Source: Plantactinospora mayteni
GTDB lineage: Bacteria; Actinomycetota; Actinomycetes; Mycobacteriales; Micromonosporaceae
Length of the DNA stretch: 64,000 bases
Assembly (NCBI RefSeq): GCF_016862935.1
Contig: NZ_BONX01000035.1
Location: 1-64,000 of the forward strand
Direction of reading: 5' to 3'
Under the pieces are notes generated by a model. The model saw only the letters and a list, made by a program, of their open reading frames with translations. It was not told the origin of the DNA and did not search any database. Of the stretch, positions 1 to 64,000 are shown piece after piece; position 1 is the stretch's first letter; every line of letters begins with the position of its first letter. The position numbers and the translations under genes were made by a program.

Positions 1-1
1 T

Positions 2-196
2 CTGGAACCGGTCCGGACCGACGCTCTGGAACCGGTCCGCGTGGCCGACCCGGGTTCGCTTCTCGGCGGCGGCGCGGAGTCGGACGACCGGTCCCGGATC
101 CATCCGGGGCTGGCCGCGATCGGGGTGGACGAGGTGCTGGCGGCGGCGGGTGAGGTCGACCGGGAGGGGCGGGGCTGCCGTGCGGTTGCGGCGTAG
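2..196 (+). CDS. C-terminal end of an unidentified upstream protein (partial)
   Basis: An open frame enters from the window edge and stops at TAG 194-196, giving 64 codons with strongly GC-biased third positions. That bias suggests real coding sequence. The visible peptide contains a repeated LEPVR unit, encoded by a 15-base direct repeat at 1-15 and 25-39, and ends in an Ala/Val-rich tail. It overlaps the proposed start of the topoisomerase gene by 17 bases, which fits co-transcription. Too little of the protein is visible to name a family. The call rests only on codon bias and position. Confidence 0.4.
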   Translation: MEPVRTDALEPVRVADPGSLLGGGAESDDRSRIHPGLAAIGVDEVLAAAGEVDREGRGCRAVAA

Positions 197-1160
197 CGAC
201 CTGTCGGGGCCGGGCTACGGGCGGCGCCGGCACGGTCGCGGCGTGGTCTTCCTGGACACCGACGGGCGGCCGATCCGGGACCGGGACGAGCTGACCCGGC
301 TCCGCGAACTGGTGATCCCGCCCGCCTGGAAGGACGTCTGGATCTGCCCGCATCCGGGCGGGCACATCCAGGCCGTCGGCGTCGACGCGGCCGGGCGCCG
401 GCAGTACCTCTACCACCCGACCTGGCGGGTCCGCCGCGACCAGGCGAAGTTCGACCACGTACTGGAGGTCGCCACCCGGCTGCCGGTACTGCGCGAACAG
501 GTCTGCGCCGACCTGGCCGGGCGGGGACTGCGCCGTCCCCGGGTACTGGCGACCGTGACCCGGCTGCTCGACATGGGCGCCTTCCGGATCGGCAGCGACC
601 AGTACGCGGCCGGCGACGACCCCACGTACGGCGTCGCCACGCTCCGGCCCGAGCACACCCGTACCCGGCAGGGCACGGTGGTCTTCGAGTTCCCGGCCAA
701 GGGCGGCATCGACCAGGTACTCCGGATCGACGACACCGAGGCGTGCCAGGTGTTGCGGGAACTGCGCCGACGGCGGCGTGCCGCCCAGCGGCTCTTCGGC
801 TACTGGGACGGCCGGGGCTGGCGGGACGTCCGCAGCGACGAGGTCAACGACTACCTGCGTACGGCCAGCGGGGGCGAGATGACGGCGAAGGACTTCCGTA
901 CCTGGCACGCGACCCTGTGGGCGTCCCGGGCGCTGGCCGAGGCCGGGCCGCAGCAGTCGGTGACCGCCCGGCGCCGGGTGATCGCCGAGGCGATGCGCCG
1001 GGTCTCCGGCCGGCTCGGCAACACCCCTGCGGTGGCCCGCGCCTCCTATGTGGACCCCCGCCTGCTCGACCTCTACCAGAACGGGACGGTTGCCGAGGTG
1101 ACCCCGAACAGCACCAACGCCGACGCCGAACGCGCCGTCCTCGCACTCCTGGCCCGATAA
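180..1160 (+). CDS. DNA topoisomerase IB
   Basis: Type IB topoisomerase (poxvirus/bacterial type), 326 aa from GTG 180. It nicks one DNA strand through a 3'-phosphotyrosine and relaxes supercoils. The family pattern is present: an N-terminal segment with IPPAWKDVWICPHPGGHIQA, the first active-site Arg region around HPTWRVRRDQAKF, a second catalytic region around DFRTWHATLWAS, and the nucleophilic Tyr in ARASYVD close to the C-terminus. An in-frame GTG at 150 would add 10 residues, but GTG 180 places a GGGAGG motif about 12 bases upstream and begins where family similarity begins (LRRSD). It overlaps the preceding open frame. Family assignment is strong; the exact start is less so. Confidence 0.9.
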   Translation: MRLRRSDLSGPGYGRRRHGRGVVFLDTDGRPIRDRDELTRLRELVIPPAWKDVWICPHPGGHIQAVGVDAAGRRQYLYHPTWRVRRDQAKFDHVLEVATRLPVLREQVCADLAGRGLRRPRVLATVTRLLDMGAFRIGSDQYAAGDDPTYGVATLRPEHTRTRQGTVVFEFPAKGGIDQVLRIDDTEACQVLRELRRRRRAAQRLFGYWDGRGWRDVRSDEVNDYLRTASGGEMTAKDFRTWHATLWASRALAEAGPQQSVTARRRVIAEAMRRVSGRLGNTPAVARASYVDPRLLDLYQNGTVAEVTPNSTNADAERAVLALLAR

Positions 1161-1298
1161 CCGCCCCGCCCCCCGGCCCCGCCCCGCCGCCCCGCCGCCC
1201 CGTCGGCCGTCGGCCCGCCCCGCACCGCCCGCCACCCGCCGGTGCGGCGCCGCGCCCCGTTCCTCACCCGCCCCGACACGGCGCCGCCTGGTTCGGCT

Positions 1299-1353
1299 CA
1301 CCTGTACGTCAGATGCGCTACGAGGAACCGGTAGCGCCTCTGAGGTACAGGTG
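1299..1353. repeat. Long imperfect hairpin (copy 1 of a palindromic family)
   Basis: Two 23-base arms (1299-1321 and 1331-1353) pair with two mismatches around a 9-base loop. The inner stem reads GCGCTAC...GTAGCGC. The left arm matches 18 of 23 bases of the hairpin arm at 34031-34091, also with a 9-base loop. It lies 140 bases past topoisomerase IB and may serve as a terminator, but the shared sequence suggests a dispersed element. Confidence 0.7.
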
Positions 1354-1364
1354 AGCGGTGGCTG

Positions 1365-1490
1365 TCAGGCGTCGTCGGGCAGCCAGCCGAGAAAGCGAGC
1401 GGTCAGGTCGTCCGGGGCGGCCTGGGGCTGGTCCGACCGGGCCATGGCCAGCTGGTGTGCTGCGGGTGATGGGTCCGAGCGGAGGTGCAT
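1365..1490 (-). CDS. Possible small hypothetical protein, 41 aa
   Basis: A short open frame with ATG at 1490 and TGA at 1365-1367. The downstream part, from a second in-frame ATG, has GC-rich third positions and reads through QPQAAPDDLTARFLGWLPDD. It is divergent from the XRE regulator at 1579. No ribosome binding site stands out before the first ATG and I do not recognise a family. It is listed because this 400-base gap otherwise holds only a hairpin. Confidence 0.3.
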   Translation of the reverse strand: MHLRSDPSPAAHQLAMARSDQPQAAPDDLTARFLGWLPDDA

Positions 1491-1578
1491 GGACTGAAGC
1501 CTGCGCCTAGTGATGGAACAATCACACCGCGCCACGATATGGCCCTCGTTCGTCGGGTACGTCCGATAGGGAGTCGGA

Positions 1579-2343
1579 ATGAACCACGCACTAAAGGTCG
1601 CGATGACCGAGGCCGGTCAGACGGCCGAATCGCTCGCCGGCCGGATCGGTGTGGATCCGAAGACGACGCGCTGGGTGACTCCCGGACGGATTCCGCAGAC
1701 TCGTCATCGTGCCCAGGTCGCGGAAGCCGTCGGCAGGGACGTAGGGGACCTTTGGCCGGACGTACTGCGCCGCCGCGAACCGGCCTGGCTGCGTGAATGG
1801 CTCGAAATCGAGCGGGAGGCACGGCTGCTCCGCTGGTTCGAGCCGGCGCTCGTGCCCGGCCTGTTGCAGACCGAGGCGTACGCCCGGGCGGTGCTCGGCT
1901 GGGGCGGCCTGATGACCGCCGACGAGGTGGAGCAGCGCGCCCAGTCCCAGATGGAGCGGCAGGGCATCCTTGCCGGATCGAGACCGCCACAGTTCTTCGT
2001 CATGGTCGACGAGGCGGTGCTGCGCCGCTGTGTCGGCGGCCCGGCGGTCATGGCCGAGCAGTGCGAACGCCTCGTCCAGTTCGCCGAGCGCCCGCACATC
2101 CACATCCAGGCTGTACCGGCCAGTGCCGGCGGACACGTCGGGCTCGCCGGAGGATTCATCCTGGCGAAGGGGCCGTCCGGGGAGGCTGCGCATCTGGACG
2201 ACCGGCTCCGTGCGCACGTGGTTACCCAGCAGGGCGAGATTGATACCCTCGAAGAGGCTTGGGAAGCCATTCGGGCGGTAGCCCTGCCCACCGCGCAGAC
2301 CCTCAGCATGATCAAGGAAGTGGCGGCGACATGGCAGACCTGA
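1579..2343 (+). CDS. XRE-family regulator with DUF5753 domain
   Basis: Helix-turn-helix regulator of 254 aa. Residues 1-60 form the XRE DNA-binding domain (AESLAGRIGVDPKTTRWV). Residues 65-250 match DUF5753, with the typical WLEIEREARLLRWFEP and VPGLLQTEAYARAVL. AGGGAG lies 6-11 bases before ATG 1579. The last codons overlap the DUF397 gene at 2331, a standard actinobacterial arrangement in which the two proteins form a regulatory or toxin-antitoxin-like pair. Relatives in Streptomyces include the WhiJ type, which act with a small DUF397 partner in developmental control. The target here is unknown. Confidence 0.9.
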   Translation: MNHALKVAMTEAGQTAESLAGRIGVDPKTTRWVTPGRIPQTRHRAQVAEAVGRDVGDLWPDVLRRREPAWLREWLEIEREARLLRWFEPALVPGLLQTEAYARAVLGWGGLMTADEVEQRAQSQMERQGILAGSRPPQFFVMVDEAVLRRCVGGPAVMAEQCERLVQFAERPHIHIQAVPASAGGHVGLAGGFILAKGPSGEAAHLDDRLRAHVVTQQGEIDTLEEAWEAIRAVALPTAQTLSMIKEVAATWQT

Positions 2344-2522
2344 CCGGCGCCATCTGGCGAAAGTCGACCCGCAGCGGCAACGGCGGGTCCACCTGCGTCG
2401 AGGTGGCGAAGAACCTTCCCGAGATCGTCGGCGTGCGGGACAGCAAGGACCAGTACGGACCGGTGCTGACCTTCGGCCCGGCCGCCTGGCGCGCGTTCGT
2501 CCGCGACGTCCAGACCCCCTGA
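2331..2522 (+). CDS. DUF397 domain protein
   Basis: A 63-aa protein that is essentially one DUF397 domain: WRKSTRSGNGGSTCVEVA near the N-terminus, then VGVRDSKDQYGPVLTFGPAAWRAF. ATG 2331 lies inside the final codons of the XRE/DUF5753 gene, so translation is probably coupled. Proteins of this size and architecture are usual partners of XRE-DUF5753 regulators in actinomycetes. A longer open frame from 2259 exists, but the added residues have no family similarity and overlap the regulator. A strong hairpin follows at 2534. Confidence 0.9.
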   Translation: MADLTGAIWRKSTRSGNGGSTCVEVAKNLPEIVGVRDSKDQYGPVLTFGPAAWRAFVRDVQTP

Positions 2523-2533
2523 CCTCAGCAACA

Positions 2534-2569
2534 CAGTGCCCCGTACCGTCGTCGCGGTACGGGGCACTG
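2534..2569. terminator. Bidirectional terminator hairpin
   Basis: A perfect 15-base stem (2534-2548 with 2555-2569) and a 6-base loop, followed by a T-containing run on the plus strand. It lies between the convergent DUF397 gene and the minus-strand gene ending at 2586, so it can stop transcription from both sides. Confidence 0.85.
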
Positions 2570-2585
2570 CGTTTTCGTCAGTCGC

Positions 2586-3092
2586 TCAGTCGTTGAGTAC
2601 GTGTGCCAGCTCGTCGCGGAACCGCCGCTCCGACTCGGTCACCTCGTCGCCGCCGAGGCCGAGTACCCCACCGGTCGACGCGGCGGTCACCACCTGCTCG
2701 GCGATGGTCAACAGCCAGTGCCGGTACGCCCCGGCGTCGCCCTCGGAGACCTTGCCGGCGAGCAGCTTCGACGCCGTCTCGGCCCGGTGCAGTACGTCGG
2801 CGATCAGCGCCTTCGGGTCGGCCGGTTCGATCGCCGGGAGTTCCTCGCCCACCTCCGGGTCGCCGACCCGGGTGATCAGCTCACCGGCGACGGCGGTGAC
2901 CAGTGGGCTGGCCGACTCCCGGCCGGCGGCGATGCTCTCCAGCCCGGCGGCATTCTCCGTCCGGGTCCGGCGGCTGCCGTCCGACTCGGCGGCGCTGGCC
3001 GCGGTCAGTACCGACTGCGGCAGGCCGACGAGCAGCCCCCACTCGTCGTCGGAGAATCCGAACTGGCTCGCATATAGCGGTTGCTCGGTCAC
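2586..3092 (-). CDS. Hypothetical protein, 168 aa
   Basis: A soluble, acidic, mostly helical protein. I do not recognise the family. GTG 3092 is chosen because GGGAGG precedes it by about 6 bases; the longer frame adds 15 residues without a better site. The N-terminus reads FGFSDDEWGLLVGLPQSVL, and later stretches (ALIADVLHRAETASKLLAGK and AYRHWLLTIAEQVV) look like amphipathic helices. No signal peptide or membrane segment is visible. It sits downstream of the recQ-like gene on the same strand but is separated by about 160 bases, so it may have its own promoter. Confidence 0.75.
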   Translation of the reverse strand: MTEQPLYASQFGFSDDEWGLLVGLPQSVLTAASAAESDGSRRTRTENAAGLESIAAGRESASPLVTAVAGELITRVGDPEVGEELPAIEPADPKALIADVLHRAETASKLLAGKVSEGDAGAYRHWLLTIAEQVVTAASTGGVLGLGGDEVTESERRFRDELAHVLND

Positions 3093-3180
3093 GGCAACCT
3101 CCCTCCACTGAGAACAAACCATCACATCCCACGGCACAGCGTCGCCGAGGGCAAACCGAATCGCCGTACGACGTCCCGAC

Positions 3181-3206
3181 GTCCCGGAGTTCCGGAGTTC
3201 CGGGAC
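3181..3206 (-). terminator. Weak hairpin downstream of recQ-like gene
   Basis: An 8-base stem (3181-3188 with 3199-3206) lies 45-70 bases past the recQ-like stop codon and upstream of the next minus-strand gene. It could be a terminator. The stem is short and has no T-run, so support is modest. Confidence 0.35.
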
Positions 3207-3251
3207 CGTCCTGTGATCCCCGTACCCCGGGACACCGTAGATCAGTCGTCC

Positions 3252-4949
3252 TTACCTTTGAGGCTCCAGCAGGCCCTGCGCGCTGACCACCCGCACCGAG
3301 AGGGTCTTGTAGCCCACCTCGTCGAAGAGCACCGTCATCCGGTCGCCCTCGTAACCGAGCACCATCCCGGAGCCCCACTCGACATGCCGGACCGCACTGT
3401 GCACCGGAAAGGGCTCCTCAGCCCTCGGGCCGTTACGGCCACCCCGCCGACCGAAGCCGCCCCGGGTCGTACCGGTGCCGGCCGGCGACACGGCGGCGTC
3501 CAGCCCGGCGTGGCAGTTGTCGCAGTGTCCGCAGGGCTTCGGCAGCCGCTCACCGAAGTACGCCAGCAGGGTCTGCCCCCGGCAACTCCGGGTCTCGGCG
3601 AACGCCCGCATCATGTCGGTACGCGACCGTTGCACCGTCTGCTGCCGTTCCGCCTCGGCCAGGGCGGCGGTGGCCGCGTCGACGGGCTTCGGGGCGTACC
3701 GGGGGCTGCCGAGCCGGTTGTCCGGCCGGGTGTCGGCGGCACCGACCCGCTCCAGCAGGGCGAGGAGCTGACCGAGCTTGCGAGCGCCGAGCCCGGTCCG
3801 CTCGCGCAGCGCGGTCCGGGTGGTCGGCCCGTCCCGGAGCAGCGCGGCGAGGTCGCGCAACTCCTCCGGGTCCGGGGCGCCGCCGGTGAAGTAGCGGCGC
3901 AGCCCGACGTCCTCGGCCCGCCAGAGCAGCAGCGCACGGGCCGGTCCGCGGTCCCGGCCGGCCCGGCCGATCTCCTGGAGGTAGCTGTCCGGCGCGTCCG
4001 GCAGCGCCATATGTACCACCCAGCGGATGTTCGGCTTGTCGATGCCCATCCCGAACGCAGACGTCGCGACCATGATCGGTACCCGGTCGGCGAGGAAGTC
4101 CTCGTGCAGGTTCTCGCGGGCGCCGCCCGGCATCCCGCCGTGGTAGTACTTCGCCGGGAAGTCGGCACCGGTCAGCCGCTCGGCCAGCTCCTCGGCGGCC
4201 CGCCGGGTCGGCACGTAGACGATCCCGGGCCGGGGCTCGGCGCGGAGCAGCGCGAGCAGCCGCCGCCACCGGTAGTCCTCGGTGGCGCAGTTCGCCACCT
4301 CCAGGAACAGGTTGGCGCGGTCCAGCCCGGAGACCACCACCCGGGGCCTGCGCAGGCCGAGCCGGCCGACGATGTCGTCCCGGACCGGCGGCGACGCGGT
4401 GGCGGTCAGCGCGACCACCGGCGGGCGGCCCAGCTCGCGGATCAGGTGTCCCAGCGCCAGGTAGTCGGGGCGGAAGTCGTGCCCCCAGGCGGAGATGCAG
4501 TGCGCCTCGTCGACCGCGACCAGGGCCGGGCGCAGCGCGCGTACCTCGGCCAGTCGCTTCGGGTTGCTGAGCTGTTCGGGGGTGGTGAAGAGGAATCGGG
4601 CGCGACGGGACCGGATCTCGTCCAGCGCGGCGGCCTGCTGCCCGGCGCTCTCCGCCGAACTGATCCGTACCGCGCGCAGCTCCGGCTGGGCACGGTCGTT
4701 GAGCGCGGTGATCTGGTCCTGCTGGAGGGCCAGCAGCGGCGAGATCACCACCGTCGGTCCGGTCAACAGCGTCGCCGGTACCTGGTAGACGGCCGATTTT
4801 CCGCCCCCGGTCGGCAGGATGACGAGTGCATCCCGGCGGCGCATCACCGCACGCATCGCCGTGAGCTGGTCGGGGCGCAACGATCGCCAGCCGAAGCGGT
4901 GCCGGGCGGCACGGCGGAGCCGGATGGCGTGCAGGGGTGGCAGCTTCAT
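3252..4949 (-). CDS. recQ: RecQ-family ATP-dependent DNA helicase
   Basis: A 3'-5' superfamily 2 helicase, 565 aa from ATG 4949. Walker A is LPTGGGKS at residues 45-52. The DEAH box appears as VDEAHCISAWGHDFRPDY, motif III as LTATA, and motif VI as QEIGRAGRD. A zinc-binding cluster follows (CRGQTLLAYF ... CGHCDNC). There is no HRDC domain. Instead the last about 60 residues (WGSGMVLGYEGDRMTVLFDEVGYKTL) resemble a small beta-rich domain seen at the end of many actinobacterial RecQ proteins. An upstream in-frame start at 5030 would add 27 residues without similarity. It probably acts in recombinational repair; the exact pathway is inferred from family only. Confidence 0.92.
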   Translation of the reverse strand: MKLPPLHAIRLRRAARHRFGWRSLRPDQLTAMRAVMRRRDALVILPTGGGKSAVYQVPATLLTGPTVVISPLLALQQDQITALNDRAQPELRAVRISSAESAGQQAAALDEIRSRRARFLFTTPEQLSNPKRLAEVRALRPALVAVDEAHCISAWGHDFRPDYLALGHLIRELGRPPVVALTATASPPVRDDIVGRLGLRRPRVVVSGLDRANLFLEVANCATEDYRWRRLLALLRAEPRPGIVYVPTRRAAEELAERLTGADFPAKYYHGGMPGGARENLHEDFLADRVPIMVATSAFGMGIDKPNIRWVVHMALPDAPDSYLQEIGRAGRDRGPARALLLWRAEDVGLRRYFTGGAPDPEELRDLAALLRDGPTTRTALRERTGLGARKLGQLLALLERVGAADTRPDNRLGSPRYAPKPVDAATAALAEAERQQTVQRSRTDMMRAFAETRSCRGQTLLAYFGERLPKPCGHCDNCHAGLDAAVSPAGTGTTRGGFGRRGGRNGPRAEEPFPVHSAVRHVEWGSGMVLGYEGDRMTVLFDEVGYKTLSVRVVSAQGLLEPQR

Positions 4950-5121
4950 CGGTCGCCGAAGGTACCCCGCGGGGCCGACCCCGAAACGGCGGTGCACTCG
5001 GCGCGGTTGCGGTGTTTGTCGGCTGGGCAACCGGGCTGGACTCTGCCCGCAGGAGATCCACCCGCCGGGTAGTGCGCGCCAGCGCTGACGCTTCGGACCT
5101 CGTCGAGCAGGGTGTCGTGGG

Positions 5122-5523
5122 TCAGAACATCAGCTCCTCGGCCACCAGTGACCGTTCGCGGAGCAGCTCCTCGTCCCGGTGCGGCACGCTGTAGCGGCGT
5201 TCGCGGATCAGCGCCAGGAATTCCTCGGGGAGGGTCACCCGGTGCCGGCGGACGTAGTAGGCCAGATCGTCGCGCCACAGCCAGTCACCGTCAGTGCGGA
5301 TCGTCGACCCGTTCATGACCTGTCGCGCCGAGTCGAACGGGTCGTCGGCCAGGTCCATCATGTCGATGAGGACGTACCCCGCCTTCAGGTAACGGACGAC
5401 CTCGTCGACATCCGGCATCTCCTCGGCGGAGACGTTGTCGAAGATGCTCTCCTGAACCAGGCCCAGGCCGACGGGTCCCAGCTCGTGGAACATCCCGGCG
5501 AACCGCAACGCCGGCTTACCCAT
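5122..5523 (-). CDS. Probable immunity protein for the adjacent toxin
   Basis: A 133-aa acidic cytosolic protein. ATG 5523 overlaps the toxin-like gene's stop by 8 bases and follows a GGGGGG tract, so translation is coupled. The C-terminal half contains TDGDWLWRDDLAYYVRRH and LPEEFLALIR. I recognise this motif set from actinobacterial proteins encoded directly behind secreted polymorphic toxins. It has no signal peptide or membrane segment. Size, acidity and overlap fit an immunity role. The function is inferred from context and has not been shown. Confidence 0.6.
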   Translation of the reverse strand: MGKPALRFAGMFHELGPVGLGLVQESIFDNVSAEEMPDVDEVVRYLKAGYVLIDMMDLADDPFDSARQVMNGSTIRTDGDWLWRDDLAYYVRRHRVTLPEEFLALIRERRYSVPHRDEELLRERSLVAEELMF

Positions 5524-6274
5524 CGGTCCCCCCACCGGGATAGAAGGTCACCCACTGGCCGCCGTTCCTGATCCGAGGAACCTGCCCCACCGGACCATAC
5601 CGGTTCACACCGACCGCGTCGGTAGGCGCCATGACCGTCACCCCCAGCGCGTCCGCGACCTGCTGGGCCGGCGGCGCGACACCCGCGTCGGGCGCCACGG
5701 TGCCAGAGTGGCAGGACACCAGACGCACCGGCCCGCCGCCGTAGTGCGGATTGCCGCGGATCGCCTCGGCGATCTGGGCCGGGTGGGTGTAGTTCGACGG
5801 ATGGCCGGCACCGTCTGCCCCAATCACGCCCGGCCGGAACAGCCCGTTGCGCTCACCATGGACCACGACGTCGTGGTAACCCGGCTCGGGTGCGACGGCA
5901 TCGAAGTTCCGTATGGTCGACTCGTCGTAGCCGATTGCCGTGGCGCCGGGGCGGTGGTAGACCGGGTCGCCGCCGGCGAGTTGAGAGTCCGGCTGCCGGG
6001 TCGGCGATTGCGGATGTGCGCGGGGATCGGCCCAGTCCGACCTGCGGCCCATCGAATCCGTCGTCGCCGGTATTCCCGTCAGGGCATTGAGCACCTGGGG
6101 AAAGAACACGGCGAACGCCGTGTAACCGGCGAGGGCGGCACCACCCAGCACCGCGACCGCGGCGATGCCGACGGCGGGGACCGCTCCGTAACAGCCGGCG
6201 AGGCCGTCGGCCATGCCGCCACAGTCGATGGGTACGCCGTCGGCCAGCACGTTGACAGACACCGCCGCGGACAT
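5516..6274 (-). CDS. Putative polymorphic toxin with N-terminal membrane segment
   Basis: About 252 aa from ATG 6274 (an alternative start at 6319 adds 15). Residues about 20-65 are hydrophobic (AVGIAAVAVLGGAALAGYTAF). A Pro/Gln-rich linker follows. The C-terminal about 120 residues form a compact domain with VVVHGERNGLF, GGPVRLVSCHSG, PAQQVADALGVTVMAPTDAVGV and a final NGGQWVTFYPGGG. Domains of this pattern close actinobacterial secreted toxins. The HG followed by SCHSG order resembles the His-Cys dyad layout of clan CD cysteine peptidases, which is a suggestion only. The overlapping downstream gene looks like an immunity protein. No WXG or LXG secretion domain is seen. Confidence 0.55.
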   Translation of the reverse strand: MSAAVSVNVLADGVPIDCGGMADGLAGCYGAVPAVGIAAVAVLGGAALAGYTAFAVFFPQVLNALTGIPATTDSMGRRSDWADPRAHPQSPTRQPDSQLAGGDPVYHRPGATAIGYDESTIRNFDAVAPEPGYHDVVVHGERNGLFRPGVIGADGAGHPSNYTHPAQIAEAIRGNPHYGGGPVRLVSCHSGTVAPDAGVAPPAQQVADALGVTVMAPTDAVGVNRYGPVGQVPRIRNGGQWVTFYPGGGTDG

Positions 6275-6387
6275 AGCCTCCCAATCCGAGCGTCGGGATT
6301 GAGCCACCTGCACGCGCACCCGTGCAGATGTAGGACCGCCGCTTCGGGTTAGGCTAGGTTAACCCACCGCCGTGGACGGAGGAAGCC

Positions 6388-6870
6388 GTGCCAGACGGGA
6401 CCGAGCCCACGGAAGCTCGCCTTCCGGTACGCGTGATGACAGTCCTCGGCCTGATCGCGGTGGTCGTCGTCCTCGCCTCGGTTGTCGTCCTGGCCGTGTC
6501 CTGGCCGACCACCCCACAACGTTCTCCGGCCCTGCCGATCCGGCTCTACCCATACGACCCGGCAACCGCGAGCATCGTCGATCTGCCGCAGGAGAGATTC
6601 CGACAGGGGCAGATCCCGGCCGCCACGATCGACGAGGGTGTGGCCGGGTCAGTAGCCGCGGAACCCGCGCAGGCGAGTTGGTACGACGCGTTCGGCCACC
6701 GGATCAACAGCGTGGACCTGCCGGATCTCGACGACCTACGGGCCAGTCCGGTGCCGGTGAGCGCCACCTCCGCGGTACCCGCTGGGACATACCAGTTTGT
6801 GTTGGCCACCGTCCGAGGGAACCGGGCGGAGGAGGTGCTCGCCTGGGTGCACGTGGAAATCGAGCGATGA
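6388..6870 (+). CDS. Membrane-anchored hypothetical protein
   Basis: A 160-aa protein from GTG 6388, with GGAGG 7 bases upstream. A single transmembrane segment (VLGLIAVVVVLASVVVLAV) spans residues about 18-38, followed by an extracytoplasmic domain of about 120 residues with no recognised family. The stop overlaps the start of the PrsW-like protease gene by ATGA, so the two are co-translated. That suggests the membrane protein is a partner or substrate of the protease, which is an inference from gene order. Confidence 0.75.
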   Translation: MPDGTEPTEARLPVRVMTVLGLIAVVVVLASVVVLAVSWPTTPQRSPALPIRLYPYDPATASIVDLPQERFRQGQIPAATIDEGVAGSVAAEPAQASWYDAFGHRINSVDLPDLDDLRASPVPVSATSAVPAGTYQFVLATVRGNRAEEVLAWVHVEIER

Positions 6871-8300
6871 CGGAGGAGACGCCGCAGCCGAGCAGCGCAC
6901 CGCGAGAGGCAACCGGGCTCGGCCTCGCACCGCCGCCCCGCCCGGTGAACCGGCCGGTGGTGCCGGAACCGACAGTGCCGGCGGCGTACCGGCTCGACCG
7001 GCTCGGCGCCGCTCTCACCACTGGTGAGGCGTTGCTGGTGATGATCGCCGTAGCGTCGCTGGTCGGCGTCCTCCGGGATGACGGCACCGGGGTACGCGTC
7101 CTCGGCATGATCAGCCTCGGGGTCGCCGGCATCTCACTGTTCGCCGCCTGCATCGGCGCTGTCGTCGTCGCCATAACCTCAGCCACGGGTGGCTCGCCGC
7201 GTAGCCGCTTCATGACCTGGGCCCTCTGTGGTGGACTGGTGTTCGCCGCGCCTGCCCTCCTGATGGTGTTCCTCACCCTCCTACAGGTGGGAATCGCCTG
7301 GCGAGGCGCGCTGCTGAGCATTCCAACGACCCTCTTCGCGCTGTGGACATTCCGCCGGATGCAGCGCAACCGGAAGCCACCGTGGCGACTGGTCCTGGTC
7401 GCCTTCGCCTGGGGCGTGTTCGTCGCCGCCTACTTCGCCCAGATGGTCGAGGGCATCCTGCACGTCGTCATCACGGCAGAGCTTCTGCCGGGAACCGCGG
7501 CGATTCTCAGTCACGCGGCCGCCGCCGCGGTCCCTGAGGAACTGGGCAAGGGTGCCGGGGTCCTCGTGATCGTGCTGCTCGCCTGGCGGCGCGTTGACGG
7601 CATGCTCGGTGGCATCGTCGTCGGCGCCTGCGTCGGAATCGGCTTCCAGTTCGCCGAGTCGATGTCCTACATGACCGGAGACTTCGGCACTGTCCTCTAC
7701 CAGCACTGGTACCGGCAGGTCACCGGGCTGCTGGTCAGCCATGCCACCTACACGGGGATCATCGGCGCCGGCATCGGACTCGCCATGCAGTTCGACGACT
7801 GGCGTCGGCGGGCGGTCTGCGTTGGCAGCGGCTTCGCCGTCGCCATCGCGGCCCACCTGATCTGGGACGTCTTCGCAATGGGCGGCCTGTACTGGGAATC
7901 TGACAATTCCCTGCTTCAGTTGTTCGTGGTGCAGCCGCTCAACCTCATCGTCCTCAAGGGACCGGCGTTTGCCATCCTGCTGTTCCTCATCATCATCGCG
8001 TTGCGTCAGGAAACCAGGTCGCTGCACCAACACCTCTGGGCGGAGGCGCGCGACCCGCGCGGCGCGATCACCCCGGCCGACGTGCCCGTACTGGTGAATC
8101 CGCCGCTGCGCTTCCGGATGCGGCTACAGGCACTCCTGCGTGGCGACCGTCCGGCCTACACCCGGATGAAGCGTCTGCACTCCGCGCAACTGGACCTGGC
8201 GTTCGCCCGATGGCGCGGCGACCGGGGCGACCCGCGGCCGCCGGGAGCCGAAGAATCGCTGCGGCAGCGGATTCGCGATCTCACTGTCGGGCCTTCCTGA
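6867..8300 (+). CDS. PrsW-family intramembrane protease
   Basis: A 477-aa multi-pass membrane protein. The N-terminal about 45 residues are Pro-rich and cytosolic. Around residue 222 is VPEELGKGAGV, followed by GIGFQFAESMSY and a His-containing segment (SHATYTGIIGAG) and AAHLIWDVF. These Glu/His positions inside membrane helices are the hallmark of the PrsW/CAAX-like glutamic proteases, which cleave anti-sigma factors or process membrane proteins. The cytosolic C-terminus has a basic region of about 100 residues. No sigma or anti-sigma gene is adjacent; the upstream membrane protein is the only visible candidate partner. Confidence 0.82.
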   Translation: MTEETPQPSSAPREATGLGLAPPPRPVNRPVVPEPTVPAAYRLDRLGAALTTGEALLVMIAVASLVGVLRDDGTGVRVLGMISLGVAGISLFAACIGAVVVAITSATGGSPRSRFMTWALCGGLVFAAPALLMVFLTLLQVGIAWRGALLSIPTTLFALWTFRRMQRNRKPPWRLVLVAFAWGVFVAAYFAQMVEGILHVVITAELLPGTAAILSHAAAAAVPEELGKGAGVLVIVLLAWRRVDGMLGGIVVGACVGIGFQFAESMSYMTGDFGTVLYQHWYRQVTGLLVSHATYTGIIGAGIGLAMQFDDWRRRAVCVGSGFAVAIAAHLIWDVFAMGGLYWESDNSLLQLFVVQPLNLIVLKGPAFAILLFLIIIALRQETRSLHQHLWAEARDPRGAITPADVPVLVNPPLRFRMRLQALLRGDRPAYTRMKRLHSAQLDLAFARWRGDRGDPRPPGAEESLRQRIRDLTVGPS

Positions 8301-8346
8301 ACGGCCGCGGTCAGCGACATGATTAACCCGCCACCTGTGACATGGT

Positions 8347-9132
8347 CTAATACTGCATAACACAGTAAACAACAGTCGGGTGTGTGAACCGGTACCAGCG
8401 GTTCCACCGGTAGTTCCGGGTGCACCTGTCGTCGTTGGAGGCCCCTGGGACGACGTCGACGATGTGAACGGTGCCCTTTGCCTTACACTTCGACGCGCCG
8501 ACGATCCAGCCCTTACCCTTTGGGAATTTGTAACAGTAATTGCGCACCAGGTGGAGCTCTACGCACAGGCGGTAGCCGTCTTCCGTAAGGTACGAGGACT
8601 CGGGATCGGCGCACTCGCCCCGTTCATAGTCCACCGAGACCACCCGATAGGTGCCACTCGTGCCGTTGCAGTTGCCAATTCCCTGGAAATCCCCGTCCTC
8701 GCTGACGGCGATGCACTGCCCGATTTTCGCGGGCGGCGGTGGCGGGGCTGCCTCGGTCGTCGAATCCTCCTCGGGCGGGGCGTACGTCTCCTCTGTAGCC
8801 GGCGGTGGGGGTGTCGTCCGTGACCGCACGGGAGCGGATCCGTCCGCGACGCCTGTCTGTCGGCCGTCGTCCATGTTGGAGACGACCAGCGCGCCCGCCG
8901 CGACCACGCAGGTCCCGAGCAGGCACAGTGCCAGCACTCCGGCGATGACAGCGATGATGACAGGCCCGTTGCGCTTTGGTGGCGCCAGTGGCGGCGGCGC
9001 CAGTGGCGACTGCGATGGCGATGGCGGCGGCGATGGTGGCGGCGATGGCGATGGCGGCGGCGCGGCCATGCCGGGGGCCGGTGGAGTCGCACCCTGATCG
9101 TCGGGCACGTCAGGCGGTGGAGGCGGCGTCAC
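8347..9132 (-). CDS. Proline-rich, membrane-anchored Cys-rich surface protein
   Basis: 261 aa from GTG 9132. The N-terminal 55 residues are almost all Pro/Ser. One transmembrane segment follows (PVIIAVIAGVLALCLLG), then a Thr/Pro/Glu linker. The extracytoplasmic C-terminal domain of about 125 residues has eight cysteines and probably four disulfides. It begins KIGQCIAVSEDGDF and resembles the LppU/SCO3897-type domain of actinobacterial envelope proteins. The start is uncertain because no ribosome site is visible; ATG 9069 is an alternative. The upstream side carries a transposase remnant, so the original promoter may have been disturbed. Function unknown. Confidence 0.65.
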   Translation of the reverse strand: MTPPPPPDVPDDQGATPPAPGMAAPPPSPSPPPSPPPSPSQSPLAPPPLAPPKRNGPVIIAVIAGVLALCLLGTCVVAAGALVVSNMDDGRQTGVADGSAPVRSRTTPPPPATEETYAPPEEDSTTEAAPPPPPAKIGQCIAVSEDGDFQGIGNCNGTSGTYRVVSVDYERGECADPESSYLTEDGYRLCVELHLVRNYCYKFPKGKGWIVGASKCKAKGTVHIVDVVPGASNDDRCTRNYRWNRWYRFTHPTVVYCVMQY

Positions 9133-9179
9133 CCGAGGATTGTCACATAGCCCTACAAAGGCGGCCAGATTCCCGGTCC

Positions 9180-9370
9180 GGGCCGGATCGGCCACCCTGC
9201 CCGACGCCAGTGTGGACGGTTGCCGCCGGTGGCTCCCGATCCGTCGCAGCATCACCAACCCCGACGAACTCGCCTACTACCTCTGCTTCGGTCCCGCCAA
9301 CACCGACGACGACACCCTGATCTGGGTCGCGGGCGCCCGGGGGCGATCGAGGAATGCTTCCAGAGCGAAA
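9180..9370 (+). pseudogene. Remnant of an IS701-family transposase
   Basis: A short stretch keeps the C-terminal signature of IS701-type transposases: CRRWLPIRRSITNPDELAYY followed by LCFGPANTDDDTLIWVAGARG. Near 9340 the frame shifts by one, and AIEECFQ continues in another frame before similarity ends. No start, no catalytic N-terminal part and no terminal inverted repeats are visible. It is a decayed insertion sequence fragment. Confidence 0.75.
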
Positions 9371-9399
9371 CACCGAACCAAACAGCTACCGGCGGAGTG

Positions 9400-9570
9400 C
9401 TAGCGCCGACCGAACATCGACCGCAGTGCGGCGACCAGCAGCACGGTGCCGAGGATGGCGCCCACGATCCGGACGCCCGGGATGTCGAACCAGCTCGGCT
9501 CCTCGGCGGCGAGCAGGTGGCGTGGCAGCTCGGTGAGGCGCGACGCGGTCTCCGGGATGCTGGACTGCAT
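9400..9570 (-). CDS. Small membrane protein, 56 aa
   Basis: An open frame from ATG 9570 (or 9591) to TAG 9400-9402. The N-terminal part is amphipathic (SRLTELPRHLLAAEEPSWFD) and the C-terminus is one membrane segment (IVGAILGTVLLVAALRSMF). A weak purine-rich motif precedes ATG 9570. No family was recognised. Composition and codon use look coding. Confidence 0.55.
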   Translation of the reverse strand: MQSSIPETASRLTELPRHLLAAEEPSWFDIPGVRIVGAILGTVLLVAALRSMFGRR

Positions 9571-9624
9571 TCCAGCACTCTCGCACGTCATCCCGGTCCT
9601 GTCGCACGTCCGGGGCCGTTCCGG

Positions 9625-9645
9625 CTAATAGGAAGGTTTATTGAC
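9625..9645 (+). promoter_or_regulatory. AT-rich imperfect palindrome upstream of the family 3 glycosidase
   Basis: An AT-rich patch with the core AATAGGAAGGTTTATT in otherwise very GC-rich DNA, 90 bases before the glycosidase start. It is roughly symmetric and could be a promoter or sugar-responsive operator. No exact match to a known operator is claimed. Confidence 0.35.
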
Positions 9646-9731
9646 TATTTGCTGAGGTGGTGTGACCATGGCAGCACCCGCCGCTACCAGGGCGGCGGCT
9701 GTCCACTGTAGATGCGGGGGGAACCGGCGGG

Positions 9732-11249
9732 ATGAGCGGAACGACGGACAACCTGTCCAGCCTGGCGGCGGCGGTGCTCCAGCCCGGGTTCGTCGGCACC
9801 ACCCGACCGCCGGACTGGGTGCGCCGCTGGCTCGGTGAAGGGCTCGGCGGGGTGGTGCTGTTCGCCCGCAACGTGGTCGACGCCGAGCAGGTCACCGCGC
9901 TGACCGACGCGATGCGGGCGGAGCGGCCGGACCTGCTGGTGGCGATCGACGAGGAGGCCGGCGACGTCACCCGGCTGGAGTCCCGGCTGGGCAGCTCCCG
10001 GCCGGGCAACCTGGCGCTCGGCGCGGTCGACGACCCCGAGCTGACCGAGGCGGTCGCCCGTGACCTCGGCGCCGAGCTGGCCGCCGCCGGCATCGCCCTG
10101 AACTACGCCCCGGACGCGGACGTGAACGCCAACCCCGACAACCCGGTGATCGGCGTACGATCCTTCGGGGCCGATCCGGGACTGGTCGCCCGGCACACCG
10201 CCGCCTGGGTACGCGGCCTCCAGTCGGCCGGGGTCGCCGCCTGTGCCAAGCACTTCCCCGGGCACGGGGACACCAGCGTCGACTCGCATCTCGACGTACC
10301 CCGGATCGCGGTCTCCCGGGCCCGGCTCGACGCCTGCGAACTGCCGCCGTTCCGGGCCGCGATCGACGCCGGGGTGCAGGCGGTGATGACCGGTCACCTG
10401 CTGGTCCCGGCGGTCGACGAGGAGTGGCCGGCGACGCTGAGTCGGCGGGTGCTGACCGACCTGCTCCGCGAGGAGTTGGGCTTCCAGGGTGTGGTGGTGA
10501 CCGACGGCATCGAGATGCGCGCGGTCGCCGACCGGTACGGCTTCGCCGGCGCCACCGTCCGAGCCCTGGTGGCCGGGGCGGACGCGATCTGTGTCGGCGG
10601 CGAGCACGCCGACGAGGTGGACGCGCTGCGGCTGCGGGACGCGATCGTGGACGCGGTACTCGCCGGGGTGTTGCCGGAGGAGCGCCTGGTCGAGGCGGCC
10701 AAGCGGGTCGGCCTGCTGGCCGCGTGGAGTGGTGCCGCCCGGGCCCAGCGCGCCGAGTGGACGCCCGCCAGTCCGGACGGCTCCCCGCTGGGCCTGGCCG
10801 CCGCACGTCGGGCGGTACGGGTGACCCACGACGCCGGCCCGGCCGTGCTGCCGTTGACCGGCCCGGCCCACGTGCTGGAGTTCGAGCCGCCCCGGAACAT
10901 CGCGATCGGCGCCGAGACCCCGTGGGGAGTGGGTGCCCCGCTGACCGCCCTGCTACCCGGCACCACCACCGTACGACTGGCAGCCGGTGACCTGGCCGCC
11001 GACCACGCCCCGCCGACCGGGGCGCTCGACGGAGCGGTCGGCCGACCACTGGTGCTGGTGGTCCGCGACCTGCACCGGCACGACTGGATGGCAGCGGCGG
11101 TACGCCGAATCCTGGCCGACCGCCCGGACGCCGTGGTGGTGGAACTCGGGGTACCGTCGATTGTCGCCGGCCGGGTGCACCTGGCCACGTACGGCGCCAC
11201 CCGGGCCGCCGGTCGGGCCGCAGCCGAGGTGCTCGCTGGACGGTCCTGA
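9732..11249 (+). CDS. Glycoside hydrolase family 3, NagZ-like beta-N-acetylhexosaminidase
   Basis: 505 aa. The catalytic barrel holds the NagZ signature KHFPGHGDTSVDSHLD at about residues 175-190, which includes the catalytic His/Asp dyad, and the nucleophile region VVTDGIEM at about 256-263. LFARNV and VAIDEEAGDVTRL near the N-terminus are also typical. The C-terminal about 150 residues form a second domain. No signal peptide is visible, so a cytosolic role in recycling cell-wall N-acetylglucosamine is likely, which is an inference. ATG 9732 follows a G-rich stretch. An AT-rich candidate operator lies upstream. Confidence 0.9.
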   Translation: MSGTTDNLSSLAAAVLQPGFVGTTRPPDWVRRWLGEGLGGVVLFARNVVDAEQVTALTDAMRAERPDLLVAIDEEAGDVTRLESRLGSSRPGNLALGAVDDPELTEAVARDLGAELAAAGIALNYAPDADVNANPDNPVIGVRSFGADPGLVARHTAAWVRGLQSAGVAACAKHFPGHGDTSVDSHLDVPRIAVSRARLDACELPPFRAAIDAGVQAVMTGHLLVPAVDEEWPATLSRRVLTDLLREELGFQGVVVTDGIEMRAVADRYGFAGATVRALVAGADAICVGGEHADEVDALRLRDAIVDAVLAGVLPEERLVEAAKRVGLLAAWSGAARAQRAEWTPASPDGSPLGLAAARRAVRVTHDAGPAVLPLTGPAHVLEFEPPRNIAIGAETPWGVGAPLTALLPGTTTVRLAAGDLAADHAPPTGALDGAVGRPLVLVVRDLHRHDWMAAAVRRILADRPDAVVVELGVPSIVAGRVHLATYGATRAAGRAAAEVLAGRS

Positions 11250-11333
11250 TCGGAGGGTCGATACCCGATCCACACCAGGGCTGTCACCAAGGGTGCCCCC
11301 ACGTTCACGGCGAGTCGCGGTATCGTTCTTCTG

Positions 11334-12110
11334 GTGACCCCTCGCTGGCAGCGGGCCGCCCTCACCCCGTCCTGGATCAGGTGGCTTCCCTGCGCCTTCG
11401 TCTACCTCACCGTCGTTCCTGGGGAGTCCCGGTTCCGCCGGTCGGCCTGGTCGACGATCGTCCCGTGGGAGGGCTTGGCGTGGTGTGACCCCGGCAGCGT
11501 CGACGAGTGGGTGGAGCGGGCCCGGCGGCGCCGTACCGGCCGGGACGCCGAGGACGCCGAGCTGCACGCCCGGCAGCACTACGCCTGGATGGTGCGGATC
11601 CGCGCCACCCGGATCGAGCTGTTCGCCGAGATGTGCCGGCGGCGCGACGTCCCGGTCCCGCACACCGTCGGCGAGCTGCTGCTCTGCCTGGCCGAGTTCG
11701 GCCTCTTCGAGCTGGCCGAACAGGACGGTGACGATCCGTGGGTCACGCCCCGGCTGGACCGCGACCCGCTGGAGGTGCTGCCGCTCTCGGCGGCGGAGCG
11801 GGAGTTGGAGGCCCGGGCACAGCGGGACGACCAGGCCGTACTGGTGGCCATCGCGATCCGCCGGCTGGCCCAGCGCACCCGGCGGCGATGGCGGCGCCGG
11901 GTGGTCAGTACCAGCCTGACCAGCCTGGCCGGCGCGGCCGGCGTAACCGAGGAGCAGGCCCGGCGCTCGCTCGCCGACCTCGGTCAGATCGCCGAGCTGG
12001 GCGTCGACGCCGGCCGTGGTGGCGACTGGCTGCGGCTCAGCGTGCCCTGGCCCGACTTCCGGCTCCGCTTCCCGTTCACCGAACTACCCGCCCCGGAGCA
12101 CGCGATCTGA
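11334..12110 (+). CDS. Hypothetical protein, possible DUF6042 type
   Basis: A 258-aa soluble protein from GTG 11334. The middle is rich in Arg/Ala helices. A winged-helix-like segment (SLAGAAGVTEEQARRSLADL) sits at about residues 195-220 and the C-terminus ends WLRLSVPWPDFRLRFPF. I associate this pattern loosely with actinobacterial DUF6042 proteins but cannot confirm it. No catalytic motif or membrane segment is seen. It is convergent with the sugar dehydrogenase gene. Confidence 0.7.
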   Translation: MTPRWQRAALTPSWIRWLPCAFVYLTVVPGESRFRRSAWSTIVPWEGLAWCDPGSVDEWVERARRRRTGRDAEDAELHARQHYAWMVRIRATRIELFAEMCRRRDVPVPHTVGELLLCLAEFGLFELAEQDGDDPWVTPRLDRDPLEVLPLSAAERELEARAQRDDQAVLVAIAIRRLAQRTRRRWRRRVVSTSLTSLAGAAGVTEEQARRSLADLGQIAELGVDAGRGGDWLRLSVPWPDFRLRFPFTELPAPEHAI

Positions 12111-12186
12111 CCGCTCGGAGGAAGACGACGGCGCCTCCTACATCACCGGCACGGTCGATCCGGAAGGTCGGCCGATCCGGCACCGG

Positions 12187-13314
12187 TTACGGGACCAGTC
12201 GGAGGATGCGGTCGTCGTCGGCCTCCGGCGAGCCACGCCCGTCGCGGTTGGAGGTGAGCACCCACAGCGACCCGTCCGGCGCCGGGGCGACGTGCCGGAG
12301 CCGGCCGTACTCGCCGGTCAGCAGCGCCTCGGCGCCCTGCCCGTCGGTGCCGATCCGATAGAGCCGCTGCCCGCGTAGGCAGGCGAGCCAGACCCGGTCG
12401 CCGACCACCGCCAGCCCGCTCGGGGACGCCTCGGCGGTGCCCCAGGTGGCGATCGGGGCGACGAACCGGGAGTCGTCGGAGTCGCCCTCCACCTCCGGCC
12501 AGCCGTAGTTGCCGCCCGGCGTGATCCGGTTGAGTTCGTCGTAGTGGTTCTGGCCGAACTCGGCCGCGTACATGGTGCCGTCGGCGTGCCAGCCGAGCCC
12601 CTGCACGTTGCGGTGCCCGTAGCTGTAGACCAGGGTGTCGCCGAACGGGTTGCCCGGGGCGGGGCGGCCGTCCGGGGTCATCCGCAGGATCTTGCCCGCC
12701 AGGCTGTTCCGGTCCTGTGCGGCGTCCCGGTCCCCGGCGTCCCCGGTACCGACGTAGAGCATGCCGTCCGGGCCGAAGGCGATCCGCCCGCCGTTGTGCG
12801 TACGCGAGCCGCGCGGGATTCCGCTCAGCACGATCTCCGGGCTGCCCTCGCCGAGGCGCAGCCGGGCGACCCGGTTGTCGTCGTCGGCGGTGTAGTAGAC
12901 GTACACCCAGCGGTCGGTGGGGTAGTCGGGGGAGACGGCAAGGCCGAGCAGGCCGCCCTCGCCGGCCGGTGTCGCCTCCTCGATCCGGGCCACCTCGCGG
13001 GCCTCGCCGCCGGTGACCTGGAGGACCCGTTTGCTGTCCCGCTCGGTCACCAGGGCCGAGCCGTCGGGGAGGAAGGCCAGTCCCCAGGGCGCCTCCAGGT
13101 TCGCCACCAGGGTCTGCACCGTGCCGGCCCGGGCCCGGGGTGCGTCCGAGACCGACGGGTCGGCGAACCAGCCCCGCCACAGCCCCACTCCGACGACGGC
13201 GGCGACCAGCGCCGCCACCACGACCACCACGGTGATCCACCGACCCGCCCGGCCCGTCGTGCGCACTTCCGGCTCCGCCACGGGTACGACGGTAGCCCGT
13301 CGCCGGGACCGCAC
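12187..13314 (-). CDS. PQQ-dependent sugar dehydrogenase (glucose/sorbosone type)
   Basis: 375 aa from GTG 13314, 20 bases past the GNAT stop, with a G-run as ribosome site. A membrane anchor or signal segment (WITVVVVVAALVAAVVGVGLW) is at residues about 26-46. The rest is a six-bladed propeller with hallmarks of soluble glucose dehydrogenases: LEAPWGLAFLPDGSALVTER, GEGGLLGLAVSPDY, RTHNGGRIAFGPDGMLYVGTGD, YSYGHRNVQGL and GGNYGWPEVEG. The His in SRTHNGG matches the general base. The enzyme should oxidise a sugar outside the membrane, but the substrate cannot be told. No PQQ synthesis genes are nearby. Confidence 0.88.
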   Translation of the reverse strand: MRSRRRATVVPVAEPEVRTTGRAGRWITVVVVVAALVAAVVGVGLWRGWFADPSVSDAPRARAGTVQTLVANLEAPWGLAFLPDGSALVTERDSKRVLQVTGGEAREVARIEEATPAGEGGLLGLAVSPDYPTDRWVYVYYTADDDNRVARLRLGEGSPEIVLSGIPRGSRTHNGGRIAFGPDGMLYVGTGDAGDRDAAQDRNSLAGKILRMTPDGRPAPGNPFGDTLVYSYGHRNVQGLGWHADGTMYAAEFGQNHYDELNRITPGGNYGWPEVEGDSDDSRFVAPIATWGTAEASPSGLAVVGDRVWLACLRGQRLYRIGTDGQGAEALLTGEYGRLRHVAPAPDGSLWVLTSNRDGRGSPEADDDRILRLVP

Positions 13315-13333
13315 CGCCGCGCCCCCGGGCGGC

Positions 13334-13618
13334 TCAGTCGCCGGCCACCACCGAGGTGTACTCGGGATGCCGTTCGAGGTAGGAGAGCAGGAACGGGCAG
13401 GTGATTCGGACCCGCTCGCCCCGGTCGCGGAGCTGGTCGAGGGTGCCCCGGGCCAGCGCGCTGCCGACGCCCTTGCCCTCGAACCGCTGGTCGACCTCGG
13501 TGTGCACCAGCACCATCGTCCCGGACTCGACCCGGTAGCCGACGAAGCCGGCCAGGGCGTCGTCGACCAGGATCTCGAAGCGGCGACGGGCGGGATTCTC
13601 TTCGACGAGGAGGCTCAC
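13334..13618 (-). CDS. GNAT-family N-acetyltransferase, short COG2388 type
   Basis: 94 aa, the usual size for this minimal acetyltransferase family. It contains FVGYRVESGTMVLVHTEVD, then FEGKGVGSALARGTLDQLR, the acetyl-CoA binding loop, and CPFLLSYLERHPEY at the end. Its ATG overlaps the stop of the desulfurase-like gene by ATGA. The substrate is unknown; members of this family sometimes act on small metabolites or proteins. Confidence 0.88.
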   Translation of the reverse strand: MSLLVEENPARRRFEILVDDALAGFVGYRVESGTMVLVHTEVDQRFEGKGVGSALARGTLDQLRDRGERVRITCPFLLSYLERHPEYTSVVAGD

Positions 13619-14868
13619 CGGAGCAATTCTCCACCCACCAGCCCGGTGGCGCCGGTGACCCCGCCCACCACCAGCCGGTCGAGTTCGGCGAGCAGCCGGT
13701 CGACGTCCTCGGCCGTGTTGTAGTGGTAGACGCTGGCCCGGACCGCCCCGCCACTGTCCCGCAGGCCCAGCGCCGAGAAGTACTCGTACGCGTAGTAGTC
13801 GCCGGCCGAGACGCAGACCCCGCGCTCGCCGAGCGCGGCGGCGGTCTGCCCCGGAGTCTGGCCGGCGAGCCGGAACGAGACGGTCGGGCAGCGGTGCCGG
13901 GGCGAGCCGTGGACGGTAATCCCGGGCAGCCCGGTGAGGCCCCGGTGCAGCCGGTCGAAGAGCTGCTCCTCGTGGCTCAGCGCGGCGGCGAGACCGGCCC
14001 GTACCCGGGCCCGCCGGTCGCCGGTGGCAGCCGGGTCCAGCCCGGCGAGGTGGTCGACGGCGGCCCGGATCCCGGCCAGCAGCGGAAAGCTCGGCGTGCC
14101 GAGTTCAAACCGCTCCGGCGCCCGGTCGGGCGAGGGCAGCAGCTTGGCCGGGCGCAGTTCCGCCCAGCGGGCCGGGTCGGCGACGACGGCCGCCACGTGC
14201 GGGCCGGACCACTTGTACGCGCTGGTCACGTAGAAGTCGGCACCGAGTGCGGCGACGTCGGTGGGGCCGTGCGGGGTGGCGTGCACCCCGTCGACGTAGA
14301 CCAGGGCACCGGCCGCGTGCGCGGTCGCGGCGATCCCGGCCACGTCCGGTACCGTGCCGATGGCGTTGCTGCCGGCGGTGAGCGCCACCACCCGGGTACG
14401 TGGTCCGACCAGGTCGGCGTACTGCCCGGCCGGGAGTTCGCCGGTCTCCGGGTCGAACTCGGCCCACCGGACGATCGCGCCGGTCGCCTCGGCGGCCTGT
14501 ACCCAGGGCCGGACGTTGGCGTCGTGGTCGAGCCGGGAGACCACCACCTCGTCGCCGGGCCGCCACGCCTGACCGAGGGTACGGGCCAGGTGGTAGGTCA
14601 GCGCGGTCGCGCTCGGCCCGAACACCACCCCGTCCGGCGTGCCCCCGACCAGATCGGCGACCGCCTGGCGGGCCGCGGCCACCAGGTCGCCGGAGCGCTG
14701 CCCAGGCACGTGTGCGCTGCTGAGGTTGGCCACCGCGGTCCGCATGGTGCCGGCCACCGCGTCGGCGACCGGGGCGGCCACCTGGGTACCGGCGGCCCCG
14801 TCGAAGTGCGCGTATCCCTCGGCGAGGGCGGGGTAGGCGGCCCGGACCCGGGCGATCTCGAACGGCAT
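13615..14868 (-). CDS. Cysteine desulfurase-like PLP aminotransferase class V
   Basis: 417 aa from ATG 14868. It is a fold-type I PLP enzyme: LDHDANVRPW, VVALTAGSNAIGTVPDV, YVDGVHATPHGPTDV and the PLP lysine in VTSAYKWSGPH at about residue 205. Its sequence style matches the CsdA-like 'cysteine desulfurase-like protein' family rather than IscS or SufS, and no suf or isc genes are nearby. It could be a desulfurase, selenocysteine lyase or an unrelated lyase; the substrate is open. The longer upstream frame to 15477 runs antisense through the next gene and is not used. Confidence 0.85.
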   Translation of the reverse strand: MPFEIARVRAAYPALAEGYAHFDGAAGTQVAAPVADAVAGTMRTAVANLSSAHVPGQRSGDLVAAARQAVADLVGGTPDGVVFGPSATALTYHLARTLGQAWRPGDEVVVSRLDHDANVRPWVQAAEATGAIVRWAEFDPETGELPAGQYADLVGPRTRVVALTAGSNAIGTVPDVAGIAATAHAAGALVYVDGVHATPHGPTDVAALGADFYVTSAYKWSGPHVAAVVADPARWAELRPAKLLPSPDRAPERFELGTPSFPLLAGIRAAVDHLAGLDPAATGDRRARVRAGLAAALSHEEQLFDRLHRGLTGLPGITVHGSPRHRCPTVSFRLAGQTPGQTAAALGERGVCVSAGDYYAYEYFSALGLRDSGGAVRASVYHYNTAEDVDRLLAELDRLVVGGVTGATGLVGGELLR

Positions 14869-14943
14869 GGCAGGCACGATATCGGCCGTTGCCGCGAACT
14901 CGGCCCGGCCGTTGTCTGGATCTCTCCAGGTACCCTCGGTGGG

Positions 14944-15303
14944 GTGACGAATCCCCCGTACCGCCAAATGACCACCGTCCGTCGTGCCGCCGGCCTCGTC
15001 GCCGGCCTGGCCCTCGGTGTGGCCGTCCTGGCCGGCTGTAGCTCCGAGGGCGCCACCACAGACTGCGGGCTGGACGCCTGCACCGTCACCTTCGACCGGG
15101 GCGTCGACGCCCAGGCCAGCCTGCTCGGGGTCGAGGCCAAACTGATCGGCGTCGACGGCGACGTGGTGACCCTCGAGGTCGCCGGTGAGCAGTTGTCGCT
15201 GACCGTCGGCCAGCAGGCCACCGAGGTCGGCGGCCTGTACGCCACCGTGCAGAGCGCCGACGCCGACCAGGTGGTCGTGCGGATCGGCCAAAACGCCGGC
15301 TGA
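14944..15303 (+). CDS. Small lipoprotein, 119 aa
   Basis: A signal peptide with lipobox (GVAVLAGC) at residues about 24-32 predicts lipidation and export. The mature part is about 88 residues with a Cys pair (TDCGLDACTVTF) and beta-rich repeats such as VVTLEVAGEQLSLTVG. The family is not recognised. GTG 14944 is used; ATG 14968 would also give an intact signal peptide. The bases around the stop codon are echoed twice downstream. Confidence 0.75.
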   Translation: MTNPPYRQMTTVRRAAGLVAGLALGVAVLAGCSSEGATTDCGLDACTVTFDRGVDAQASLLGVEAKLIGVDGDVVTLEVAGEQLSLTVGQQATEVGGLYATVQSADADQVVVRIGQNAG

Positions 15304-15345
15304 GCCGCGACCCGGGCTGAGTGAACCGGGCTGAGCCGTGACCCG
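15298..15345. repeat. Stop-codon echo repeat after the lipoprotein gene
   Basis: GGCTGAGCCGCGACCCG at 15298-15314 spans the lipoprotein stop codon. It recurs as GGCTGAGCCGTGACCCG at 15329-15345, with a partial copy (GGCTGAGTGAACCGG) between. This is a local duplication of the gene's 3' end. Confidence 0.75.
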
Positions 15346-15475
15346 GGGCGGCGGTGGCGGTCGACCGCCACCGCCGGCCACCCGGCCGGGGGTCACCGCC
15401 GAGGCGAGGGGCGCACCGGCCCGGCCCGAGGCTCCGGACGTTTGGAAATCGTCCTGATCGGTCATTGACCCGCCC

Positions 15476-15786
15476 ATGTCAGCGACTTCTACCGCTGGAG
15501 CGAGCGCGGCCCGCGCCGCCGACAGCGAGCCCCTGGAATTCCTCGCCCGGGCCGGCTCCGTCGGTTACCGGCTCGTCCACCTGCTCTTCGCCTGGCTGGC
15601 ATTGCAGATCGCCCGGTGTTGACGGCCGTGGTGAACTCCGACCCGGACCGGGCCCGGGGGCTGGACGCCGCCCCGCACACGTCGCGGGAGCAGGCGTACG
15701 GGTTGATTCTGCGCACGCTGCTGGCGCTCGGCATCGCCGTGTTCGCCCTGTGCTGCCTGGTCCAGGCGAGGTACCGGAAGGGCTGA
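15476..15786 (+). pseudogene. Internally deleted, frameshifted DUF1206 membrane protein
   Basis: The first frame (15476-15622) gives an N-terminus with LEFLARAGSVGYRLVHLLFA and WLALQIA, then stops. A second frame (15619-15786) gives GLDAAPHTSREQAYG and LALGIAVFALCCLVQARYR. These two pieces match the start and end of DUF1206 proteins, which normally have about 270 residues and six membrane helices. The middle four helices are missing and the frame is broken, so this is a decayed copy. Confidence 0.75.
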
Positions 15787-15913
15787 CCTGGATTCATCGG
15801 GCTTTCTGGGGCATTCTACGTTTTGGCCCCACGCGCTTCGCAGCCCTCGTCAGGTGCGGCTCGGGAGAGTTCCCGCAGCCGCACCCGGCTTCGGCGTGGA
15901 AGGAAGAACATTG

Positions 15914-17131
15914 GTGGACAGCTATCTGTGGACGGTCATCGCCACGGTGGGCGCGGCGCTGCTCGCGCTCGCCGTGGTGGAGGTGGTGCACCGGACCGTA
16001 CGCCGACTCGGGCGCCGGACCGTGCTGCTCAGCGAACTCTCCGAGCACTCGTACCGGCCCTTCCAGGTCGCCGCGACCGTGCTGGCGATCCAGTTCGGGA
16101 TCCGATTCAGCACCGGCTACGGCGTCGGTACGCCCTGGCGGCAGGGCCTGCTGCACCTGCTCGTCCTGGCGGTCATCGGCACCACCGCCTGGCTGGTCGC
16201 CTCGCTGCTGCTGGTCAGCGAGGACACCGCGCTGGCCCGGTTCCGGATCGACGTGCCGGACAACCGGCAGGCCCGGCGGATCAAGACCCAGATCGTCATG
16301 CTGCGCCGGGTCACCGTCGCGGTCATTGTGGTGTTGGCCGCCGGGGTGATGCTGATGACCTTCCCCAGCGTGCGCGGGGTCGGTGCCAGTGTGCTCGCCT
16401 CGGCCGGGGTGATCGGGGTGGTCGCCGCGCTGGCCGCGCAGAGCGTGCTCGGCAACGTCTTCGCCGGGCTGCAACTGGCGTTCAGCGACGCGGTCCGGCT
16501 GGACGACGTGGTGGTGGTCGAGGGGGAGTGGGGCCGGATCGAGGAGCTGACCCTCAGCTACGTGGTGGTGCAGATCTGGGACGACCGGCGGCTGATCCTG
16601 CCGACGTCGTACTTCACCACCAAGCCGTTCCAGAACTGGACCCGTACCCAGGCCGCCGTGCTCGGTACCGCCGAGTTCGAGGTGGACTGGTCGGTGCCGG
16701 TGCAGGCGATGCGCGAGGAGTTGCGCCGGCTGGTGGAGGGTACCGAGCTGTGGGACGGGCGGACCTGCGTACTCCAGGTCACCGACGCGGTCGGCGGGAT
16801 GGTCCGGCTGCGGGCCCTGGTCAGCGCCGCCGACGCGCCGAGGCTCTGGGACCTGCGCTGCCTGGTCCGGGAGCACCTGGTCGGCTGGGTACGGGACCAG
16901 CGGCCGACCGCGCTGCCCCGGCTGCGTACCGAGGTCGGCGACGCCTCCGGCCGGCTGCCCTGGCAGTGGGTCGAGCCGCGCGGTCCGGTGCCCGGCGGCA
17001 CGGCCGACAACCGGCCGGCCGAGCACGAGCCGCCGGACGACGCCCGGCTCTTCGGCGGTACCGACGACGGCGAGGCCCGGAGCAGTGCCTTCGTCGGCCC
17101 CGACGAGCCGGCCGAGCCGCCGCCACGCTGA
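15914..17131 (+). CDS. MscS-family mechanosensitive ion channel
   Basis: 405 aa. Several membrane helices in the first 190 residues lead to the pore helix with VGASVLASAGVIGVVAALAA then QSVLGNVFAGLQLAF, the MscS signature. The beta domain follows with DDVVVVEGEWGRIEELTLSY and LILPTSYF. A disordered acidic tail of about 60 residues ends the protein. GTG 15914 (or TTG 15911) follows GGAAG; earlier starts lack support. The channel would release osmolytes on hypo-osmotic shock. The family is clear; gating properties are unknown. Confidence 0.92.
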   Translation: MDSYLWTVIATVGAALLALAVVEVVHRTVRRLGRRTVLLSELSEHSYRPFQVAATVLAIQFGIRFSTGYGVGTPWRQGLLHLLVLAVIGTTAWLVASLLLVSEDTALARFRIDVPDNRQARRIKTQIVMLRRVTVAVIVVLAAGVMLMTFPSVRGVGASVLASAGVIGVVAALAAQSVLGNVFAGLQLAFSDAVRLDDVVVVEGEWGRIEELTLSYVVVQIWDDRRLILPTSYFTTKPFQNWTRTQAAVLGTAEFEVDWSVPVQAMREELRRLVEGTELWDGRTCVLQVTDAVGGMVRLRALVSAADAPRLWDLRCLVREHLVGWVRDQRPTALPRLRTEVGDASGRLPWQWVEPRGPVPGGTADNRPAEHEPPDDARLFGGTDDGEARSSAFVGPDEPAEPPPR

Positions 17132-17178
17132 CCACAGGCGCGCTGTCCGCAGCCGTGCTGACCGGCGCCGCGCCGAGC

Positions 17179-17234
17179 GCCACGCCTGCGGACCGTCGCG
17201 CTGACCGCCACGCCTGCGGACCGTCGCGCTGACC
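17179..17234. repeat. Tandem 28-bp repeat, two exact copies
   Basis: Two identical 28-base units (17179-17206, 17207-17234), each starting GCCACGC and ending CGCTGACC. The same GCCACGCTGACC string spans the stop codon of the mscS gene at 17122-17133, so the array looks like an expanded echo of the gene's 3' end. Confidence 0.85.
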
Positions 17235-17396
17235 CGCCGCGTCCCGGCTCCCGTGCTGGGCCCCGGGGCCGCTGACCTGCCGGATCGGCCGTCATCGGGG
17301 CGCCAGGTGGCGGACACTAACCACAGCGAGCGGTCGGCAGGATTGAACCACCGGCGACCGGGGCATACCGCCCAGGAGCCGGGATAGGAGGACAGC

Positions 17397-17828
17397 ATGG
17401 CCGATGTCGTACGCGACCCCGCTCGACCGGTCGCGGAGCAGTCCACCGCAGAGCTGGTGCAGCGCGCCACCGAGCAGGTGTCCCGGCTGGTACGCGACGA
17501 ACTGGCGCTGGCCCGGATCGAACTGGCCGAGAAGGGCCGGCACGCCGGGATCGGGGTGGGCCTCTTCGGCGGTGGCGGCGCGTTGGCGCTCGCCGGACTC
17601 GGCGTCCTGGTGGCCGCCGCCGTACTGGGACTGGCGCTGGTGATTCCGGCCTGGGCCGCCGCGCTGGTGGTGGCCGGGGCGCTCTTCATCCTGGCCGGGA
17701 TCTTCGCGCTGATCGGCCGGGGTCAGGTACGCCGGGCGGTGCCGGCGATGCCGAGCGCGACGGCGGACAGCCTGCGCGCGGACGTGCGTACGGTGGCCTC
17801 GGCGGTCCGGGACAGGGGACAGGGATGA
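17397..17828 (+). CDS. Phage-holin-like membrane protein (Holin-X / superfamily III)
   Basis: 143 aa with strong GGAGG before ATG 17397. The N-terminal helix STAELVQRATEQVSRLVRDE and LALARIELAEKG is the actinobacterial Holin-X pattern. Two membrane helices follow (ALAGLGVLVAAAVLGLALV, AALVVAGALFILAGIFALIG). Its stop overlaps the DUF3618 start. Such proteins are chromosomal in actinobacteria and are not evidence of a prophage. The role is probably in envelope maintenance, which is unproven. Confidence 0.85.
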   Translation: MADVVRDPARPVAEQSTAELVQRATEQVSRLVRDELALARIELAEKGRHAGIGVGLFGGGGALALAGLGVLVAAAVLGLALVIPAWAAALVVAGALFILAGIFALIGRGQVRRAVPAMPSATADSLRADVRTVASAVRDRGQG

Positions 17829-18136
17829 CCCGCAGCAACGGCTTCGGCAACCCGGAGGCGCTCCGGGCGGAGATCCGGCAGACCCGGGCAGAGTTGGGCG
17901 AGACGGTGCAGGCCCTGGCGGCCAGGGCGGACGTGAAGGCCCGGCTCAGGGGCTCGGCGGCGCAGACCCGAAACCGGGTGAAGCAGCGGGCCGGGCAGAC
18001 CGGCGCGAACGTCCGGTCCTCGGTACACGACGCCGGTTCGGTAGCGTTGCGCCATCCGGTGTCCTGGGCGGTGATGGCCGCCGGGGCGCTGGCCCTGGCG
18101 GTCGTGGTGCTGGTGGCACGAGGGAGACGTGGGTGA
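17825..18136 (+). CDS. DUF3618 membrane protein
   Basis: 103 aa. The N-terminus PEALRAEIRQTRAELGETVQ is the DUF3618 signature. A long amphipathic helix leads to one C-terminal membrane helix (WAVMAAGALALAVVVLVARG). ATGA overlap with the gene before and GTG overlap with the gene after make this the middle of a translationally coupled trio. Confidence 0.88.
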   Translation: MTRSNGFGNPEALRAEIRQTRAELGETVQALAARADVKARLRGSAAQTRNRVKQRAGQTGANVRSSVHDAGSVALRHPVSWAVMAAGALALAVVVLVARGRRG

Positions 18137-18405
18137 GCAGGGCAGTCAGCAAGGTGGCCTACCGGCCGGTGGGCATCCTCCTCGGGATGGCCGCCGGAGT
18201 GGCGGCCGGCGCGGTGTTCCGGCAGGTCTGGAAGTTGACCTCCGGTGACGGCGAGGCGCCCGACGCGACCGACGAGAATCGGGGCTGGGGCGAGATCCTG
18301 GCCGCCGCCGCGCTGCACGGGGCCATCTTCGCGGTCGTCCGGGCCGCCGTGGACCGGGGCGGCGCGATCGGGGTACGTCGGCTGACCGGCCGCTGGCCCG
18401 AGTGA
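18133..18405 (+). CDS. DUF4235 membrane protein
   Basis: 90 aa from GTG 18133. It has two membrane segments (PVGILLGMAAGVAAGAVF and ILAAAALHGAIFAVVRAAVD) separated by a short acidic loop, as in DUF4235 proteins. It is the last gene of the holin-like/DUF3618/DUF4235 operon. These three families commonly co-occur in actinobacteria; their joint function is not established. Confidence 0.87.
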   Translation: MSRAVSKVAYRPVGILLGMAAGVAAGAVFRQVWKLTSGDGEAPDATDENRGWGEILAAAALHGAIFAVVRAAVDRGGAIGVRRLTGRWPE

Positions 18406-18478
18406 GCCGAACGGTTTCCGGTGGGTCCGGGGCGGGGATCAGCGCCGACGGGCCACGGATCGTGAGTACGCTTCGGTT

Positions 18479-19177
18479 ATGCGTCGATCCCTCGTGCTCG
18501 CCGGTGCGCTGAGCCTGCTGTTGGCCGTCTCCGCAGGCTGCACCGAGCGGGGCGCCGATGACCCGGCCGGAGCCGGGGAGAACTCCACGACCCTGCCCGA
18601 GGCGGCCGAACTCCTCAAGGGCGCGGCGACCGAACTGGGCACGGTGAAGACCGCCCGGTTCGCGATCGCCACCGAGGGCGCGGCCGACACCCTCGGCATC
18701 AGCGCCGCCGAGGGTGTGATCACCTCGGCCGGCGAGGCGCAGGGGAGCGCCAAGATCGAGCAGGGCGGGCTGCCGCTGGAGCTGTCGTTCGTGGTCAAGG
18801 ACGAGACCCTGCACGTCAACGGGCTGACCGGCGGCTGGCAGAAGCTGCCGCTGGCCACCGCCGCCGCGATCTACGACCCGACCGCGATCCTCTCCCCGGA
18901 CCGGGGCGTCGCCAACCTGGTCGGCAAGGCCACCGGCACCACCACGGGCCGCGAGGAGGTCGGCGGGGTCGACACGTACCGGATCGAGGGGACGCTGCCC
19001 GGCACCGCGCTCGGCAACCTGGTACCGGGGGTCAGCGAGGACGTCACCGGCACGCTCTGGATCGGTGCCGACCGGAAGCTGCTGCACCGGGCCCGGTTCC
19101 CGGTGCCCGGCCAGACCGGGACGGTGACGGTGACCTTCTCGGAGTACGACGCTCCGGTCACCATCCGTGTCCCCTGA
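18479..19177 (+). CDS. lprG: LppX/LprAFG-family lipoprotein, LprG-like
   Basis: 232 aa. The signal peptide ends in the lipobox AVSAGC at about residue 21. The mature domain is the LprG-type lipid-binding half-barrel: [20 protein letters not shown] at the start, [20 protein letters not shown] in the middle, and [14 protein letters not shown] at the end. In mycobacteria LprG carries triacylated lipids and lipoglycans across the periplasm together with the exporter P55. Here the P55-like gene starts 11 bases before this gene ends, so the pair is conserved. Name by homology and context. Confidence 0.85.
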
Positions 19178-20750
19178 TCCCGTGTCGCGGGCCGGTCGTC
19201 GGCTCGCGATCGGGGTGGGCGGCGCGGCGGTGCTGCTCGCCGCCCTCGACGCGTACGTCGTGGTGACCCTGCTGGTCGAGATCCTCGGCGACCTGGACGT
19301 ACCGGTCAACCGGCTGGAACGGGCCACCCCGGTGGTCACCGGCTACCTGCTCGGGTACGTCGCCGGGATGCCGCTGCTGGCCCGGCTCTCCGACCGGTAC
19401 GGCCGGCGCGTGGTCATCGAATGCTGTCTGGTCGGCTTCGCCGCCGGTTCGGTACTGGCCGCGCTCGCCGAGAGCCTGCCGTTGCTGGTCGCCGGCCGGG
19501 GCCTCCAGGGGCTGGCCGGTGGTGCCCTGCTGCCGGTGACGATGGCGCTGGTCTCCGACCTCGGTTCGGCCCGGCGCCGGGCACTGTCCCTCGGGCTGGT
19601 CGGTGCGGCACAGGAGTTGGGCAGCGTGCTCGGGCCGCTCTACGGCGCCGGGCTCGCCGCGCTGGCCGGCTGGCGCGGGGTCTTCTGGGTGAACCTGCCG
19701 CTCGCGGTCGTGGCGATCGTGCTGGTTCGGTTGACCCTGCCGGGGCGGGACGACCGACCCGACGCCGTCCGGCAGCGGGTCGACGTCGTCGGCGGACTGC
19801 TGCTGGCGGTCGCGCTCGGGCTGCTGGTGGTCGGCCTATACAACCCCGATCCGGCCCGTTCGCTGCTGCCGCCCTGGGGGCCGGTCACCGTCGTGGCCGG
19901 AGTACTGGTGTTCGGCGCGTTCCTGCTCTGGCAGGCCCGGGCCCGGACCCGGCTGCTGGATCCGACCGGGGTACGGATGCGCCCCTTCCTGGTCGCCCTC
20001 GGGGTGAGCGCACTGGCCGGCGCCGCGTTGCTGGTGACCCTGGTCGACGTGCAGCTCTTTGCGCAGACCGTACTCGGGCGCGACGCGGTGCAGGGCGCGC
20101 TGCTGCTCACCCGGTTCCTGGTGGCGCTGCCGGTCGGCGCGGTGCTCGGCGGGCTGCTCGCCCGTCGTATCGACGAACGGGTCCTCACCGTCGGCGGGCT
20201 GGCGTTGGCCCTACTCGGCTATCTGCTGATCGCCGCCTGGCCGGTCGACCCGCTGGCGGCCCGTTACGCGATCGGGCCGGTCGGGCTGCCCCGGTTCGAC
20301 ACCGACCTGGTACTGGCCGGTCTCGGCCTCGGGCTGGTCATCGCACCGCTGAGTTCCGCCGTACTCCGCGCGGTGCCGGCCGCGCAGCACGGCGTCGCCT
20401 CGGCCGCGCTGGTGGTGGCCCGGATGGTGGGCATGCTGCTCGGGGTCGCCGGGGTTACCGCATGGGGGCTGCACCGGTTCCAGCAACTCACCGCCGACCT
20501 GGTGACCCCGTTGCCGTTCGGTGTGGACCGTGCCGTCTACCAGCAGCGGGTCGCCGATTACACCACCGCCGTACGCGACGCGCTCCGGGTCGAGTACGCC
20601 GAGATGTTCACCGGTGCGGCGCTGTTCTGCCTGCTCGGCGCCGTCCTGGCGGTCGCTCTGGGTGGCCGGGAGAGTGCTGTCGAACCCTCCGTGACGGCGC
20701 GCGACGAGGCCGGGGAGAGTTCCCGGGCCGACCCGGTGTCGTCCGGTTAA
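19167..20750 (+). CDS. P55-like MFS lipid/drug exporter
   Basis: A 527-aa DHA2-type permease with about 14 membrane helices. Features include the helix A start [13 protein letters not shown], the loop 2-3 motif [12 protein letters not shown], and [20 protein letters not shown] for helix 4-5. GTG 19167 overlaps the lprG-like gene, so they are co-translated. The mycobacterial homologue Rv1410c (P55) exports triacylglycerides and affects drug tolerance. A periplasmic extension around residues 365-400 ([20 protein letters not shown]) sits between two late helices as in P55. The cargo here is inferred. Confidence 0.87.
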
Positions 20751-20834
20751 CGGTGCTGTCGCCGTGCCGTACCGTCGATGTCTCCGGGCCGTTGGCCGCG
20801 CTCTCAGGTCACATGTCGGAGAATTTCGTCGAGT

Positions 20835-21002
20835 AGGCTATGCGAAGTTTTTGCGTACGTGGTTTGCTGTTCCACGCTGTTGAGAGATGGCGTGGGTCGA
20901 GGGAAGTCCTCCTTCGTGGGGGCCGACTCAAGGCGCCGCTGCTCGAAAACGGCCAACCGGCCGCACGGCGTGCTCGGCCGCCAGTTTTAGAAGGAGATAC
21001 AC
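20835..21002 (+). promoter_or_regulatory. Long leader of the cold shock gene
   Basis: About 165 bases, less GC-rich than the surroundings, precede the cold shock gene and include GAAGTTTTTGCG. The region ends in AGAAGGAGATACAC directly before the ATG, an unusually strong ribosome binding site. Long structured leaders are typical of cold shock genes. No specific fold was worked out. Confidence 0.5.
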
Positions 21003-21206
21003 ATGGCGCAGGGAACCGTGAAGTGGTTCAACGCAGACAAGGGCTTCGGCTTCATCACCGTCGACGGCGGGGGTGCTGACGTGTTCGTCCACTTCTCGGC
21101 CATCCAGACCAGCGGCTACCGCACGCTGGAGGAGAACCAGCGGGTGGAGTTCGAGATCGCTCAGGGCCAGAAGGGGCCGCAGGCGGAGCAGGTTCGCCCC
21201 ATCTGA
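21003..21206 (+). CDS. CspA-family cold shock protein
   Basis: 67 aa, the standard size. RNP1 is KGFGFI and RNP2 is VFVHF. It starts [18 protein letters not shown] and contains [20 protein letters not shown]. It binds single-stranded nucleic acid and acts as an RNA chaperone. A very strong ribosome site and a terminator hairpin frame it as a monocistronic, highly expressed gene. Confidence 0.97.
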
Positions 21207-21259
21207 TTCCGTGACGGCCGGCCCCCGCCGGCCCGAGTTTCGATTGCTTTGGGATCCAT

Positions 21260-21288
21260 GTCGAGCCCCGCGACCCGCGGGGCTCGAC
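21260..21288 (+). terminator. Terminator after the cold shock gene
   Basis: A perfect 13-base GC-rich stem (21260-21272 with 21276-21288) and a 3-base loop lie 54 bases past the cold shock stop codon. Confidence 0.8.
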
Positions 21289-21385
21289 GTGTGTCCGGGG
21301 TAGCGCGAGGGCGGTCCGCCTGGCGACACCGGCCCGGCGCGGCACAGTAGGGACGGTCCGCCCGGCGCCACCGATCCGGCGCCGG

Positions 21386-21589
21386 TCAGGAGGGCCTGCC
21401 CCGGTTGCGGGCCCGCAGGCCCAGCGCCACCAGCACCAGCCCGGCGACCACCAGCACCGGCCCGAGTACGGCCCAGAGCGGTTCGCCGGTCATCACACTG
21501 CCGCCCAGCCGGCCCAGCCCCTGCAATGTCCAGACGGCGCCGACGACGACGGCCAGCAGCCCGAGCGTGAGCGGGAGCCACCCCTTCAT
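21386..21589 (-). CDS. Small two-helix membrane protein, 67 aa
   Basis: From ATG 21589: LPLTLGLLAVVVGAVWTLQG forms one membrane helix and AVLGPVLVVAGLVLVALGLR the second, ending in an Arg-rich cytosolic tail. This matches the layout of small actinobacterial integral membrane proteins of unknown role. A purine-rich motif (AGAGGAG) lies about 13 bases upstream. The open frame continues upstream into a tandem repeat, which is probably not translated. Confidence 0.65.
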   Translation of the reverse strand: MKGWLPLTLGLLAVVVGAVWTLQGLGRLGGSVMTGEPLWAVLGPVLVVAGLVLVALGLRARNRGRPS

Positions 21590-21606
21590 CTGTTTCGCTG
21601 CTCCTC

Positions 21607-21777
21607 TCCGCGACGAAGTCACGCCGCCTCCGCGACGAAGTCTCATCGTCTCCACGACCACCCGGTCGCATCCGCTGCACGACCACCCGGTCGCATCCGC
21701 TCCGCGACGAACCGGTGTCATCGTCTCCGTGCCGAACCGGCCGCATTCGTTCCGCGACCGACCCGTCGCAGTCAGCC
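21607..21777. repeat. Tandem array of seven degenerate 22-27-bp units
   Basis: Units start at 21607, 21629, 21651, 21676, 21701, 21726 and 21751. Each begins close to TCCGCGACGA. Units 3 and 4 are 24/25 identical and contain CACGACCACCCGGTCGCATC. The array fills the gap between the aldo/keto reductase gene and the small membrane protein gene. Confidence 0.85.
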
Positions 21778-21841
21778 AACCGTAGGACGGGCCGGAGCGC
21801 ACGTCGCCTCGCGGGACGGACGCACGCTTCGGCCGATCGAC

Positions 21842-22825
21842 CTACCAGCGGTCGTGCACCTGCGGGCGAACCAGTTCGGTGTAGACCGTGTCCACCGTGG
21901 CGGTCGCCTCGGCGGGCAGCGGCGCGAGCGCGGCGGCGGCGACGTTCGCGCGGGCCTGTTCGGCGTTGCGGGCGCCGGGGATGACCACCGTGACGCCGGG
22001 CTGGTCGAGGATCCAGCGGAGCGCGAACTGCGCCATCGTGGCACCCTGCGGCACGGCCGGACGCAGCCGGCGTACGGCCGCCAGCCCGGTTTCGTAGTCC
22101 ACCCCGGAGAACGTCTCGCCGACGTCGAACGACTCACCGTGCCGGTTGTAGTTGCGGTGGTCGTCGCTGCCGAAGGTGGTGTGCTCGTCGTACCGGCCGG
22201 AGAGCAGGCCACTGGCGAGCGGCACCCGCGCGATGATGCCGACCCCGGCGGCGAGGGCGGCCGGGAGGACCCGCTCGACCGGCTTGTGCCGCAGTGCGTT
22301 GAGGATGATCTGCACGCTTGCCACTCCGGGCCGGGCGATCGCGGCGAGCGCCTCCTCGCAGGTCTCCACACTGACTCCGTACGCCGCGATGCGTTCCTCC
22401 GCGACCAGGGTGTCCAGGGCGTCGTAGACGGCGTCGGTGGAGAAGACCGGAGTGGGCGGGCAGTGCAACTGCACCAGGTCGAGTACGTCCACCCCGAGGT
22501 TCGCCCGGGACCGGTCCGTCCAGGCCCGGAAGTTCTCCAGGACGTACGCCTCCGGGGTCTGCGGCACCCGGCGGCCCATCTTGGTGGCGACGGTGAGCCC
22601 GGCGTCGGGCCGCTCGCGCAGGAACCTGCCGATCAGTTGCTCGCTGCGCCCGTCGCCGTAGACGTCGGCGGTGTCCAGAAAGGTGACTCCGTCCTCGACG
22701 GCGGCGGTCAGCACCGCCAGGGCCTCGGACTCGCTGACCTGGCCCCAGTCCGCGCCGAGCTGCCAGGCGCCGAGCCCGACGACACCGGCCTCGCGGTTCA
22801 ACCGCGGGAATCTCCGCTTTTCCAC
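21842..22825 (-). CDS. Aldo/keto reductase
   Basis: 327 aa from GTG 22825. It contains the tetrad motifs: FLDTADVYGDGRSE (Asp, Tyr), VATKMG (Lys) and DLVQLHCPP (His). The NADPH-binding C-terminus appears as WILDQPGVTVVIPGARNAEQ. The GVSVETCEEALAAI segment is typical of the YajO/IolS-like branch. The substrate is unknown. The upstream longer frame runs antisense to the methyltransferase gene and is not used. Confidence 0.9.
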   Translation of the reverse strand: MEKRRFPRLNREAGVVGLGAWQLGADWGQVSESEALAVLTAAVEDGVTFLDTADVYGDGRSEQLIGRFLRERPDAGLTVATKMGRRVPQTPEAYVLENFRAWTDRSRANLGVDVLDLVQLHCPPTPVFSTDAVYDALDTLVAEERIAAYGVSVETCEEALAAIARPGVASVQIILNALRHKPVERVLPAALAAGVGIIARVPLASGLLSGRYDEHTTFGSDDHRNYNRHGESFDVGETFSGVDYETGLAAVRRLRPAVPQGATMAQFALRWILDQPGVTVVIPGARNAEQARANVAAAALAPLPAEATATVDTVYTELVRPQVHDRW

Positions 22826-22931
22826 GCCCGGGAGCCTATCCCGCGCCGAATTCGGGCCCACCGGGACCGCGTGCCGCCGGTATGGTGCCGGTATGGTAAA
22901 CAAGACGTACGTACGGTTTGAGGGGGGCGTC

Positions 22932-23765
22932 ATGTGGGATCCGGCCAGCTATCTCCGGTACGGCGACGAACGTTCCCGGCCCTTCCACGACCTGCTCGCC
23001 CGGGTCGCCGCCGAGCGCCCCCGGACAGTGGTCGACCTGGGCTGCGGCCCCGGCCACCTGACCACCACCCTGTCCGCCCGCTGGCCGACCGCCCGGGTCG
23101 TCGGGCTCGACTCCTCGCCCGAGATGATTGCCGCCGCCACCCGCGCGGATCCGGCCGCCGGGACCGGGTCGCACGATGGCCCGGCCGACCGCTCCCGGGT
23201 CGAGTTCGCGGTGGCCGACGCCCGGAGCTGGTCGCCGGGGCCCGAGGTCGACGTGCTGGTCTCCAATGCCGTGTTGCAGTGGGTACCCGGGCACCAGGAG
23301 TTGCTGCTGCACTGGGCCCGCGAGTCGAACCCCGGCTGCTGGCTCGCCGTCCAGGTGCCGGGCAACTTCGACGCCGCCTCGCACCGCGCGCTGCGGGACG
23401 TGGCCGAGGCGCCGCGCTGGCGGCACCTGGTCGCCGACCTGCTCCGGGCCGCGCCGGTCTCCGACGCGGCCGGCTACGCCGACCTGCTGACCGGTGCGAA
23501 CTGCGCCGTCGACGCCTGGGAAACTACCTACGTGCACCTGCTCCCGGCCACCTCCGGCGACGCCGACCATCCGGTGCTGACCTGGATGGAGGGGACGGCG
23601 CTGCGTCCGGTCCGGGCCGCGCTGGGCGGCGCGGGTACGGGCTGGGACGACTTCCGGGCCGCGCTGAACGAGCGGCTGGTCGAGGCGTACCCGGTCCGGC
23701 ACGGGCAGGTGCAGTTTCCGTTTCACCGCGTCTTCTTCGTCGCCCGTACCGGCGCACGTCAGTAG
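22932..23765 (+). CDS. tam: Trans-aconitate 2-methyltransferase-like SAM methyltransferase
   Basis: 277 aa from ATG 22932, preceded by GAGGGGGG. It starts MWDPASYLRYGDERSRPFHD, the Tam signature. The SAM-binding loop is VVDLGCGPGHLT (about 35-46), followed by VVGLDSSPEMI and SNAVLQWVPGH. Tam methylates trans-aconitate, a side product of aconitase. Fit to the family is good along the full length. An upstream ATG at 22893 would add 13 residues. Confidence 0.85.
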   Translation: MWDPASYLRYGDERSRPFHDLLARVAAERPRTVVDLGCGPGHLTTTLSARWPTARVVGLDSSPEMIAAATRADPAAGTGSHDGPADRSRVEFAVADARSWSPGPEVDVLVSNAVLQWVPGHQELLLHWARESNPGCWLAVQVPGNFDAASHRALRDVAEAPRWRHLVADLLRAAPVSDAAGYADLLTGANCAVDAWETTYVHLLPATSGDADHPVLTWMEGTALRPVRAALGGAGTGWDDFRAALNERLVEAYPVRHGQVQFPFHRVFFVARTGARQ

Positions 23766-23774
23766 GGAGTTTTC

Positions 23775-24800
23775 GTGACCGACCTCTCGGCCTTCATCGC
23801 CGGACTGCCCAAAGTGGAGCTGCACGTGCACCACGTCGGCTCCGCGATGCCGCGCATCGTGGCGGAGTTGGCCGCCCGGCACGAGGGCCGGACCCGGGTA
23901 CCGGCCGATCCCGAGGCACTCGCCGCCTACTTCGAGTTCCGCGACTTCGCCCACTTCGTCGAGATCTACCTGAGCGTCGTCGACCTGATCCGTGACCCGG
24001 AGGACGTCCGGCTGCTCACCTTCGAGGTGGCCCGGGAACTCGCCCGCCAGCAGGTCAGGTACGCGGAGCTGACGGTCACGCCGTACTCGCACGTGCACCG
24101 GGGGATTCCCGCGCCGGCGTTCTGCGAGGCGATCGAGGACGCGCGGCGGGCCGCCGAGACCGAACTCGGCATCTCGCTGCGCTGGTGCTTCGACATCCCC
24201 GGCGAGGCGGGGCTGCCGGCGGCCGAGCAGACCCTGCGGATCGCCCTCGACGAGCGGCCGGACGGACTGGTCAGCTTCGGGCTCGGCGGTCCGGAGGTGG
24301 GCGTACCCCGGCCGCAGTTCAAGCCGTACTTCGACCAGGCCCGGGCGGCCGGGCTGCGCTCCGTACCGCACGCTGGCGAGACCACCGGGCCGGGGACGAT
24401 CTGGGACGCGCTGCGCGAACTGGGCGCGGAGCGGATCGGGCACGGCATCTCGGCGGCCCAGGACCCGGCGCTGCTGGAACACCTCGCCGAGCGGCAGATC
24501 CCGATGGAGGTCTGCCCGACCTCCAACGTCCGGACCCGGGCGGTCGGCTCGATCGAGGAACACCCGCTGCCCCGGCTCGTCGAGGCCGGCCTGCTGGTGA
24601 CGGTCAACTCCGACGACCCGCCGATGTTCGGCACCACCCTCAACGACGAGTACGCCGTCGCCGCCCGGCTGCTCGACCTCGACGCCGCCGGGCTGGCCGG
24701 GCTGGCCCGCAACGCCGTCACCGCCTCGTTCCTGGCGCCGCCGGAGCGGGACAAGCTGACCGCCGAGATCGACGCCTACCTGGCCGCGCACCGGTCCTGA
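23775..24800 (+). CDS. Adenosine deaminase family enzyme, possibly aminofutalosine deaminase
   Basis: 341 aa. Zinc ligands appear in VELHVHHVGS (residues about 15-24), PHAGETTGPGT and VNSDDPPMFGT. Usual adenosine deaminases have HxHLxG; here the third position is His (HVHHVG). From memory, this variant and the segments FDIPGEAGLPAAEQ and FGLGGPEVGVPRPQFKPYFD mark a Streptomyces branch shown to deaminate 6-aminodeoxyfutalosine in menaquinone synthesis. Plain adenosine remains possible. No menaquinone genes are nearby. A strong terminator follows. Confidence 0.8.
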   Translation: MTDLSAFIAGLPKVELHVHHVGSAMPRIVAELAARHEGRTRVPADPEALAAYFEFRDFAHFVEIYLSVVDLIRDPEDVRLLTFEVARELARQQVRYAELTVTPYSHVHRGIPAPAFCEAIEDARRAAETELGISLRWCFDIPGEAGLPAAEQTLRIALDERPDGLVSFGLGGPEVGVPRPQFKPYFDQARAAGLRSVPHAGETTGPGTIWDALRELGAERIGHGISAAQDPALLEHLAERQIPMEVCPTSNVRTRAVGSIEEHPLPRLVEAGLLVTVNSDDPPMFGTTLNDEYAVAARLLDLDAAGLAGLARNAVTASFLAPPERDKLTAEIDAYLAAHRS

Positions 24801-24826
24801 CCCGAGCGGCCCGCCGGCAGACACAG

Positions 24827-24870
24827 GCTGACCCGGCGCGGGGTGCTGCGGGCGGCCGCGCCGGGTCAGC
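24827..24870 (+). terminator. Terminator after the deaminase gene
   Basis: A perfect 15-base stem (24827-24841 with 24856-24870), 27 bases after the stop codon of the deaminase gene. Confidence 0.75.
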
Positions 24871-25154
24871 GATCATGGGGCCGAGATCGACCGGGTACGT
24901 CTCCGTGCGCACCGCGCCCGACCTCTGCCGTTCTTATCGGCGCGCGGCGGAAACCAGGTGTGGGGGACCGTGCTTCCGCCGCGCGCCAGGCTCCACGGGC
25001 CGGGATTGGGGCAACATCTGTGGGTAGTGGCCCGGTGGAACTGGATGGGATCGGGCTCGATGCTGCCATCGCGGCGGGACGCTCGGACGGGCGTTAATCC
25101 AGACCTAAGGAAGACTTGCGCGAGACCAGAAACTCCTTGCCGGGACGCCCGATC

Positions 25155-25180
25155 CGGCCGGGAAAGGGGGTTCCCGGCCG
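25155..25180. terminator. Hairpin downstream of the histidine kinase gene
   Basis: A perfect 10-base stem (25155-25164 with 25171-25180) with a G-rich 6-base loop, 31 bases past the kinase stop on the minus strand. Confidence 0.6.
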
Positions 25181-25210
25181 AGTACCCGATCGGCGTCGGT
25201 CGGCCGCCGG

Positions 25211-26605
25211 TCAGTCGCCGGAGGCGCGCGGCCGGGACCAGCGGCGGCGGGTGCCCGCGTCCTTCTCCCGGGCCAGCCGGCCGACCAGCCCGAACCGGCT
25301 GACCTGCCGGGGTGCCGCGTCCGGGTCGGCCAGCAGCATGACCACGCTCGCCCCGCCGAGCCGGGCCCGGTCGATGCTGACCGAGCCGCTCGCCTGCTGG
25401 GCGACCCGGCGGGCGATGTCCAGGCCGAGCCCGGTCGAGCCACGGTCGCTGGCGCCCCGGCGCAGCGCCCGGTCCGGGTCGGCGATGCCGGGGCCGGCGT
25501 CGTCCACCCGGACCGCGATGTAGCCGTCCCGGCGGGTGACCGCGACCTCGAACGCGGTGCCCTGCGGGGTGTACCGGAAGACGTTGCCCAGCACCGCGTC
25601 CAGCGCGGCGGCCAGCTCCGCCCGGGGTACCGGCACCGGGATCCGGGTGTGCGCGCCGATCACCCGGTGTGACCGGTTCTGGTCGCCGGCCAGCGCGGAC
25701 CAGAAGACCATCCGGTCCCGGACCACCTCGCTGACGTCGCAGCTACCCGGTGCGGCCTCCTGGGCGACCGTCTTCCGGGTGGTGTTGATCAGTACGTCGA
25801 TCTCGCCTTCCAGCGTCACGATCGCCTGCCGGATCCGGCGGATCGTCCGGCGCCGGTCCAGCTCGGCCGCGCTGAACGAGCCGACGCTGGTGTCGTCGGA
25901 GTCGAGCGCGTCGGCGTCCAGCCGCAGTACGGTCAGCGGGGTACGCAGCCGGTGTGACAGGTCGGCGACGAGTTCCCGTTCGTCGGTGCGGGAGGTGACC
26001 AGCCGGTCCGCCATCCGGTTGAAGGCGTACCCGGCCTCGGCCAGTTCGCGGGGGCCGCTCGGCTGGATCCGTACGTCGAGATCGCCGTCGCCGACGGCCA
26101 GCGCCGCCTGCACCAGGCCCCGGGCCGAGGCGACCGCCTTGCCCGCCAGCCGGTCCACCACGATCACCGAGGCGACCACCAGGCCGATCGCCACCAGGAT
26201 CAGCATCAGCCAGGTGCCACCGGTACCGGCGCTCAGCGCCGCCTCGGTGACGAAGACCTCGACCACCAGCACCCGGCCGGCGACCGGTACAGGTTCGAGC
26301 CGGACCACCCCGCCGGAGACCTCGGCGACCACTGGCGTACCGGTCCGGATCGCCCGGTCGACGTCACCGGCCGCGGCCCGGGGGTTGCCGCCGAGCGACA
26401 GGCCGTGCACGACCGGTGGGTTGCCGGTGTTGCCGGCGGTCGACTCGACGACCCGGCGGATCGCCGCCGGGTCGGCGCTGACCGCCAGCGCGCCGGTGAC
26501 CACGCCGCTGCGCCGGGCCGCCTCGCCGAGCGCGTCCTCCCGGGCGTCGCGTGCCAGCGCCGTGCCGAGCGGGATCAGGAAGGCGAGCGCGACGATGGTG
26601 GTCAT
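25211..26605 (-). CDS. Sensor histidine kinase
   Basis: About 464 aa from ATG 26605 (TTG 26632 is an alternative that would abut the regulator stop). Two membrane helices (TTIVALAFLIPLGTALA and MLILVAIGLVVASVIVV) flank a sensor domain of about 120 residues. A HAMP-like segment and the H box LVADLSHRLRTPLTVLRLDADAL follow, with His in SHRLRTP. The kinase domain has the N box (ALDAVLGNVFRYTP) and G boxes (DDAGPGI, RGSTGLGLDIARR). It pairs with the OmpR-type regulator directly upstream. The stimulus is unknown. Confidence 0.92.
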   Translation of the reverse strand: MTTIVALAFLIPLGTALARDAREDALGEAARRSGVVTGALAVSADPAAIRRVVESTAGNTGNPPVVHGLSLGGNPRAAAGDVDRAIRTGTPVVAEVSGGVVRLEPVPVAGRVLVVEVFVTEAALSAGTGGTWLMLILVAIGLVVASVIVVDRLAGKAVASARGLVQAALAVGDGDLDVRIQPSGPRELAEAGYAFNRMADRLVTSRTDERELVADLSHRLRTPLTVLRLDADALDSDDTSVGSFSAAELDRRRTIRRIRQAIVTLEGEIDVLINTTRKTVAQEAAPGSCDVSEVVRDRMVFWSALAGDQNRSHRVIGAHTRIPVPVPRAELAAALDAVLGNVFRYTPQGTAFEVAVTRRDGYIAVRVDDAGPGIADPDRALRRGASDRGSTGLGLDIARRVAQQASGSVSIDRARLGGASVVMLLADPDAAPRQVSRFGLVGRLAREKDAGTRRRWSRPRASGD

Positions 26606-26634
26606 GCCGGCCCCGAGGTAGGCCAGCGCCAACC

Positions 26635-27324
26635 TCAGTCCGGTACCACCAACCGGAATCCGACCCCCCGCACGGTGCGCAGGTAGCGGGGCTTCGCCGC
26701 GGACTCGCCCATTTTGCGGCGGAGCCAATACAGATGTACGTCGATGGTCTGATCCTCGCCGACCGATGGTTGCCGCCATACCTCCTCCAACAGTTCCCGG
26801 CGGGACACTACCCGGCCGGGCCGTGCCGCGAGATAGGCCAGCAGGTCGAACTCCTTGCGGGTCAGCGCCAGGGGCTCCCCGTCGAGCAGGGCGCTCCGTT
26901 CGCCGACGTCGATCCGCAGCCCGCCGACGGAGTGTACGGCCGGCTCGACCGTCCGGCTCGCCCGGCCGACCCGGCGGAGCACCGTGGTGATCCGGGCGTC
27001 CAGATGGGCGCCGGTGAACGGTTTGACCATGTAGTCGTCGGCGCCGGCCCGGAGCAGCCGGACGATCGCCTGCTCGTCGTCCCGGGCGGTGGCGATGATG
27101 ATCGGCACGTCGGTGATGCCGCGCAGCATCCGCAGCGCGTCGGCGCCGTCCAGATCGGGTAGCCCGAGGTCGAGTACGACCAGGTCGGGGGTTTCGGCGG
27201 CGACCCGGCGGAGGGCGTCGAGCGCCGTACCGACCGCGTGCACCGCATGCCCGCGATCGGCCAGGGAGCGCAGCATGGCGCCGCGTACGACATGGTCGTC
27301 TTCGACCAGGAGGACGGTGGCCAC
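26635..27324 (-). CDS. OmpR-family response regulator
   Basis: 229 aa. The receiver domain (1-115) has the acidic pair EDDH, the phosphoacceptor in VVLDLGLPDLDG and Lys in YMVKPF. The C-terminal winged helix includes LTRKEFDLLAYLAARPGRVV and LRTVRGVGFRLV. It is transcribed just before its partner kinase; the stop of this gene and the kinase start are nearly contiguous, so the two form one operon. Confidence 0.95.
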   Translation of the reverse strand: MATVLLVEDDHVVRGAMLRSLADRGHAVHAVGTALDALRRVAAETPDLVVLDLGLPDLDGADALRMLRGITDVPIIIATARDDEQAIVRLLRAGADDYMVKPFTGAHLDARITTVLRRVGRASRTVEPAVHSVGGLRIDVGERSALLDGEPLALTRKEFDLLAYLAARPGRVVSRRELLEEVWRQPSVGEDQTIDVHLYWLRRKMGESAAKPRYLRTVRGVGFRLVVPD

Positions 27325-27396
27325 CTGATGACCGTACTGCCCATGGCAAGTCGGGTGAATCGGTGCCCGTACGGTGATGGTCGGGTAACGGATGGT

Positions 27397-28548
27397 TCAG
27401 CGGGCCGGCGGCAGTTGCAGCACCCAGCGGTACGCCTGCACCATCCCGGTGTCGAAGCCGGCCGCCGAACCCCAGAGGAAGAGTCGGAAGCGCCGGTAGA
27501 GTGGCTCGCCCCAACGGCGTACGATCTCGTCCCGGGCGTCGTCCAGCCGGCGGGCCCACTCGCGGCAGGTCAGGTAGTAGTTGTGCCGGTCGTCGGTCAG
27601 GTTGAGCAGCTCGAACGGCGAGTGCGCCACGTGCCGCAGATACTGGTGCAGCAGCAGTGGGGCCGAGCCGCCCGGATAGACGTACCGCTTCATGAAGGTG
27701 GAGACGATGTGCTTGCGGCGCATCGCCAGCGCGTCCAGGTAGACCCGGCCGCCGGGGCGGAGCAGTTCGGCGTACTTGCGCAGCGTGGTCTGGTAGTCGG
27801 GCAGGTGCTCGGTGACCCCCATGTTGACGATCGCGTCGTAGCGCTCGCCGGGGGAGTAGCCGAAGATGTGTTCCCGGACCACCCGCACCGGCAGCCGCTC
27901 GCGGTCGAACAGGTCGGTGAGGAAGCGCTCCGACTCCACCGACAGCGTGGTGGTGGTGACCTTCACTCCCTTGCGGGCGGCGTGCTCGCTGAAGGCGCCC
28001 CAGCCGCCGCCGACCTCCAGTACGTGGTCGCCGGGGCCGACCCCGATCGCCTCCAGCGCCAGGTCCATCTTGCGGGTCATCGCGTCTTCCAGCGGCTCGT
28101 CGTCGGAGGCGAAGACCCCCTCGGTGTAGCAGCGGTGCCGGTGGTCGAGGAAGGTCAGGAAGAAGTCGGAGTCCTCGTCGTAGTGGTGCGAGATGGCTCG
28201 GCGGTCGTCCTCCCGCCGGCCGCGCAGCAGCGCCGGCACGAACCGGCCGAGGAAGGCGATCGGATGCCGGTCGGTGAAGAACGACCGCATCCGCAGCGCC
28301 GCCGCCAGGTCGCCATCGACGTCCAGCGACCCCTGTAGGTAGGCGACCGCCACGGCGAACTGATCCAGCGCGGCCAGCGCCTTGGCGCCCCGCTCGTCCT
28401 TGACCACGATGGTGAACTGCGGTTTTCCGGTGCCGAAGGTCCGCACCGGGCCACCGGCCGGGGCCACCGCGAACGGTACGCCCGGCCCGGTGCCGAAGAA
28501 GGTCTGGTATCTACGCTGTAGCGCGCTCACGGCGTCCACGGGTGTCAC
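27397..28548 (-). CDS. Cyclopropane-fatty-acyl-phospholipid synthase-like methyltransferase
   Basis: 383 aa. The SAM-binding motif HVLEVGGGWGAFSEHAARKG is at about residues 177-196, preceded by AISHHYDEDSDFFLTFL, the typical Cfa/CmaA N-terminal motif. YPGGSAPLLL and NYYLTCREWARRLD near the end fit the family. Such enzymes add a methylene or methyl group to unsaturated phospholipid acyl chains at the membrane. The reaction (cyclopropane, methyl branch or other) cannot be told from the sequence. Confidence 0.9.
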   Translation of the reverse strand: MTPVDAVSALQRRYQTFFGTGPGVPFAVAPAGGPVRTFGTGKPQFTIVVKDERGAKALAALDQFAVAVAYLQGSLDVDGDLAAALRMRSFFTDRHPIAFLGRFVPALLRGRREDDRRAISHHYDEDSDFFLTFLDHRHRCYTEGVFASDDEPLEDAMTRKMDLALEAIGVGPGDHVLEVGGGWGAFSEHAARKGVKVTTTTLSVESERFLTDLFDRERLPVRVVREHIFGYSPGERYDAIVNMGVTEHLPDYQTTLRKYAELLRPGGRVYLDALAMRRKHIVSTFMKRYVYPGGSAPLLLHQYLRHVAHSPFELLNLTDDRHNYYLTCREWARRLDDARDEIVRRWGEPLYRRFRLFLWGSAAGFDTGMVQAYRWVLQLPPAR

Positions 28549-28667
28549 GGCGTCAATCTAACGCCGAGGTAGCGGCGCTGGCAGGAGGAAAACGCAGGAC
28601 CGATAGCATCTGGGCAAGCCGATCCCGTCGGCGGCGTCTGATTCGTCCAAGATCGTAAGGAGCCACC

Positions 28668-30701
28668 GTGTCCCAAGCCCGTACCCCCGTCGGTGCCGAG
28701 CCCGTCGTCGTACCGGCCGGGACGACGGCGGCCGAGGCGGTGGCCGCGGCGGGTCTGCCGCACGCCGGCCCCGGGGCGATCGTGGTGGTCCGCGACCCGG
28801 ACGGCCAGCTCCGCGACCTGGACTGGGCGCCCGAGCTGGAGACCGTGGTCGAGCCGGTACGGCTGGACTCCCCGGACGGGCTCAACGTGCTGCGCCACTC
28901 CACCGCACACGTGCTGGCCCAGGCCGTCCAGGACACCTTCCCGGAGGCGAAGCTCGGGATCGGCCCGCCGATCGACAACGGCTTCTACTACGACTTCGAC
29001 GTCGACCGCCCGTTCCAGCCGGAGGACCTCGACCGGCTGGAGAAGCGGATGCAGGAGATCGTCAAGTCCGGCCAGCGGTTCCGGCGGCGCCGCTTCGACA
29101 GCCTGGACGCGGCCCGGACCGAGCTGGCCGACGAGCCCTTCAAGCTCGAACTGATCGAGGTCAAAGGCGCCGGGACGGAAGGCGGCGGGGCCGGCCTGGA
29201 CGCGGGTGAGGTGATGGAGGTCGGTGCCGGTGACCTCACCATCTACGACAACCTGGACGCCGAGAGCGGCAAGGTCTGCTGGTCCGACCTGTGCCGGGGG
29301 CCGCACCTGCCCAGCACCCGGCTGATCGGCGCGTTCAAGCTGATGCGCTCGGCCGCCGCGTACTGGCGGGGCAACGAGCGCAACCCGCAGCTCCAGCGGG
29401 TCTACGGCACCGCCTGGCCGACCCGGGACGCGCTGAAGGCGTACCTGAAGGTGTTGGAGGAGGCGGCCCGGCGCGACCACCGCAAGCTCGGCGCCGAGCT
29501 GGACCTGTTCAGCTTCCCCGACGAGATCGGCTCCGGCCTGGCGGTCTTCCACCCCAAGGGCGGGATCATCCGGCGGGAGCTGGAGGACTATTCGCGGAGG
29601 CGGCACGAGGCGGCCGGCTACGAGTTCGTGAACAGCCCGCACATCACCAAGGCGCAGCTCTTCGAGACCTCCGGCCACCTGCCGTACTACGCCGACACGA
29701 TGTTCCCGCCGATGAGGTTCGAGGGCGCGGAATATTACCTCAAGGCGATGAACTGCCCGATGCACAACCTGATTTTCAAGGCGCGCGGGCGGTCGTACCG
29801 GGAGCTGCCGCTGCGGCTCTTCGAGTTCGGCACCGTCTACCGGTACGAGAAGTCCGGCGTGGTGCACGGGCTGACCCGGGTACGCGGGCTCACCCAGGAC
29901 GACTCGCACATCTACTGCACCCGGGAGCAGATGCCGGGCGAGCTGACCACGCTGCTGGCGTTCGTCCTCGACCTGCTCCGCGACTACGGCCTCGACGACT
30001 TCTACCTGGAGCTGTCGACCCGGGACGACTCGCCGAAGTTCATCGGCTCGGCCGAGGACTGGGCGGAGGCGACCGAGGCGCTGCGTACCGCCGCCGAGGC
30101 GTCCGGGCTCGACCTGGTACCCGATCCGGGCGGCGCGGCCTTCTACGGGCCGAAGATCAGCGTGCAGGCCAAGGACGCGATCGGGCGTACCTGGCAGATG
30201 TCCACCATCCAGGTCGACTTCAACCAGCCGGAGCGGTTCGGCCTGGAATACCAGGCAGCGGACGGCACCCGGCAGCGGCCGGTGATGATCCACCGGGCGC
30301 TCTTCGGCTCGATCGAGCGGTTCTTCGGAGTGCTGACCGAGCACTACGCCGGGGCCTTCCCCGCCTGGCTGGCCCCGGTGCAGGTGGTCGGCATCCCGAT
30401 CCGGGAGGAGCACGCCACCCACCTGCACGGGTTCGTCGCCGCGCTGCGCGCCGAGGGTATCCGCGCCGAGGTGGACACCTCGGACGACCGGATGCAGAAG
30501 AAGATCCGTACCGCTCAGCAGCAGAAGATCCCGTTCATGGCGATCGCCGGGGACGCGGACGTGGACGCCGGGGCGGTCTCGTTCCGCTACCGGGACGGGT
30601 CGCAGCGCAACGGGGTGCCGCTCGCCGAGGCGGTGGCGCACGTCGTGGAGGTGGTCCGGTCCCGGGCCAACACCGGGCCGAGCGCCGAGCCGGTCGGCTA
30701 G
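28668..30701 (+). CDS. thrS: Threonyl-tRNA synthetase
   Basis: 677 aa from GTG 28668 with AAGGAG upstream. It contains the TGS domain, the editing domain ([11 protein letters not shown], with Cys/His ligands in [15 protein letters not shown]), the class II catalytic core with zinc ligand Cys in MNCPMHN, motif 2 ([20 protein letters not shown]), motif 3 ([15 protein letters not shown]) and the anticodon-binding C-terminus. It is essential for charging tRNA-Thr. It begins the block whose order matches that of M. tuberculosis. Confidence 0.98.
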
Positions 30702-30783
30702 CGGCGGGGCGGTTGCCGGTGCGGGCACCCGCCGGGCGGTCCGGGTCGGTCGCGCCGGTTGCGCTGGTCGTAGGATCGTCGGC

Positions 30784-31338
30784 GTGACAGGCGCGGCGCC
30801 CCACGCGGAACTCGGCATGCCCGACGGGCTCGATCGGCTCTGGACCCCGCACCGGATGACCTACATCTCCGGTCCGGACCGGCCGGGGGAGGGGCACGAG
30901 AAGCCGGCCGGCTGCCCGTTCTGCCTCGCCCCGGAACGGGAGGGCGAGGAGAACCTCGTGGTGCACCGGGGCGAGCGGGTCTTCGTGGTGCTCAACCTCT
31001 ACCCGTACAACCCGGGGCACCTGCTGGTCTGCCCGTACCGGCACGTCGCCGACTACACCGAGCTGGACGCCGGGGAGACGGCGGAACTGGCCGACTGCAC
31101 CCAGGCGGCGATGCGGGTGGTCCGGCGGGTCAGCAACGCGCACGGCTTCAACATCGGGATGAACCAGGGCGGGGTGGCCGGCGCCGGCATCGCCGCCCAC
31201 CTGCACCAGCACGTGGTGCCGAGGTGGGGCGGGGACGCCAACTTCATGCCGGTGATCGCCCAGACAAAGGTACTGCCGCAGTTGCTGGCCGACACCCGTA
31301 CCCTGCTCGCCACCGCCTGGGCGAGCACCGCCGGCTGA
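30784..31338 (+). CDS. HIT-domain protein, AP4A phosphorylase-like
   Basis: 184 aa from GTG 30784. The HIT motif is HLHQHVVPRW (histidine triad), with LNLYPYNPGHLLVCPYRHV before it and a Cys pair (CPFC) near residue 40 as in the mycobacterial homologue Rv2613c, an AP4A phosphorylase. It directly follows thrS, as in mycobacteria. It cleaves dinucleoside polyphosphates or related nucleotides; the precise activity is inferred from similarity. Confidence 0.92.
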   Translation: MTGAAPHAELGMPDGLDRLWTPHRMTYISGPDRPGEGHEKPAGCPFCLAPEREGEENLVVHRGERVFVVLNLYPYNPGHLLVCPYRHVADYTELDAGETAELADCTQAAMRVVRRVSNAHGFNIGMNQGGVAGAGIAAHLHQHVVPRWGGDANFMPVIAQTKVLPQLLADTRTLLATAWASTAG

Positions 31339-31369
31339 GCGACGAACGGGGCGTGTGAGCGACGAACGG
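31336..31369. repeat. Stop-codon echo repeat after the HIT gene
   Basis: TGAGCGACGAACGG occurs at 31336-31349, beginning at the stop codon of the HIT gene, and again exactly at 31356-31369, a 20-base period. Confidence 0.8.
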
Positions 31370-31399
31370 CCGGCGGACCTTGTCAGGTCCGCCGGCCGT
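31366..31399. terminator. Bidirectional terminator
   Basis: A perfect 14-base stem (31366-31379 with 31386-31399) and a 6-base loop between the convergent HIT and phytase-like genes. Confidence 0.85.
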
Positions 31400-31422
31400 C
31401 TCCCCCGAGGAGTACGACGAGG

Positions 31423-33753
31423 TCAGCGCCGCTTGAAGACCTTCTTCTCCGGGCCGAGCCGGAGGAAGACCGTCTCGCCCGTGGCGTCCTGCACGGCGTC
31501 GTTGTCGGTGATCGCGTAGACCTGGCCGTCGCCCGCCACGGTCAGCCCCTCCAACTTCTCCTGCGTCCAGCCGTTGGTCGCGCGCAGGTCCGGCAGTACG
31601 TCGTAGGCCAGGGTCTTCGGCAGCACCCGCAGCGGACCCGGCCCGGCGGCGGCCTGCGGCAGCTCCACGGTGTAGATCCGCTTCAGCTTCGCGGCCGGGC
31701 CGTTCAGCTTGTCCCGTTCGATCACCGCCAGCCGGTCGCCTACCACGGTGATCTCGGAGAGCCCGATCCAGTCCCCCGGGGTGCTGGTGGTGCCGATCCG
31801 GTAGCCGAACCAGCTCCAGGTGCCTGCCGCGACGTCGTAGCGGCCGAGCCGGACGACCCCGGTCGGGTCGCCGGCCACCTCGCGTTGCAGCGCCGCCCAG
31901 ACGACCTCCCGGCCCCGCCGGTCGGTGGTCGCGGTGACCCCCTCGAAGCCCTGCTTCGCCAGGCCCGCCGCCACCTCCGCCGGTACCGGCACGACCTGCC
32001 GGGTCACCCCGGCCGCGTCCAGCCGGACGAGCTGGTTGCCGGCCCCGGTGGCGCCCTCGACGGCGAGCCAGAACCCGCCCTGCGGACGGGCGAAGATCCC
32101 CTCGGCGTCGTACCCGACCGGGCTGCCGTCGGCCCCCTGCACCGTCAACGATCCGGTGATCACCGCCGGCGCCGAGCTCGGGTCGACGGTGAGGATCCGG
32201 GTCGGCGAGTACGCCGCGTCGGTCACGCTGTAGAGCAGGTGCGACCTGCCGGGTACCGCCGACAGCGCGCCGAGCGCACCCCAGCCGATCGGCGCCGCAC
32301 CCCCACGGGCCGGCGCGGAGACGATGCTCGGGAAGGCCGGAGTCTCCCGACCCAGCCGGTAGAGGGTCACCGAGGCGCGTACCCCGACCGAGGCGTCGTC
32401 CTCCTCGCTGGAGACCGCCAGCAGGTCCCGCCCGGGGATCGGCAGCAGCCCCTCCGGCCCGTTGGTCGCCGGCAGCACCTGCCGGAACTCGGGTGAGGTG
32501 GGGCGGCTAAGGTCGTAGACGGCGACGAAGTTGCTCCGCTCGGAGCCGACGAAGGCGTACCGGGTGCCGTGGTACTCGGCGACCGCCACGCCCTCCGGCT
32601 CGGTGCCCTTGTTGTCGGCCCGGTCGTCGTTGGCCAGCCCGTAGGTGATGGCGAGCCGCTCGAAGCTGTTGCCGGCGTCCCAGGCCACCTTGCCGGTCCG
32701 GCTGTCAAAGATCGACCAGCCCCGGGTGCCGCCCCGCCAGTCGCCCTCGTTGGCGGTCGCCAGGTAGCGGTCGTCGATCCAGGCGACCGCGTCCGGTTCC
32801 CGGGGCAGGTCCACGATCGAACCGGACGGGTCGATCACGCCGTCGTCGTCGGTGTCGATGCCGGTCACCGTGGCGGTGCCGGCGCTGAACGCCCCGTCGA
32901 TCCGGCCGGTCGGTACGTCCACCAGGACGATCCCGTTGTTCTCCTGGAGCGTCACCGCGAGCTGGTTGCGGCGGTTGATCGAGACGTACTCCGGCTCCGG
33001 GTCGGTCGGCCCGGCCAGGCCGGCGGCCACCAGCGCCGGCAGCGCCGTACCGCCCGGACCGGTCAGGGACACCTTCCGGGTACGCCATCCCGTCGGTGAC
33101 TTCCCGGTCAGGTCGACGAGCTGCACGAAGCCGGCCGGCGCCTGCGGCAGGTCGCCCTCCTCACCACCGGCCGGGGTCACCTCCTCGTCCCGCTCGTTCT
33201 CGATCGCGATCGCCGCGTACCGCTGGTCGGCGCTGATCGCGATCGAGTCGGGCTGGCCGCCGAGGTCGAAGCTGGCCACCCGGTGCCGGTCGGCCAGCCG
33301 GATCACGTCGAGCCGGCCGGACGGGTCGGTGTAGCTGGCGCTGGTGTTCACCACCACCAGCACGTACCCGTCGACCACCGCGACCGAGGTCGGCTCGTCC
33401 TCGGCGTCGCCCAGCTCGGTCAGCGACAGCGTGCCCAGCCCGCGTGGCCGGCCGGCGTCGCCGATGTCCAGGAAACCGATCCGCCGGGCCAGCGCGTCGG
33501 TGTAGATCAGGGTCCGGCCGTCCGCGCTGACCGTCGAGATCTCCGCCACGGTCGGGGTCGCCGGGTCCTCGCCCGCCGGCCGGTTCTGGAACACCGGGTA
33601 GGTGGCGGTCCGGTCGAACGCCAGGCGCTGCTCCGGCCGGTGCCTGTCGGCGGTCCCCGTGCCCGCGCCGGCCACCCCGGCACCGGCGACGGCGATGGTG
33701 CCGGCGGCGACGGCCACCGCGACCAGCGTCGCGTATGTCTTCTTCGAGGGCAT
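31423..33753 (-). CDS. Secreted esterase-like/phytase-like domain protein
   Basis: 776 aa. The N-terminal signal sequence contains ATLVAVAVAAGTIAVAGAGV. The first about 480 residues form a propeller-type region with repeats of DRYLATANEGDW and TEPEGVAVAEYHGTRYAFVG, characteristic of choice-of-anchor I/alkaline phosphatase-like proteins. The C-terminal about 280 residues match the phytase-like 'esterase-like activity' domain (SPVGYDAEGIFARPQGGFWL, WTQEKLEGLTVAGDGQVYAI). It is probably exported and acts on phosphorylated substrates outside the cell. The substrate is inferred only. Confidence 0.85.
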   Translation of the reverse strand: MPSKKTYATLVAVAVAAGTIAVAGAGVAGAGTGTADRHRPEQRLAFDRTATYPVFQNRPAGEDPATPTVAEISTVSADGRTLIYTDALARRIGFLDIGDAGRPRGLGTLSLTELGDAEDEPTSVAVVDGYVLVVVNTSASYTDPSGRLDVIRLADRHRVASFDLGGQPDSIAISADQRYAAIAIENERDEEVTPAGGEEGDLPQAPAGFVQLVDLTGKSPTGWRTRKVSLTGPGGTALPALVAAGLAGPTDPEPEYVSINRRNQLAVTLQENNGIVLVDVPTGRIDGAFSAGTATVTGIDTDDDGVIDPSGSIVDLPREPDAVAWIDDRYLATANEGDWRGGTRGWSIFDSRTGKVAWDAGNSFERLAITYGLANDDRADNKGTEPEGVAVAEYHGTRYAFVGSERSNFVAVYDLSRPTSPEFRQVLPATNGPEGLLPIPGRDLLAVSSEEDDASVGVRASVTLYRLGRETPAFPSIVSAPARGGAAPIGWGALGALSAVPGRSHLLYSVTDAAYSPTRILTVDPSSAPAVITGSLTVQGADGSPVGYDAEGIFARPQGGFWLAVEGATGAGNQLVRLDAAGVTRQVVPVPAEVAAGLAKQGFEGVTATTDRRGREVVWAALQREVAGDPTGVVRLGRYDVAAGTWSWFGYRIGTTSTPGDWIGLSEITVVGDRLAVIERDKLNGPAAKLKRIYTVELPQAAAGPGPLRVLPKTLAYDVLPDLRATNGWTQEKLEGLTVAGDGQVYAITDNDAVQDATGETVFLRLGPEKKVFKRR

Positions 33754-34144
33754 CGTCTCTCCGTTGCTGTCTGACTTGCCGGCTCGGAAGGTCGCACGGG
33801 TGGACGAGCGGCAGCCGGCGCCCAGGTGAACGGCGGGCGAAGAGCGGTCGTTGCCCCGACGGTCACCGCGCTGTCGACCTGCTGCTTAAGGTCATCGGCC
33901 GATCCCGGCCGGCCGTCTCGCTTCGGCGGCGACGGTGACCGGCCACCCTCGGCTGGCCGTCCCGGCATGCTCCGGCGCCGACCGGCCGGCCGACGCCGGC
34001 CCCGTCGGTGGGCTTCGGCGGTGGCACCGTGCTGACCTGGACAACAGAGGCGCTACTGCTCGCCGGTAGCGCTTCTCTTGTCCAGCTCAGCGCGCGGTGG
34101 TGGGGCTGGGCAGCGGCGGTGGTGAGCGGCTGGCGAGACAGCCC
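33754..34144. other. 390-bp gap holding a long hairpin
   Basis: No credible gene. It contains the upstream region of the phytase-like gene and, at 34031-34091, a long imperfect hairpin related to that at 1299-1353. Confidence 0.6.
34031..34091. repeat. Long imperfect hairpin (copy 2 of a palindromic family)
   Basis: 26-base arms (34031-34056 and 34066-34091) pair with three mismatches around a 9-base loop, again with GCGCTAC...GTAGCGC next to the loop. The inner 23 bases of the left arm match copy 1 at 18 positions. It lies 54 bases past the primase-polymerase stop on the minus strand. Confidence 0.75.
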
Positions 34145-35011
34145 CTAGGCGGCGAGGCTGTGCCGGGGATGCCGGTGGCCGGCGCGCAGCCCGGAACGGA
34201 TCGTCCGGGTGGTTTCGTAGCGGCCGAGTCCGCTGCGGTGGGCGGCGTCGGCGAGTACGACGGTGATGTCGTGGTCGTCCAGCAGGTGTAGTGCGGCGAG
34301 CTGGCCGAGGTGGTATGCCGCCCGGTAGAGGGTGGTGTTGCGGGTGCCGGTCACCGCCCCGGCGACGGTGCTGGCCTCGGCGGCGAGCGCGGCGCTGGCG
34401 TACCGGTCGGGGTGGCGTACCCGGTCGGCGGTGCCGATCCCCGGCCGGGTAGGCGGTGCGGGTGGGAAGAGCAGCGCGGTCAACTCCGGCGGGCAGTCGG
34501 CGAGCGGGACGTCCGGCCGGCGGATCCAGCGGTAGTCCCGCCCGCTGGCGTGCCGGGACGGCGGGGCGACGACGTAACCGCCGGCTCCGCGCCAGTCGAC
34601 GCCCGGCAGCAGCCCGCTCCGGTTGCCGGCGCCGGTCGGGCGCAGGTAGAGGTGCCAGCCGCCGGAACCGGTCCGGACCACCGGCCCGGTGATCCGCCGC
34701 TCCCGGACCACGGCGCGCAGCGCGGCGACCCCGTCCGGCGGGTCGACGTCACAGACGTCGAACCGGTCACCGGTACGCAGCGCCAGGTTGGCCCCCGGCC
34801 AGCGGGTCCACCACCGCCGGATCACCTCCGGTCGGGTACTCGCGTCGTGCAGGCCGTGCCGGAGCAGGCTGCGGTGCCAGCGGGGATGCTTACCCGGGCG
34901 GTCGCAGTCGGGCCGGCGGCAACTACAGCCGGTCGCGGTGGGGGAGTGCAGCGGCAGCACGGGTACGCCGACGGCGGCGTACTCCAGGGCGGCGCGCAGT
35001 ATCGGTGTCAT
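34145..35011 (-). CDS. Stand-alone bifunctional DNA primase/polymerase (Prim-Pol)
   Basis: 288 aa from ATG 35011, which has GAGGAGG about 8 bases upstream. The N-terminal half is a Prim-Pol domain: ALEYAAVGVPVLPLHSPTA, a Cys/His cluster (CSCRRPDCDRPGKHPR), the catalytic acidic motif FDVCDVDPPDG, the SGGWHLYLRPT motif and WRGAGGYVVAPPS. The C-terminal part is helical (TRNTTLYRAAYHLGQLAALH). Prim-Pols normally belong to plasmids or integrated elements and are often fused to a helicase. Here there is no helicase, integrase or att site nearby, so it may be a remnant or a domesticated repair enzyme. Confidence 0.85.
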   Translation of the reverse strand: MTPILRAALEYAAVGVPVLPLHSPTATGCSCRRPDCDRPGKHPRWHRSLLRHGLHDASTRPEVIRRWWTRWPGANLALRTGDRFDVCDVDPPDGVAALRAVVRERRITGPVVRTGSGGWHLYLRPTGAGNRSGLLPGVDWRGAGGYVVAPPSRHASGRDYRWIRRPDVPLADCPPELTALLFPPAPPTRPGIGTADRVRHPDRYASAALAAEASTVAGAVTGTRNTTLYRAAYHLGQLAALHLLDDHDITVVLADAAHRSGLGRYETTRTIRSGLRAGHRHPRHSLAA

Positions 35012-35042
35012 CCCGACCTCCTCACCGGCCGGATACCCGTAG

Positions 35043-35606
35043 TCAGGATATTCGAACACCTGTCTGATTGGCATCGCCGATCAGTGCCATCAGTTCCGGC
35101 CAGGACTCGACCCGGCGTACCGCCGCGAGGTGGGACCGGTGCCGGCGTACCTCGTGGTCCCTGGGGCGGAACAGGTAGCGGTTCGGCACCGTCTCCAGAT
35201 AGGAGAGCACCTCCAGTCGGTCGTCGACGAAGTGCGTCAGCCCCAGCGCGGCGGCGATCGGCGCCTTGCCCTGTCGGGTACGGCAGAAGTGCAGGTGCCC
35301 GGCCCGCACCCCGGTACGGGCGTAGAAGTCGTGGTGTTCCAGCCACAGCCGGGTACGCCGTTCGACCCGTTCACCGCACTTGGACACCAGGTACACGTGC
35401 TCGCCGAACATCTCCGCCACCAGGGCGGACACCGCCTCGAACGCCCCCGGCACCGGCGGCGTTCGCCGGAAGTCCGCGAGCAGCGCGGTGTCCTCGGTCT
35501 CCGCGCCCGCCGGTGGCCCGACCGGCTCCGGGCCGGTCGGCTGGTCGTCGTGGAGCCGGTCCTCCTGCTGGACGAGGACTCCACCGATGTCTATTCCGAT
35601 CTTCAT
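35043..35606 (-). CDS. HAD-like hydrolase
   Basis: 187 aa from ATG 35606. Motif I is IGIDIGGVL at residues 2-10, the SK of motif II/III is in VYLVSKCGERVERR, and motif IV is THFVDDRLEVL. The cap is very small. It resembles nucleotidase-like HAD proteins of unknown substrate. It ends 31 bases upstream of the Prim-Pol gene on the same strand, so they may be co-transcribed. The longer frame to 36002 is antisense to the aldo/keto reductase and is not used. Confidence 0.8.
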   Translation of the reverse strand: MKIGIDIGGVLVQQEDRLHDDQPTGPEPVGPPAGAETEDTALLADFRRTPPVPGAFEAVSALVAEMFGEHVYLVSKCGERVERRTRLWLEHHDFYARTGVRAGHLHFCRTRQGKAPIAAALGLTHFVDDRLEVLSYLETVPNRYLFRPRDHEVRRHRSHLAAVRRVESWPELMALIGDANQTGVRIS

Positions 35607-35693
35607 GCCCCGATGATCGGCAGCCGTCCTGGATGGAGTCCACCGGTTATCGCCGGCTCCACCCGCCCGCCGCGATGTGGAACCCTTGCCGAC

Positions 35694-36683
35694 ATGAATG
35701 CGAAGACGCGGGTGTTGGGGCGCAGTGGCATCGAGGTGAGCGCGCTCGGCCTCGGCTGCTGGGCCGTCGGGGGCGTGTGGCACCAGGGTGACCAGCCGCT
35801 CGGCTGGGGGCAGGTGGACGACGACGAGTCGATCCGGGCGATCCGGCGCGGGCTCGAACTCGGCGTCACGTTCTTCGACACCGCCGACGTCTACGGCACC
35901 GGGCACAGCGAACGGATCCTGGCCCGTGCCCTGGCCGGGCACCGGGACGAGGCGGTGATCGCCACCAAGTGGGGCAACACCCACGACGAGGCGACCCGGC
36001 AACTGACCGGAGTGGACGGGTCGGCGGGCTACCTGCGGCGGGCGGTGGCCGCCTCGCTGCGCCGGCTGGAGACCGACCGGATCGACCTCTACCAGCTACA
36101 CCTCGGCGACCTCCCGGTCGCGCAGGCGGCGGAACTCCTCGGCACCCTGGAGGAACTGGTCGCCGAGGGCCGGATCCGGTCGTACGGCTGGAGCACCGAC
36201 CTGCCCGACCGGGCCGCCTCCTGGGGCGCCGACGGCCGGCACTGCACCGCTGTGCAGCACTCCTTCTCGGTGCTACAGGACTCGCCGGAGGTGCTCGCCG
36301 TCTGCGAGCGCTACGACCTGGCCAGCGTCAACCGTGGGCCGCTGGCGATGGGGCTGCTCTCCGGCAGGTTCACCGAGTCGACCACCCTGGCCGCCGACGA
36401 CGTACGCGGAATCGCCCCGGCCTGGCTGGACTGGTTCCGGGACGGGCGGCCCGCCCCGGAGTTCCTGGCCCGGGTGGCCGCCGTCCGCGACGTGCTCACC
36501 TCCGACGGCCGTACCCTCGCCCAGGGCGCGCTCGGCTGGCTCTGGGCGCGCAGCGACCGGACCGTGCCGATCCCCGGCTTCCGGACCGTCGCCCAGGTGG
36601 AGGAGAACGTCGGCGCGCTGGCGTACGGGCCGCTGCCGGCCGACCAGGTCGCCGAGGTCGAGCGCCTGCTCGCCAAGCTGTGA
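35694..36683 (+). CDS. Aldo/keto reductase
   Basis: 329 aa from ATG 35694. Tetrad motifs are FFDTADVYGTGHSERI (Asp, Tyr), VIATKWG (Lys) and DLYQLHLGD (His). The N-terminal RVLGRSGIEVSALGLGCWAV and the C-terminal VPIPGFRTVAQVEEN complete the family pattern. It differs from the reductase at 21842 and is closer to the oxidoreductase branch with a glycine-rich GGVW. The substrate is unknown. The gene's last five codons are the first unit of the tandem repeat that follows. Confidence 0.9.
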   Translation: MNAKTRVLGRSGIEVSALGLGCWAVGGVWHQGDQPLGWGQVDDDESIRAIRRGLELGVTFFDTADVYGTGHSERILARALAGHRDEAVIATKWGNTHDEATRQLTGVDGSAGYLRRAVAASLRRLETDRIDLYQLHLGDLPVAQAAELLGTLEELVAEGRIRSYGWSTDLPDRAASWGADGRHCTAVQHSFSVLQDSPEVLAVCERYDLASVNRGPLAMGLLSGRFTESTTLAADDVRGIAPAWLDWFRDGRPAPEFLARVAAVRDVLTSDGRTLAQGALGWLWARSDRTVPIPGFRTVAQVEENVGALAYGPLPADQVAEVERLLAKL

Positions 36684-36804
36684 CGCTCGCCAACCGGTGA
36701 CGCTCGGCAAGGTGTGACGCGTGGCAAGCGATGACGCTCGCCAAGGTGTGACGCTTGGCAAGCGGTGACGCTCGGCAAGGTGTGACGCTTGGCAAGGTGT
36801 GACG
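36669..36804. repeat. Eight tandem 17-bp units starting inside the gene end
   Basis: Eight contiguous 17-base units of consensus CTYGGCAAGGTGTGACG (36669, 36686, 36703, 36720, 36737, 36754, 36771, 36788). Unit 1 is CTCGCCAAGCTGTGACG and encodes the last codons and the TGA stop of the aldo/keto reductase. Every unit keeps TGACG. Confidence 0.92.
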
Positions 36805-36808
36805 TGCG

Positions 36809-36840
36809 GGTGCCCTCCCCGGCGACCCGGGGAGGGCACC
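36809..36840. terminator. Bidirectional terminator
   Basis: A perfect 14-base stem (36809-36822 with 36827-36840) and a 4-base loop between the convergent reductase repeat array and the FusA2-like gene. Confidence 0.85.
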
Positions 36841-36848
36841 TCGGGCGG

Positions 36849-39011
36849 TCACCGGCCGGACGCGGTGTGCTCCTTGCGGATCTGGTCGGCCAGGTGGCTC
36901 GGCATCGGCTCGTAGCGGGCGAAGGAGCGCCGGAAGGTGCCACCACCGGCGGTCATCGAGCGGAGTTCGACGGCGTACCGGATCAGTTCGGTCGCCGGCA
37001 CCTCGGCCCGGACCAGGGTGTGCTCGGTACCGGCCGGGTCCGGCTCGGTGCCGAGTACCCGCCCCCGGCGCCCGGACATGTCGCTCATCACCGCGCCCAC
37101 GTTGGCGTCAGGCACCCGGACCAGCACCTCGTCGACCGGCTCCAGGAGCGTGACCTGCCCCTTCTCGGCCGCGTCACGCAGCGCCAGCGAGCCGGCGGTC
37201 TGGAAGGCGGCGTCGGAGGAGTCGACGCTGTGCGCCTTGCCGTCCACCAGGGTCACCTTCAGGTCCACCACCGGATAGCCGGCGACGATGCCCCGGCCCA
37301 TCTGGGTGCGTACGCCCTTCTCCACCGACGGGATGTAGTTGTGCGGTACGGCGCCGCCGACCACCCGATCGGCGAACTCGAATCCCTCGCCCCGGGGCAG
37401 CGGCTCCACCTCGATGTCGCAGACCGCGTACTGGCCGTGGCCGCCGGACTGTTTCACGTGCCGGCCGTGCCCCTTCGAGGCGACCGCGAAGGTTTCGCGC
37501 AGCGCCACCCGGACCGGCTCGGTCTCCAGGTCCACCCCACCGCCGCGGAGCCGGTCGAGCACCACCTCGGCGTGCGCCTCGCCCATGCACCAGAGCACCA
37601 GTTGATGGGTCTCCGGGTTGCGCTCCAGCCGCATCGTCGGGTCACCGGAGACCAGCCGGGCCAGGTTCTTGGCCAGCGCGTCCTCGTCGGCCCGGCTCTT
37701 CGCCACGATCGCCACCGGCAGCAGCGGCTCGGGCATCTCCCACGGCTCGATCAGCAGCGGGTGCTCCTTGGCCGAGATGGTGTCGCCGGTCTCCGCCGTA
37801 CCCGACTTGGTGATCGCGCAGATGTCGCCGGCCACGCAGTGCGGCACCTCGCGCAGCGCCGCGCCGAGCGGGGAGTAGATGTGCGAGATCCGCTCGTCGG
37901 CGTCGTGGTCCGGGTGGCCGCGCTCGGCCATGCCGTGCCCGGAGACGTGCACCACCTGGTCGGGCCGGAGCGTGCCGGAGAAGACCCGGACCAGGGAGAC
38001 CCGGCCGACGTGCCGGTCGATGGTGGTCTTGACCACCTCGGCCACCAGCGGGCCGTCCGGGTCGCAGCTCAGCGGCGGCTGCGGCGAGCCGTCGACGCCG
38101 GTGACGGTGGGCAGGTCGTGCTCCAGCGGGGTCGGGAACGCCGAGGTCAGCAGCTCCAGCAGGACGTCGATGCCGAGCCCGGTCTCGGCGCAGACCGGTA
38201 CCACCGGATAGAAGTGTCCCCGGGCGACCGCCTTCTCCAGGTCGTCGATCAGGACCTGCGTCTCGATCTCCTCGCCGCCGAGGTAGCGGTCGAGCAGGGT
38301 CTCGTCCTCGCTCTCCGCGATGATGCCCTCGATCAGCTCGTTGCGGGCGTCGCCGATCGCCGGCAGGTGCTCCGGATCCGGGTCGCGGACCGCCGCCGGC
38401 AGCCCGGCGGAGTAGTCGAAGACCCGGCGGGTGATCAGCCCCATCAGGCCGACCACCTCGACGCCCTCGTCGTCGAGCATCGGCAGGTAGAGCGGGAGTA
38501 CGTTGTCGCCGAAGACCCGCTGGCAGAGCGCCACCGTCTCGTCGAGGTCGGCCCGCTGGTGGTCCAGCCGGGTGACCGCGACGGCCCGGGGCATCCCGAC
38601 GGCGGCGCACTCCTGCCAGAGCGCGGCGGTCGCCCCGTCCATCCCGTCCACCGCCGACACCACGAAGAGGGCCGCGTCGGCCGCCCGCAACCCGGCCCGG
38701 AGTTCGCCGACGAAGTCCGCGTAGCCGGGGGTGTCCAACAGGTTGACCTTGACGTCGTTGTGCTGGAGGGGCGCGCAGGCCAGGCTGATCGAGCGCTGCT
38801 GGCGTACCGCCGCCGGGTCGTGGTCGCACACCGTGGTGCCCTCGGTCACCGCACCGGACCGCGAGATCGTGCCGGTCGCCGCCAGCAGGGCGTCGACCAG
38901 GGTCGTCTTTCCCGCTCCGGAGTGGCCTACGAGCACCACGTTGCGAACCCTGCCGGGCTCGTCCACCACCGGCGCCGGGCCGGTGACCCCTTTCTCACTC
39001 TTCTGCGCCAT
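36849..39011 (-). CDS. Elongation factor G-like protein (FusA2 type)
   Basis: 720 aa from ATG 39011, preceded by AGGGAGGTG. G1 is GHSGAGKTTL (29-38), G3 is DTPGYADFV, but the G4 position reads VTRLDH, not NKxD. It then follows the EF-G domain order through domains II-V (KSGTAETGDTIS, RLERNPETHQLVLWCMGEAH, GVRTQMGRGIVAGYPVVDLK). It is closest in style to mycobacterial FusA2 (Rv0120c), a paralogue distinct from the main EF-G. The cellular role is uncertain; related proteins act in ribosome recovery or stress. It occupies one of the inserted blocks in the thrS-secD synteny. Confidence 0.88.
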   Translation of the reverse strand: MAQKSEKGVTGPAPVVDEPGRVRNVVLVGHSGAGKTTLVDALLAATGTISRSGAVTEGTTVCDHDPAAVRQQRSISLACAPLQHNDVKVNLLDTPGYADFVGELRAGLRAADAALFVVSAVDGMDGATAALWQECAAVGMPRAVAVTRLDHQRADLDETVALCQRVFGDNVLPLYLPMLDDEGVEVVGLMGLITRRVFDYSAGLPAAVRDPDPEHLPAIGDARNELIEGIIAESEDETLLDRYLGGEEIETQVLIDDLEKAVARGHFYPVVPVCAETGLGIDVLLELLTSAFPTPLEHDLPTVTGVDGSPQPPLSCDPDGPLVAEVVKTTIDRHVGRVSLVRVFSGTLRPDQVVHVSGHGMAERGHPDHDADERISHIYSPLGAALREVPHCVAGDICAITKSGTAETGDTISAKEHPLLIEPWEMPEPLLPVAIVAKSRADEDALAKNLARLVSGDPTMRLERNPETHQLVLWCMGEAHAEVVLDRLRGGGVDLETEPVRVALRETFAVASKGHGRHVKQSGGHGQYAVCDIEVEPLPRGEGFEFADRVVGGAVPHNYIPSVEKGVRTQMGRGIVAGYPVVDLKVTLVDGKAHSVDSSDAAFQTAGSLALRDAAEKGQVTLLEPVDEVLVRVPDANVGAVMSDMSGRRGRVLGTEPDPAGTEHTLVRAEVPATELIRYAVELRSMTAGGGTFRRSFARYEPMPSHLADQIRKEHTASGR

Positions 39012-39263
39012 CGGGGCGCACCTCCCTAAGCCGGTGGTTGGTGGCGACCGCCGCGCGCGACGGGGGAGCTGCCCTGGCGACTCCGCGGCGATATCCTCGG
39101 GTGGCCTGCCGTGCTGCCGGAGACGTGCCGGGTGACAGGTGAGCGACGTCACGTCCCCTGCTCCGATCTCACACCCGTACAAGTCGTGACACAAGTCCGC
39201 GGCGTGAACTAAGCGCCACCGGGCGTACCGCCGCCGTTCGCGGCCCGTTATGGTGGGACGGCC
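39012..39263. promoter_or_regulatory. Divergent promoter region
   Basis: 250 bases between the divergent FusA2-like and pgsA genes. A direct repeat of ACAAGTC lies around 39178-39198. Promoters for both genes must lie here; individual boxes are not certain. Confidence 0.45.
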
Positions 39264-39893
39264 ATGGCGAAGATCTTCCAGGTGTCGGCCCGGGCCGGCA
39301 TGACCCGCGTTGTCGAACCGATCGCCCGGACCCTGCTGCGGGTCGGGGTGACGCCCAATGCCGTCACCGTCGCCGGGACGCTCGGCGTGGTGGTCGGATC
39401 GATCGTGCTCGGCGCCCGGGGTTACCTGGTGGCCGGGGCGCTCGTGGTGACCTTCTTCGCCCTGACCGACCTGCTCGACGGCACGATGGCCCGGATGCGC
39501 GGCGGGTCGAGCCGGTTCGGCGCGTTCCTCGACTCGAGCATGGACCGGGTCTCCGACGGCGCGGTCTTCGGCGCCGTCGCATACTGGCTGGCCACCCAGG
39601 ACGACCACGTCGGGGTCGCCGCCGCGCTGATCTGCCTGGTCGCCGGTGGCCTCGTCTCGTACGTCAAGGCCCGCGCCGAGGGCCTCGGGATGACCTGCAA
39701 CGTCGGCATCGCCGAGCGGACCGAGCGACTGCTCATCGTCGGGGTCGGCGGGCTGCTCACCGGCCTCGGGCTGGACTGGGCACTGGTCACCGCACTCTGG
39801 CTGCTCGCCGCGGTCTCGGTCTTCACCGTCGGCCAGCGGATGACACACGTCTACCGGCAGGCGCAGCGCGCCGAGTTGGGCGTGGACGCGTGA
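39264..39893 (+). CDS. pgsA: Phosphatidylinositol phosphate synthase (CDP-alcohol phosphotransferase)
   Basis: 209 aa with about six membrane helices. The CDP-alcohol phosphotransferase motif is complete: DLLDGTMARMRGG then SSRFGAFLDSSMD. The enzyme joins CDP-diacylglycerol and inositol-1-phosphate to make phosphatidylinositol phosphate. It precedes the PIM acyltransferase and pimA, the usual actinobacterial order, so it supplies the PI anchor for mannosylation. The gene end is the first unit of a tandem repeat. Confidence 0.93.
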   Translation: MAKIFQVSARAGMTRVVEPIARTLLRVGVTPNAVTVAGTLGVVVGSIVLGARGYLVAGALVVTFFALTDLLDGTMARMRGGSSRFGAFLDSSMDRVSDGAVFGAVAYWLATQDDHVGVAAALICLVAGGLVSYVKARAEGLGMTCNVGIAERTERLLIVGVGGLLTGLGLDWALVTALWLLAAVSVFTVGQRMTHVYRQAQRAELGVDA

Positions 39894-40001
39894 CCCGGCC
39901 CGAGCGTGGACACGAGGCCCCGCCCAGTCATGGACGCGTGACCCGGCCCAGCCGTGGACGCGAGGCCGGGCCTCGCCGTGGACGCGTGACCGGGCGGGTG
40001 G
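39882..40001. repeat. Five tandem 24-bp units starting inside the pgsA end
   Basis: Units start at 39882, 39906, 39930, 39954 and 39978, each beginning with GTGGACGCG or a one-base variant. Unit 1 encodes the last codons and TGA of pgsA. Units 1 and 3 differ at few positions; the last unit is the most diverged. Confidence 0.88.
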
Positions 40002-40028
40002 CCGAGTGACAGCGCGGCGGGCCGGCCG

Positions 40029-41003
40029 GTGACCCCGGTCGAGTTCGCCTACCTGGCCGGCTGGCGGGTGGTACGCGCGCTGCCCCGGCCGGCCGCGGCG
40101 GCGCTGTTCCGGGCCGCCGCCGACCAGGCGTACCGCAGGCGCGGTCCGGGGACGCTCCGGCTCGCCGGCAACCTGCGCCGGGTGGTCGGTCCCGAGCTGC
40201 CGGAGCCCGCCCTGGAGGAACTGGTCCGCCGGGGCATGCGCTCGTACGCCCGCTACTGGCTCGACGTGTTCCGGCTGCCGTCCCGCAGCCGGGAGCAGCT
40301 CCGCGACGACTTCCAACTCGGCGGCGCGGAGTTGCTCGCCGCCGACATGGCGGCCGGCCGGGGCGCCGTGGTGGCGCTGCCGCACTCCGGTAACTGGGAC
40401 GCCGCCGGCGCCTGGGTGGCCGCGAACGGCTGGCCGATCGCCACCGTGATGGAACGACTCAAGCCGGAGGGCGTGTTCACACGTTTCCTCGAATTCCGGC
40501 GCCGGCTCGGCATGGAGATCCTGCCGGCCCAGGGCGGGGCCCGGGCGCCCTTCGAGGTGCTGGTCGAACGGGTCGCCGCCGGCTACCTGGTCCCGCTGCT
40601 CGCCGACCGGGACCTGTCGGCGCGCGGCGTGGAGGTGTCGTTCTTCGGCGGCCGGACCCGGATGCCGGCCGGCCCGGCACTGCTGGCCATCCGGACCGGC
40701 GCCCCGCTCTACGTGGCGGCGCTCTGGTATGACCCGGCCGGTCCACGGGGCCGGCTGACCGGGCCGCTGGAGGTGCCGGACCCGGATGCCGGCCCGCTCG
40801 ACCAGCGGGTCCGGGCGCTGACCCAGCGGATCGCCGACCACCTGGCCGAGGGCATCGCGCAGCGTCCGGAAGACTGGCACATGCTGCAACGGGTGTGGAT
40901 CGACGACCGTGGCAGGAGCGCCGGGGTGGCCGCCGGATCGGCCGATCCGGCCGGGGCGGGGCCGGGGACACCGGGCACCCCGTCGATCTCCGAGCCGGCC
41001 TGA
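40029..41003 (+). CDS. patA: Phosphatidylinositol mannoside acyltransferase
   Basis: 324 aa from GTG 40029. The HX4D acyltransferase motif appears as LPHSGNWDAAGAWV (about residues 119-132). A second substrate segment is PLLADRDLSARGVEVSFFGG, followed by PALLAIRTGAPLYVAAL. It corresponds to mycobacterial Rv2611c, which acylates a mannose of PIM on the cytosolic face of the membrane. It is followed after 13 bases by pimA. The last about 25 residues are a Pro/Ala/Gly tail. Confidence 0.92.
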   Translation: MTPVEFAYLAGWRVVRALPRPAAAALFRAAADQAYRRRGPGTLRLAGNLRRVVGPELPEPALEELVRRGMRSYARYWLDVFRLPSRSREQLRDDFQLGGAELLAADMAAGRGAVVALPHSGNWDAAGAWVAANGWPIATVMERLKPEGVFTRFLEFRRRLGMEILPAQGGARAPFEVLVERVAAGYLVPLLADRDLSARGVEVSFFGGRTRMPAGPALLAIRTGAPLYVAALWYDPAGPRGRLTGPLEVPDPDAGPLDQRVRALTQRIADHLAEGIAQRPEDWHMLQRVWIDDRGRSAGVAAGSADPAGAGPGTPGTPSISEPA

Positions 41004-41016
41004 GGGGGGAGGCGCA

Positions 41017-42177
41017 GTGCGGATCGGCATCGTGTGTCCGTACTCCTTCGACGTCCCCGGCGGGGTGCAGAACCACGTGGTCGACCTCGCCGAGGCGCTG
41101 ATCGGGCTCGGCCACGAGGTGAGCGTGCTGGCACCGGCGGACGAGGACTCGCCGCTGCCGCCGTACGTGGTGTCGGCCGGTCGGTCGGTGCCGTTCCCGT
41201 ACAACGGGTCGGTCGCCCGGATCAGCTTCGGACCGGTCTCCACGGCCCGGGTCCGGCGCTGGCTGGCCCGGGGCCGGTTCGACGTGCTGCACGTGCACGA
41301 GCCGTTCGCGCTCAGCCTCTCGCTGCTCGCCGTGCTCTCCGCCCGAGGGCCGGTGGTCGCCACCTTCCACACCGCGATGACCCGGTCCCGGGCGCTGGCC
41401 GCCGCGCAGGGGGTGCTGCAACTCGTCATGGAGCGGATCACCGCCCGGATCGCGGTGAGCGCACTGGCCCGGAAGGTCCAGGTCGAGCATCTCGGTGGCG
41501 GGGCGGTGGAGATCCCCAACGGGGTGGCGGTGGCGAAGTTCGCCGACGCCGAGCCGCTGCCCGGGTGGCCGGGGCCGTGCGGGCCGGGCGAGGGCGGCAC
41601 GCTGGGCTTCCTCGGCCGGTTCACCGAGCCCCGGAAGGGCTTCGGGGTGCTCCGGGAGGCGTTCGTCGGGCTCGCCGCGGAGCGCCCGGGGCTGCGGCTG
41701 CTGGTCGCGGGCCCGGGGGACGTGGCCGAGCTGCACGAGGGCGTACCGGAGGGGTTGCGGGACCGGATCACCTTCCTCGGCCAGGTCTCCGAACCGGACA
41801 AGGCGCGCATGCTGCGCAGCGTGCACCTGCACGTCGCGCCGAACATCGGAGGCGAGTCCTTCGGGATGATCCTGACCGAGGCGATGGCCGCCGGGGCGAC
41901 GGTGGTGGCGAGCGATCTGGACGCGTTCCGCCGGGTGCTGGACGGGGGCCGGGCCGGGGAACTCTTTCCCACCGGGGACGCGGCGGCGCTGCGGCGTACC
42001 CTGGCCAGCCTGCTCGACGACCCGGCGCGCCGGACGGAGTTGTCGGCCTCTGCCCGGGAGGTGGTCGGGGCCTTCGACTGGCCGACGGTCGCCCGCCGGG
42101 TTCTCGAGGTGTACGCCACGGCGATCGAGGCAACCGACGGTCGGGTACTGGACGAGGAGTGGATCGGGCCGGCCTGA
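41017..42177 (+). CDS. pimA: Phosphatidylinositol alpha-mannosyltransferase
   Basis: 386 aa from GTG 41017 with GGGGGGAGG just upstream. A GT4 glycosyltransferase: N-terminal RIGIVCPYSFDVPGGVQNHV, acceptor helix motif VHEPFALSLSLLAV, GDP-mannose-binding LGRFTEPRKGF and VAPNIGGESFGMILTEAMAAG (EX7E). PimA adds the first mannose to phosphatidylinositol, the first step of PIM synthesis. The gene lies in the conserved pgsA-patA-pimA cluster. The stop region is echoed (19-bp unit, two copies). Confidence 0.95.
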   Translation: MRIGIVCPYSFDVPGGVQNHVVDLAEALIGLGHEVSVLAPADEDSPLPPYVVSAGRSVPFPYNGSVARISFGPVSTARVRRWLARGRFDVLHVHEPFALSLSLLAVLSARGPVVATFHTAMTRSRALAAAQGVLQLVMERITARIAVSALARKVQVEHLGGGAVEIPNGVAVAKFADAEPLPGWPGPCGPGEGGTLGFLGRFTEPRKGFGVLREAFVGLAAERPGLRLLVAGPGDVAELHEGVPEGLRDRITFLGQVSEPDKARMLRSVHLHVAPNIGGESFGMILTEAMAAGATVVASDLDAFRRVLDGGRAGELFPTGDAAALRRTLASLLDDPARRTELSASAREVVGAFDWPTVARRVLEVYATAIEATDGRVLDEEWIGPA

Positions 42178-42208
42178 GCCGGATCCGTCGGCGCTGAGCC
42201 GGTTCCCG
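42171..42208. repeat. Stop-codon echo repeat after pimA
   Basis: Two 19-base units (42171-42189 and 42190-42208) share GGC, CTGAGCCGG and CC positions; the first contains the pimA stop codon. More degenerate repeats continue to about 42300. Confidence 0.65.
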
Positions 42209-42419
42209 CCTGCCGGGCGGGTGATCGCGACGTGTGCGGTCCCGCCTGCGGGTGGATGATCGGCGGCGGTGCGGTCCGGGAAGCGTGTGCGGTCCGGGGC
42301 GAACGAGGTTCCGGGGTGGGCGCGGTTCGGCACCCGCCGGGCCGGGGCGGGCCGATTGGCCGGATCGTCCCGCCGGGGCCGTGACGTGCCAGGAAGACGG
42401 GAGTGGGGGCCGCACTACG

Positions 42420-42923
42420 ATGCCGGGCATGTGGTGGGTGTTGGGCGTCGTCGTGGCGGTCGTCCTGGTGACGGCGTACCTGATCTGGATCGCGTCCCGG
42501 GTCGACCGGATGCACGCACGGGTGCGGTCGGCGACCCGCGCGCTCGACGCGCACCTGCTCCGCCGGGCGGCAGCCGCTGCGGTGCTGGCCGAGGAGCGCT
42601 ACGCGCTGGAGCTGTACGCGGCGTCCCGGATCGCCCTGGACGCCGAGGGTGACGAGCGGGAGGCCGCCGAGAACGACCTGACCCGGCAACTGCGGTCCAG
42701 CGTGCTGGACCCGGAGGAGCCGGTCGCGGCGGCGGTGATCGGCGCCAGCCGGCGACTCGCGCTGGCCCGTCAGGTGCACACCGACCTGGTACGCGACGCG
42801 CTGTCCCTGCGCCGCCGCCCCGTCGTACGCCTGTTCCGGATGTCCCGTAAGCACGAGCGCCCGCGCTATTTCGACATCGACGACCCGACCCTGAACAGCC
42901 GTCCGGAACTCTCGGTCGGCTGA
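42420..42923 (+). CDS. Membrane-anchored hypothetical protein
   Basis: 167 aa from ATG 42420. An N-terminal membrane helix ([20 protein letters not shown]) is followed by a cytosolic helical domain ([20 protein letters not shown]) of about 130 residues ending in basic [12 protein letters not shown]. Similar conserved proteins occur behind pimA in actinobacteria. Function unknown; no catalytic motif is seen. A second ATG at 42429 is an alternative start. Confidence 0.75.
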
Positions 42924-43113
42924 CTGTCCCGCTGGTGGCGCCGCCGTTCGGACGATCGTCGGCGCGCTGGTCGACCGGCGGCGACGGCGGCGTGAGCCGG
43001 GCCACAGGGCAGGCCACCCGGGGTCTGATTGGCTGTCGGTCCGGCGTTGCACCCCGCGTAGCATCGGGGGGCGACTTAACCCGCCCGAACCACCGTCGAG
43101 GAGCGAGAACGCC

Positions 43114-44067
43114 GTGTCCGAATCCACCGCCCAGTCCGGTTCCGACCAGTCGACCGTGGCTGGAGAGCAGACTGTCAGCGCCACCGGAGTGGTCGGCACC
43201 GCGCGGGTCAAGCGGGGTATGGCCGAGATGCTCAAGGGTGGCGTGATCATGGACGTGGTCACCCCCGAGCAGGCGAAGATCGCCGAGGACGCGGGCGCCG
43301 TCGCGGTGATGGCGCTGGAGCGGGTACCGGCCGACATCCGGGCCCAGGGCGGCGTCTCCCGGATGAGCGATCCGGACATGATCGACGGCATCATCGACGC
43401 GGTCTCCATCCCGGTGATGGCCAAGGCCCGGATCGGGCACTTCGTCGAGGCCCAGGTGCTCCAGGCGCTCGGCGTGGACTACGTCGACGAGTCCGAGGTG
43501 CTGACCCCGGCGGACTACGCCAACCACATCGACAAGTGGGCCTTCACCGTGCCGTTCGTCTGCGGTGCCACCAACCTGGGCGAGGCGCTGCGCCGGATCA
43601 CCGAGGGCGCGGCGATGATCCGCTCCAAGGGCGAGGCCGGCACCGGCGACGTCTCCAACGCCACCACACACATGCGCAAGATCCGTGACGAGATCCGCCG
43701 CCTCGGCTCGCTGCCCACCGACGAGCTGTACGTCGCCGCGAAGGAGTTGCAGGCGCCGTACGAGCTGGTCCGGGAGGTGGCCGAGACCGGCAAGCTGCCG
43801 GTGGTGCTCTTCACCGCGGGCGGCATCGCCACCCCGGCGGACGCGGCGATGATGATGCAACTCGGCGCGGAGGGGGTCTTCGTCGGCTCCGGGATCTTCA
43901 AGTCCGGCAACCCGGCGCAGCGGGCCGCCGCCATCGTCAAGGCCACCACCTTCTACGACGACCCGGACGTGCTGGCCAAGGTGTCGCGCGGGCTCGGCGA
44001 GGCGATGGTGGGGATCAACGTGGGCGACATCCCGGTCCCGCACCGCCTCGCGGAGCGGGGTTGGTGA
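43114..44067 (+). CDS. pdxS: Pyridoxal 5'-phosphate synthase, PdxS subunit
   Basis: 317 aa from GTG 43114 (GAGGAGCGAG upstream). Residues about 25-315 match Pdx[37 protein letters not shown] with the catalytic Lys, [34 protein letters not shown] and [20 protein letters not shown]. It forms PLP from ribose 5-phosphate, glyceraldehyde 3-phosphate and ammonia, using ammonia from PdxT. It overlaps pdxT. Confidence 0.98.
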
Positions 44068-44702
44068 GCGCGAGGAGTGAGCCGGGTTCGCAGGCCCCGC
44101 AGTCGCCGACGGTTGGCGTGCTGGCGCTTCAGGGCGACGTGCGCGAGCACGTCCGCGCGCTGACCGACGTGGGGGCGTTCGTCCGTCCGGTCCGTCGGCC
44201 GGCGGAGCTGGACGACGTGGACGCCCTGGTGATCCCCGGCGGCGAGTCGACGACGATCAGCAAGCTGGCCGAGACCTTCGAGCTGCTGGAGCCGATCCGT
44301 AAACGGATCGGCGACGGTATGCCCACGTACGGCTCCTGCGCCGGCATGATCATGCTGGCCTCGGAGGTACTGGACGGCCGTCCGGACCAGCAGAGCTTCG
44401 CCGGAATCGACATGTCGGTACGGCGGAACGCGTTCGGTCGTCAGATCGACTCGTTCGAGGCACCCGTGGAGATCGACGGCATCTCCGGCCCGGCCTTCCA
44501 CGCCGTGTTCATCCGAGCCCCCTGGGTGGAGCGGGTCGGCGAGGGCGTACGGGTGCTGGGCCGGGTCACCGATGGTACGGCCGCCGGCCGGATCGTGGCG
44601 GTTCGGCAGGGGAACCTGATGGCTACCTCGTTCCACCCCGAGCTCACCGGTGACCTCCGGGTGCACGCCCTGTTCGTGGATCTGGTCCGCGCCGCGGCCT
44701 GA
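44064..44702 (+). CDS. pdxT: Pyridoxal 5'-phosphate synthase, glutaminase PdxT
   Basis: 212 aa from GTG 44064, overlapping the pdxS stop by GTGA (TTG 44061 is an alternative). Catalytic triad: Cys in [11 protein letters not shown], and His/Glu in [21 protein letters not shown] is the PdxT signature. It releases ammonia from glutamine and channels it to PdxS. The GTG start follows a GGAG-containing tract. The stop region is echoed once (12-base units at 44694 and 44706). Confidence 0.97.
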
Positions 44703-44758
44703 GCCGTGGCCTGACCGGAGCGCCGATCCATCGACGGCGTGGATGGCAGGATGCCGGG

Positions 44759-45703
44759 ATGACTTCTGCCGTGGTGGATCGGGCACGTGCGTTGTTGACG
44801 GCCGGCGAGTACGGGGACCTGCGAAGAGTTCTGCGCACCGCGGCCGAAGCGGGTGATGCCGAGGCGGCGCTGGAGCTCGGCTGGCTGTTGAGCCTGCGCT
44901 GGGACCAGTGGGCCGAGGTGGAGGACGGCCGCTGGCCGGAGCGGTGGGAGCCGGAGTGGTGGTTGTCGCGGGCGGCGCGGTCGCGACCGGACGACCCGAA
45001 GGCACAGGTGCTGCTGGCCGGTCTGTGGGCGAGGATGGCCGACTCGATGTCGGACGACCCCGACCTGGCCGACGACGAGATCGGGATCGACAGCATCGTC
45101 GACGCCGAGATTGACAGCGGAATCGACAGCAGCGCCGACGCCGAGATCGACAGCGGGATCGGCAGCGGCGTCGACGGCGGGATCGACAGCGGGACGGACG
45201 GCGACGTCAGGCTCGTTCCCCGGTTCAGGGCGACCCTGTGGCGGCAGGCCGCCGAACGCTACACCCGGGTGCTGGCGGCCGACCCTGCCTGTGTGGCTGC
45301 CGCGAGTGGACTCCTCGCCGCCCGGGCCGGGGATCACGAGGGGTTCGGCTGGGATCCCGAGACGGCCGGGTTCAGCTTTCTGATCTGCTCGATCGAGGCT
45401 CGGGTGGACAACCAGGGCAACACCGCCTGGCAGCACATCGTGGTCACCGATCCCGACGAGCTGCGCTGGGCGCTCGCCGGCCTGCTCGGCGATGAAGATC
45501 AGGTGCCCATCGAGCATGCCGTGCTGAACGTCTTTCAGCGGGGTCAGCCGACCACCGTCGACCTGGTGGTCGACCCCGACGAGTGGGACTGGGCCAAGCT
45601 CCGCATCCCACACCTGATGGAGCCCCTGTTGCCATTCGGCCACCCCGTTTTCGTCGACGACGAGATTCTCCATTTCGGCTACCACGCGGAACCGCCGTAC
45701 TGA
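44759..45703 (+). CDS. TPR/SEL1-like protein with an acidic Asp-Ser-Gly repeat
   Basis: 314 aa. The N-terminus has a SEL1/TPR-like helix pair (VLRTAAEAGDAEAALELGWL). Residues about 105-155 are a low-complexity block built from DAEIDSGIDSS-like units, encoded by repeated GACAGCGG segments near 45090-45210. The rest is a helical domain and a C-terminus with FSFLICSIEARVDNQGNTAW. The acidic repeat might bind divalent cations, which is speculative. No signal peptide. The family is not recognised. Confidence 0.7.
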   Translation: MTSAVVDRARALLTAGEYGDLRRVLRTAAEAGDAEAALELGWLLSLRWDQWAEVEDGRWPERWEPEWWLSRAARSRPDDPKAQVLLAGLWARMADSMSDDPDLADDEIGIDSIVDAEIDSGIDSSADAEIDSGIGSGVDGGIDSGTDGDVRLVPRFRATLWRQAAERYTRVLAADPACVAAASGLLAARAGDHEGFGWDPETAGFSFLICSIEARVDNQGNTAWQHIVVTDPDELRWALAGLLGDEDQVPIEHAVLNVFQRGQPTTVDLVVDPDEWDWAKLRIPHLMEPLLPFGHPVFVDDEILHFGYHAEPPY

Positions 45704-45906
45704 GCCGCGCGGCTGGGGCGGTAGGGCGGGCGCACAGGCGTACGGCGCCGGTAGGATTGTCGCGGTTCGGCAGCCGAGCCTGCCTGCGACCGCCCTCTCG
45801 GCCCAGCGGACCCCCGCAGGTGACCACTGCGGTGATCGAGATCACCCGAAGCGTGGCGGTCGCGGTCGGGTGACGCCACGCGTCGGGTAAGCAACGGAGG
45901 TCATTC

Positions 45907-46656
45907 ATGTCCGGCCACTCCAAGTGGGCGACGACCAAGCACAAGAAGGCGGTCATCGACGCCAAGCGCGGCAAGATGTTTGCCAAGCTGATCAAGAACG
46001 TCGAGGTCGCGGCGCGTACCGGCGGTGGTGACCCGGCCGGCAACCCGACCCTGTTCGACGCCATCCAGAAGGCGAAGAAGAACTCGGTGCCGAACGACAA
46101 CATCGACCGCGCCGTCAAGCGCGGCTCCGGCCTGGAGGCCGGGGGTGCCGACTGGCAGACGGTGATGTACGAGGGGTACGCCCCGGGCGGCGTCGCGCTG
46201 TTGATCGAGTGCCTGACCGACAACCGCAACCGTGCCGCGACCGAGGTACGCACCGCGCTGACCCGCAACGGCGGCTCGCTGGCGGACGCGGGCTCGGTGT
46301 CGTACATGTTCTCCCGCAAGGGCGTGGTGATCGTGCCGAAGGCGGGGCTCTCCGAGGACGACGTGCTGCTCGCCGTACTCGACGCCGGGGCCGAGGAGGT
46401 CAACGACCTGGACGAGGCGTTCGAGGTGGTCTCCGAGCCCGGTGACCTGATCGGTGTACGGACCGCGTTGCAGGACGCCGGGATCGACTACGAGTCGGCC
46501 GAGTCGTCCCTGGTACCCAGCGTCACCGTCCCGCTCGACGAGGACGGCGCCCGCAAGGTCTTCAAGTTGATCGACGCGCTTGAGGACTCCGACGACGTGC
46601 AGAACGTCTACGGAAACTTCGACGTCTCCGACGAGGTCATGGCGGCGGTCGGCTGA
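45907..46656 (+). CDS. yebC: YebC/PmpR-family protein
   Basis: 249 aa with GGAGG upstream. It starts [20 protein letters not shown], the family signature, and includes [20 protein letters not shown] and [20 protein letters not shown]. Family members are DNA-binding regulators or translation factors for polyproline stalls. The position between pdxT and ruvCAB is conserved among actinobacteria. Confidence 0.97.
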
Positions 46657-46670
46657 GCCGGCGGCGCACC

Positions 46671-47015
46671 GTGACCATCGTCGGCGTGGTACGCGAGTTC
46701 GACACCGACCGGGGCTGGGGGGTGCTCGACGCTCCCGAGACCCCCGGCGGCTGCTGGGTGCACTTCTCCGCCATCGTCGCCCCCGGTTACCGCAGCCTGA
46801 CGGCAGGGCGGCGGGTCTTCTTCCGGGCCGAGGCGCCCGGGCAGGACGGTTACCCGTACCGGGCCACGAAGGTCTGGAGCGACGGCCCGGTGGAGCCGCC
46901 GGATCGAGCGCCGGACGGGGACGCGCCGGGGGCATACCGCAGCACGGTGACGATCGTCCACGACGATCCGCCCGGCGAGCCCACAGCGGCGGTCAGCGCG
47001 GCTCTCCCCCGGTAG
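46671..47015 (+). CDS. Cold-shock-domain protein with C-terminal tail
   Basis: 114 aa from GTG 46671, 14 bases after yebC. The first about 65 residues are an OB-fold cold shock domain: GVVREFDTDRGWGVLDAPET, with VHFSAIVAPGYRSLTAGRRV as the second part. RNP1 reads RGWGVL instead of the usual KGFGFI. A Pro/Asp-rich tail of about 45 residues follows. Likely an RNA- or DNA-binding protein; it differs from the canonical CspA at 21003. Confidence 0.8.
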   Translation: MTIVGVVREFDTDRGWGVLDAPETPGGCWVHFSAIVAPGYRSLTAGRRVFFRAEAPGQDGYPYRATKVWSDGPVEPPDRAPDGDAPGAYRSTVTIVHDDPPGEPTAAVSAALPR

Positions 47016-47025
47016 GCCGACGGTT

Positions 47026-47067
47026 CGTGTGCTGTTGCTACCCCTCTAGGGGTAGCAACAGCACACG
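47026..47067. terminator. Perfect 20-bp palindrome between convergent genes
   Basis: Arms 47026-47045 and 47048-47067 pair perfectly with a 2-base loop. The inner stem contains GTTGCTACCCC. It lies 10 bases past the cold-shock-domain gene and 27 bases past the hemerythrin gene, so it can act as a bidirectional terminator. Confidence 0.85.
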
Positions 47068-47094
47068 GTCACCGCCCGCCACGGCCTTCGCCGG

Positions 47095-47610
47095 TCAGGC
47101 GTCCTGGTCGGAGAGGAGGAAGGCGGGGCGGTCCTTGCGCCAGTCGGGCAGGTCCAGCGAGTTGAGCACCGAGACGAGCTTCTTCTCCTCGTACGTGAAG
47201 TGCGTCTCCATGATCGCCGACAGCCCTTCCAACTCGGCCCGTACCCGGGTCGCGGTGGCCGGGTCGGGCTCCGCCGGCAGCTCGCGCAGCAGCCCCTCCA
47301 GGTTGGCCAGGATCCAGTCGATCCGGTTGTGGTCGGTCTTCAGTTCGGTGATCACCTGTCGCAGTTCGGGGAACTCGTCGGCGATCACCGGAAACGCCCC
47401 GCCGTCCTCGCCGCTGTGGTGCCGGGTGAGCGCCGTGCAGAAGGCGAGACAGTGCACCCGCAGGTCGCGGGGCGGAAGCCCGTCACCCGCGTAGTACGCG
47501 TCGACGTTGTCCCGCAGCTCCGCCAGCAGCTCACGGAGCCAGATGTGTACCTCGATCAGTTGGTTGCCGAAGGCGGTGAGGCGACTGCTCGCCTCGTAAC
47601 CGGAAGCCAT
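47095..47610 (-). CDS. Hemerythrin-like domain protein
   Basis: 171 aa from ATG 47610, which follows GGAGGAG. It is helical, with metal ligands in NQLIEVHIWLR, FCTALTRHHSGEDGGAFPVI, LKTDHNRIDWILANLE and METHFTYEEKKL, the spacing of hemerythrin His/Glu ligands for a di-iron centre. It may sense oxygen or nitric oxide, or store iron. No partner is visible. Confidence 0.87.
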   Translation of the reverse strand: MASGYEASSRLTAFGNQLIEVHIWLRELLAELRDNVDAYYAGDGLPPRDLRVHCLAFCTALTRHHSGEDGGAFPVIADEFPELRQVITELKTDHNRIDWILANLEGLLRELPAEPDPATATRVRAELEGLSAIMETHFTYEEKKLVSVLNSLDLPDWRKDRPAFLLSDQDA

Positions 47611-47744
47611 GCTCCTCCAGGGATTGGCCGTCCGCGTGCCGCCGGCAGCACGGACGGACAACCAGTATGCCTCCCTTCACCGACCATGTCTCCAGCCGGT
47701 GCTGTCGCCAAGAACCATGGTGGCGTCGGCGCCGGTGGGACGGG

Positions 47745-48509
47745 TCAGATGGTGAAGCCGCCGTCGACGTTGATCGTCGCCCCGGTGACGTACGAGCTGT
47801 CGGCGCCCGCCACCCAGGCGACCGTCGCCGCGATCTCGGCCGGCTCGGCGTACCGGCCGACGGCGGTGAAGCCGCGGATGGTCTCCGCCATCGGGCTGTC
47901 GGCCGGGTTCGAGTCGGTGTCGGTCGGGCCGGGGTTGACCAGGTTCACCGTGATGCCCCGGGGGCCGAGGTCCCGGCCGAGTCCCTTGGTCAGCCCGGTC
48001 AGCGCGGTCTTGCTCATCGAATAGAGCGCGAAGCCCGGAAACGGTGCCCGCTCGGCCACGTTGCTGCCGATGGTGATGATCCGTCCACCGTCGACCATGT
48101 GCCGGGCGGCTGCCTGGGCGGCGACGAACGGCGCCCGGACGTTCACCGCCACGGTCTGCTCGAACTCGGCGAGACCCAACTCCGCCACCGGCCCGACGAG
48201 GAACGCTCCGGCATTGTTGACCAGTACGTCGAGCCGGCCGAACTCGCCGGCCGCCCGGTCCACCGCCGAGACGACCGCCGCCGGGTCGGCGCTGTCCGCC
48301 TGGATCGCCAGTCCGCGCCGGCCGATCGCCTTGATCCGGTCCAGCACCGCGCCGGCCGCCTCGGCATTCCGCTGGTAGGTGAGTGCCACGTCGGCACCCT
48401 CCTCGGCCAGCCGTACGGCCACCGCCGCACCGATGCCCCGGCTGCCTCCGGTGACAAACGCTACCTTTCCGTCCAGAAGACGGCTCTTTGCTGAAATAAC
48501 CTCGCTCAT
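47745..48509 (-). CDS. Short-chain dehydrogenase/reductase
   Basis: 254 aa from ATG 48509. The NAD(P) motif TGGSRGIG is at about residues 21-28, NNAG at about 97-100, Ser in ITIGSNVAER and YSMSK (Tyr/Lys). It ends VTGATINVDGGF. It belongs to the classical 3-oxoacyl-ACP-reductase-like group. The Asn in the loop near VNPGPTDTDSNP is usual. The substrate is unknown. It is divergent from the liv operon. Confidence 0.92.
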   Translation of the reverse strand: MSEVISAKSRLLDGKVAFVTGGSRGIGAAVAVRLAEEGADVALTYQRNAEAAGAVLDRIKAIGRRGLAIQADSADPAAVVSAVDRAAGEFGRLDVLVNNAGAFLVGPVAELGLAEFEQTVAVNVRAPFVAAQAAARHMVDGGRIITIGSNVAERAPFPGFALYSMSKTALTGLTKGLGRDLGPRGITVNLVNPGPTDTDSNPADSPMAETIRGFTAVGRYAEPAEIAATVAWVAGADSSYVTGATINVDGGFTI

Positions 48510-48764
48510 GCCAACCATCCTGATCGCACGCCGGGCCATCGTCTGGCGGCGATCGGACCCCTCGTTCCGGCGTCTCAGAACCGGCAGCAGCGCCGGACCG
48601 TACGGCGGTCGCATGTAGATAGCCACCGTTCGATGCAGCCGCAATGTGTGCGTCCGCGCCATGGCCGATCGGACCGGAGGCGCCGTAGGTTCCCCTGGGG
48701 ACGCGACGATCTGTGACGCCGGTCACCGCCGGTGCGGTTCGTCGATACCTTGCGGAGGAGGGCG

Positions 48765-49541
48765 ATGACTGGGCAACCGCTGCTGTCGGTTCGCGGGTTG
48801 ACCCGCGACTTCCGGGGCTTCCGGGCCGTCGACGGGGTCGACCTGGACGTGACGGCGGGCAGCGTACACGCCCTCGTCGGTCCGAACGGTGCCGGCAAGA
48901 CCACCCTGTTCAACCTGCTCACCGGCTTCCTCAGACCCAGCGGCGGCCGGATCGCCCTGGACGGGCGGGACGTGACCGGGCTGCCGCCCGAACGGATGGC
49001 CCAACTCGGTGTCGCCCGGTCGTTCCAGATCACCAGCCTCTTTCCCCGGCTCTCGGCCCGGGAGCACCTGGAACTCGCCCTACAGAGCGGCAGTGGGCTC
49101 GGCTGGCGGTTCTGGCGGTCGGCCAAGCTGCTCCGCCGGTACCGGAACCGGACCGAGGAGCTGCTGGAGCTGGTCGGGCTCGGCGCGCACGCCGACACCA
49201 CCGCCGACGTGCTCGCGTACGGGCGGAAGCGGGCCCTCGAACTCGCCATCGCACTCGCCCTGGAACCGAAGGTGCTGCTGCTGGACGAGCCGACCGCCGG
49301 GATGGGGCTGGAGGACGTGGACCGCACCGTGGACCTGATCGGCCGGGTCCGGGATGGCCGGACCGTGGTGCTGGTGGAGCACAACATGAGCGTGGTGGGC
49401 CGGGTCGCCGACCGGGTGACGGTACTCCGCGCCGGCCGGGTGCTGGTCGAGGGGACGTACCAGGAGGTGCGGGTCGACGAGCGGGTGATCAGCGCCTATC
49501 TCGGCACCGCCGCGACGGGGGTGGACGATGTTGCGCGTTGA
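48765..49541 (+). CDS. livG: Branched-chain amino acid ABC transporter ATP-binding protein LivG
   Basis: 258 aa from ATG 48765, with GGAGGAGGG upstream. Walker A is GPNGAGKTT, the signature loop is AYGRKRALELAIAL, Walker B is VLLLDEPTAGMG and the switch His is in VEHNM. It energises uptake of leucine-type amino acids or related ligands with LivF. It begins the operon livG-livF-binding protein-livH-livM. Confidence 0.92.
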   Translation: MTGQPLLSVRGLTRDFRGFRAVDGVDLDVTAGSVHALVGPNGAGKTTLFNLLTGFLRPSGGRIALDGRDVTGLPPERMAQLGVARSFQITSLFPRLSAREHLELALQSGSGLGWRFWRSAKLLRRYRNRTEELLELVGLGAHADTTADVLAYGRKRALELAIALALEPKVLLLDEPTAGMGLEDVDRTVDLIGRVRDGRTVVLVEHNMSVVGRVADRVTVLRAGRVLVEGTYQEVRVDERVISAYLGTAATGVDDVAR

Positions 49542-50244
49542 GAACCTCTCCGCCTGGTACGGCGAGGCGCGGGTACTCCGCGACGTCGCTCTGCGGGTCG
49601 ACGCGGGCGAGGTGGTGACCCTGGTCGGCCGCAACGGCGCCGGCAAGACCACGGTGCTGCGCTGCCTGATGGGGCTGCACGCCGGGCAGCGCGGCACGGT
49701 CGAACTGGACGGTCGGGACATCGGCCGGCTCCCGACGCACCGCCGGGCCCGGCTCGGCCTCGGCTGGGTACCGGACGACCGGGGCAGCTACGCCAGCCTC
49801 TCCGTCGCCGAGCAGCTGACCCTGCCGCCGGTGCTCCGGCCCCGTTCGTCCGCCGAGCGGACCGGCCTCGCCTGGTCGCTGGAGCGGGTCTTCGAGGCGT
49901 TTCCGGTGCTCTACCAGCGACGCTCGGTACCGGCCAGCACCCTCTCCGGCGGCGAGCAGCAGATGCTGGCGCTGGCCCGGGTACTCCGGATGGGTGCCCG
50001 GCTGCTGCTCTGCGACGAGCCCACCGAGGGCCTGTCGCCGCTGCTCGTCACCCAGGTCGGCGACATCTTGCGGCAGGCCAAGCGGCACGGCGTGACGGTG
50101 CTGCTGGTGGAGCAGAACCTGCGGTTCGCCACCGAGGTCGCCGACCGGCACTACCTGCTCGCCCAGGGCGCCGTGGCGGAGGCGCTGGACAACTCGGCGG
50201 TGCGCTCCCGTGAGCGGGAACTGCTGGCGTACCTCGGCATCTGA
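49528..50244 (+). CDS. livF: Branched-chain amino acid ABC transporter ATP-binding protein LivF
   Basis: 238 aa. Its ATG overlaps livG by 14 bases. Walker A is GRNGAGKTT, the signature is TLSGGEQQMLALAR and Walker B is LLLCDEPTEGLSP. VPDDRGSYASLSVAEQL is the LivF-type Q-loop region. It forms the second ATPase of the transporter. Confidence 0.92.
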   Translation: MLRVENLSAWYGEARVLRDVALRVDAGEVVTLVGRNGAGKTTVLRCLMGLHAGQRGTVELDGRDIGRLPTHRRARLGLGWVPDDRGSYASLSVAEQLTLPPVLRPRSSAERTGLAWSLERVFEAFPVLYQRRSVPASTLSGGEQQMLALARVLRMGARLLLCDEPTEGLSPLLVTQVGDILRQAKRHGVTVLLVEQNLRFATEVADRHYLLAQGAVAEALDNSAVRSRERELLAYLGI

Positions 50245-50298
50245 AGTGTTCGCGACGACGACTTCGGGTCGCCGACGGCCCGGGGGAAGGGATCGGCT

Positions 50299-51549
50299 AT
50301 GCGTAGAAGCGTGGGTGTCGCGGTGGCGTCCGCCGCCGTGTTGCTGGCCGCCGGCTGCGGTGGGGGCGGCCCCCGGTCGTCCGGTGCGGAGAAACTCACC
50401 GACGACAAGATCGTGCTCGGCGTCCTCAACGACCAGTCCGGCGCCTACTCCGAACTGTCCGGAAAGAACTCGGTCAAGGCGGTCGAGCTGGCCGTCGCCG
50501 ACTTCAAGGCAAAATACGGCGACAAGGCGGTGACCGGGGACATCAACGTGGTCACCGCCGACCACCAGAACAAGCCGGACGTCGCCAACACCCGGGCCGC
50601 CGAGATGTACGACCGGAAGGCGGTCGACGCGATCTTCGACGTGCCGACCTCGTCGGCGGCGGAGAAGGTGGCCGACGTGGCGAAGGAGAAGCGGAAGCCG
50701 TACTTCAACATCACCGCCGCCACCACCACGCTGACCGGCGCGAAGTGCAACCGGTACACCTTCCACTACGCGTACGACACGTACATGCTGGCCAACGGCA
50801 CCGGCCGGAACAGCACGACGCAGGGGGCCCGGAACTGGTACATGGTCTATCCGAACTACCAGTTCGGCCAGGACATGGAGAAGAGCTTCTCGGCGGCGGT
50901 CCAGGCGGCCGGCGGCCAGGTGGTCGGCCGGGACGCGGCGCCGTTCCCGAACACCAGCGGCGACTACTCGACGTACCTGCTCAAGGCGCCCACCCTCCAG
51001 CCCCGGCCGGACGTGCTCGGCACGATGCAGGCCGGCACGGAACTGGTCAACCTGGTGAAGCAGTACAACGAGTTCAAGCTGCGGGACAAGGGGATCGGGC
51101 TGGCCGTCGGGCTGATGTTCCTCACCGACATCCACTCGCTCACCCCGGCCGCACTCTCCGGCACCGTCTACACCGACGCCTGGTACTGGAACTACGACGT
51201 GCAGAACCGGACGTTCGCCGACCGGTTCCAGGCCGAGACGGGTACCCGGCCGACCTTCGCGCACGCGGCGAACTATTCGGCGGCGACGCAATACCTGGAG
51301 GCGGTGCAGGCGACCGGCACCGACGATGCGGACGCGGTGGTCGGCGACCTGGAGGGCAAGGAGATCGAGGACGTCTTCCTGCGCAACGGCAAGATCCGGG
51401 CCGAGGACCACCGGGTGGTGCACGACGCGTACCTGGCGCAGGTCAAGCCGGCGGCCGAGGTGGCCGAGCCGTGGGACTACGTCAAGATCCTGAAGACCAT
51501 CCCGGCGGCCGAGGCGTTCCGGGCACCGTCCGCCGACTGCAAGATGTGA
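50299..51549 (+). CDS. Branched-chain amino acid-type substrate-binding lipoprotein
   Basis: 416 aa. The signal peptide ends in lipobox LLAAGC. The mature protein is a Peripla_BP_6 binding protein: LGVLNDQSGAYSELSGKNSV near the start, FDVPTSSAAEKVADVAKE and NWYMVYPNYQFGQDMEK in the middle. It delivers the ligand to LivHM outside the membrane. The ligand is not certain; members bind branched-chain amino acids, urea or aromatic acids. It is followed by livH after 10 bases. Confidence 0.9.
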   Translation: MRRSVGVAVASAAVLLAAGCGGGGPRSSGAEKLTDDKIVLGVLNDQSGAYSELSGKNSVKAVELAVADFKAKYGDKAVTGDINVVTADHQNKPDVANTRAAEMYDRKAVDAIFDVPTSSAAEKVADVAKEKRKPYFNITAATTTLTGAKCNRYTFHYAYDTYMLANGTGRNSTTQGARNWYMVYPNYQFGQDMEKSFSAAVQAAGGQVVGRDAAPFPNTSGDYSTYLLKAPTLQPRPDVLGTMQAGTELVNLVKQYNEFKLRDKGIGLAVGLMFLTDIHSLTPAALSGTVYTDAWYWNYDVQNRTFADRFQAETGTRPTFAHAANYSAATQYLEAVQATGTDDADAVVGDLEGKEIEDVFLRNGKIRAEDHRVVHDAYLAQVKPAAEVAEPWDYVKILKTIPAAEAFRAPSADCKM

Positions 51550-51558
51550 CCCGGTGCG

Positions 51559-52434
51559 ATGACCGGATTCTTGCAGAACACCTTCAACGGGCTGGTGAGC
51601 GGGGCGTTCTACGCCCTGCTCGCCCTCGGGCTCGCGGTCATCTTCGGGATGCTGCGGGTGGTCAACTTCGCGCACGGCGCGTTCTACATGCTGGGCGCGT
51701 TCGGCGCGTACGTCCTGCTCGCCGAGGCCGGGGTGTCGTTCTGGTGGGCGCTGCTGCTGATGCCGATCGGGCTGGCCCTGTTCGGCATGCTCCTGGAGCG
51801 GGCCGTGGTGCACCGGCTCGGCCGGCTCGACCCGCTCTACAACTTCCTGTTCACCTTCGGACTGACGCTGATCCTCCAGGACGTGGTGAAGTCGCGGTAC
51901 GGCGTCCAGTCCAGCCCGTACGCCACGCCGGCCGAGCTGAGCGGTTCGGTGGACCTGGGACTCTTCGACTTTCCCACCTACCGGGTCTTCATCCTGGTCT
52001 TCGCGGTGGCGGTCTGCGCGCTGGTCTGGTGGCTGCTGTCGCACACCCGGGTCGGGGTGGTGGTCCGGGCCGCCACCGAACGCCCCGAACTGACCCGGGC
52101 GTTCGGGATCGACGTCGGGCGCTGGGTGACCCCGGTCTTCGGCTTCGGGGTCGGGCTGGCCGGGCTGGCCGGGGTACTGGCCGCGCCGATGCGGGCGGTC
52201 AACCCGCTGATGGGCGCCGATCTGATCATCGTGGTCTTCGCGGTGGTGGTGATCGGTGGGCTCGGCTCGATCTTCGGGTCGGTGGCCGCCGGTTTCGGGA
52301 TCGGCCTGGTCCAGTCCTGGGGTGAGGCGTACGCGCCGCCGATCGTGGCGCAGACCCTGGTCTTCATCGTGATGGCCGCCGTGCTGCTGCTGCGCCCGGC
52401 CGGCCTCTTCGGGCGGGAGGAGTCGGCGGCATGA
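51559..52434 (+). CDS. livH: Branched-chain amino acid ABC transporter permease LivH
   Basis: A 291-aa membrane protein with about eight helices. NTFNGLVSGAFYALLALGLA and FGMLRVVNFAHGAFYMLGAF are the LivH signature. VRAATERPELTRAFGIDVGR is the cytosolic EAA-like loop that contacts the ATPases. GGLGSIFGSVAAGFGIGLVQ is the last conserved segment. It ends overlapping livM by 4 bases. Confidence 0.92.
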   Translation: MTGFLQNTFNGLVSGAFYALLALGLAVIFGMLRVVNFAHGAFYMLGAFGAYVLLAEAGVSFWWALLLMPIGLALFGMLLERAVVHRLGRLDPLYNFLFTFGLTLILQDVVKSRYGVQSSPYATPAELSGSVDLGLFDFPTYRVFILVFAVAVCALVWWLLSHTRVGVVVRAATERPELTRAFGIDVGRWVTPVFGFGVGLAGLAGVLAAPMRAVNPLMGADLIIVVFAVVVIGGLGSIFGSVAAGFGIGLVQSWGEAYAPPIVAQTLVFIVMAAVLLLRPAGLFGREESAA

Positions 52435-53519
52435 CCGAGCGGAGCAGGGTCGTCACGCCGGAGGTAGCCGCCGGGGCCGGGGCGTCGGCGTCGGCGTCGG
52501 CAGAGCGCTCGGCAGAGCGCCCGGCAGAGCGTCCGGCACGGCCGCCCTCCGTACTCGGTGCGGTCGCGGGTGCGCCGACCTGGTTCCGGTACGCCCTGCT
52601 GGCGGTCGGGCTCGGCGTCGCGCTCTGGCTGCCGAACGGGCTGTACCCGACCGTCGCGGTGGACATCGCCTGCTGGGCGCTGTTCGCGGTCTCGGTCGAC
52701 CTGCTGCTCGGGTTCACCGGGCTGCTCTCGTTCGGGCACGCCGCCTTCTGGGGCACCTCCGCGTACGTCACCGGGCTGGTCGCGATCCACGCCGGGGCGC
52801 CGTTCCCGGTCGCCGTACTCGGTGGGGCGCTGGCCGCGGCGGCGCTGGCCGCACCGATCGGCTACCTCGCGGTGCGGCGGACCGGGATCTACTTCGCGAT
52901 GGTCACCCTGGCCTTCGCCCAGATGGTCTACTACGTCGCGAACGAGTGGCGGAGCGTGACCCGGGGCGAGAACGGGCTCCAGGGCGTGCCCCGGGAACTC
53001 GCCGGGCTGGACCTGACCGACGAGTACTACTTCTACTACGCGGCGCTGCCGATCGTGCTGGCCGGGCTCTTCGCGGCCTGGCGGATCGTGAACTCCCCGT
53101 TCGGCCGGGTGCTGGTCGGGATCCGGGACAACCCGGCCCGGGCCCGGGCGCTCGGCTATCCGGTGCACCGGTACAAGTTGACCGTCTTCGTGCTCTCCGG
53201 GTTCATCGCCGGGCTCGGCGGCGGGCTGTTCGCCGTCGGGCACCGTTTCGTCGCGCTCGACGTGCTGCACTGGACCACCTCCGGCAAGGCGGTGATCATG
53301 GTCGTCCTCGGCGGCATCGGGACGCTCTGGGGCGGCCTGCTCGGCGCGGCGGTGCTGGTCCGGCTGGAGGACTGGCTGTCGTTCTCCGGGTTCGACACGA
53401 TCGGCCTGGTCACCGGGGGAATCTTCGTACTGGTGGTGCTGCTCTTCCGGCGCGGCATCTGGGGGAGCGTCGCGGCGTTGGCCCAGCGGTTGGCCGCCGG
53501 TCGGCGCCGGGACTCCTGA
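52431..53519 (+). CDS. livM: Branched-chain amino acid ABC transporter permease LivM
   Basis: 362 aa. The N-terminal about 35 residues are a low-complexity cytosolic tail of repeated SA and AER units, encoded by short DNA repeats near 52480-52535. The rest is a permease with the signature GFTGLLSFGHAAFWGTSAYV and the ATPase contact loop RDNPARARALGYPVHRYKLT. MVVLGGIGTLWGGLLGA matches the C-terminal motif. It pairs with LivH. Confidence 0.92.
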   Translation: MTERSRVVTPEVAAGAGASASASAERSAERPAERPARPPSVLGAVAGAPTWFRYALLAVGLGVALWLPNGLYPTVAVDIACWALFAVSVDLLLGFTGLLSFGHAAFWGTSAYVTGLVAIHAGAPFPVAVLGGALAAAALAAPIGYLAVRRTGIYFAMVTLAFAQMVYYVANEWRSVTRGENGLQGVPRELAGLDLTDEYYFYYAALPIVLAGLFAAWRIVNSPFGRVLVGIRDNPARARALGYPVHRYKLTVFVLSGFIAGLGGGLFAVGHRFVALDVLHWTTSGKAVIMVVLGGIGTLWGGLLGAAVLVRLEDWLSFSGFDTIGLVTGGIFVLVVLLFRRGIWGSVAALAQRLAAGRRRDS

Positions 53520-53565
53520 CCCGGACCTGTCTCGCGGATCGCGGCCGGGTCCCCCCGGCTCGGCC

Positions 53566-53625
53566 GGCATCCGCAGGACAGGCCCGGCATCCGCACGACG
53601 AGCCCGGCATCCGCACGACGAGCCC
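53566..53625. repeat. Three tandem 20-bp units
   Basis: Units at 53566, 53586 and 53606, each starting GGCATCCGCA and ending in GCCC. Units 2 and 3 are identical. They lie between livM and the MFS gene. Confidence 0.9.
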
Positions 53626-53648
53626 AGAGGGGTGAGGCGGCTCACAAT

Positions 53649-53668
53649 ACGATACGGAACGGTGTCGT
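53649..53668. promoter_or_regulatory. Candidate TetR operator
   Basis: An imperfect palindrome, ACGATACGGAACGGTGTCGT, with 14 of 20 positions symmetric, 91 bases before the MFS start. The pattern resembles TetR-family operators beside MFS pumps. The TetR gene is the next but one gene, so self-regulation of the pair is likely. Confidence 0.55.
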
Positions 53669-53758
53669 TTCGGTTCTCGGCTGGTTAGTGTCAGTGCGGT
53701 CAAGAAACTTCCCCGCAGCCGAATCCGGCCACGCGGGGTCTCGGGGGGACACCACAGC

Positions 53759-55327
53759 ATGGAGTTAACGGAAAACACCGGGCACCCGAGGCGCTGGGCC
53801 ATTCTCGGCGTGCTCGTGGTCAGCCTGCTGGTGATCGTGCTGGACAACACGGTCCTGAACGTCGCACTGCGTACCCTGGCCGACCCGGCGCGGGGTCTCG
53901 GCGCCAGCCAGGGTGAGCTGGAGTGGTCGATCAACTCGTACACCCTGGTCTTCGCCGGGCTGCTGTTCACCTTCGGTGTGCTCGGCGACCGGTACGGGCG
54001 CAAGTGGTTCCTGCTGGTCGGCCTGGCGGTCTTCGGACTCGCCTCGCTGCTGTCGGCGTACGCGCAGAGCCCGGGTCAACTGATCGGCGCCCGCGCACTG
54101 ATGGGCTTCGGGGCCGCCGCCGTGATGCCGGTGACCCTGTCGATCATCTCCAACATCTTCGACCCACGGGAGCGCGGTCGCGCCATCGGGGTCTGGGCCG
54201 GTGCGATCGGTCTCGGTGTGGCGATCGGCCCGGTGCTGGGCGGCCTGCTGCTGGAAAACTACTGGTGGGGCTCGGTCTTCCTGATCAACGTGCCGGTGGT
54301 GCTGATCGGGCTGGTCGCGGTGGCCCTGCTGGTGCCCGACTCGCGGGACCCGAAGCCGGGCCGGATCGACGTGATCGGCGTACTGCTCTCGGTGATCGGC
54401 CTGGTCGCGCTCTCGTACGGGATCATCGACGGTGGCGAGCACGGCTTCGGCCGGCCGCTGGTCTGGGCGTCGATCGTCGGCGGCCTGGCCGTACTCGCCG
54501 CGTTCGTGGCCTGGGAGCGCCGGATCGAGTTCCCGTCGCTGGACGTACGGCTGTTCCGGGTACCCCGGTTCGCCGCCCCGGTCGCGGTGATGGGCCTGGT
54601 CTTCTTCGCCGCGATGGGCGTGATGTTCTTCGGCGCCTTCTACCTCCAACTCGTCCGTGGCTACAGTCCGCTGGAGACCGGCCTGCTGATGCTGCCGTTC
54701 GCCGTCGCCCAACTCGTCTTCGCACCGCGCAGCGCCACCATGGTAAAGCGGTACGGCGGCCGGGCCGTGGCGGTGGCCGGGCTGGCGCTGACCTCCGCCG
54801 CGCTGGTGGCGTTCGCCTTCGCCACCGCGACCACTCCGATCTGGATCGTCGGGCTGATCTTCTTCGTCCAGGGCGTCGGGATGGCCAACATCATGCCGCC
54901 GGCAACCGAGTCGATCATGTCGGCGCTGCCCCGGGAGAAGGCCGGGGTGGGTTCGGCGGTCAGCAACACCGTCCGCCAGGTGGCCGGCGCGCTCGGCGTC
55001 GCGGTGCTCGGCTCGGTGCTCTCCGCGGTCTACCGGGACCAGATCGAGCCGGCGGCCCGTGCACTGCCGGCACCGGTCCGGGACGCCGCGTCCGAGTCGA
55101 TCTCCGGCGCGTACGCGGTCGCGGAGCGGCTCGGTCCGGCCGGCTCGGCGGTGACCGGTGCCGCCAACGACGCCTTCGTCTCGGCCATGCACTGGGCCAG
55201 CGGGCTCTCGGCGGTGATCGCCGCCCTCGGCATCGTGGTGGTGCTCCGCTGGCTGCCCGGCCGCACGGCCGAGGAGCAGGTGCAGCCGCCGGAGCAGGTG
55301 GCCGATCCCGAACTGGTCGCCGCCTGA
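53759..55327 (+). CDS. DHA2-family MFS drug efflux transporter (EmrB/QacA type)
   Basis: 522 aa with 14 membrane helices. Motifs: helix 1 end IVLDNTVLNVALRTL (motif D1), loop 2-3 GVLGDRYGRKWFLL (motif A), helix 4 ARALMGFGAAAVMPVTLSII (motif B) and helix 5 AIGVWAGAIGLGVAIGPVLGG (motif C, antiporter). It is followed by a TetR regulator after 13 bases, and a TetR-like operator lies upstream. It likely exports amphipathic or cationic drugs using the proton gradient; substrates are unknown. Confidence 0.92.
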   Translation: MELTENTGHPRRWAILGVLVVSLLVIVLDNTVLNVALRTLADPARGLGASQGELEWSINSYTLVFAGLLFTFGVLGDRYGRKWFLLVGLAVFGLASLLSAYAQSPGQLIGARALMGFGAAAVMPVTLSIISNIFDPRERGRAIGVWAGAIGLGVAIGPVLGGLLLENYWWGSVFLINVPVVLIGLVAVALLVPDSRDPKPGRIDVIGVLLSVIGLVALSYGIIDGGEHGFGRPLVWASIVGGLAVLAAFVAWERRIEFPSLDVRLFRVPRFAAPVAVMGLVFFAAMGVMFFGAFYLQLVRGYSPLETGLLMLPFAVAQLVFAPRSATMVKRYGGRAVAVAGLALTSAALVAFAFATATTPIWIVGLIFFVQGVGMANIMPPATESIMSALPREKAGVGSAVSNTVRQVAGALGVAVLGSVLSAVYRDQIEPAARALPAPVRDAASESISGAYAVAERLGPAGSAVTGAANDAFVSAMHWASGLSAVIAALGIVVVLRWLPGRTAEEQVQPPEQVADPELVAA

Positions 55328-55340
55328 CCGACAGGGGACA

Positions 55341-55949
55341 ATGGTTAACGTGACGGAAACGACGGATGCTCCGCGGACGCCAGGACGCCCGCGGAGCATC
55401 CGCGCGGACGAGGCGATCCTGGAGGCCGCGCTCGACCTGCTCGCCGAGGGCAGCAGCCTCGAGACGCTGTCGATCGAGGCGATCGCCGGGCGGGCCGGGG
55501 TGGGCAAGGCGACCATCTACCGGCGCTGGTCCGGCAAGGATGCCCTGCTCCAGGACGCCCTGCGCCGGCTGAAGCCGCCACCGCCGCCACCGCCCGGCCG
55601 GTCCGTACGCGAGGACCTGATCGCGCTGGTCGGCAACACCGGGCACAACCCGGATCCCCGGATGCGGCAGATCATGCCCTGCCTGATGCCCACGATCACC
55701 CGCAGCCCGGACCAGTACCGGCTCTACCAGGAGCTGGTCGAGCCTCGGCGGCGGATGATCCGCGAAGTGCTGCGCCGGGGGATCGAGCTCGGCGAGCTAC
55801 GGGCCGACCTCGACGTCGAACTCACCCTCTCGCTGCTCACCGCCCCGCTGCTGACGCAGCGGCTGCTCCGCGCCCAGCCCGACCTGGACGAGCGCGACCT
55901 CCCGGCGCGGGTCGTCGACGCGGTCATCACCGGCATCGCCGCCCGCTGA
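55341..55949 (+). CDS. TetR/AcrR-family repressor
   Basis: 202 aa. The N-terminal helix-turn-helix is RADEAILEAALDLLAEGSSL then ETLSIEAIAGRAGVGKATIY with the usual YRRWSGKDALLQDAL. The C-terminal ligand domain is helical. It most likely represses the MFS gene before it by binding the palindrome at 53649. The last codons are echoed downstream. Confidence 0.92.
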   Translation: MVNVTETTDAPRTPGRPRSIRADEAILEAALDLLAEGSSLETLSIEAIAGRAGVGKATIYRRWSGKDALLQDALRRLKPPPPPPPGRSVREDLIALVGNTGHNPDPRMRQIMPCLMPTITRSPDQYRLYQELVEPRRRMIREVLRRGIELGELRADLDVELTLSLLTAPLLTQRLLRAQPDLDERDLPARVVDAVITGIAAR

Positions 55950-56068
55950 CTCGTCGGTCCGGACGGTGCCGTCGCCCGCCGACCGATCGGTCGGGCTGGT
56001 GCCCGCCGGCATTGCCACTCGCTGATCGACTAATCCGGCTGATGCCCGCCATCACCGTCGCTCGCTGA
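55932..56068. repeat. Degenerate echoes of the TetR gene end
   Basis: GGCATCGCCGCCCGCTGA (55932-55949) ends the TetR gene. GGCATTGCCACTCGCTGA at 56008-56025 and CATCACCGTCGCTCGCTGA at 56050-56068 are diverged copies, each with CGCTGA. Confidence 0.6.
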
Positions 56069-56103
56069 GACCAGCGCCGCCGGGCCGACGCGGGTCGATG
56101 CGG

Positions 56104-58056
56104 TCAGGGCAGGGCGGTGCGGCTGTCCGGGCCGCCCCGGCCGGACGAGGCACGCAGCCGGTGCAGGCGCAGCGCGAGCTGCACCTCCAGCGCCCGCTCC
56201 GGCTTCTGCCACTCCGGCCCGAGTAGCTGGCCGACCCGGTCCAGCCGCTGGGTCACCGTGTTGACGTGCACGTGCAGCACCTCCGCCGCCCGGGCCAGGC
56301 TGCCACCCACCCCGAAGTACGCCTCCAGGGTCTTCACCAGCGCGGTGCCCCGGCGGGCGTCGTAGTCGACCACCGGACCGACGGTGTCGACCAGGAACCG
56401 GGCCACCTCCCGGTCGCCGCCCTCCTCGACCGCGCCGAGCAGCAGCCCGACGAAGCCGAGTTCGGCGCTGCTGGCACCCTCGCCGGCCCGACCCAGCGCG
56501 CGCAGCGCCGTCAGGCACCGCTCGGCCTCCCGGGCTGCCCCGGCCAGCGAGGCGGGTCCGGTCGCCGGCCCGCCCGCCCCGGCGGTGACCGGCCGGCCCA
56601 GCGCCCGGGACAGGTCCCGGACCACGGTCCGGGCCGCCGAACCGGCGTCGCCGCCCGGCAGCATCAGCACCGCCCGGCCGTCCCGGGCCGCCGCCAGGCC
56701 ACCCTGGGCCGAGGCGTACGTGCTGGCCCACGAGGTGACCCGCTGCCGGACCGACGTGCTGCCGGCCATCGCGTCGTCGCCGACCGAGACGAGTACGTGC
56801 GGGGCGTCCAGGTCCACGCCGAGCCGGCGGGCCCGGCCGCGCAGCGCGGCGACGTCGAGTACCGGCCGGGCGATCAGGTCGTCGAGCAGTTCGCCCCGGA
56901 CCCGCCCCTCCGCCTCGGCGACCGTCTGCCGGAACAGCAGCAGCAGCGCGGTGACCAGTGCCGCCCGCTCCAGGATCCGCTGGTCGGCGTCGACCAGCTC
57001 CTCCTCCGGGCGGGAGACCAGGGCGCCGAGGTTCTCCGTACCGGCGACCACGGCCGCGTACCAGCGGTCGCCCCGGCGCACGCTGCGCCCCTCGGTACGC
57101 GACGCCACCACCGCCTCGGCCAGGGCCGCCCGGTCCGGCTCGCCGATCTCGCCGACCCGGGCCAGCGTCCGGCCCTCGGCGTCCAGCGCCAGCAGCGCCC
57201 CGCCGAGCACCTCGGTCACCGCCGCCGCCACGTCCTCCACCCCGCCGCCGCGCAGCACCAGCGAGGTCATCCGGTCGTGTGCGGCGGCGGCCCGCTCCAC
57301 CGACGCGCTGTGCGCCTGGATCGTCGAGTTGGCCGCCGACAGTTCCGCCAGCGCGGCCCGGGTCTCGGCGAGCAGCCGCGCGGTGTCGATCGCCACCGCC
57401 GCGTGCGCGGCCAGCGAGAGCAGAAGCGACACCTCCTCCCGGGCGAACGGCCGGGCCGACCGGTTGGCGGCGTAGAGCACGCCGATCACCCGGGAGCCGA
57501 GCCGCAGTGGTACCCCGAGGATGGCGACCAGCCCCTCCTCGCCGACCCCGGCGTCGATCTCCCCGGTGTGGTGGAACCTCGCGTCCTCCGGATAGTTCGC
57601 GGTCGCGTACGGGCTGCCGGTCTGGGCCACCAGCCCGCCGAGTCCGGCGCCCATCGGCAGCCGGAGCCCCTGGAACCGGGCCGAGATCGAACCGTCGGTG
57701 ACCCGCATGTACGTGTCGCCCCGGTCGTCGTCGACCAGCGTCATGTACGCCACGTCGGTGCCGAGCAGGTGCCGGGCCCGGTGCACGATCGCCCGCAGTA
57801 CGTCGTCCGAGTCGCGCAGCCCGGCCAGGTCGCTGGCGGTGTCGTACAGGCCGGAGAGTTCCGCCTCGCGGCGCCGCCGCCGTTCCAGCAGGGCCCGTAC
57901 CCGCAGCGCCACCACCTTCGCCGCCTCGAGTTCGGCGAGCCGGTCGGCGGAGGCCCCGGCCGCCCGGGCGGCCACCAGCGGCCCCTCGAACTCGACCGGA
58001 GCGGCCTCCCGGGCCAGTAGCTCCAGAAACTCGATCGGCGAGGACACGGGCTCCAT
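56104..58056 (-). CDS. GAF-domain PucR-family transcriptional regulator
   Basis: 650 aa from ATG 58056. An N-terminal helical lead is followed by a GAF domain (about 75-240, with MRVTDGSISARFQGLRLPMG and PLRLGSRVIGVLYAAN), a middle domain and the C-terminal PucR helix-turn-helix (LVKTLEAYFGVGGSLARAAE, then VHVNTVTQRLDRV). It lies directly downstream of a 3-hydroxybutyrate dehydrogenase-like gene on the same strand, so it probably controls it. The start overlaps a 17-bp inverted repeat that could fold over its ribosome site. Upstream starts to 58191 add residues without similarity. Confidence 0.88.
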   Translation of the reverse strand: MEPVSSPIEFLELLAREAAPVEFEGPLVAARAAGASADRLAELEAAKVVALRVRALLERRRRREAELSGLYDTASDLAGLRDSDDVLRAIVHRARHLLGTDVAYMTLVDDDRGDTYMRVTDGSISARFQGLRLPMGAGLGGLVAQTGSPYATANYPEDARFHHTGEIDAGVGEEGLVAILGVPLRLGSRVIGVLYAANRSARPFAREEVSLLLSLAAHAAVAIDTARLLAETRAALAELSAANSTIQAHSASVERAAAAHDRMTSLVLRGGGVEDVAAAVTEVLGGALLALDAEGRTLARVGEIGEPDRAALAEAVVASRTEGRSVRRGDRWYAAVVAGTENLGALVSRPEEELVDADQRILERAALVTALLLLFRQTVAEAEGRVRGELLDDLIARPVLDVAALRGRARRLGVDLDAPHVLVSVGDDAMAGSTSVRQRVTSWASTYASAQGGLAAARDGRAVLMLPGGDAGSAARTVVRDLSRALGRPVTAGAGGPATGPASLAGAAREAERCLTALRALGRAGEGASSAELGFVGLLLGAVEEGGDREVARFLVDTVGPVVDYDARRGTALVKTLEAYFGVGGSLARAAEVLHVHVNTVTQRLDRVGQLLGPEWQKPERALEVQLALRLHRLRASSGRGGPDSRTALP

Positions 58057-58148
58057 TGAACCCTTTTCAACCTCCCCTCGCGCGCCGTCGTGTCCCCGGG
58101 CGGAAGGCGGGGAGGATGCGCCGCGCGGTTCAGGTTGAAAAGGGTTCA
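58057..58148 (-). promoter_or_regulatory. 17-bp inverted repeat at the PucR gene start
   Basis: TGAACCCTTTTCAACCT at 58057-58073 and its exact reverse complement at 58132-58148 are separated by 58 bases. The start-proximal arm contains AAAGGG, the likely ribosome site of the regulator gene, and ends at its ATG. The arms could be an RNA switch or a pair of operator half-sites. Confidence 0.7.
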
Positions 58149-58191
58149 TTCTGCGGGAGGCGCCCACGTCCGGGCTCCGGGAGGCACCCAC

Positions 58192-59037
58192 TCAGTTCGC
58201 CGTCCAGCCCCCGTCGAGGGGGATCGAGGCGCCGGTGAGGAAGGAGGCGGCGGGGGAGCAGAGGTAGGCGACGAGTTCGGCGACCTCCGCCGGCTCGATC
58301 AGCCGTTTGATCGCCGCCCGGGCCAGCATGATCTGCTCGATCACCTCGGTCTCGGGGATGCCGTGCGCGCTCGCCTGCGCGGCGATCTGCCCCTCGACCA
58401 GCGGCGTCCGGACGTACGCCGGGTTGACGCAGTTGGCCGTCACCCCGTGCGCGGCCCCCTCCAGTGCGACGACCTTCGACAGCCCCTCCAGGGCGTGCTT
58501 GGCGGAGACGTACGCCGACTTGAACGGCGAGGCGCGCAGCCCGTGTACCGACGAGATGTTGACGATCCGGCCCCAGTCGCGGGCGTACATGTGCGGCAGC
58601 GCCCGCCGGACGATGAGGAAGGGCGCGGTCACCATCACCCGGTGCAGGTGGTCGAAGCGTTCCGGCGGGAACTCGTCGAGCGGCGCGACGTGTTGCAGCC
58701 CGGCGTTGTTGACCACGATGTCCAGCTCGGGGTCGATCCGGTCGGCGGCACGGGGATCGGCGAGGTCCAGCCCGAGCGCCCGACCCCCGATCTCGGCGGC
58801 GACCGCCTCGGCCCGGTCGGCGTCCCGGTCCACCACGACCACCTTCGCGCCGGCCGCGGCCAGCCGGACCGCGCAGGCCCGCCCGATCCCGCTGGCACCG
58901 CCGGTGACCAGGGCGGTCCGCCCGGACAGGTCGAGCCGGACGACCTGCGGAACGCTCCGGTCGGCACCGGTCGGCGTCCCGGCCTCCCGCTGCCGCCGTC
59001 GCGCAGCCTGGTCGTCCGGACCGGGTTCTACCGTCAT
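58192..59037 (-). CDS. 3-hydroxybutyrate dehydrogenase-like SDR
   Basis: About 281 aa from ATG 59037 (ATG 59058 is also possible). NAD motif [17 protein letters not shown] (Ser), [10 protein letters not shown] (Tyr/Lys). [20 protein letters not shown] and [15 protein letters not shown] are typical of 3-hydroxybutyrate dehydrogenases. It is adjacent to a PucR regulator, an arrangement I know from Streptomyces. It would interconvert acetoacetate and 3-hydroxybutyrate. Confidence 0.87.
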
Positions 59038-59284
59038 GGCCGAAAAGCTACGAGCCATCCGGGCGGCGGCACATGGGCGTCGGCCACATACTCCGGTACC
59101 GGCCTATGTGGCGACCTCCGGCACCCGGCTTCCGGCCTTCGGCGCCCGGCTTCCGGCACCCGGGCGGCCGCGACCGGGCCTGAGCGCTGATGATCGGGTA
59201 CGGGCGTGTCGGCGTTTCCGGCTCCGGCCCAGGCCAGTAGGGTGTCGAACACACGTACGTGCTGCGGCACGGGGAGGGGGCGGC

Positions 59285-59899
59285 GTGCGGGTGCTCGGCG
59301 TCGACCCGGGGCTGACCCGGTGCGGGGTCGGCGTGGTCGAGGGCGTCCCCGGCCGGCCGTGCACCCTGGTGGCCTACTACGTCGTCTACACCGACCCGGC
59401 CGACGAGCTGCCGCTGCGCCTGCTGCACCTGGACACCGAGCTGACCCGGCTGGTCGCCGAGCACCAGCCGCAGAGCGTGGCGGTGGAGCGGGTCTTCAGC
59501 CAGCACAACGTGCGGACGGTGATGGGGACCGCACAGGCCAGCGCGGTGGCGGTGCTGGCCGGGGCCCGGGCCGGGCTGCCGGTGCAGACGTACACCCCGA
59601 GCGAGGTCAAGGCGGCGGTCACCGGTTCCGGCCAGGCGGACAAGGCGCAGATGATGTCGATGGTGACCCGGCTGCTGCGGCTGGCCGAGCCGCCCCGGCC
59701 GGCCGACGCCGCCGACGCGCTGGCGCTGGCGATCTGCCACATCTGGCGCGGTGGCACCCGGGCCAGGATCGCGGCGGCGGCCAGCGCGGTCCGGCAGCGC
59801 ACGACGGCAGCGCCGGCCGCGTCCCGGGACGGCGCCCGCCCGGGTACGCCCCGGCGGTCCGCCCGGCCGACCCCGAAGCGACAGGGAGGAACGGGATGA
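59285..59899 (+). CDS. ruvC: Holliday junction resolvase RuvC
   Basis: 204 aa from GTG 59285 with GGGGAGGGGG upstream. Active-site acids: D7 in [14 protein letters not shown], Glu in [10 protein letters not shown], and the Asp pair in [34 protein letters not shown] is also conserved. The C-terminal about 40 residues form a basic Ala/Pro tail longer than in many RuvC. It resolves Holliday junctions with RuvAB. Its stop overlaps ruvA (ATGA). Confidence 0.97.
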
Positions 59900-60498
59900 T
59901 CGCGAGTGTCCGGGGTGTGGTCGCCGGGCTGTCCCCGGACGGCGCGGTGATCGAGGTCGGCGGGGTGGGGCTGGCGGTGCAGTGCGCGCCGGGCACCCTG
60001 GCCGGGCTGCGGGTCGGCTCGCCCGCCCGGCTCGCCACCAGCCTGGTGGTCCGGGAGGACTCGCTGACCCTCTACGGCTTTGCCGACGACGACGAGAAGC
60101 AGCTCTTCGAGTTGCTCCAGACCGCCAGCGGGGTCGGCCCCCGGCTGGCCCAGGCGGTGCTCGCCGTGCACGCCCCCGACGTGGTCCGCAAGGCGGTCGC
60201 GAACGCCGACACCGGCACCCTGACCCGGGTCCCCGGGATCGGCAAGAAGGGGGCCGAGCGGCTGGTGCTGGAGTTGCGCGACCGGATCGGACCGGTCCCG
60301 GTCGGCGCCGACGGTGCGGCGGGGGTCACCGCCGGGGCCTGGCCGGAGCAGGTCCGGCAGGCGCTGGTCGGGCTCGGCTGGACGGCGTCCCAGGCGGACC
60401 AGGCGGTGGCGGCGGTCGCGGAGACCGTCGACGGTGAGGTCCCGCCGGTGCCCACGCTGCTGAAGCAGGCGATCCGGTTGCTGGGCAGGACCCGGTGA
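59896..60498 (+). CDS. ruvA: Holliday junction branch migration protein RuvA
   Basis: 200 aa. Domain I ([20 protein letters not shown]), helix-hairpin-helix motifs in [11 protein letters not shown] and [18 protein letters not shown], and the C-terminal RuvB-binding three-helix domain ([20 protein letters not shown]). It loads RuvB on junctions. Overlaps ruvC by ATGA and ruvB by GTGA, so the three are translationally coupled. Confidence 0.97.
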
Positions 60499-62570
60499 CC
60501 GACCCCGAAGGGCTCGTCTCGGCGTACGCGAGCGACGCGGAGCGGGACGCCGAGGTCACCGTACGCCCGAAGCGGCTCGCCGACTTCATCGCCCAGCACC
60601 GGGTACGCGACCAGCTCGACCTGCTGCTGCGCGCCGCGACGGGCCGGGGCACCCCACCGGACCACATTCTGCTCTCCGGCCCTCCTGGCCTGGGCAAGCC
60701 GGTCTCGGTCGAGGCTCTGGTTCTGCTCGCCGACGGCACCCGGCGCCGGCTGGGCGACATCGTGCCGGGGGACCGCGTGATCACCCGCACCGGGCGCCCC
60801 GCGCTGGTCGAGGCCGTGCACGAGCAGGGTGAACTCGACTGCGTGCGGATCCGGACAACGAGCGGCCGGGAGGTGGTGGCGGCGCCGGACCACCCGTTCT
60901 GGACCACGAACGGATGGATGAAGGCCGGCGACCTGACCGACCGGGACGTGTTGGCGAACGTGTTGCGCCCCGAGTTGACGGCCGGCGGTGCCGAGTCGAC
61001 CGACGAGTTCCGGCTCGCCGGCTATCTGATCGGCGACGGCTGCACGTCCAACCAGGTCACCTTCACCGGCAGCGACCCGGACGTGCTCGCCGACTTCCGG
61101 TCGGTGTGCGACCGGCTCGGTCATCCGCACCGGACCCGTCCGAACAGCGCCCGCAGCTCCGTCGTCCGGATATCAGGGCTGCGTGGCTGGCTCGCCGAGC
61201 ACGGCCTGCTGGACAAGACGGCCTGGCACAAGCGGGTCCCGCCGTTCGTCTACCGGGGCGACGAGTGGCAGGTGGGTGCCTTCCTCGGGGCGTACTTCGC
61301 CTGCGATGGATCGGTGAGCCGACGCGGGCGCGACCGGTACGACGTGGTGGTCGAGTTCCACAGCGTCTCGCGCGGCCTGCTCCAGGACGTGCAGCACCTG
61401 CTGCTTCGGCTCGGCGTCCAGTCCCGGCTGAAGCTGAAACGGGGCCGCCACCAGGGGAGGCCGCACGAGTCCTGGCGGTTGAGCGTCACCAGCCAGGACG
61501 ATGTCGCGCGCTTCGTCGAGCGGATCACCGTGCTCGGCGAGCGCGGCCGGCGGCTGGCGGAGTGGGCGCCCCGTCGGGACCGGTTCGAGGAGAGTCTCGC
61601 CGCCGACCGGGTCGGCTCGGTCGAGCCGGCCGGGCTGTGTCCGTGCCGGTGCCTCACCGTCGCCGACGACCACACCTTCACCGTCAACGACCTGGTCGTG
61701 CACAACACCACCCTGGCGAACATCGTCGCCGCCGAGCTGGGTGCGGGGATCCGGGTGACCAGCGGCCCGGCGATCGAACGCTCCGGCGATCTGGCCGCGA
61801 TCCTGACCAGCCTTGCCGAGGGCGACGTGCTCTTCATCGACGAGATCCACCGGATCGCCAAGCCGGCCGAGGAGCTGCTCTACAGCGCGATGGAGGACTT
61901 CCGGGTCGACGTGGTGGTCGGCAAGGGGCCGGGCGCGACCGCGATCCCGCTGGACGTCGAGCCGTTCACCCTGGTCGGCGCGACCACCCGGTCGGGGCTG
62001 CTGACCGGTCCGATGCGGGACCGGTTCGGCTTCGTCGCGCACCTCGACTTCTACTCCCCGGACGAGCTGGACGTGCTGATCCAGCGGTCGGCGCGGATCC
62101 TGGGGGTGCCGAGCACCGAGGGCGGTTCGGCGGAGATCGCCGGCCGGTCCCGGGGTACGCCCCGGATCGCCAACCGGCTGCTCCGCCGGGTACGCGACTT
62201 CGCCGAGGTCCGGGCGGACGGGACGGTGACCCGGGAGACCGCCCAGGCGGCGCTGCGGGTCTACGACGTGGACGAACTGGGGCTGGACCGGCTGGACCGG
62301 GCGGTGCTGACCGCGCTGGTCGACTCGTTCCGGGGCGGCCCGGTGGGCCTGTCGACCCTGGCGGTGGCGGTGGGGGAGCAGCCGGACACCGTCGAGGAGG
62401 TCTGCGAGCCCTTCCTGGTCCGGGCCGGTCTGCTGGCCCGTACCCCCAGGGGGCGGGTGGCCACCGAGGCCGGCTGGCGGCATTTGGGGCGCACACCGCC
62501 AAATGGTACATTTGGTGCGAGCGGGCCCGCGGTGCCCGACCTCTTCTCCGCGGGGTCCCAGGAGGTGTGA
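60495..62570 (+). CDS. ruvB: RuvB Holliday junction helicase interrupted by an intein
   Basis: A 691-aa precursor from GTG 60495. Residues 1-68 and 405-691 form a complete 355-aa RuvB; residues 69-404 are an intein. Splicing would restore GPPGLGKTTLANIV, the Walker A loop. Walker B is VLFIDEIHR, sensor I is GATTRSGLL, and the arginine-finger region PMRDRFGF and [16 protein letters not shown] are intact. RuvB drives branch migration with RuvA. Without splicing the ATP site would be broken, so intein activity is expected to matter for recombination repair. The C-terminal winged helix is present, with a longer tail that ends in Ser/Gly/Glu. Confidence 0.95.
60699..61706 (+). mobile_element. Intein with LAGLIDADG endonuclease in RuvB, starting with Pro
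   Basis: A 336-residue insertion between Lys68 of the P-loop and the following Thr. Block A is [13 protein letters not shown] (1-13), so residue 1 is Pro, not Cys/Ser/Thr. Block B (56-69) has Gly56, Ala62 in place of Thr, His65 and HPFWT with Trp68. The endonuclease motifs are LAGYLIGDG (106-114) and [10 protein letters not shown] (195-204), each with a catalytic Asp. Block F has Cys318 ([11 protein letters not shown]), with Cys314 and Cys316 before it. Block G ends VVHN with +1 Thr. Pro1, block F Cys and +1 Thr match class 3 inteins; Trp is one position off and the residue before the penultimate His is Val, not Thr. Confidence 0.95.
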
Positions 62571-62706
62571 TCCGTTCGTGATCCGTGCCGCATTCGGCGT
62601 TCTCAGGTGCAGGGACTAGACTCGCCGCGGTTTGTACAGGACGTGAGTTCCTGCCTCCGCTCCGGCATGCTCGTGCCGCGACGAGGCCGATGGGAAGGTC
62701 ATAACA

Positions 62707-63042
62707 GTGCCTTTGGCAGCAACGAGCGGCGGTGGAGCCGGGAGTTTCATGCCGCTCCTCATGATTGTCCTGCTCTTCGTCGTCATGTATTTCATGATGA
62801 TCCGGCCGCAGCAGAAGCGGCGCCGCGAGGCCGAGCAGATGCAGTCCTCGATCGGCCCCGGCGACGAGGTGGTCACCATCGGCGGGCTCTACGGCACCGT
62901 CACCAGCGTGGACGACGAGACCATGATGCTCGAGGTGGCGCCCGGCGTGCAGACGCGGTACGCGCGGCCGGCGATCGCCCGGGTCGTCAAGAACGCGGAG
63001 CGGGTCGAGTCGGTGCCGGAAGAGGTCGACGCGAAGGAATGA
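62707..63042 (+). CDS. yajC: Preprotein translocase accessory subunit YajC
   Basis: 111 aa from GTG 62707. One membrane helix (FMPLLMIVLLFVVMYFMMIR), then RPQQKRRREAEQMQSSI and the conserved GDEVVTIGGLYGTV. YajC associates with SecDF in the Sec translocon. It precedes secD, the standard order. Confidence 0.95.
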   Translation: MPLAATSGGGAGSFMPLLMIVLLFVVMYFMMIRPQQKRRREAEQMQSSIGPGDEVVTIGGLYGTVTSVDDETMMLEVAPGVQTRYARPAIARVVKNAERVESVPEEVDAKE

Positions 63043-63093
63043 CCCACCCGCCTGACGGGGCAGGTTTGGCATCGAAGATAATAGATCGACGGG

Positions 63094-63112
63094 CCGGTGG
63101 GACCCCCACCGG
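63094..63112 (+). terminator. Small hairpin between yajC and secD
   Basis: An 8-base stem (63094-63101 with 63105-63112) and a 3-base loop, about 50 bases past yajC. A short AT-rich patch (AAGATAATAGATC) lies just before it. It may attenuate or separate transcription into secD; support is weak. Confidence 0.4.
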
Positions 63113-63198
63113 TGCGGTACGCATGTCGCCGGACTCCGCCGGCGTCCGACCCGCCGCCCACCACTAGCGGCCGAACCGCGCAGGGAGACAGGACAGCC

Positions 63199-64000
63199 GT
63201 GGCACCACCTCAGGGACAGATGCGACCCGGGCGGCAGCTGGCCGTACTCGGGTTGATCTTCACCGTCCTCTACCTTCTGGTGTTCTTCGCCGCCGGGGCC
63301 AAGGGCAGCTGGATGGACCGGCTTGAGCCGAAGCTCGGCCTGGATCTCATCGGCGGCACCCGGATGACCCTGGAGGCGGCCACCGAGGCCGGCCAGGCGC
63401 CCCCTGCCAGCTCCCTGGAGGAGGCCCGGCAGATCATCCAGGCCCGGGTGGACGGCCGCGGCGTCGCCGAGGCGGAGGTGGTCACCGAGGGCAACCGCAA
63501 CATCGTGATCTCCGTGCCGGGCCAGAACGCCGACCTCAACGACGTCGGCACCCCGGCCGAGCTGCGGTTCCGCAAGGTGCTCAAGACCGTCGACGGTGGC
63601 GGCCCGGTCAACGCCGCACCGTCGCCCGGTGCGTCGGCCAGCCCGGCCCCGTCCGGCAGCCCCACTCCCGACGGCAGCGCCGGCCCGTCCGGCAGCCCGT
63701 CTCCGGCCGTGACCTCGTCGCCGGGTGCCGGTGCCGGTGGCGGTCAGGGTGGCGGTGCCCCGGCCCCAACGCCAACGCCAACGCCAACGCCCACGCCGAG
63801 TGGCAGCGCCTCGCCGGCACCGAGCGCCTCGGCCAGCGCCGCCCCGGCGGCTCCGGCCGACCAGACCCTGGCGGAGCAGCGCGCGGCGGTGGAGCAGAAG
63901 GTCGGCGCCGGGGCATGGGCCGCCGCCACCGCGCTCCAGGCACCGGCCGACTACAGCGCGGACCCGGCGCTCGCCGAGAAGCTCAAGCCGTTCGCCGACC
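63199..64000 (+). CDS. secD: Protein translocase subunit SecD (3' end missing)
   Basis: The N-terminal 267 residues of SecD, cut by the window edge. The first membrane helix is LAVLGLIFTVLYLLVFFAAG, followed by LGLDLIGGTRMTLEA, the SecD signature, and ARQIIQARVDGRGVAEAEVV. Residues about 137-216 form an inserted Pro/Ser/Ala/Gly-rich stretch with a run of TP repeats encoded by (CCAACG)4 at 63766-63789. SecD with SecF uses the proton gradient to pull proteins through SecYEG. GTG 63199 follows GGGAGA. Confidence 0.93.
   Translation, partial: MAPPQGQMRPGRQLAVLGLIFTVLYLLVFFAAGAKGSWMDRLEPKLGLDLIGGTRMTLEAATEAGQAPPASSLEEARQIIQARVDGRGVAEAEVVTEGNRNIVISVPGQNADLNDVGTPAELRFRKVLKTVDGGGPVNAAPSPGASASPAPSGSPTPDGSAGPSGSPSPAVTSSPGAGAGGGQGGGAPAPTPTPTPTPTPSGSASPAPSASASAAPAAPADQTLAEQRAAVEQKVGAGAWAAATALQAPADYSADPALAEKLKPFAD

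Follow-up and report, generated by a model that had tools for sequence, protein, structure and literature searches.

The ruvB gene of Plantactinospora mayteni is interrupted by an intein that begins with proline, a residue unable to initiate standard intein splicing, and the locus raises the question of whether, and by what route, the precursor is spliced. Within the window (the whole 64,000-nt stretch of DNA analysed; all features given here lie on its + strand), the ruvB precursor of 691 aa (60495..62570) starts at a GTG codon that overlaps the end of ruvA at its stop, is matched by RuvB profile models in two stretches; no other gene in the genome scores above the cut-off of the RuvB family. 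ORF translations between 59200 and 63999 suggest the order ruvC-ruvA-ruvB, followed by yajC- and secD-like genes. The N-extein codons (60495-60698) and the C-extein (61707-62567) flank an intein of 336 aa (60699..61706), which runs from Pro1 to Asn336 and splits the RuvB P-loop between Lys and Thr (GLGK / P...HN / TTLAN), precisely where the initial annotation had placed it; spliced RuvB is expected to be 355 aa long (691-336).

Three of the seven genomes sampled from the genus have an intein at this site, and the other four congeners retain the empty site as an uninterrupted GLGKTTLAN. The insertion is in frame at a conserved site, contains blocks A, B, F and G and a terminal His-Asn, and has uninterrupted orthologues, identifying it as an intein although some intein profiles scored below their cut-offs: Pfam Intein_splicing (E 7e-7) and NCBIfam intein_Nterm both fell short, NCBIfam intein_Cterm was barely above its cut-off and LAGLIDADG_3 was well above. 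The homing endonuclease carries LAGLIDADG motif 1 at 61014..61043, and the LAGLIDADG_3 Pfam stretch (61269..61526) includes motif 2. A PDB sequence search with the intein returned weak intein matches only (best E 1.6e-4). RuvB has already been tabulated as an intein host (PMC5874633; here and below, PMC numbers refer to the excerpts of those papers available to us).

The proline is not a sequencing error. Its codon (CCG, 60699..60701, block A position 1) is one of 47 Pro codons at residue 1 in the 47 RuvB-intein loci read (CCG 38, CCC 6, CCT 3), loci that come from two overlapping source sets and represent fewer distinct genomes. No Cys1 relative, which together with a sequencing error would have counted against the initial annotation, was seen at the RuvB site in the genus genomes, the genome contig scan or a sample of 300 genomes of the family Micromonosporaceae. 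In the latter, 26/300 genomes carry the RuvB intein with Pro1, 24 as 336-aa matches and two as 221-aa forms (L311, L312) that are in frame and keep the splicing blocks while the endonuclease is eroded. Patterns from the N-terminal half, run on the genome contig collection, found 23 loci, of which 21 are RuvB genes of Micromonosporaceae and two encode terminases (one from an Acidobacteria assembly, one from a Hyphomonadaceae assembly); all 23 have Cys-x-Cys in block F, which the patterns did not touch. When 394 genomes of the class were searched with a profile, five candidates being scored in each, the intein of the window (444 bits) was the one strong member and the next match reached 136; this sample missed carriers found among the 300 family genomes. 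In the Plantactinospora alkalitolerans intein (L003 / L055), FAWNG replaces FACDG as the second LAGLIDADG motif, and its endonuclease is probably inactive, judging from this change.

Block B (60864..60917) contains Ala62 at B:7, His65 at B:10 (codon 60891-60893), Phe67 at B:12 and Trp68 at B:13. Block F contains Cys318 at F:4 (61650..61652), the proposed initiating nucleophile, and block G (61686..61706, NDLVVHN) has Val at G:5, the penultimate His and the terminal Asn; Thr+1 (61707..61709), the proposed second nucleophile, is the Thr of the RuvB P-loop. The initial annotation had read most of this correctly: Pro at residue 1, Cys318 at F:4, Thr at +1, Ala in block B and a Trp-Cys-Thr (WCT) triplet left incomplete by Trp68 at B:13 and Val at G:5. 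Absent from it was a second block F cysteine, Cys316 at F:2 (61644..61646). An AlphaFold model (32 sequences; pLDDT 91.9, pTM 0.91, outer extein residues <50) predicts that Cys316 and Cys318 share one strand (310-331 in model numbering). The suggestion that the HPFWTTNGW motif lies closer to bacterial Hint domains did not hold, as HPF[LW]T..GW occurs also in Cys1 inteins and the PT-HINT profile matched the intein below its cut-off (E 0.07 and 0.24); the profile did better in some viral family members (E 2e-5 in L127).

These residues can be set against the described classes. Pro1 departs from class 1, which has Cys, Ser or Thr at residue 1. As in class 3, residue 1 is none of these and F:4 is Cys; Phe67 in place of Trp B:12, Val in place of Thr G:5 and a position outside the class 3 clade (see below) depart from it. 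A residue-1 nucleophile is absent, as it is in class 2; the family has in addition a conserved block F Cys.

A viral contig yielded a full-length homologue with 40% identity, and later scans and phage searches yielded many more members, including the annotated phiCbK-like TerL inteins. We defined the family as 99 non-identical inteins, obtained from 116 rows over the profile filter by removing 17 by hand as class 1 or class 3. The scores back this cut: no member longer than 200 aa falls below 258 bits and no removed row exceeds 166, with four short members at 141-168. The 99 contain near-identical pairs and exclude the later RuvB loci L290-L312. Residue 1 is Pro in 92 (Asp 4, Glu 2, Gln 1) and Cys, Ser or Thr in none; residue -1 is Lys in 90 (Gly 7, Met 1, Ser 1), and residue +1 is Ser in 62, Thr in 36 and Cys in one (Ser/Thr 98/99). 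Cys F:4 is found in 99/99, a figure partly true by construction because one search pattern contained that Cys, and F:2 is Cys in 94, the exceptions being the four members with Asp1, which have Thr, and a single member with Pro1, which has Met. His B:10 is present in all 99, B:12 is Phe in 92 (Tyr 5, Val 1, Leu 1; Trp 0/99) and B:7 is Ala in 86 (Glu 8, His 5). G:5 is Val in 98 and Ile in one (Thr 0/99), G:6 is His in 88 (Lys 9, Ser 1, Arg 1) and G:7 is Asn in all 99. The mixture of class 1 and class 3 features reported in the initial annotation is real, but it is not a peculiarity of this intein. Rather, it belongs to a family of 99 non-identical inteins, mostly from phage TerL, whose signature is Pro1, Ala B:7 and a Cys-x-Cys block F replacing the Trp B:12/Thr G:5 pair. 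The four Asp1 members (L092, L128, L132 and L137) read HAK/D at the N-terminal junction, with Thr at F:2, His at B:7 and, of the two block F cysteines, only that at F:4.

RuvB is the host in 23 of the 99 and other proteins in 76. Among the latter, 75 C-exteins were long enough for scanning, and 72 of these match the PHROG terminase large subunit family. L120 and L129 lie in DnaB-type helicase or primase-helicase proteins, the C-extein of L151 gave no host match in the scan, and in L224, whose C-extein is absent from the 75-row scan, Terminase_6N precedes the intein. Pfam returned no host family for the C-extein of L053 and few for the others; PHROGs did recognise the hosts. Most of the inteins are inserted after a P-loop-like Lys, five lie at PPG/S and a few lie further on in TerL. 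The clade is phage-linked, and most of its hosts are P-loop proteins (TerL, DnaB-type helicases and RuvB). Seven of the 75 C-exteins (L084 and L085 among them) match Pfam Intein_splicing, so that in several terminases the family intein is followed by another one further downstream.

Two trees, with family rows hand-picked for spread, place the family relative to class 1 and class 3. The splicing-domain tree (122 columns; 53/99 family members, 19 class 3 references and 15 class 1 inteins) left out six columns (residue 1, B:7, B:12, F:2, F:4 and G:5) and the class 1 rows L268, L051 and L258, in which block B was misplaced. The full-length tree (348 columns; 43/99 family members and 18 class 3) retained the diagnostic columns and omitted L258 (by hand) and L255, L260 and the class 3 row L275 (too short). 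In the former, the 19 class 3 references, 18 of which have Trp B:12, form one clade (100/100) with the family outside it; three Cys1 phage inteins (L256, L098 and L266) were placed inside the family, and a tree with the family held together was equally likely (p 0.52). In the latter, the family forms one clade (100/99) and class 3 another (100/100), with class 1 lineages between them on mostly weak branches (68/78, 86/81; one 95/86). Clustering inside class 3, which the initial annotation had named as grounds for dropping its reading, was ruled out by both trees: the family is outside the known class 3 clade.

A common origin of the family and class 3 is not rejected by the AU test (p 0.53 for the splicing domain and 0.48 for the full length; full-length p 0.28 with six long class 1 rows removed), and we therefore do not claim two origins. 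We entertain, as a tentative and on balance doubtful scenario, that the clade descends from class 1 LAGLIDADG inteins by a line separate from WCT class 3. Block F-initiated splicing would then have been invented twice in nature, and the clade would be a class of its own where the Lys-Pro bond, under strain, and Cys-x-Cys, possibly acting as a relay or redox gate, replace Trp/Thr. Within the class 3 clade, the intein of Escherichia phage EC001 (L094) has Cys at both residue 1 and F:4 and is inserted after GK, and that of Vibrio phage 12VC501 TerL (L287) combines Ala1, Cys F:4 and THN with Asn at B:12.

The presence of Cys F:4 is coupled to the absence of Cys1. A scan independent of block F used the block B pattern HPFLT[PTV]xGW and kept the best 80 of 129 loci, of which 62 had both ends read and 53 were non-identical. 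Among these, 50/50 non-identical inteins with Pro, Asp, Glu or Gln at residue 1 carry Cys F:4; the remaining three of the 53 are the class 1 rows L255, L256 and L258 (the profile had misplaced the start of L256 and L258 by one or two residues). From the same best 80 of 129, 8/8 Cys1 inteins with block F read, namely these three and five cut by hand, lack Cys F:4. The count omits L269, which resembles L266 and is also without Cys F:4, and those Cys1 loci whose block F could not be read. Fisher's test gives 5e-10 for the association, with the qualification that the rows are phylogenetically related and not independent. The genome contig scan and one of the searches that enlarged the family were also independent of block F.

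Residue 1 also covaries with B:7, a position that assists the N-terminal junction (PMC7891396): Pro1 pairs with Ala B:7 in 86/92 (Glu 5, His 1), Asp1 with His in 4/4 and Glu1/Gln1 with Glu in 3/3. As the two Asp1 rows of the full-length tree are sisters and its three Glu/Gln1 rows form one clade, this covariation amounts to about two independent events. From these pairings we infer that Pro1 may strain or destabilise the scissile bond, making the B:7 helper unnecessary.

The most probable reading, to which we assign a probability of about 0.78, is that this LAGLIDADG intein is functional and mobile and is spliced out via Cys318 by a class 3 type route. The class 3 route opens with an attack of the F:4 Cys on the N-terminal junction, after which the +1 residue acts and Asn cyclises (PMC5222942). 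Here, Cys318, aided by His65, would attack the Lys(-1)-Pro1 bond and hold the N-extein in thioester linkage to block F; Thr+1 would then take over the N-extein, Asn336 would cyclise, and a shift of the ester to a peptide bond would restore the RuvB P-loop. Any role of Cys316 in this scheme is one that we infer. Mutation of Thr G:5 can have minimal effect in class 3 inteins, and changing Trp B:12 to Ala inactivated three of them (PMC5222942). In the AceL NrdHF intein, Trp is absent and class 3 splicing is proven; its Thr-to-Ala mutant is about tenfold slower, and its block F Cys was modelled 3.0 angstroms from the scissile carbonyl (PMC7891396). Given these precedents (Trp-less AceL NrdHF and the tolerated Thr G:5 mutation), Cys318-initiated splicing is the best reading. 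However, aromatic residues at B:12 abolished activity in AceL NrdHF, and together with the inactive Trp-to-Ala mutants this suggests that Phe B:12 needs some other compensation here.

Like the WCT class 3 inteins (Msm, Mle and Mch DnaB-1, MP-Be DnaB and Bvi IcmO), the family lacks a residue-1 nucleophile, has Cys F:4 and His B:10, has Ser/Thr+1 as a rule and often occupies a P-loop site after GK; unlike them, it is without Trp B:12 and Thr G:5, has Cys F:2 and forms a separate clade. The lack of the Trp/Thr pair and the position outside the WCT clade leave room for a distinct block F-initiated route, as the initial annotation had proposed. The MP-Be DnaB intein also starts with Pro, as is implied by PMC3556154. 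In our alignment the block F spacing of the family is of the class 1 type, and class 3 carries one extra residue, an insert noted also in PMC7891396. The AceL NrdHF split intein (MCT triplet) resembles the RuvB intein in departing from WCT at B:12 and has been shown to use the F:4 Cys, as is proposed for the RuvB intein; it differs in being split, in Ala1 and Met B:12 and in keeping Thr G:5. Class 1 LAGLIDADG inteins (actinobacterial DnaB-2, P1201 TerL and ET08 portal) share the HPF[LW]. block B and the block F spacing, and that of P1201 TerL also follows a P-loop-like Lys (SAK/C); unlike the RuvB intein, they have Cys1 and lack Cys F:4.

Across 24 RuvB loci (23 distinct; 276 pairs), in all of which the splicing motifs are kept, median dN/dS is 0.117 for the N-terminal and 0.122 for the C-terminal splicing part, 0.162 for the endonuclease, and 0.127 (N) and 0.102 (C) for the exteins. 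Purifying selection on the splicing parts and the exteins, and the retention of the splicing blocks in the 221-aa forms, suggest that splicing is required. The initial annotation had also considered an intein that cleaves without ligating, that is, N- or C-terminal cleavage as in bacterial intein-like domains, and the non-canonical active site with Val at G:5 would suit this. We give it hardly any credence: a host severed in its P-loop should be dead, and the intein-bearing gene is the sole RuvB copy over the cut-off; the +1 Ser/Thr and the terminal Asn are kept, both exteins are under purifying selection similar to that on the splicing blocks, and the motifs are intact in the two endonuclease-eroded forms. 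Equally remote is a decaying, inactive intein in a dispensable RuvB, although Arthrobacter provides an example of decay in an intein of the class 3 clade (PMC3196547) and C-extein dN/dS is slightly higher in the three intein-bearing congeners (0.10-0.17) than in the four intein-free ones (0.06-0.09), a weak hint of relaxed selection. The splicing motifs kept in the 24 loci, a splicing-part dN/dS of about 0.12 and the lack of any stop codon inside the 26 RuvB-intein matches from the 300 family genomes argue against decay.

Other routes to a spliced product must also be weighed. Thr+1 could attack the Lys-Pro1 bond directly, with Cys318 merely structural, as in class 2, which is defined by direct +1 attack (PMC5222942) and likewise lacks a residue-1 nucleophile. 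This is very unlikely, since Cys F:4 is invariant and coupled to the absence of Cys1, the +1 residue is Ser or Thr in 98/99, both weaker nucleophiles than Cys, and KlbA genes were, as of 2011, the sole known setting of class 2 (PMC3196547). Somewhat less improbable, though still unlikely, is a relay in which the acyl group is shared between Cys316 and Cys318, or a redox pair of the two that gates RuvB maturation. Cys-x-Cys occurs in 94/99, the two cysteines are two residues apart on one predicted strand, and F:2 is Cys in 0/19 class 3 references. A class 3 DnaB intein can be paused by oxidation via its block F Cys, the partner in Msm DnaBi1 being a second, non-conserved cysteine (PMC6195587). 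However, the F:2 Cys is evidently dispensable in the four Asp1 members (Thr) and in one Pro1 member (Met). 

Parts of this picture are on record. The phiCbK-like TerL inteins of Caulobacter phages, which are family members (Pro1, Cys-x-Cys, AK/P...HN/S), were annotated from sequence in 2012, when the Pro was remarked on and Tori 2010 cited; the excerpt of that account available to us gives neither a class nor a block F analysis (PMC3556154). An operational definition of class 3 (no Cys1 and Cys at C2:4; PMC7891396) would take in the RuvB intein. By that definition 1701 class 3 inteins (no N-end Cys, Cys C2:4) were counted in 2020, of which 4.6% deviate at Thr and 6.1% at Trp (PMC7891396), and members of the Pro1/Cys-x-Cys clade may be among them. 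No description of the clade was found among the literature matches listed, with most subscription journals uncovered. Pro1 in phiCbK TerL and deviants from WCT are therefore already known, and the clade as such appears, from these sources, to be undescribed.

A natural clade with the block F Cys and without Trp and Thr would show which residues of the route are dispensable, and it turns one versus two origins into a testable question. It also offers candidates with Lys-Pro junctions for protein engineering, among them the natural 221-aa forms that keep all four blocks, and places an intein of this kind in RuvB, a motor of bacterial DNA repair, whose maturation, we speculate, could be rendered redox-sensitive by the conserved Cys-x-Cys. 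In the same genus, a single dnaB gene (L271) carries both a WCT class 3 intein, at the P-loop, and a class 1 intein.
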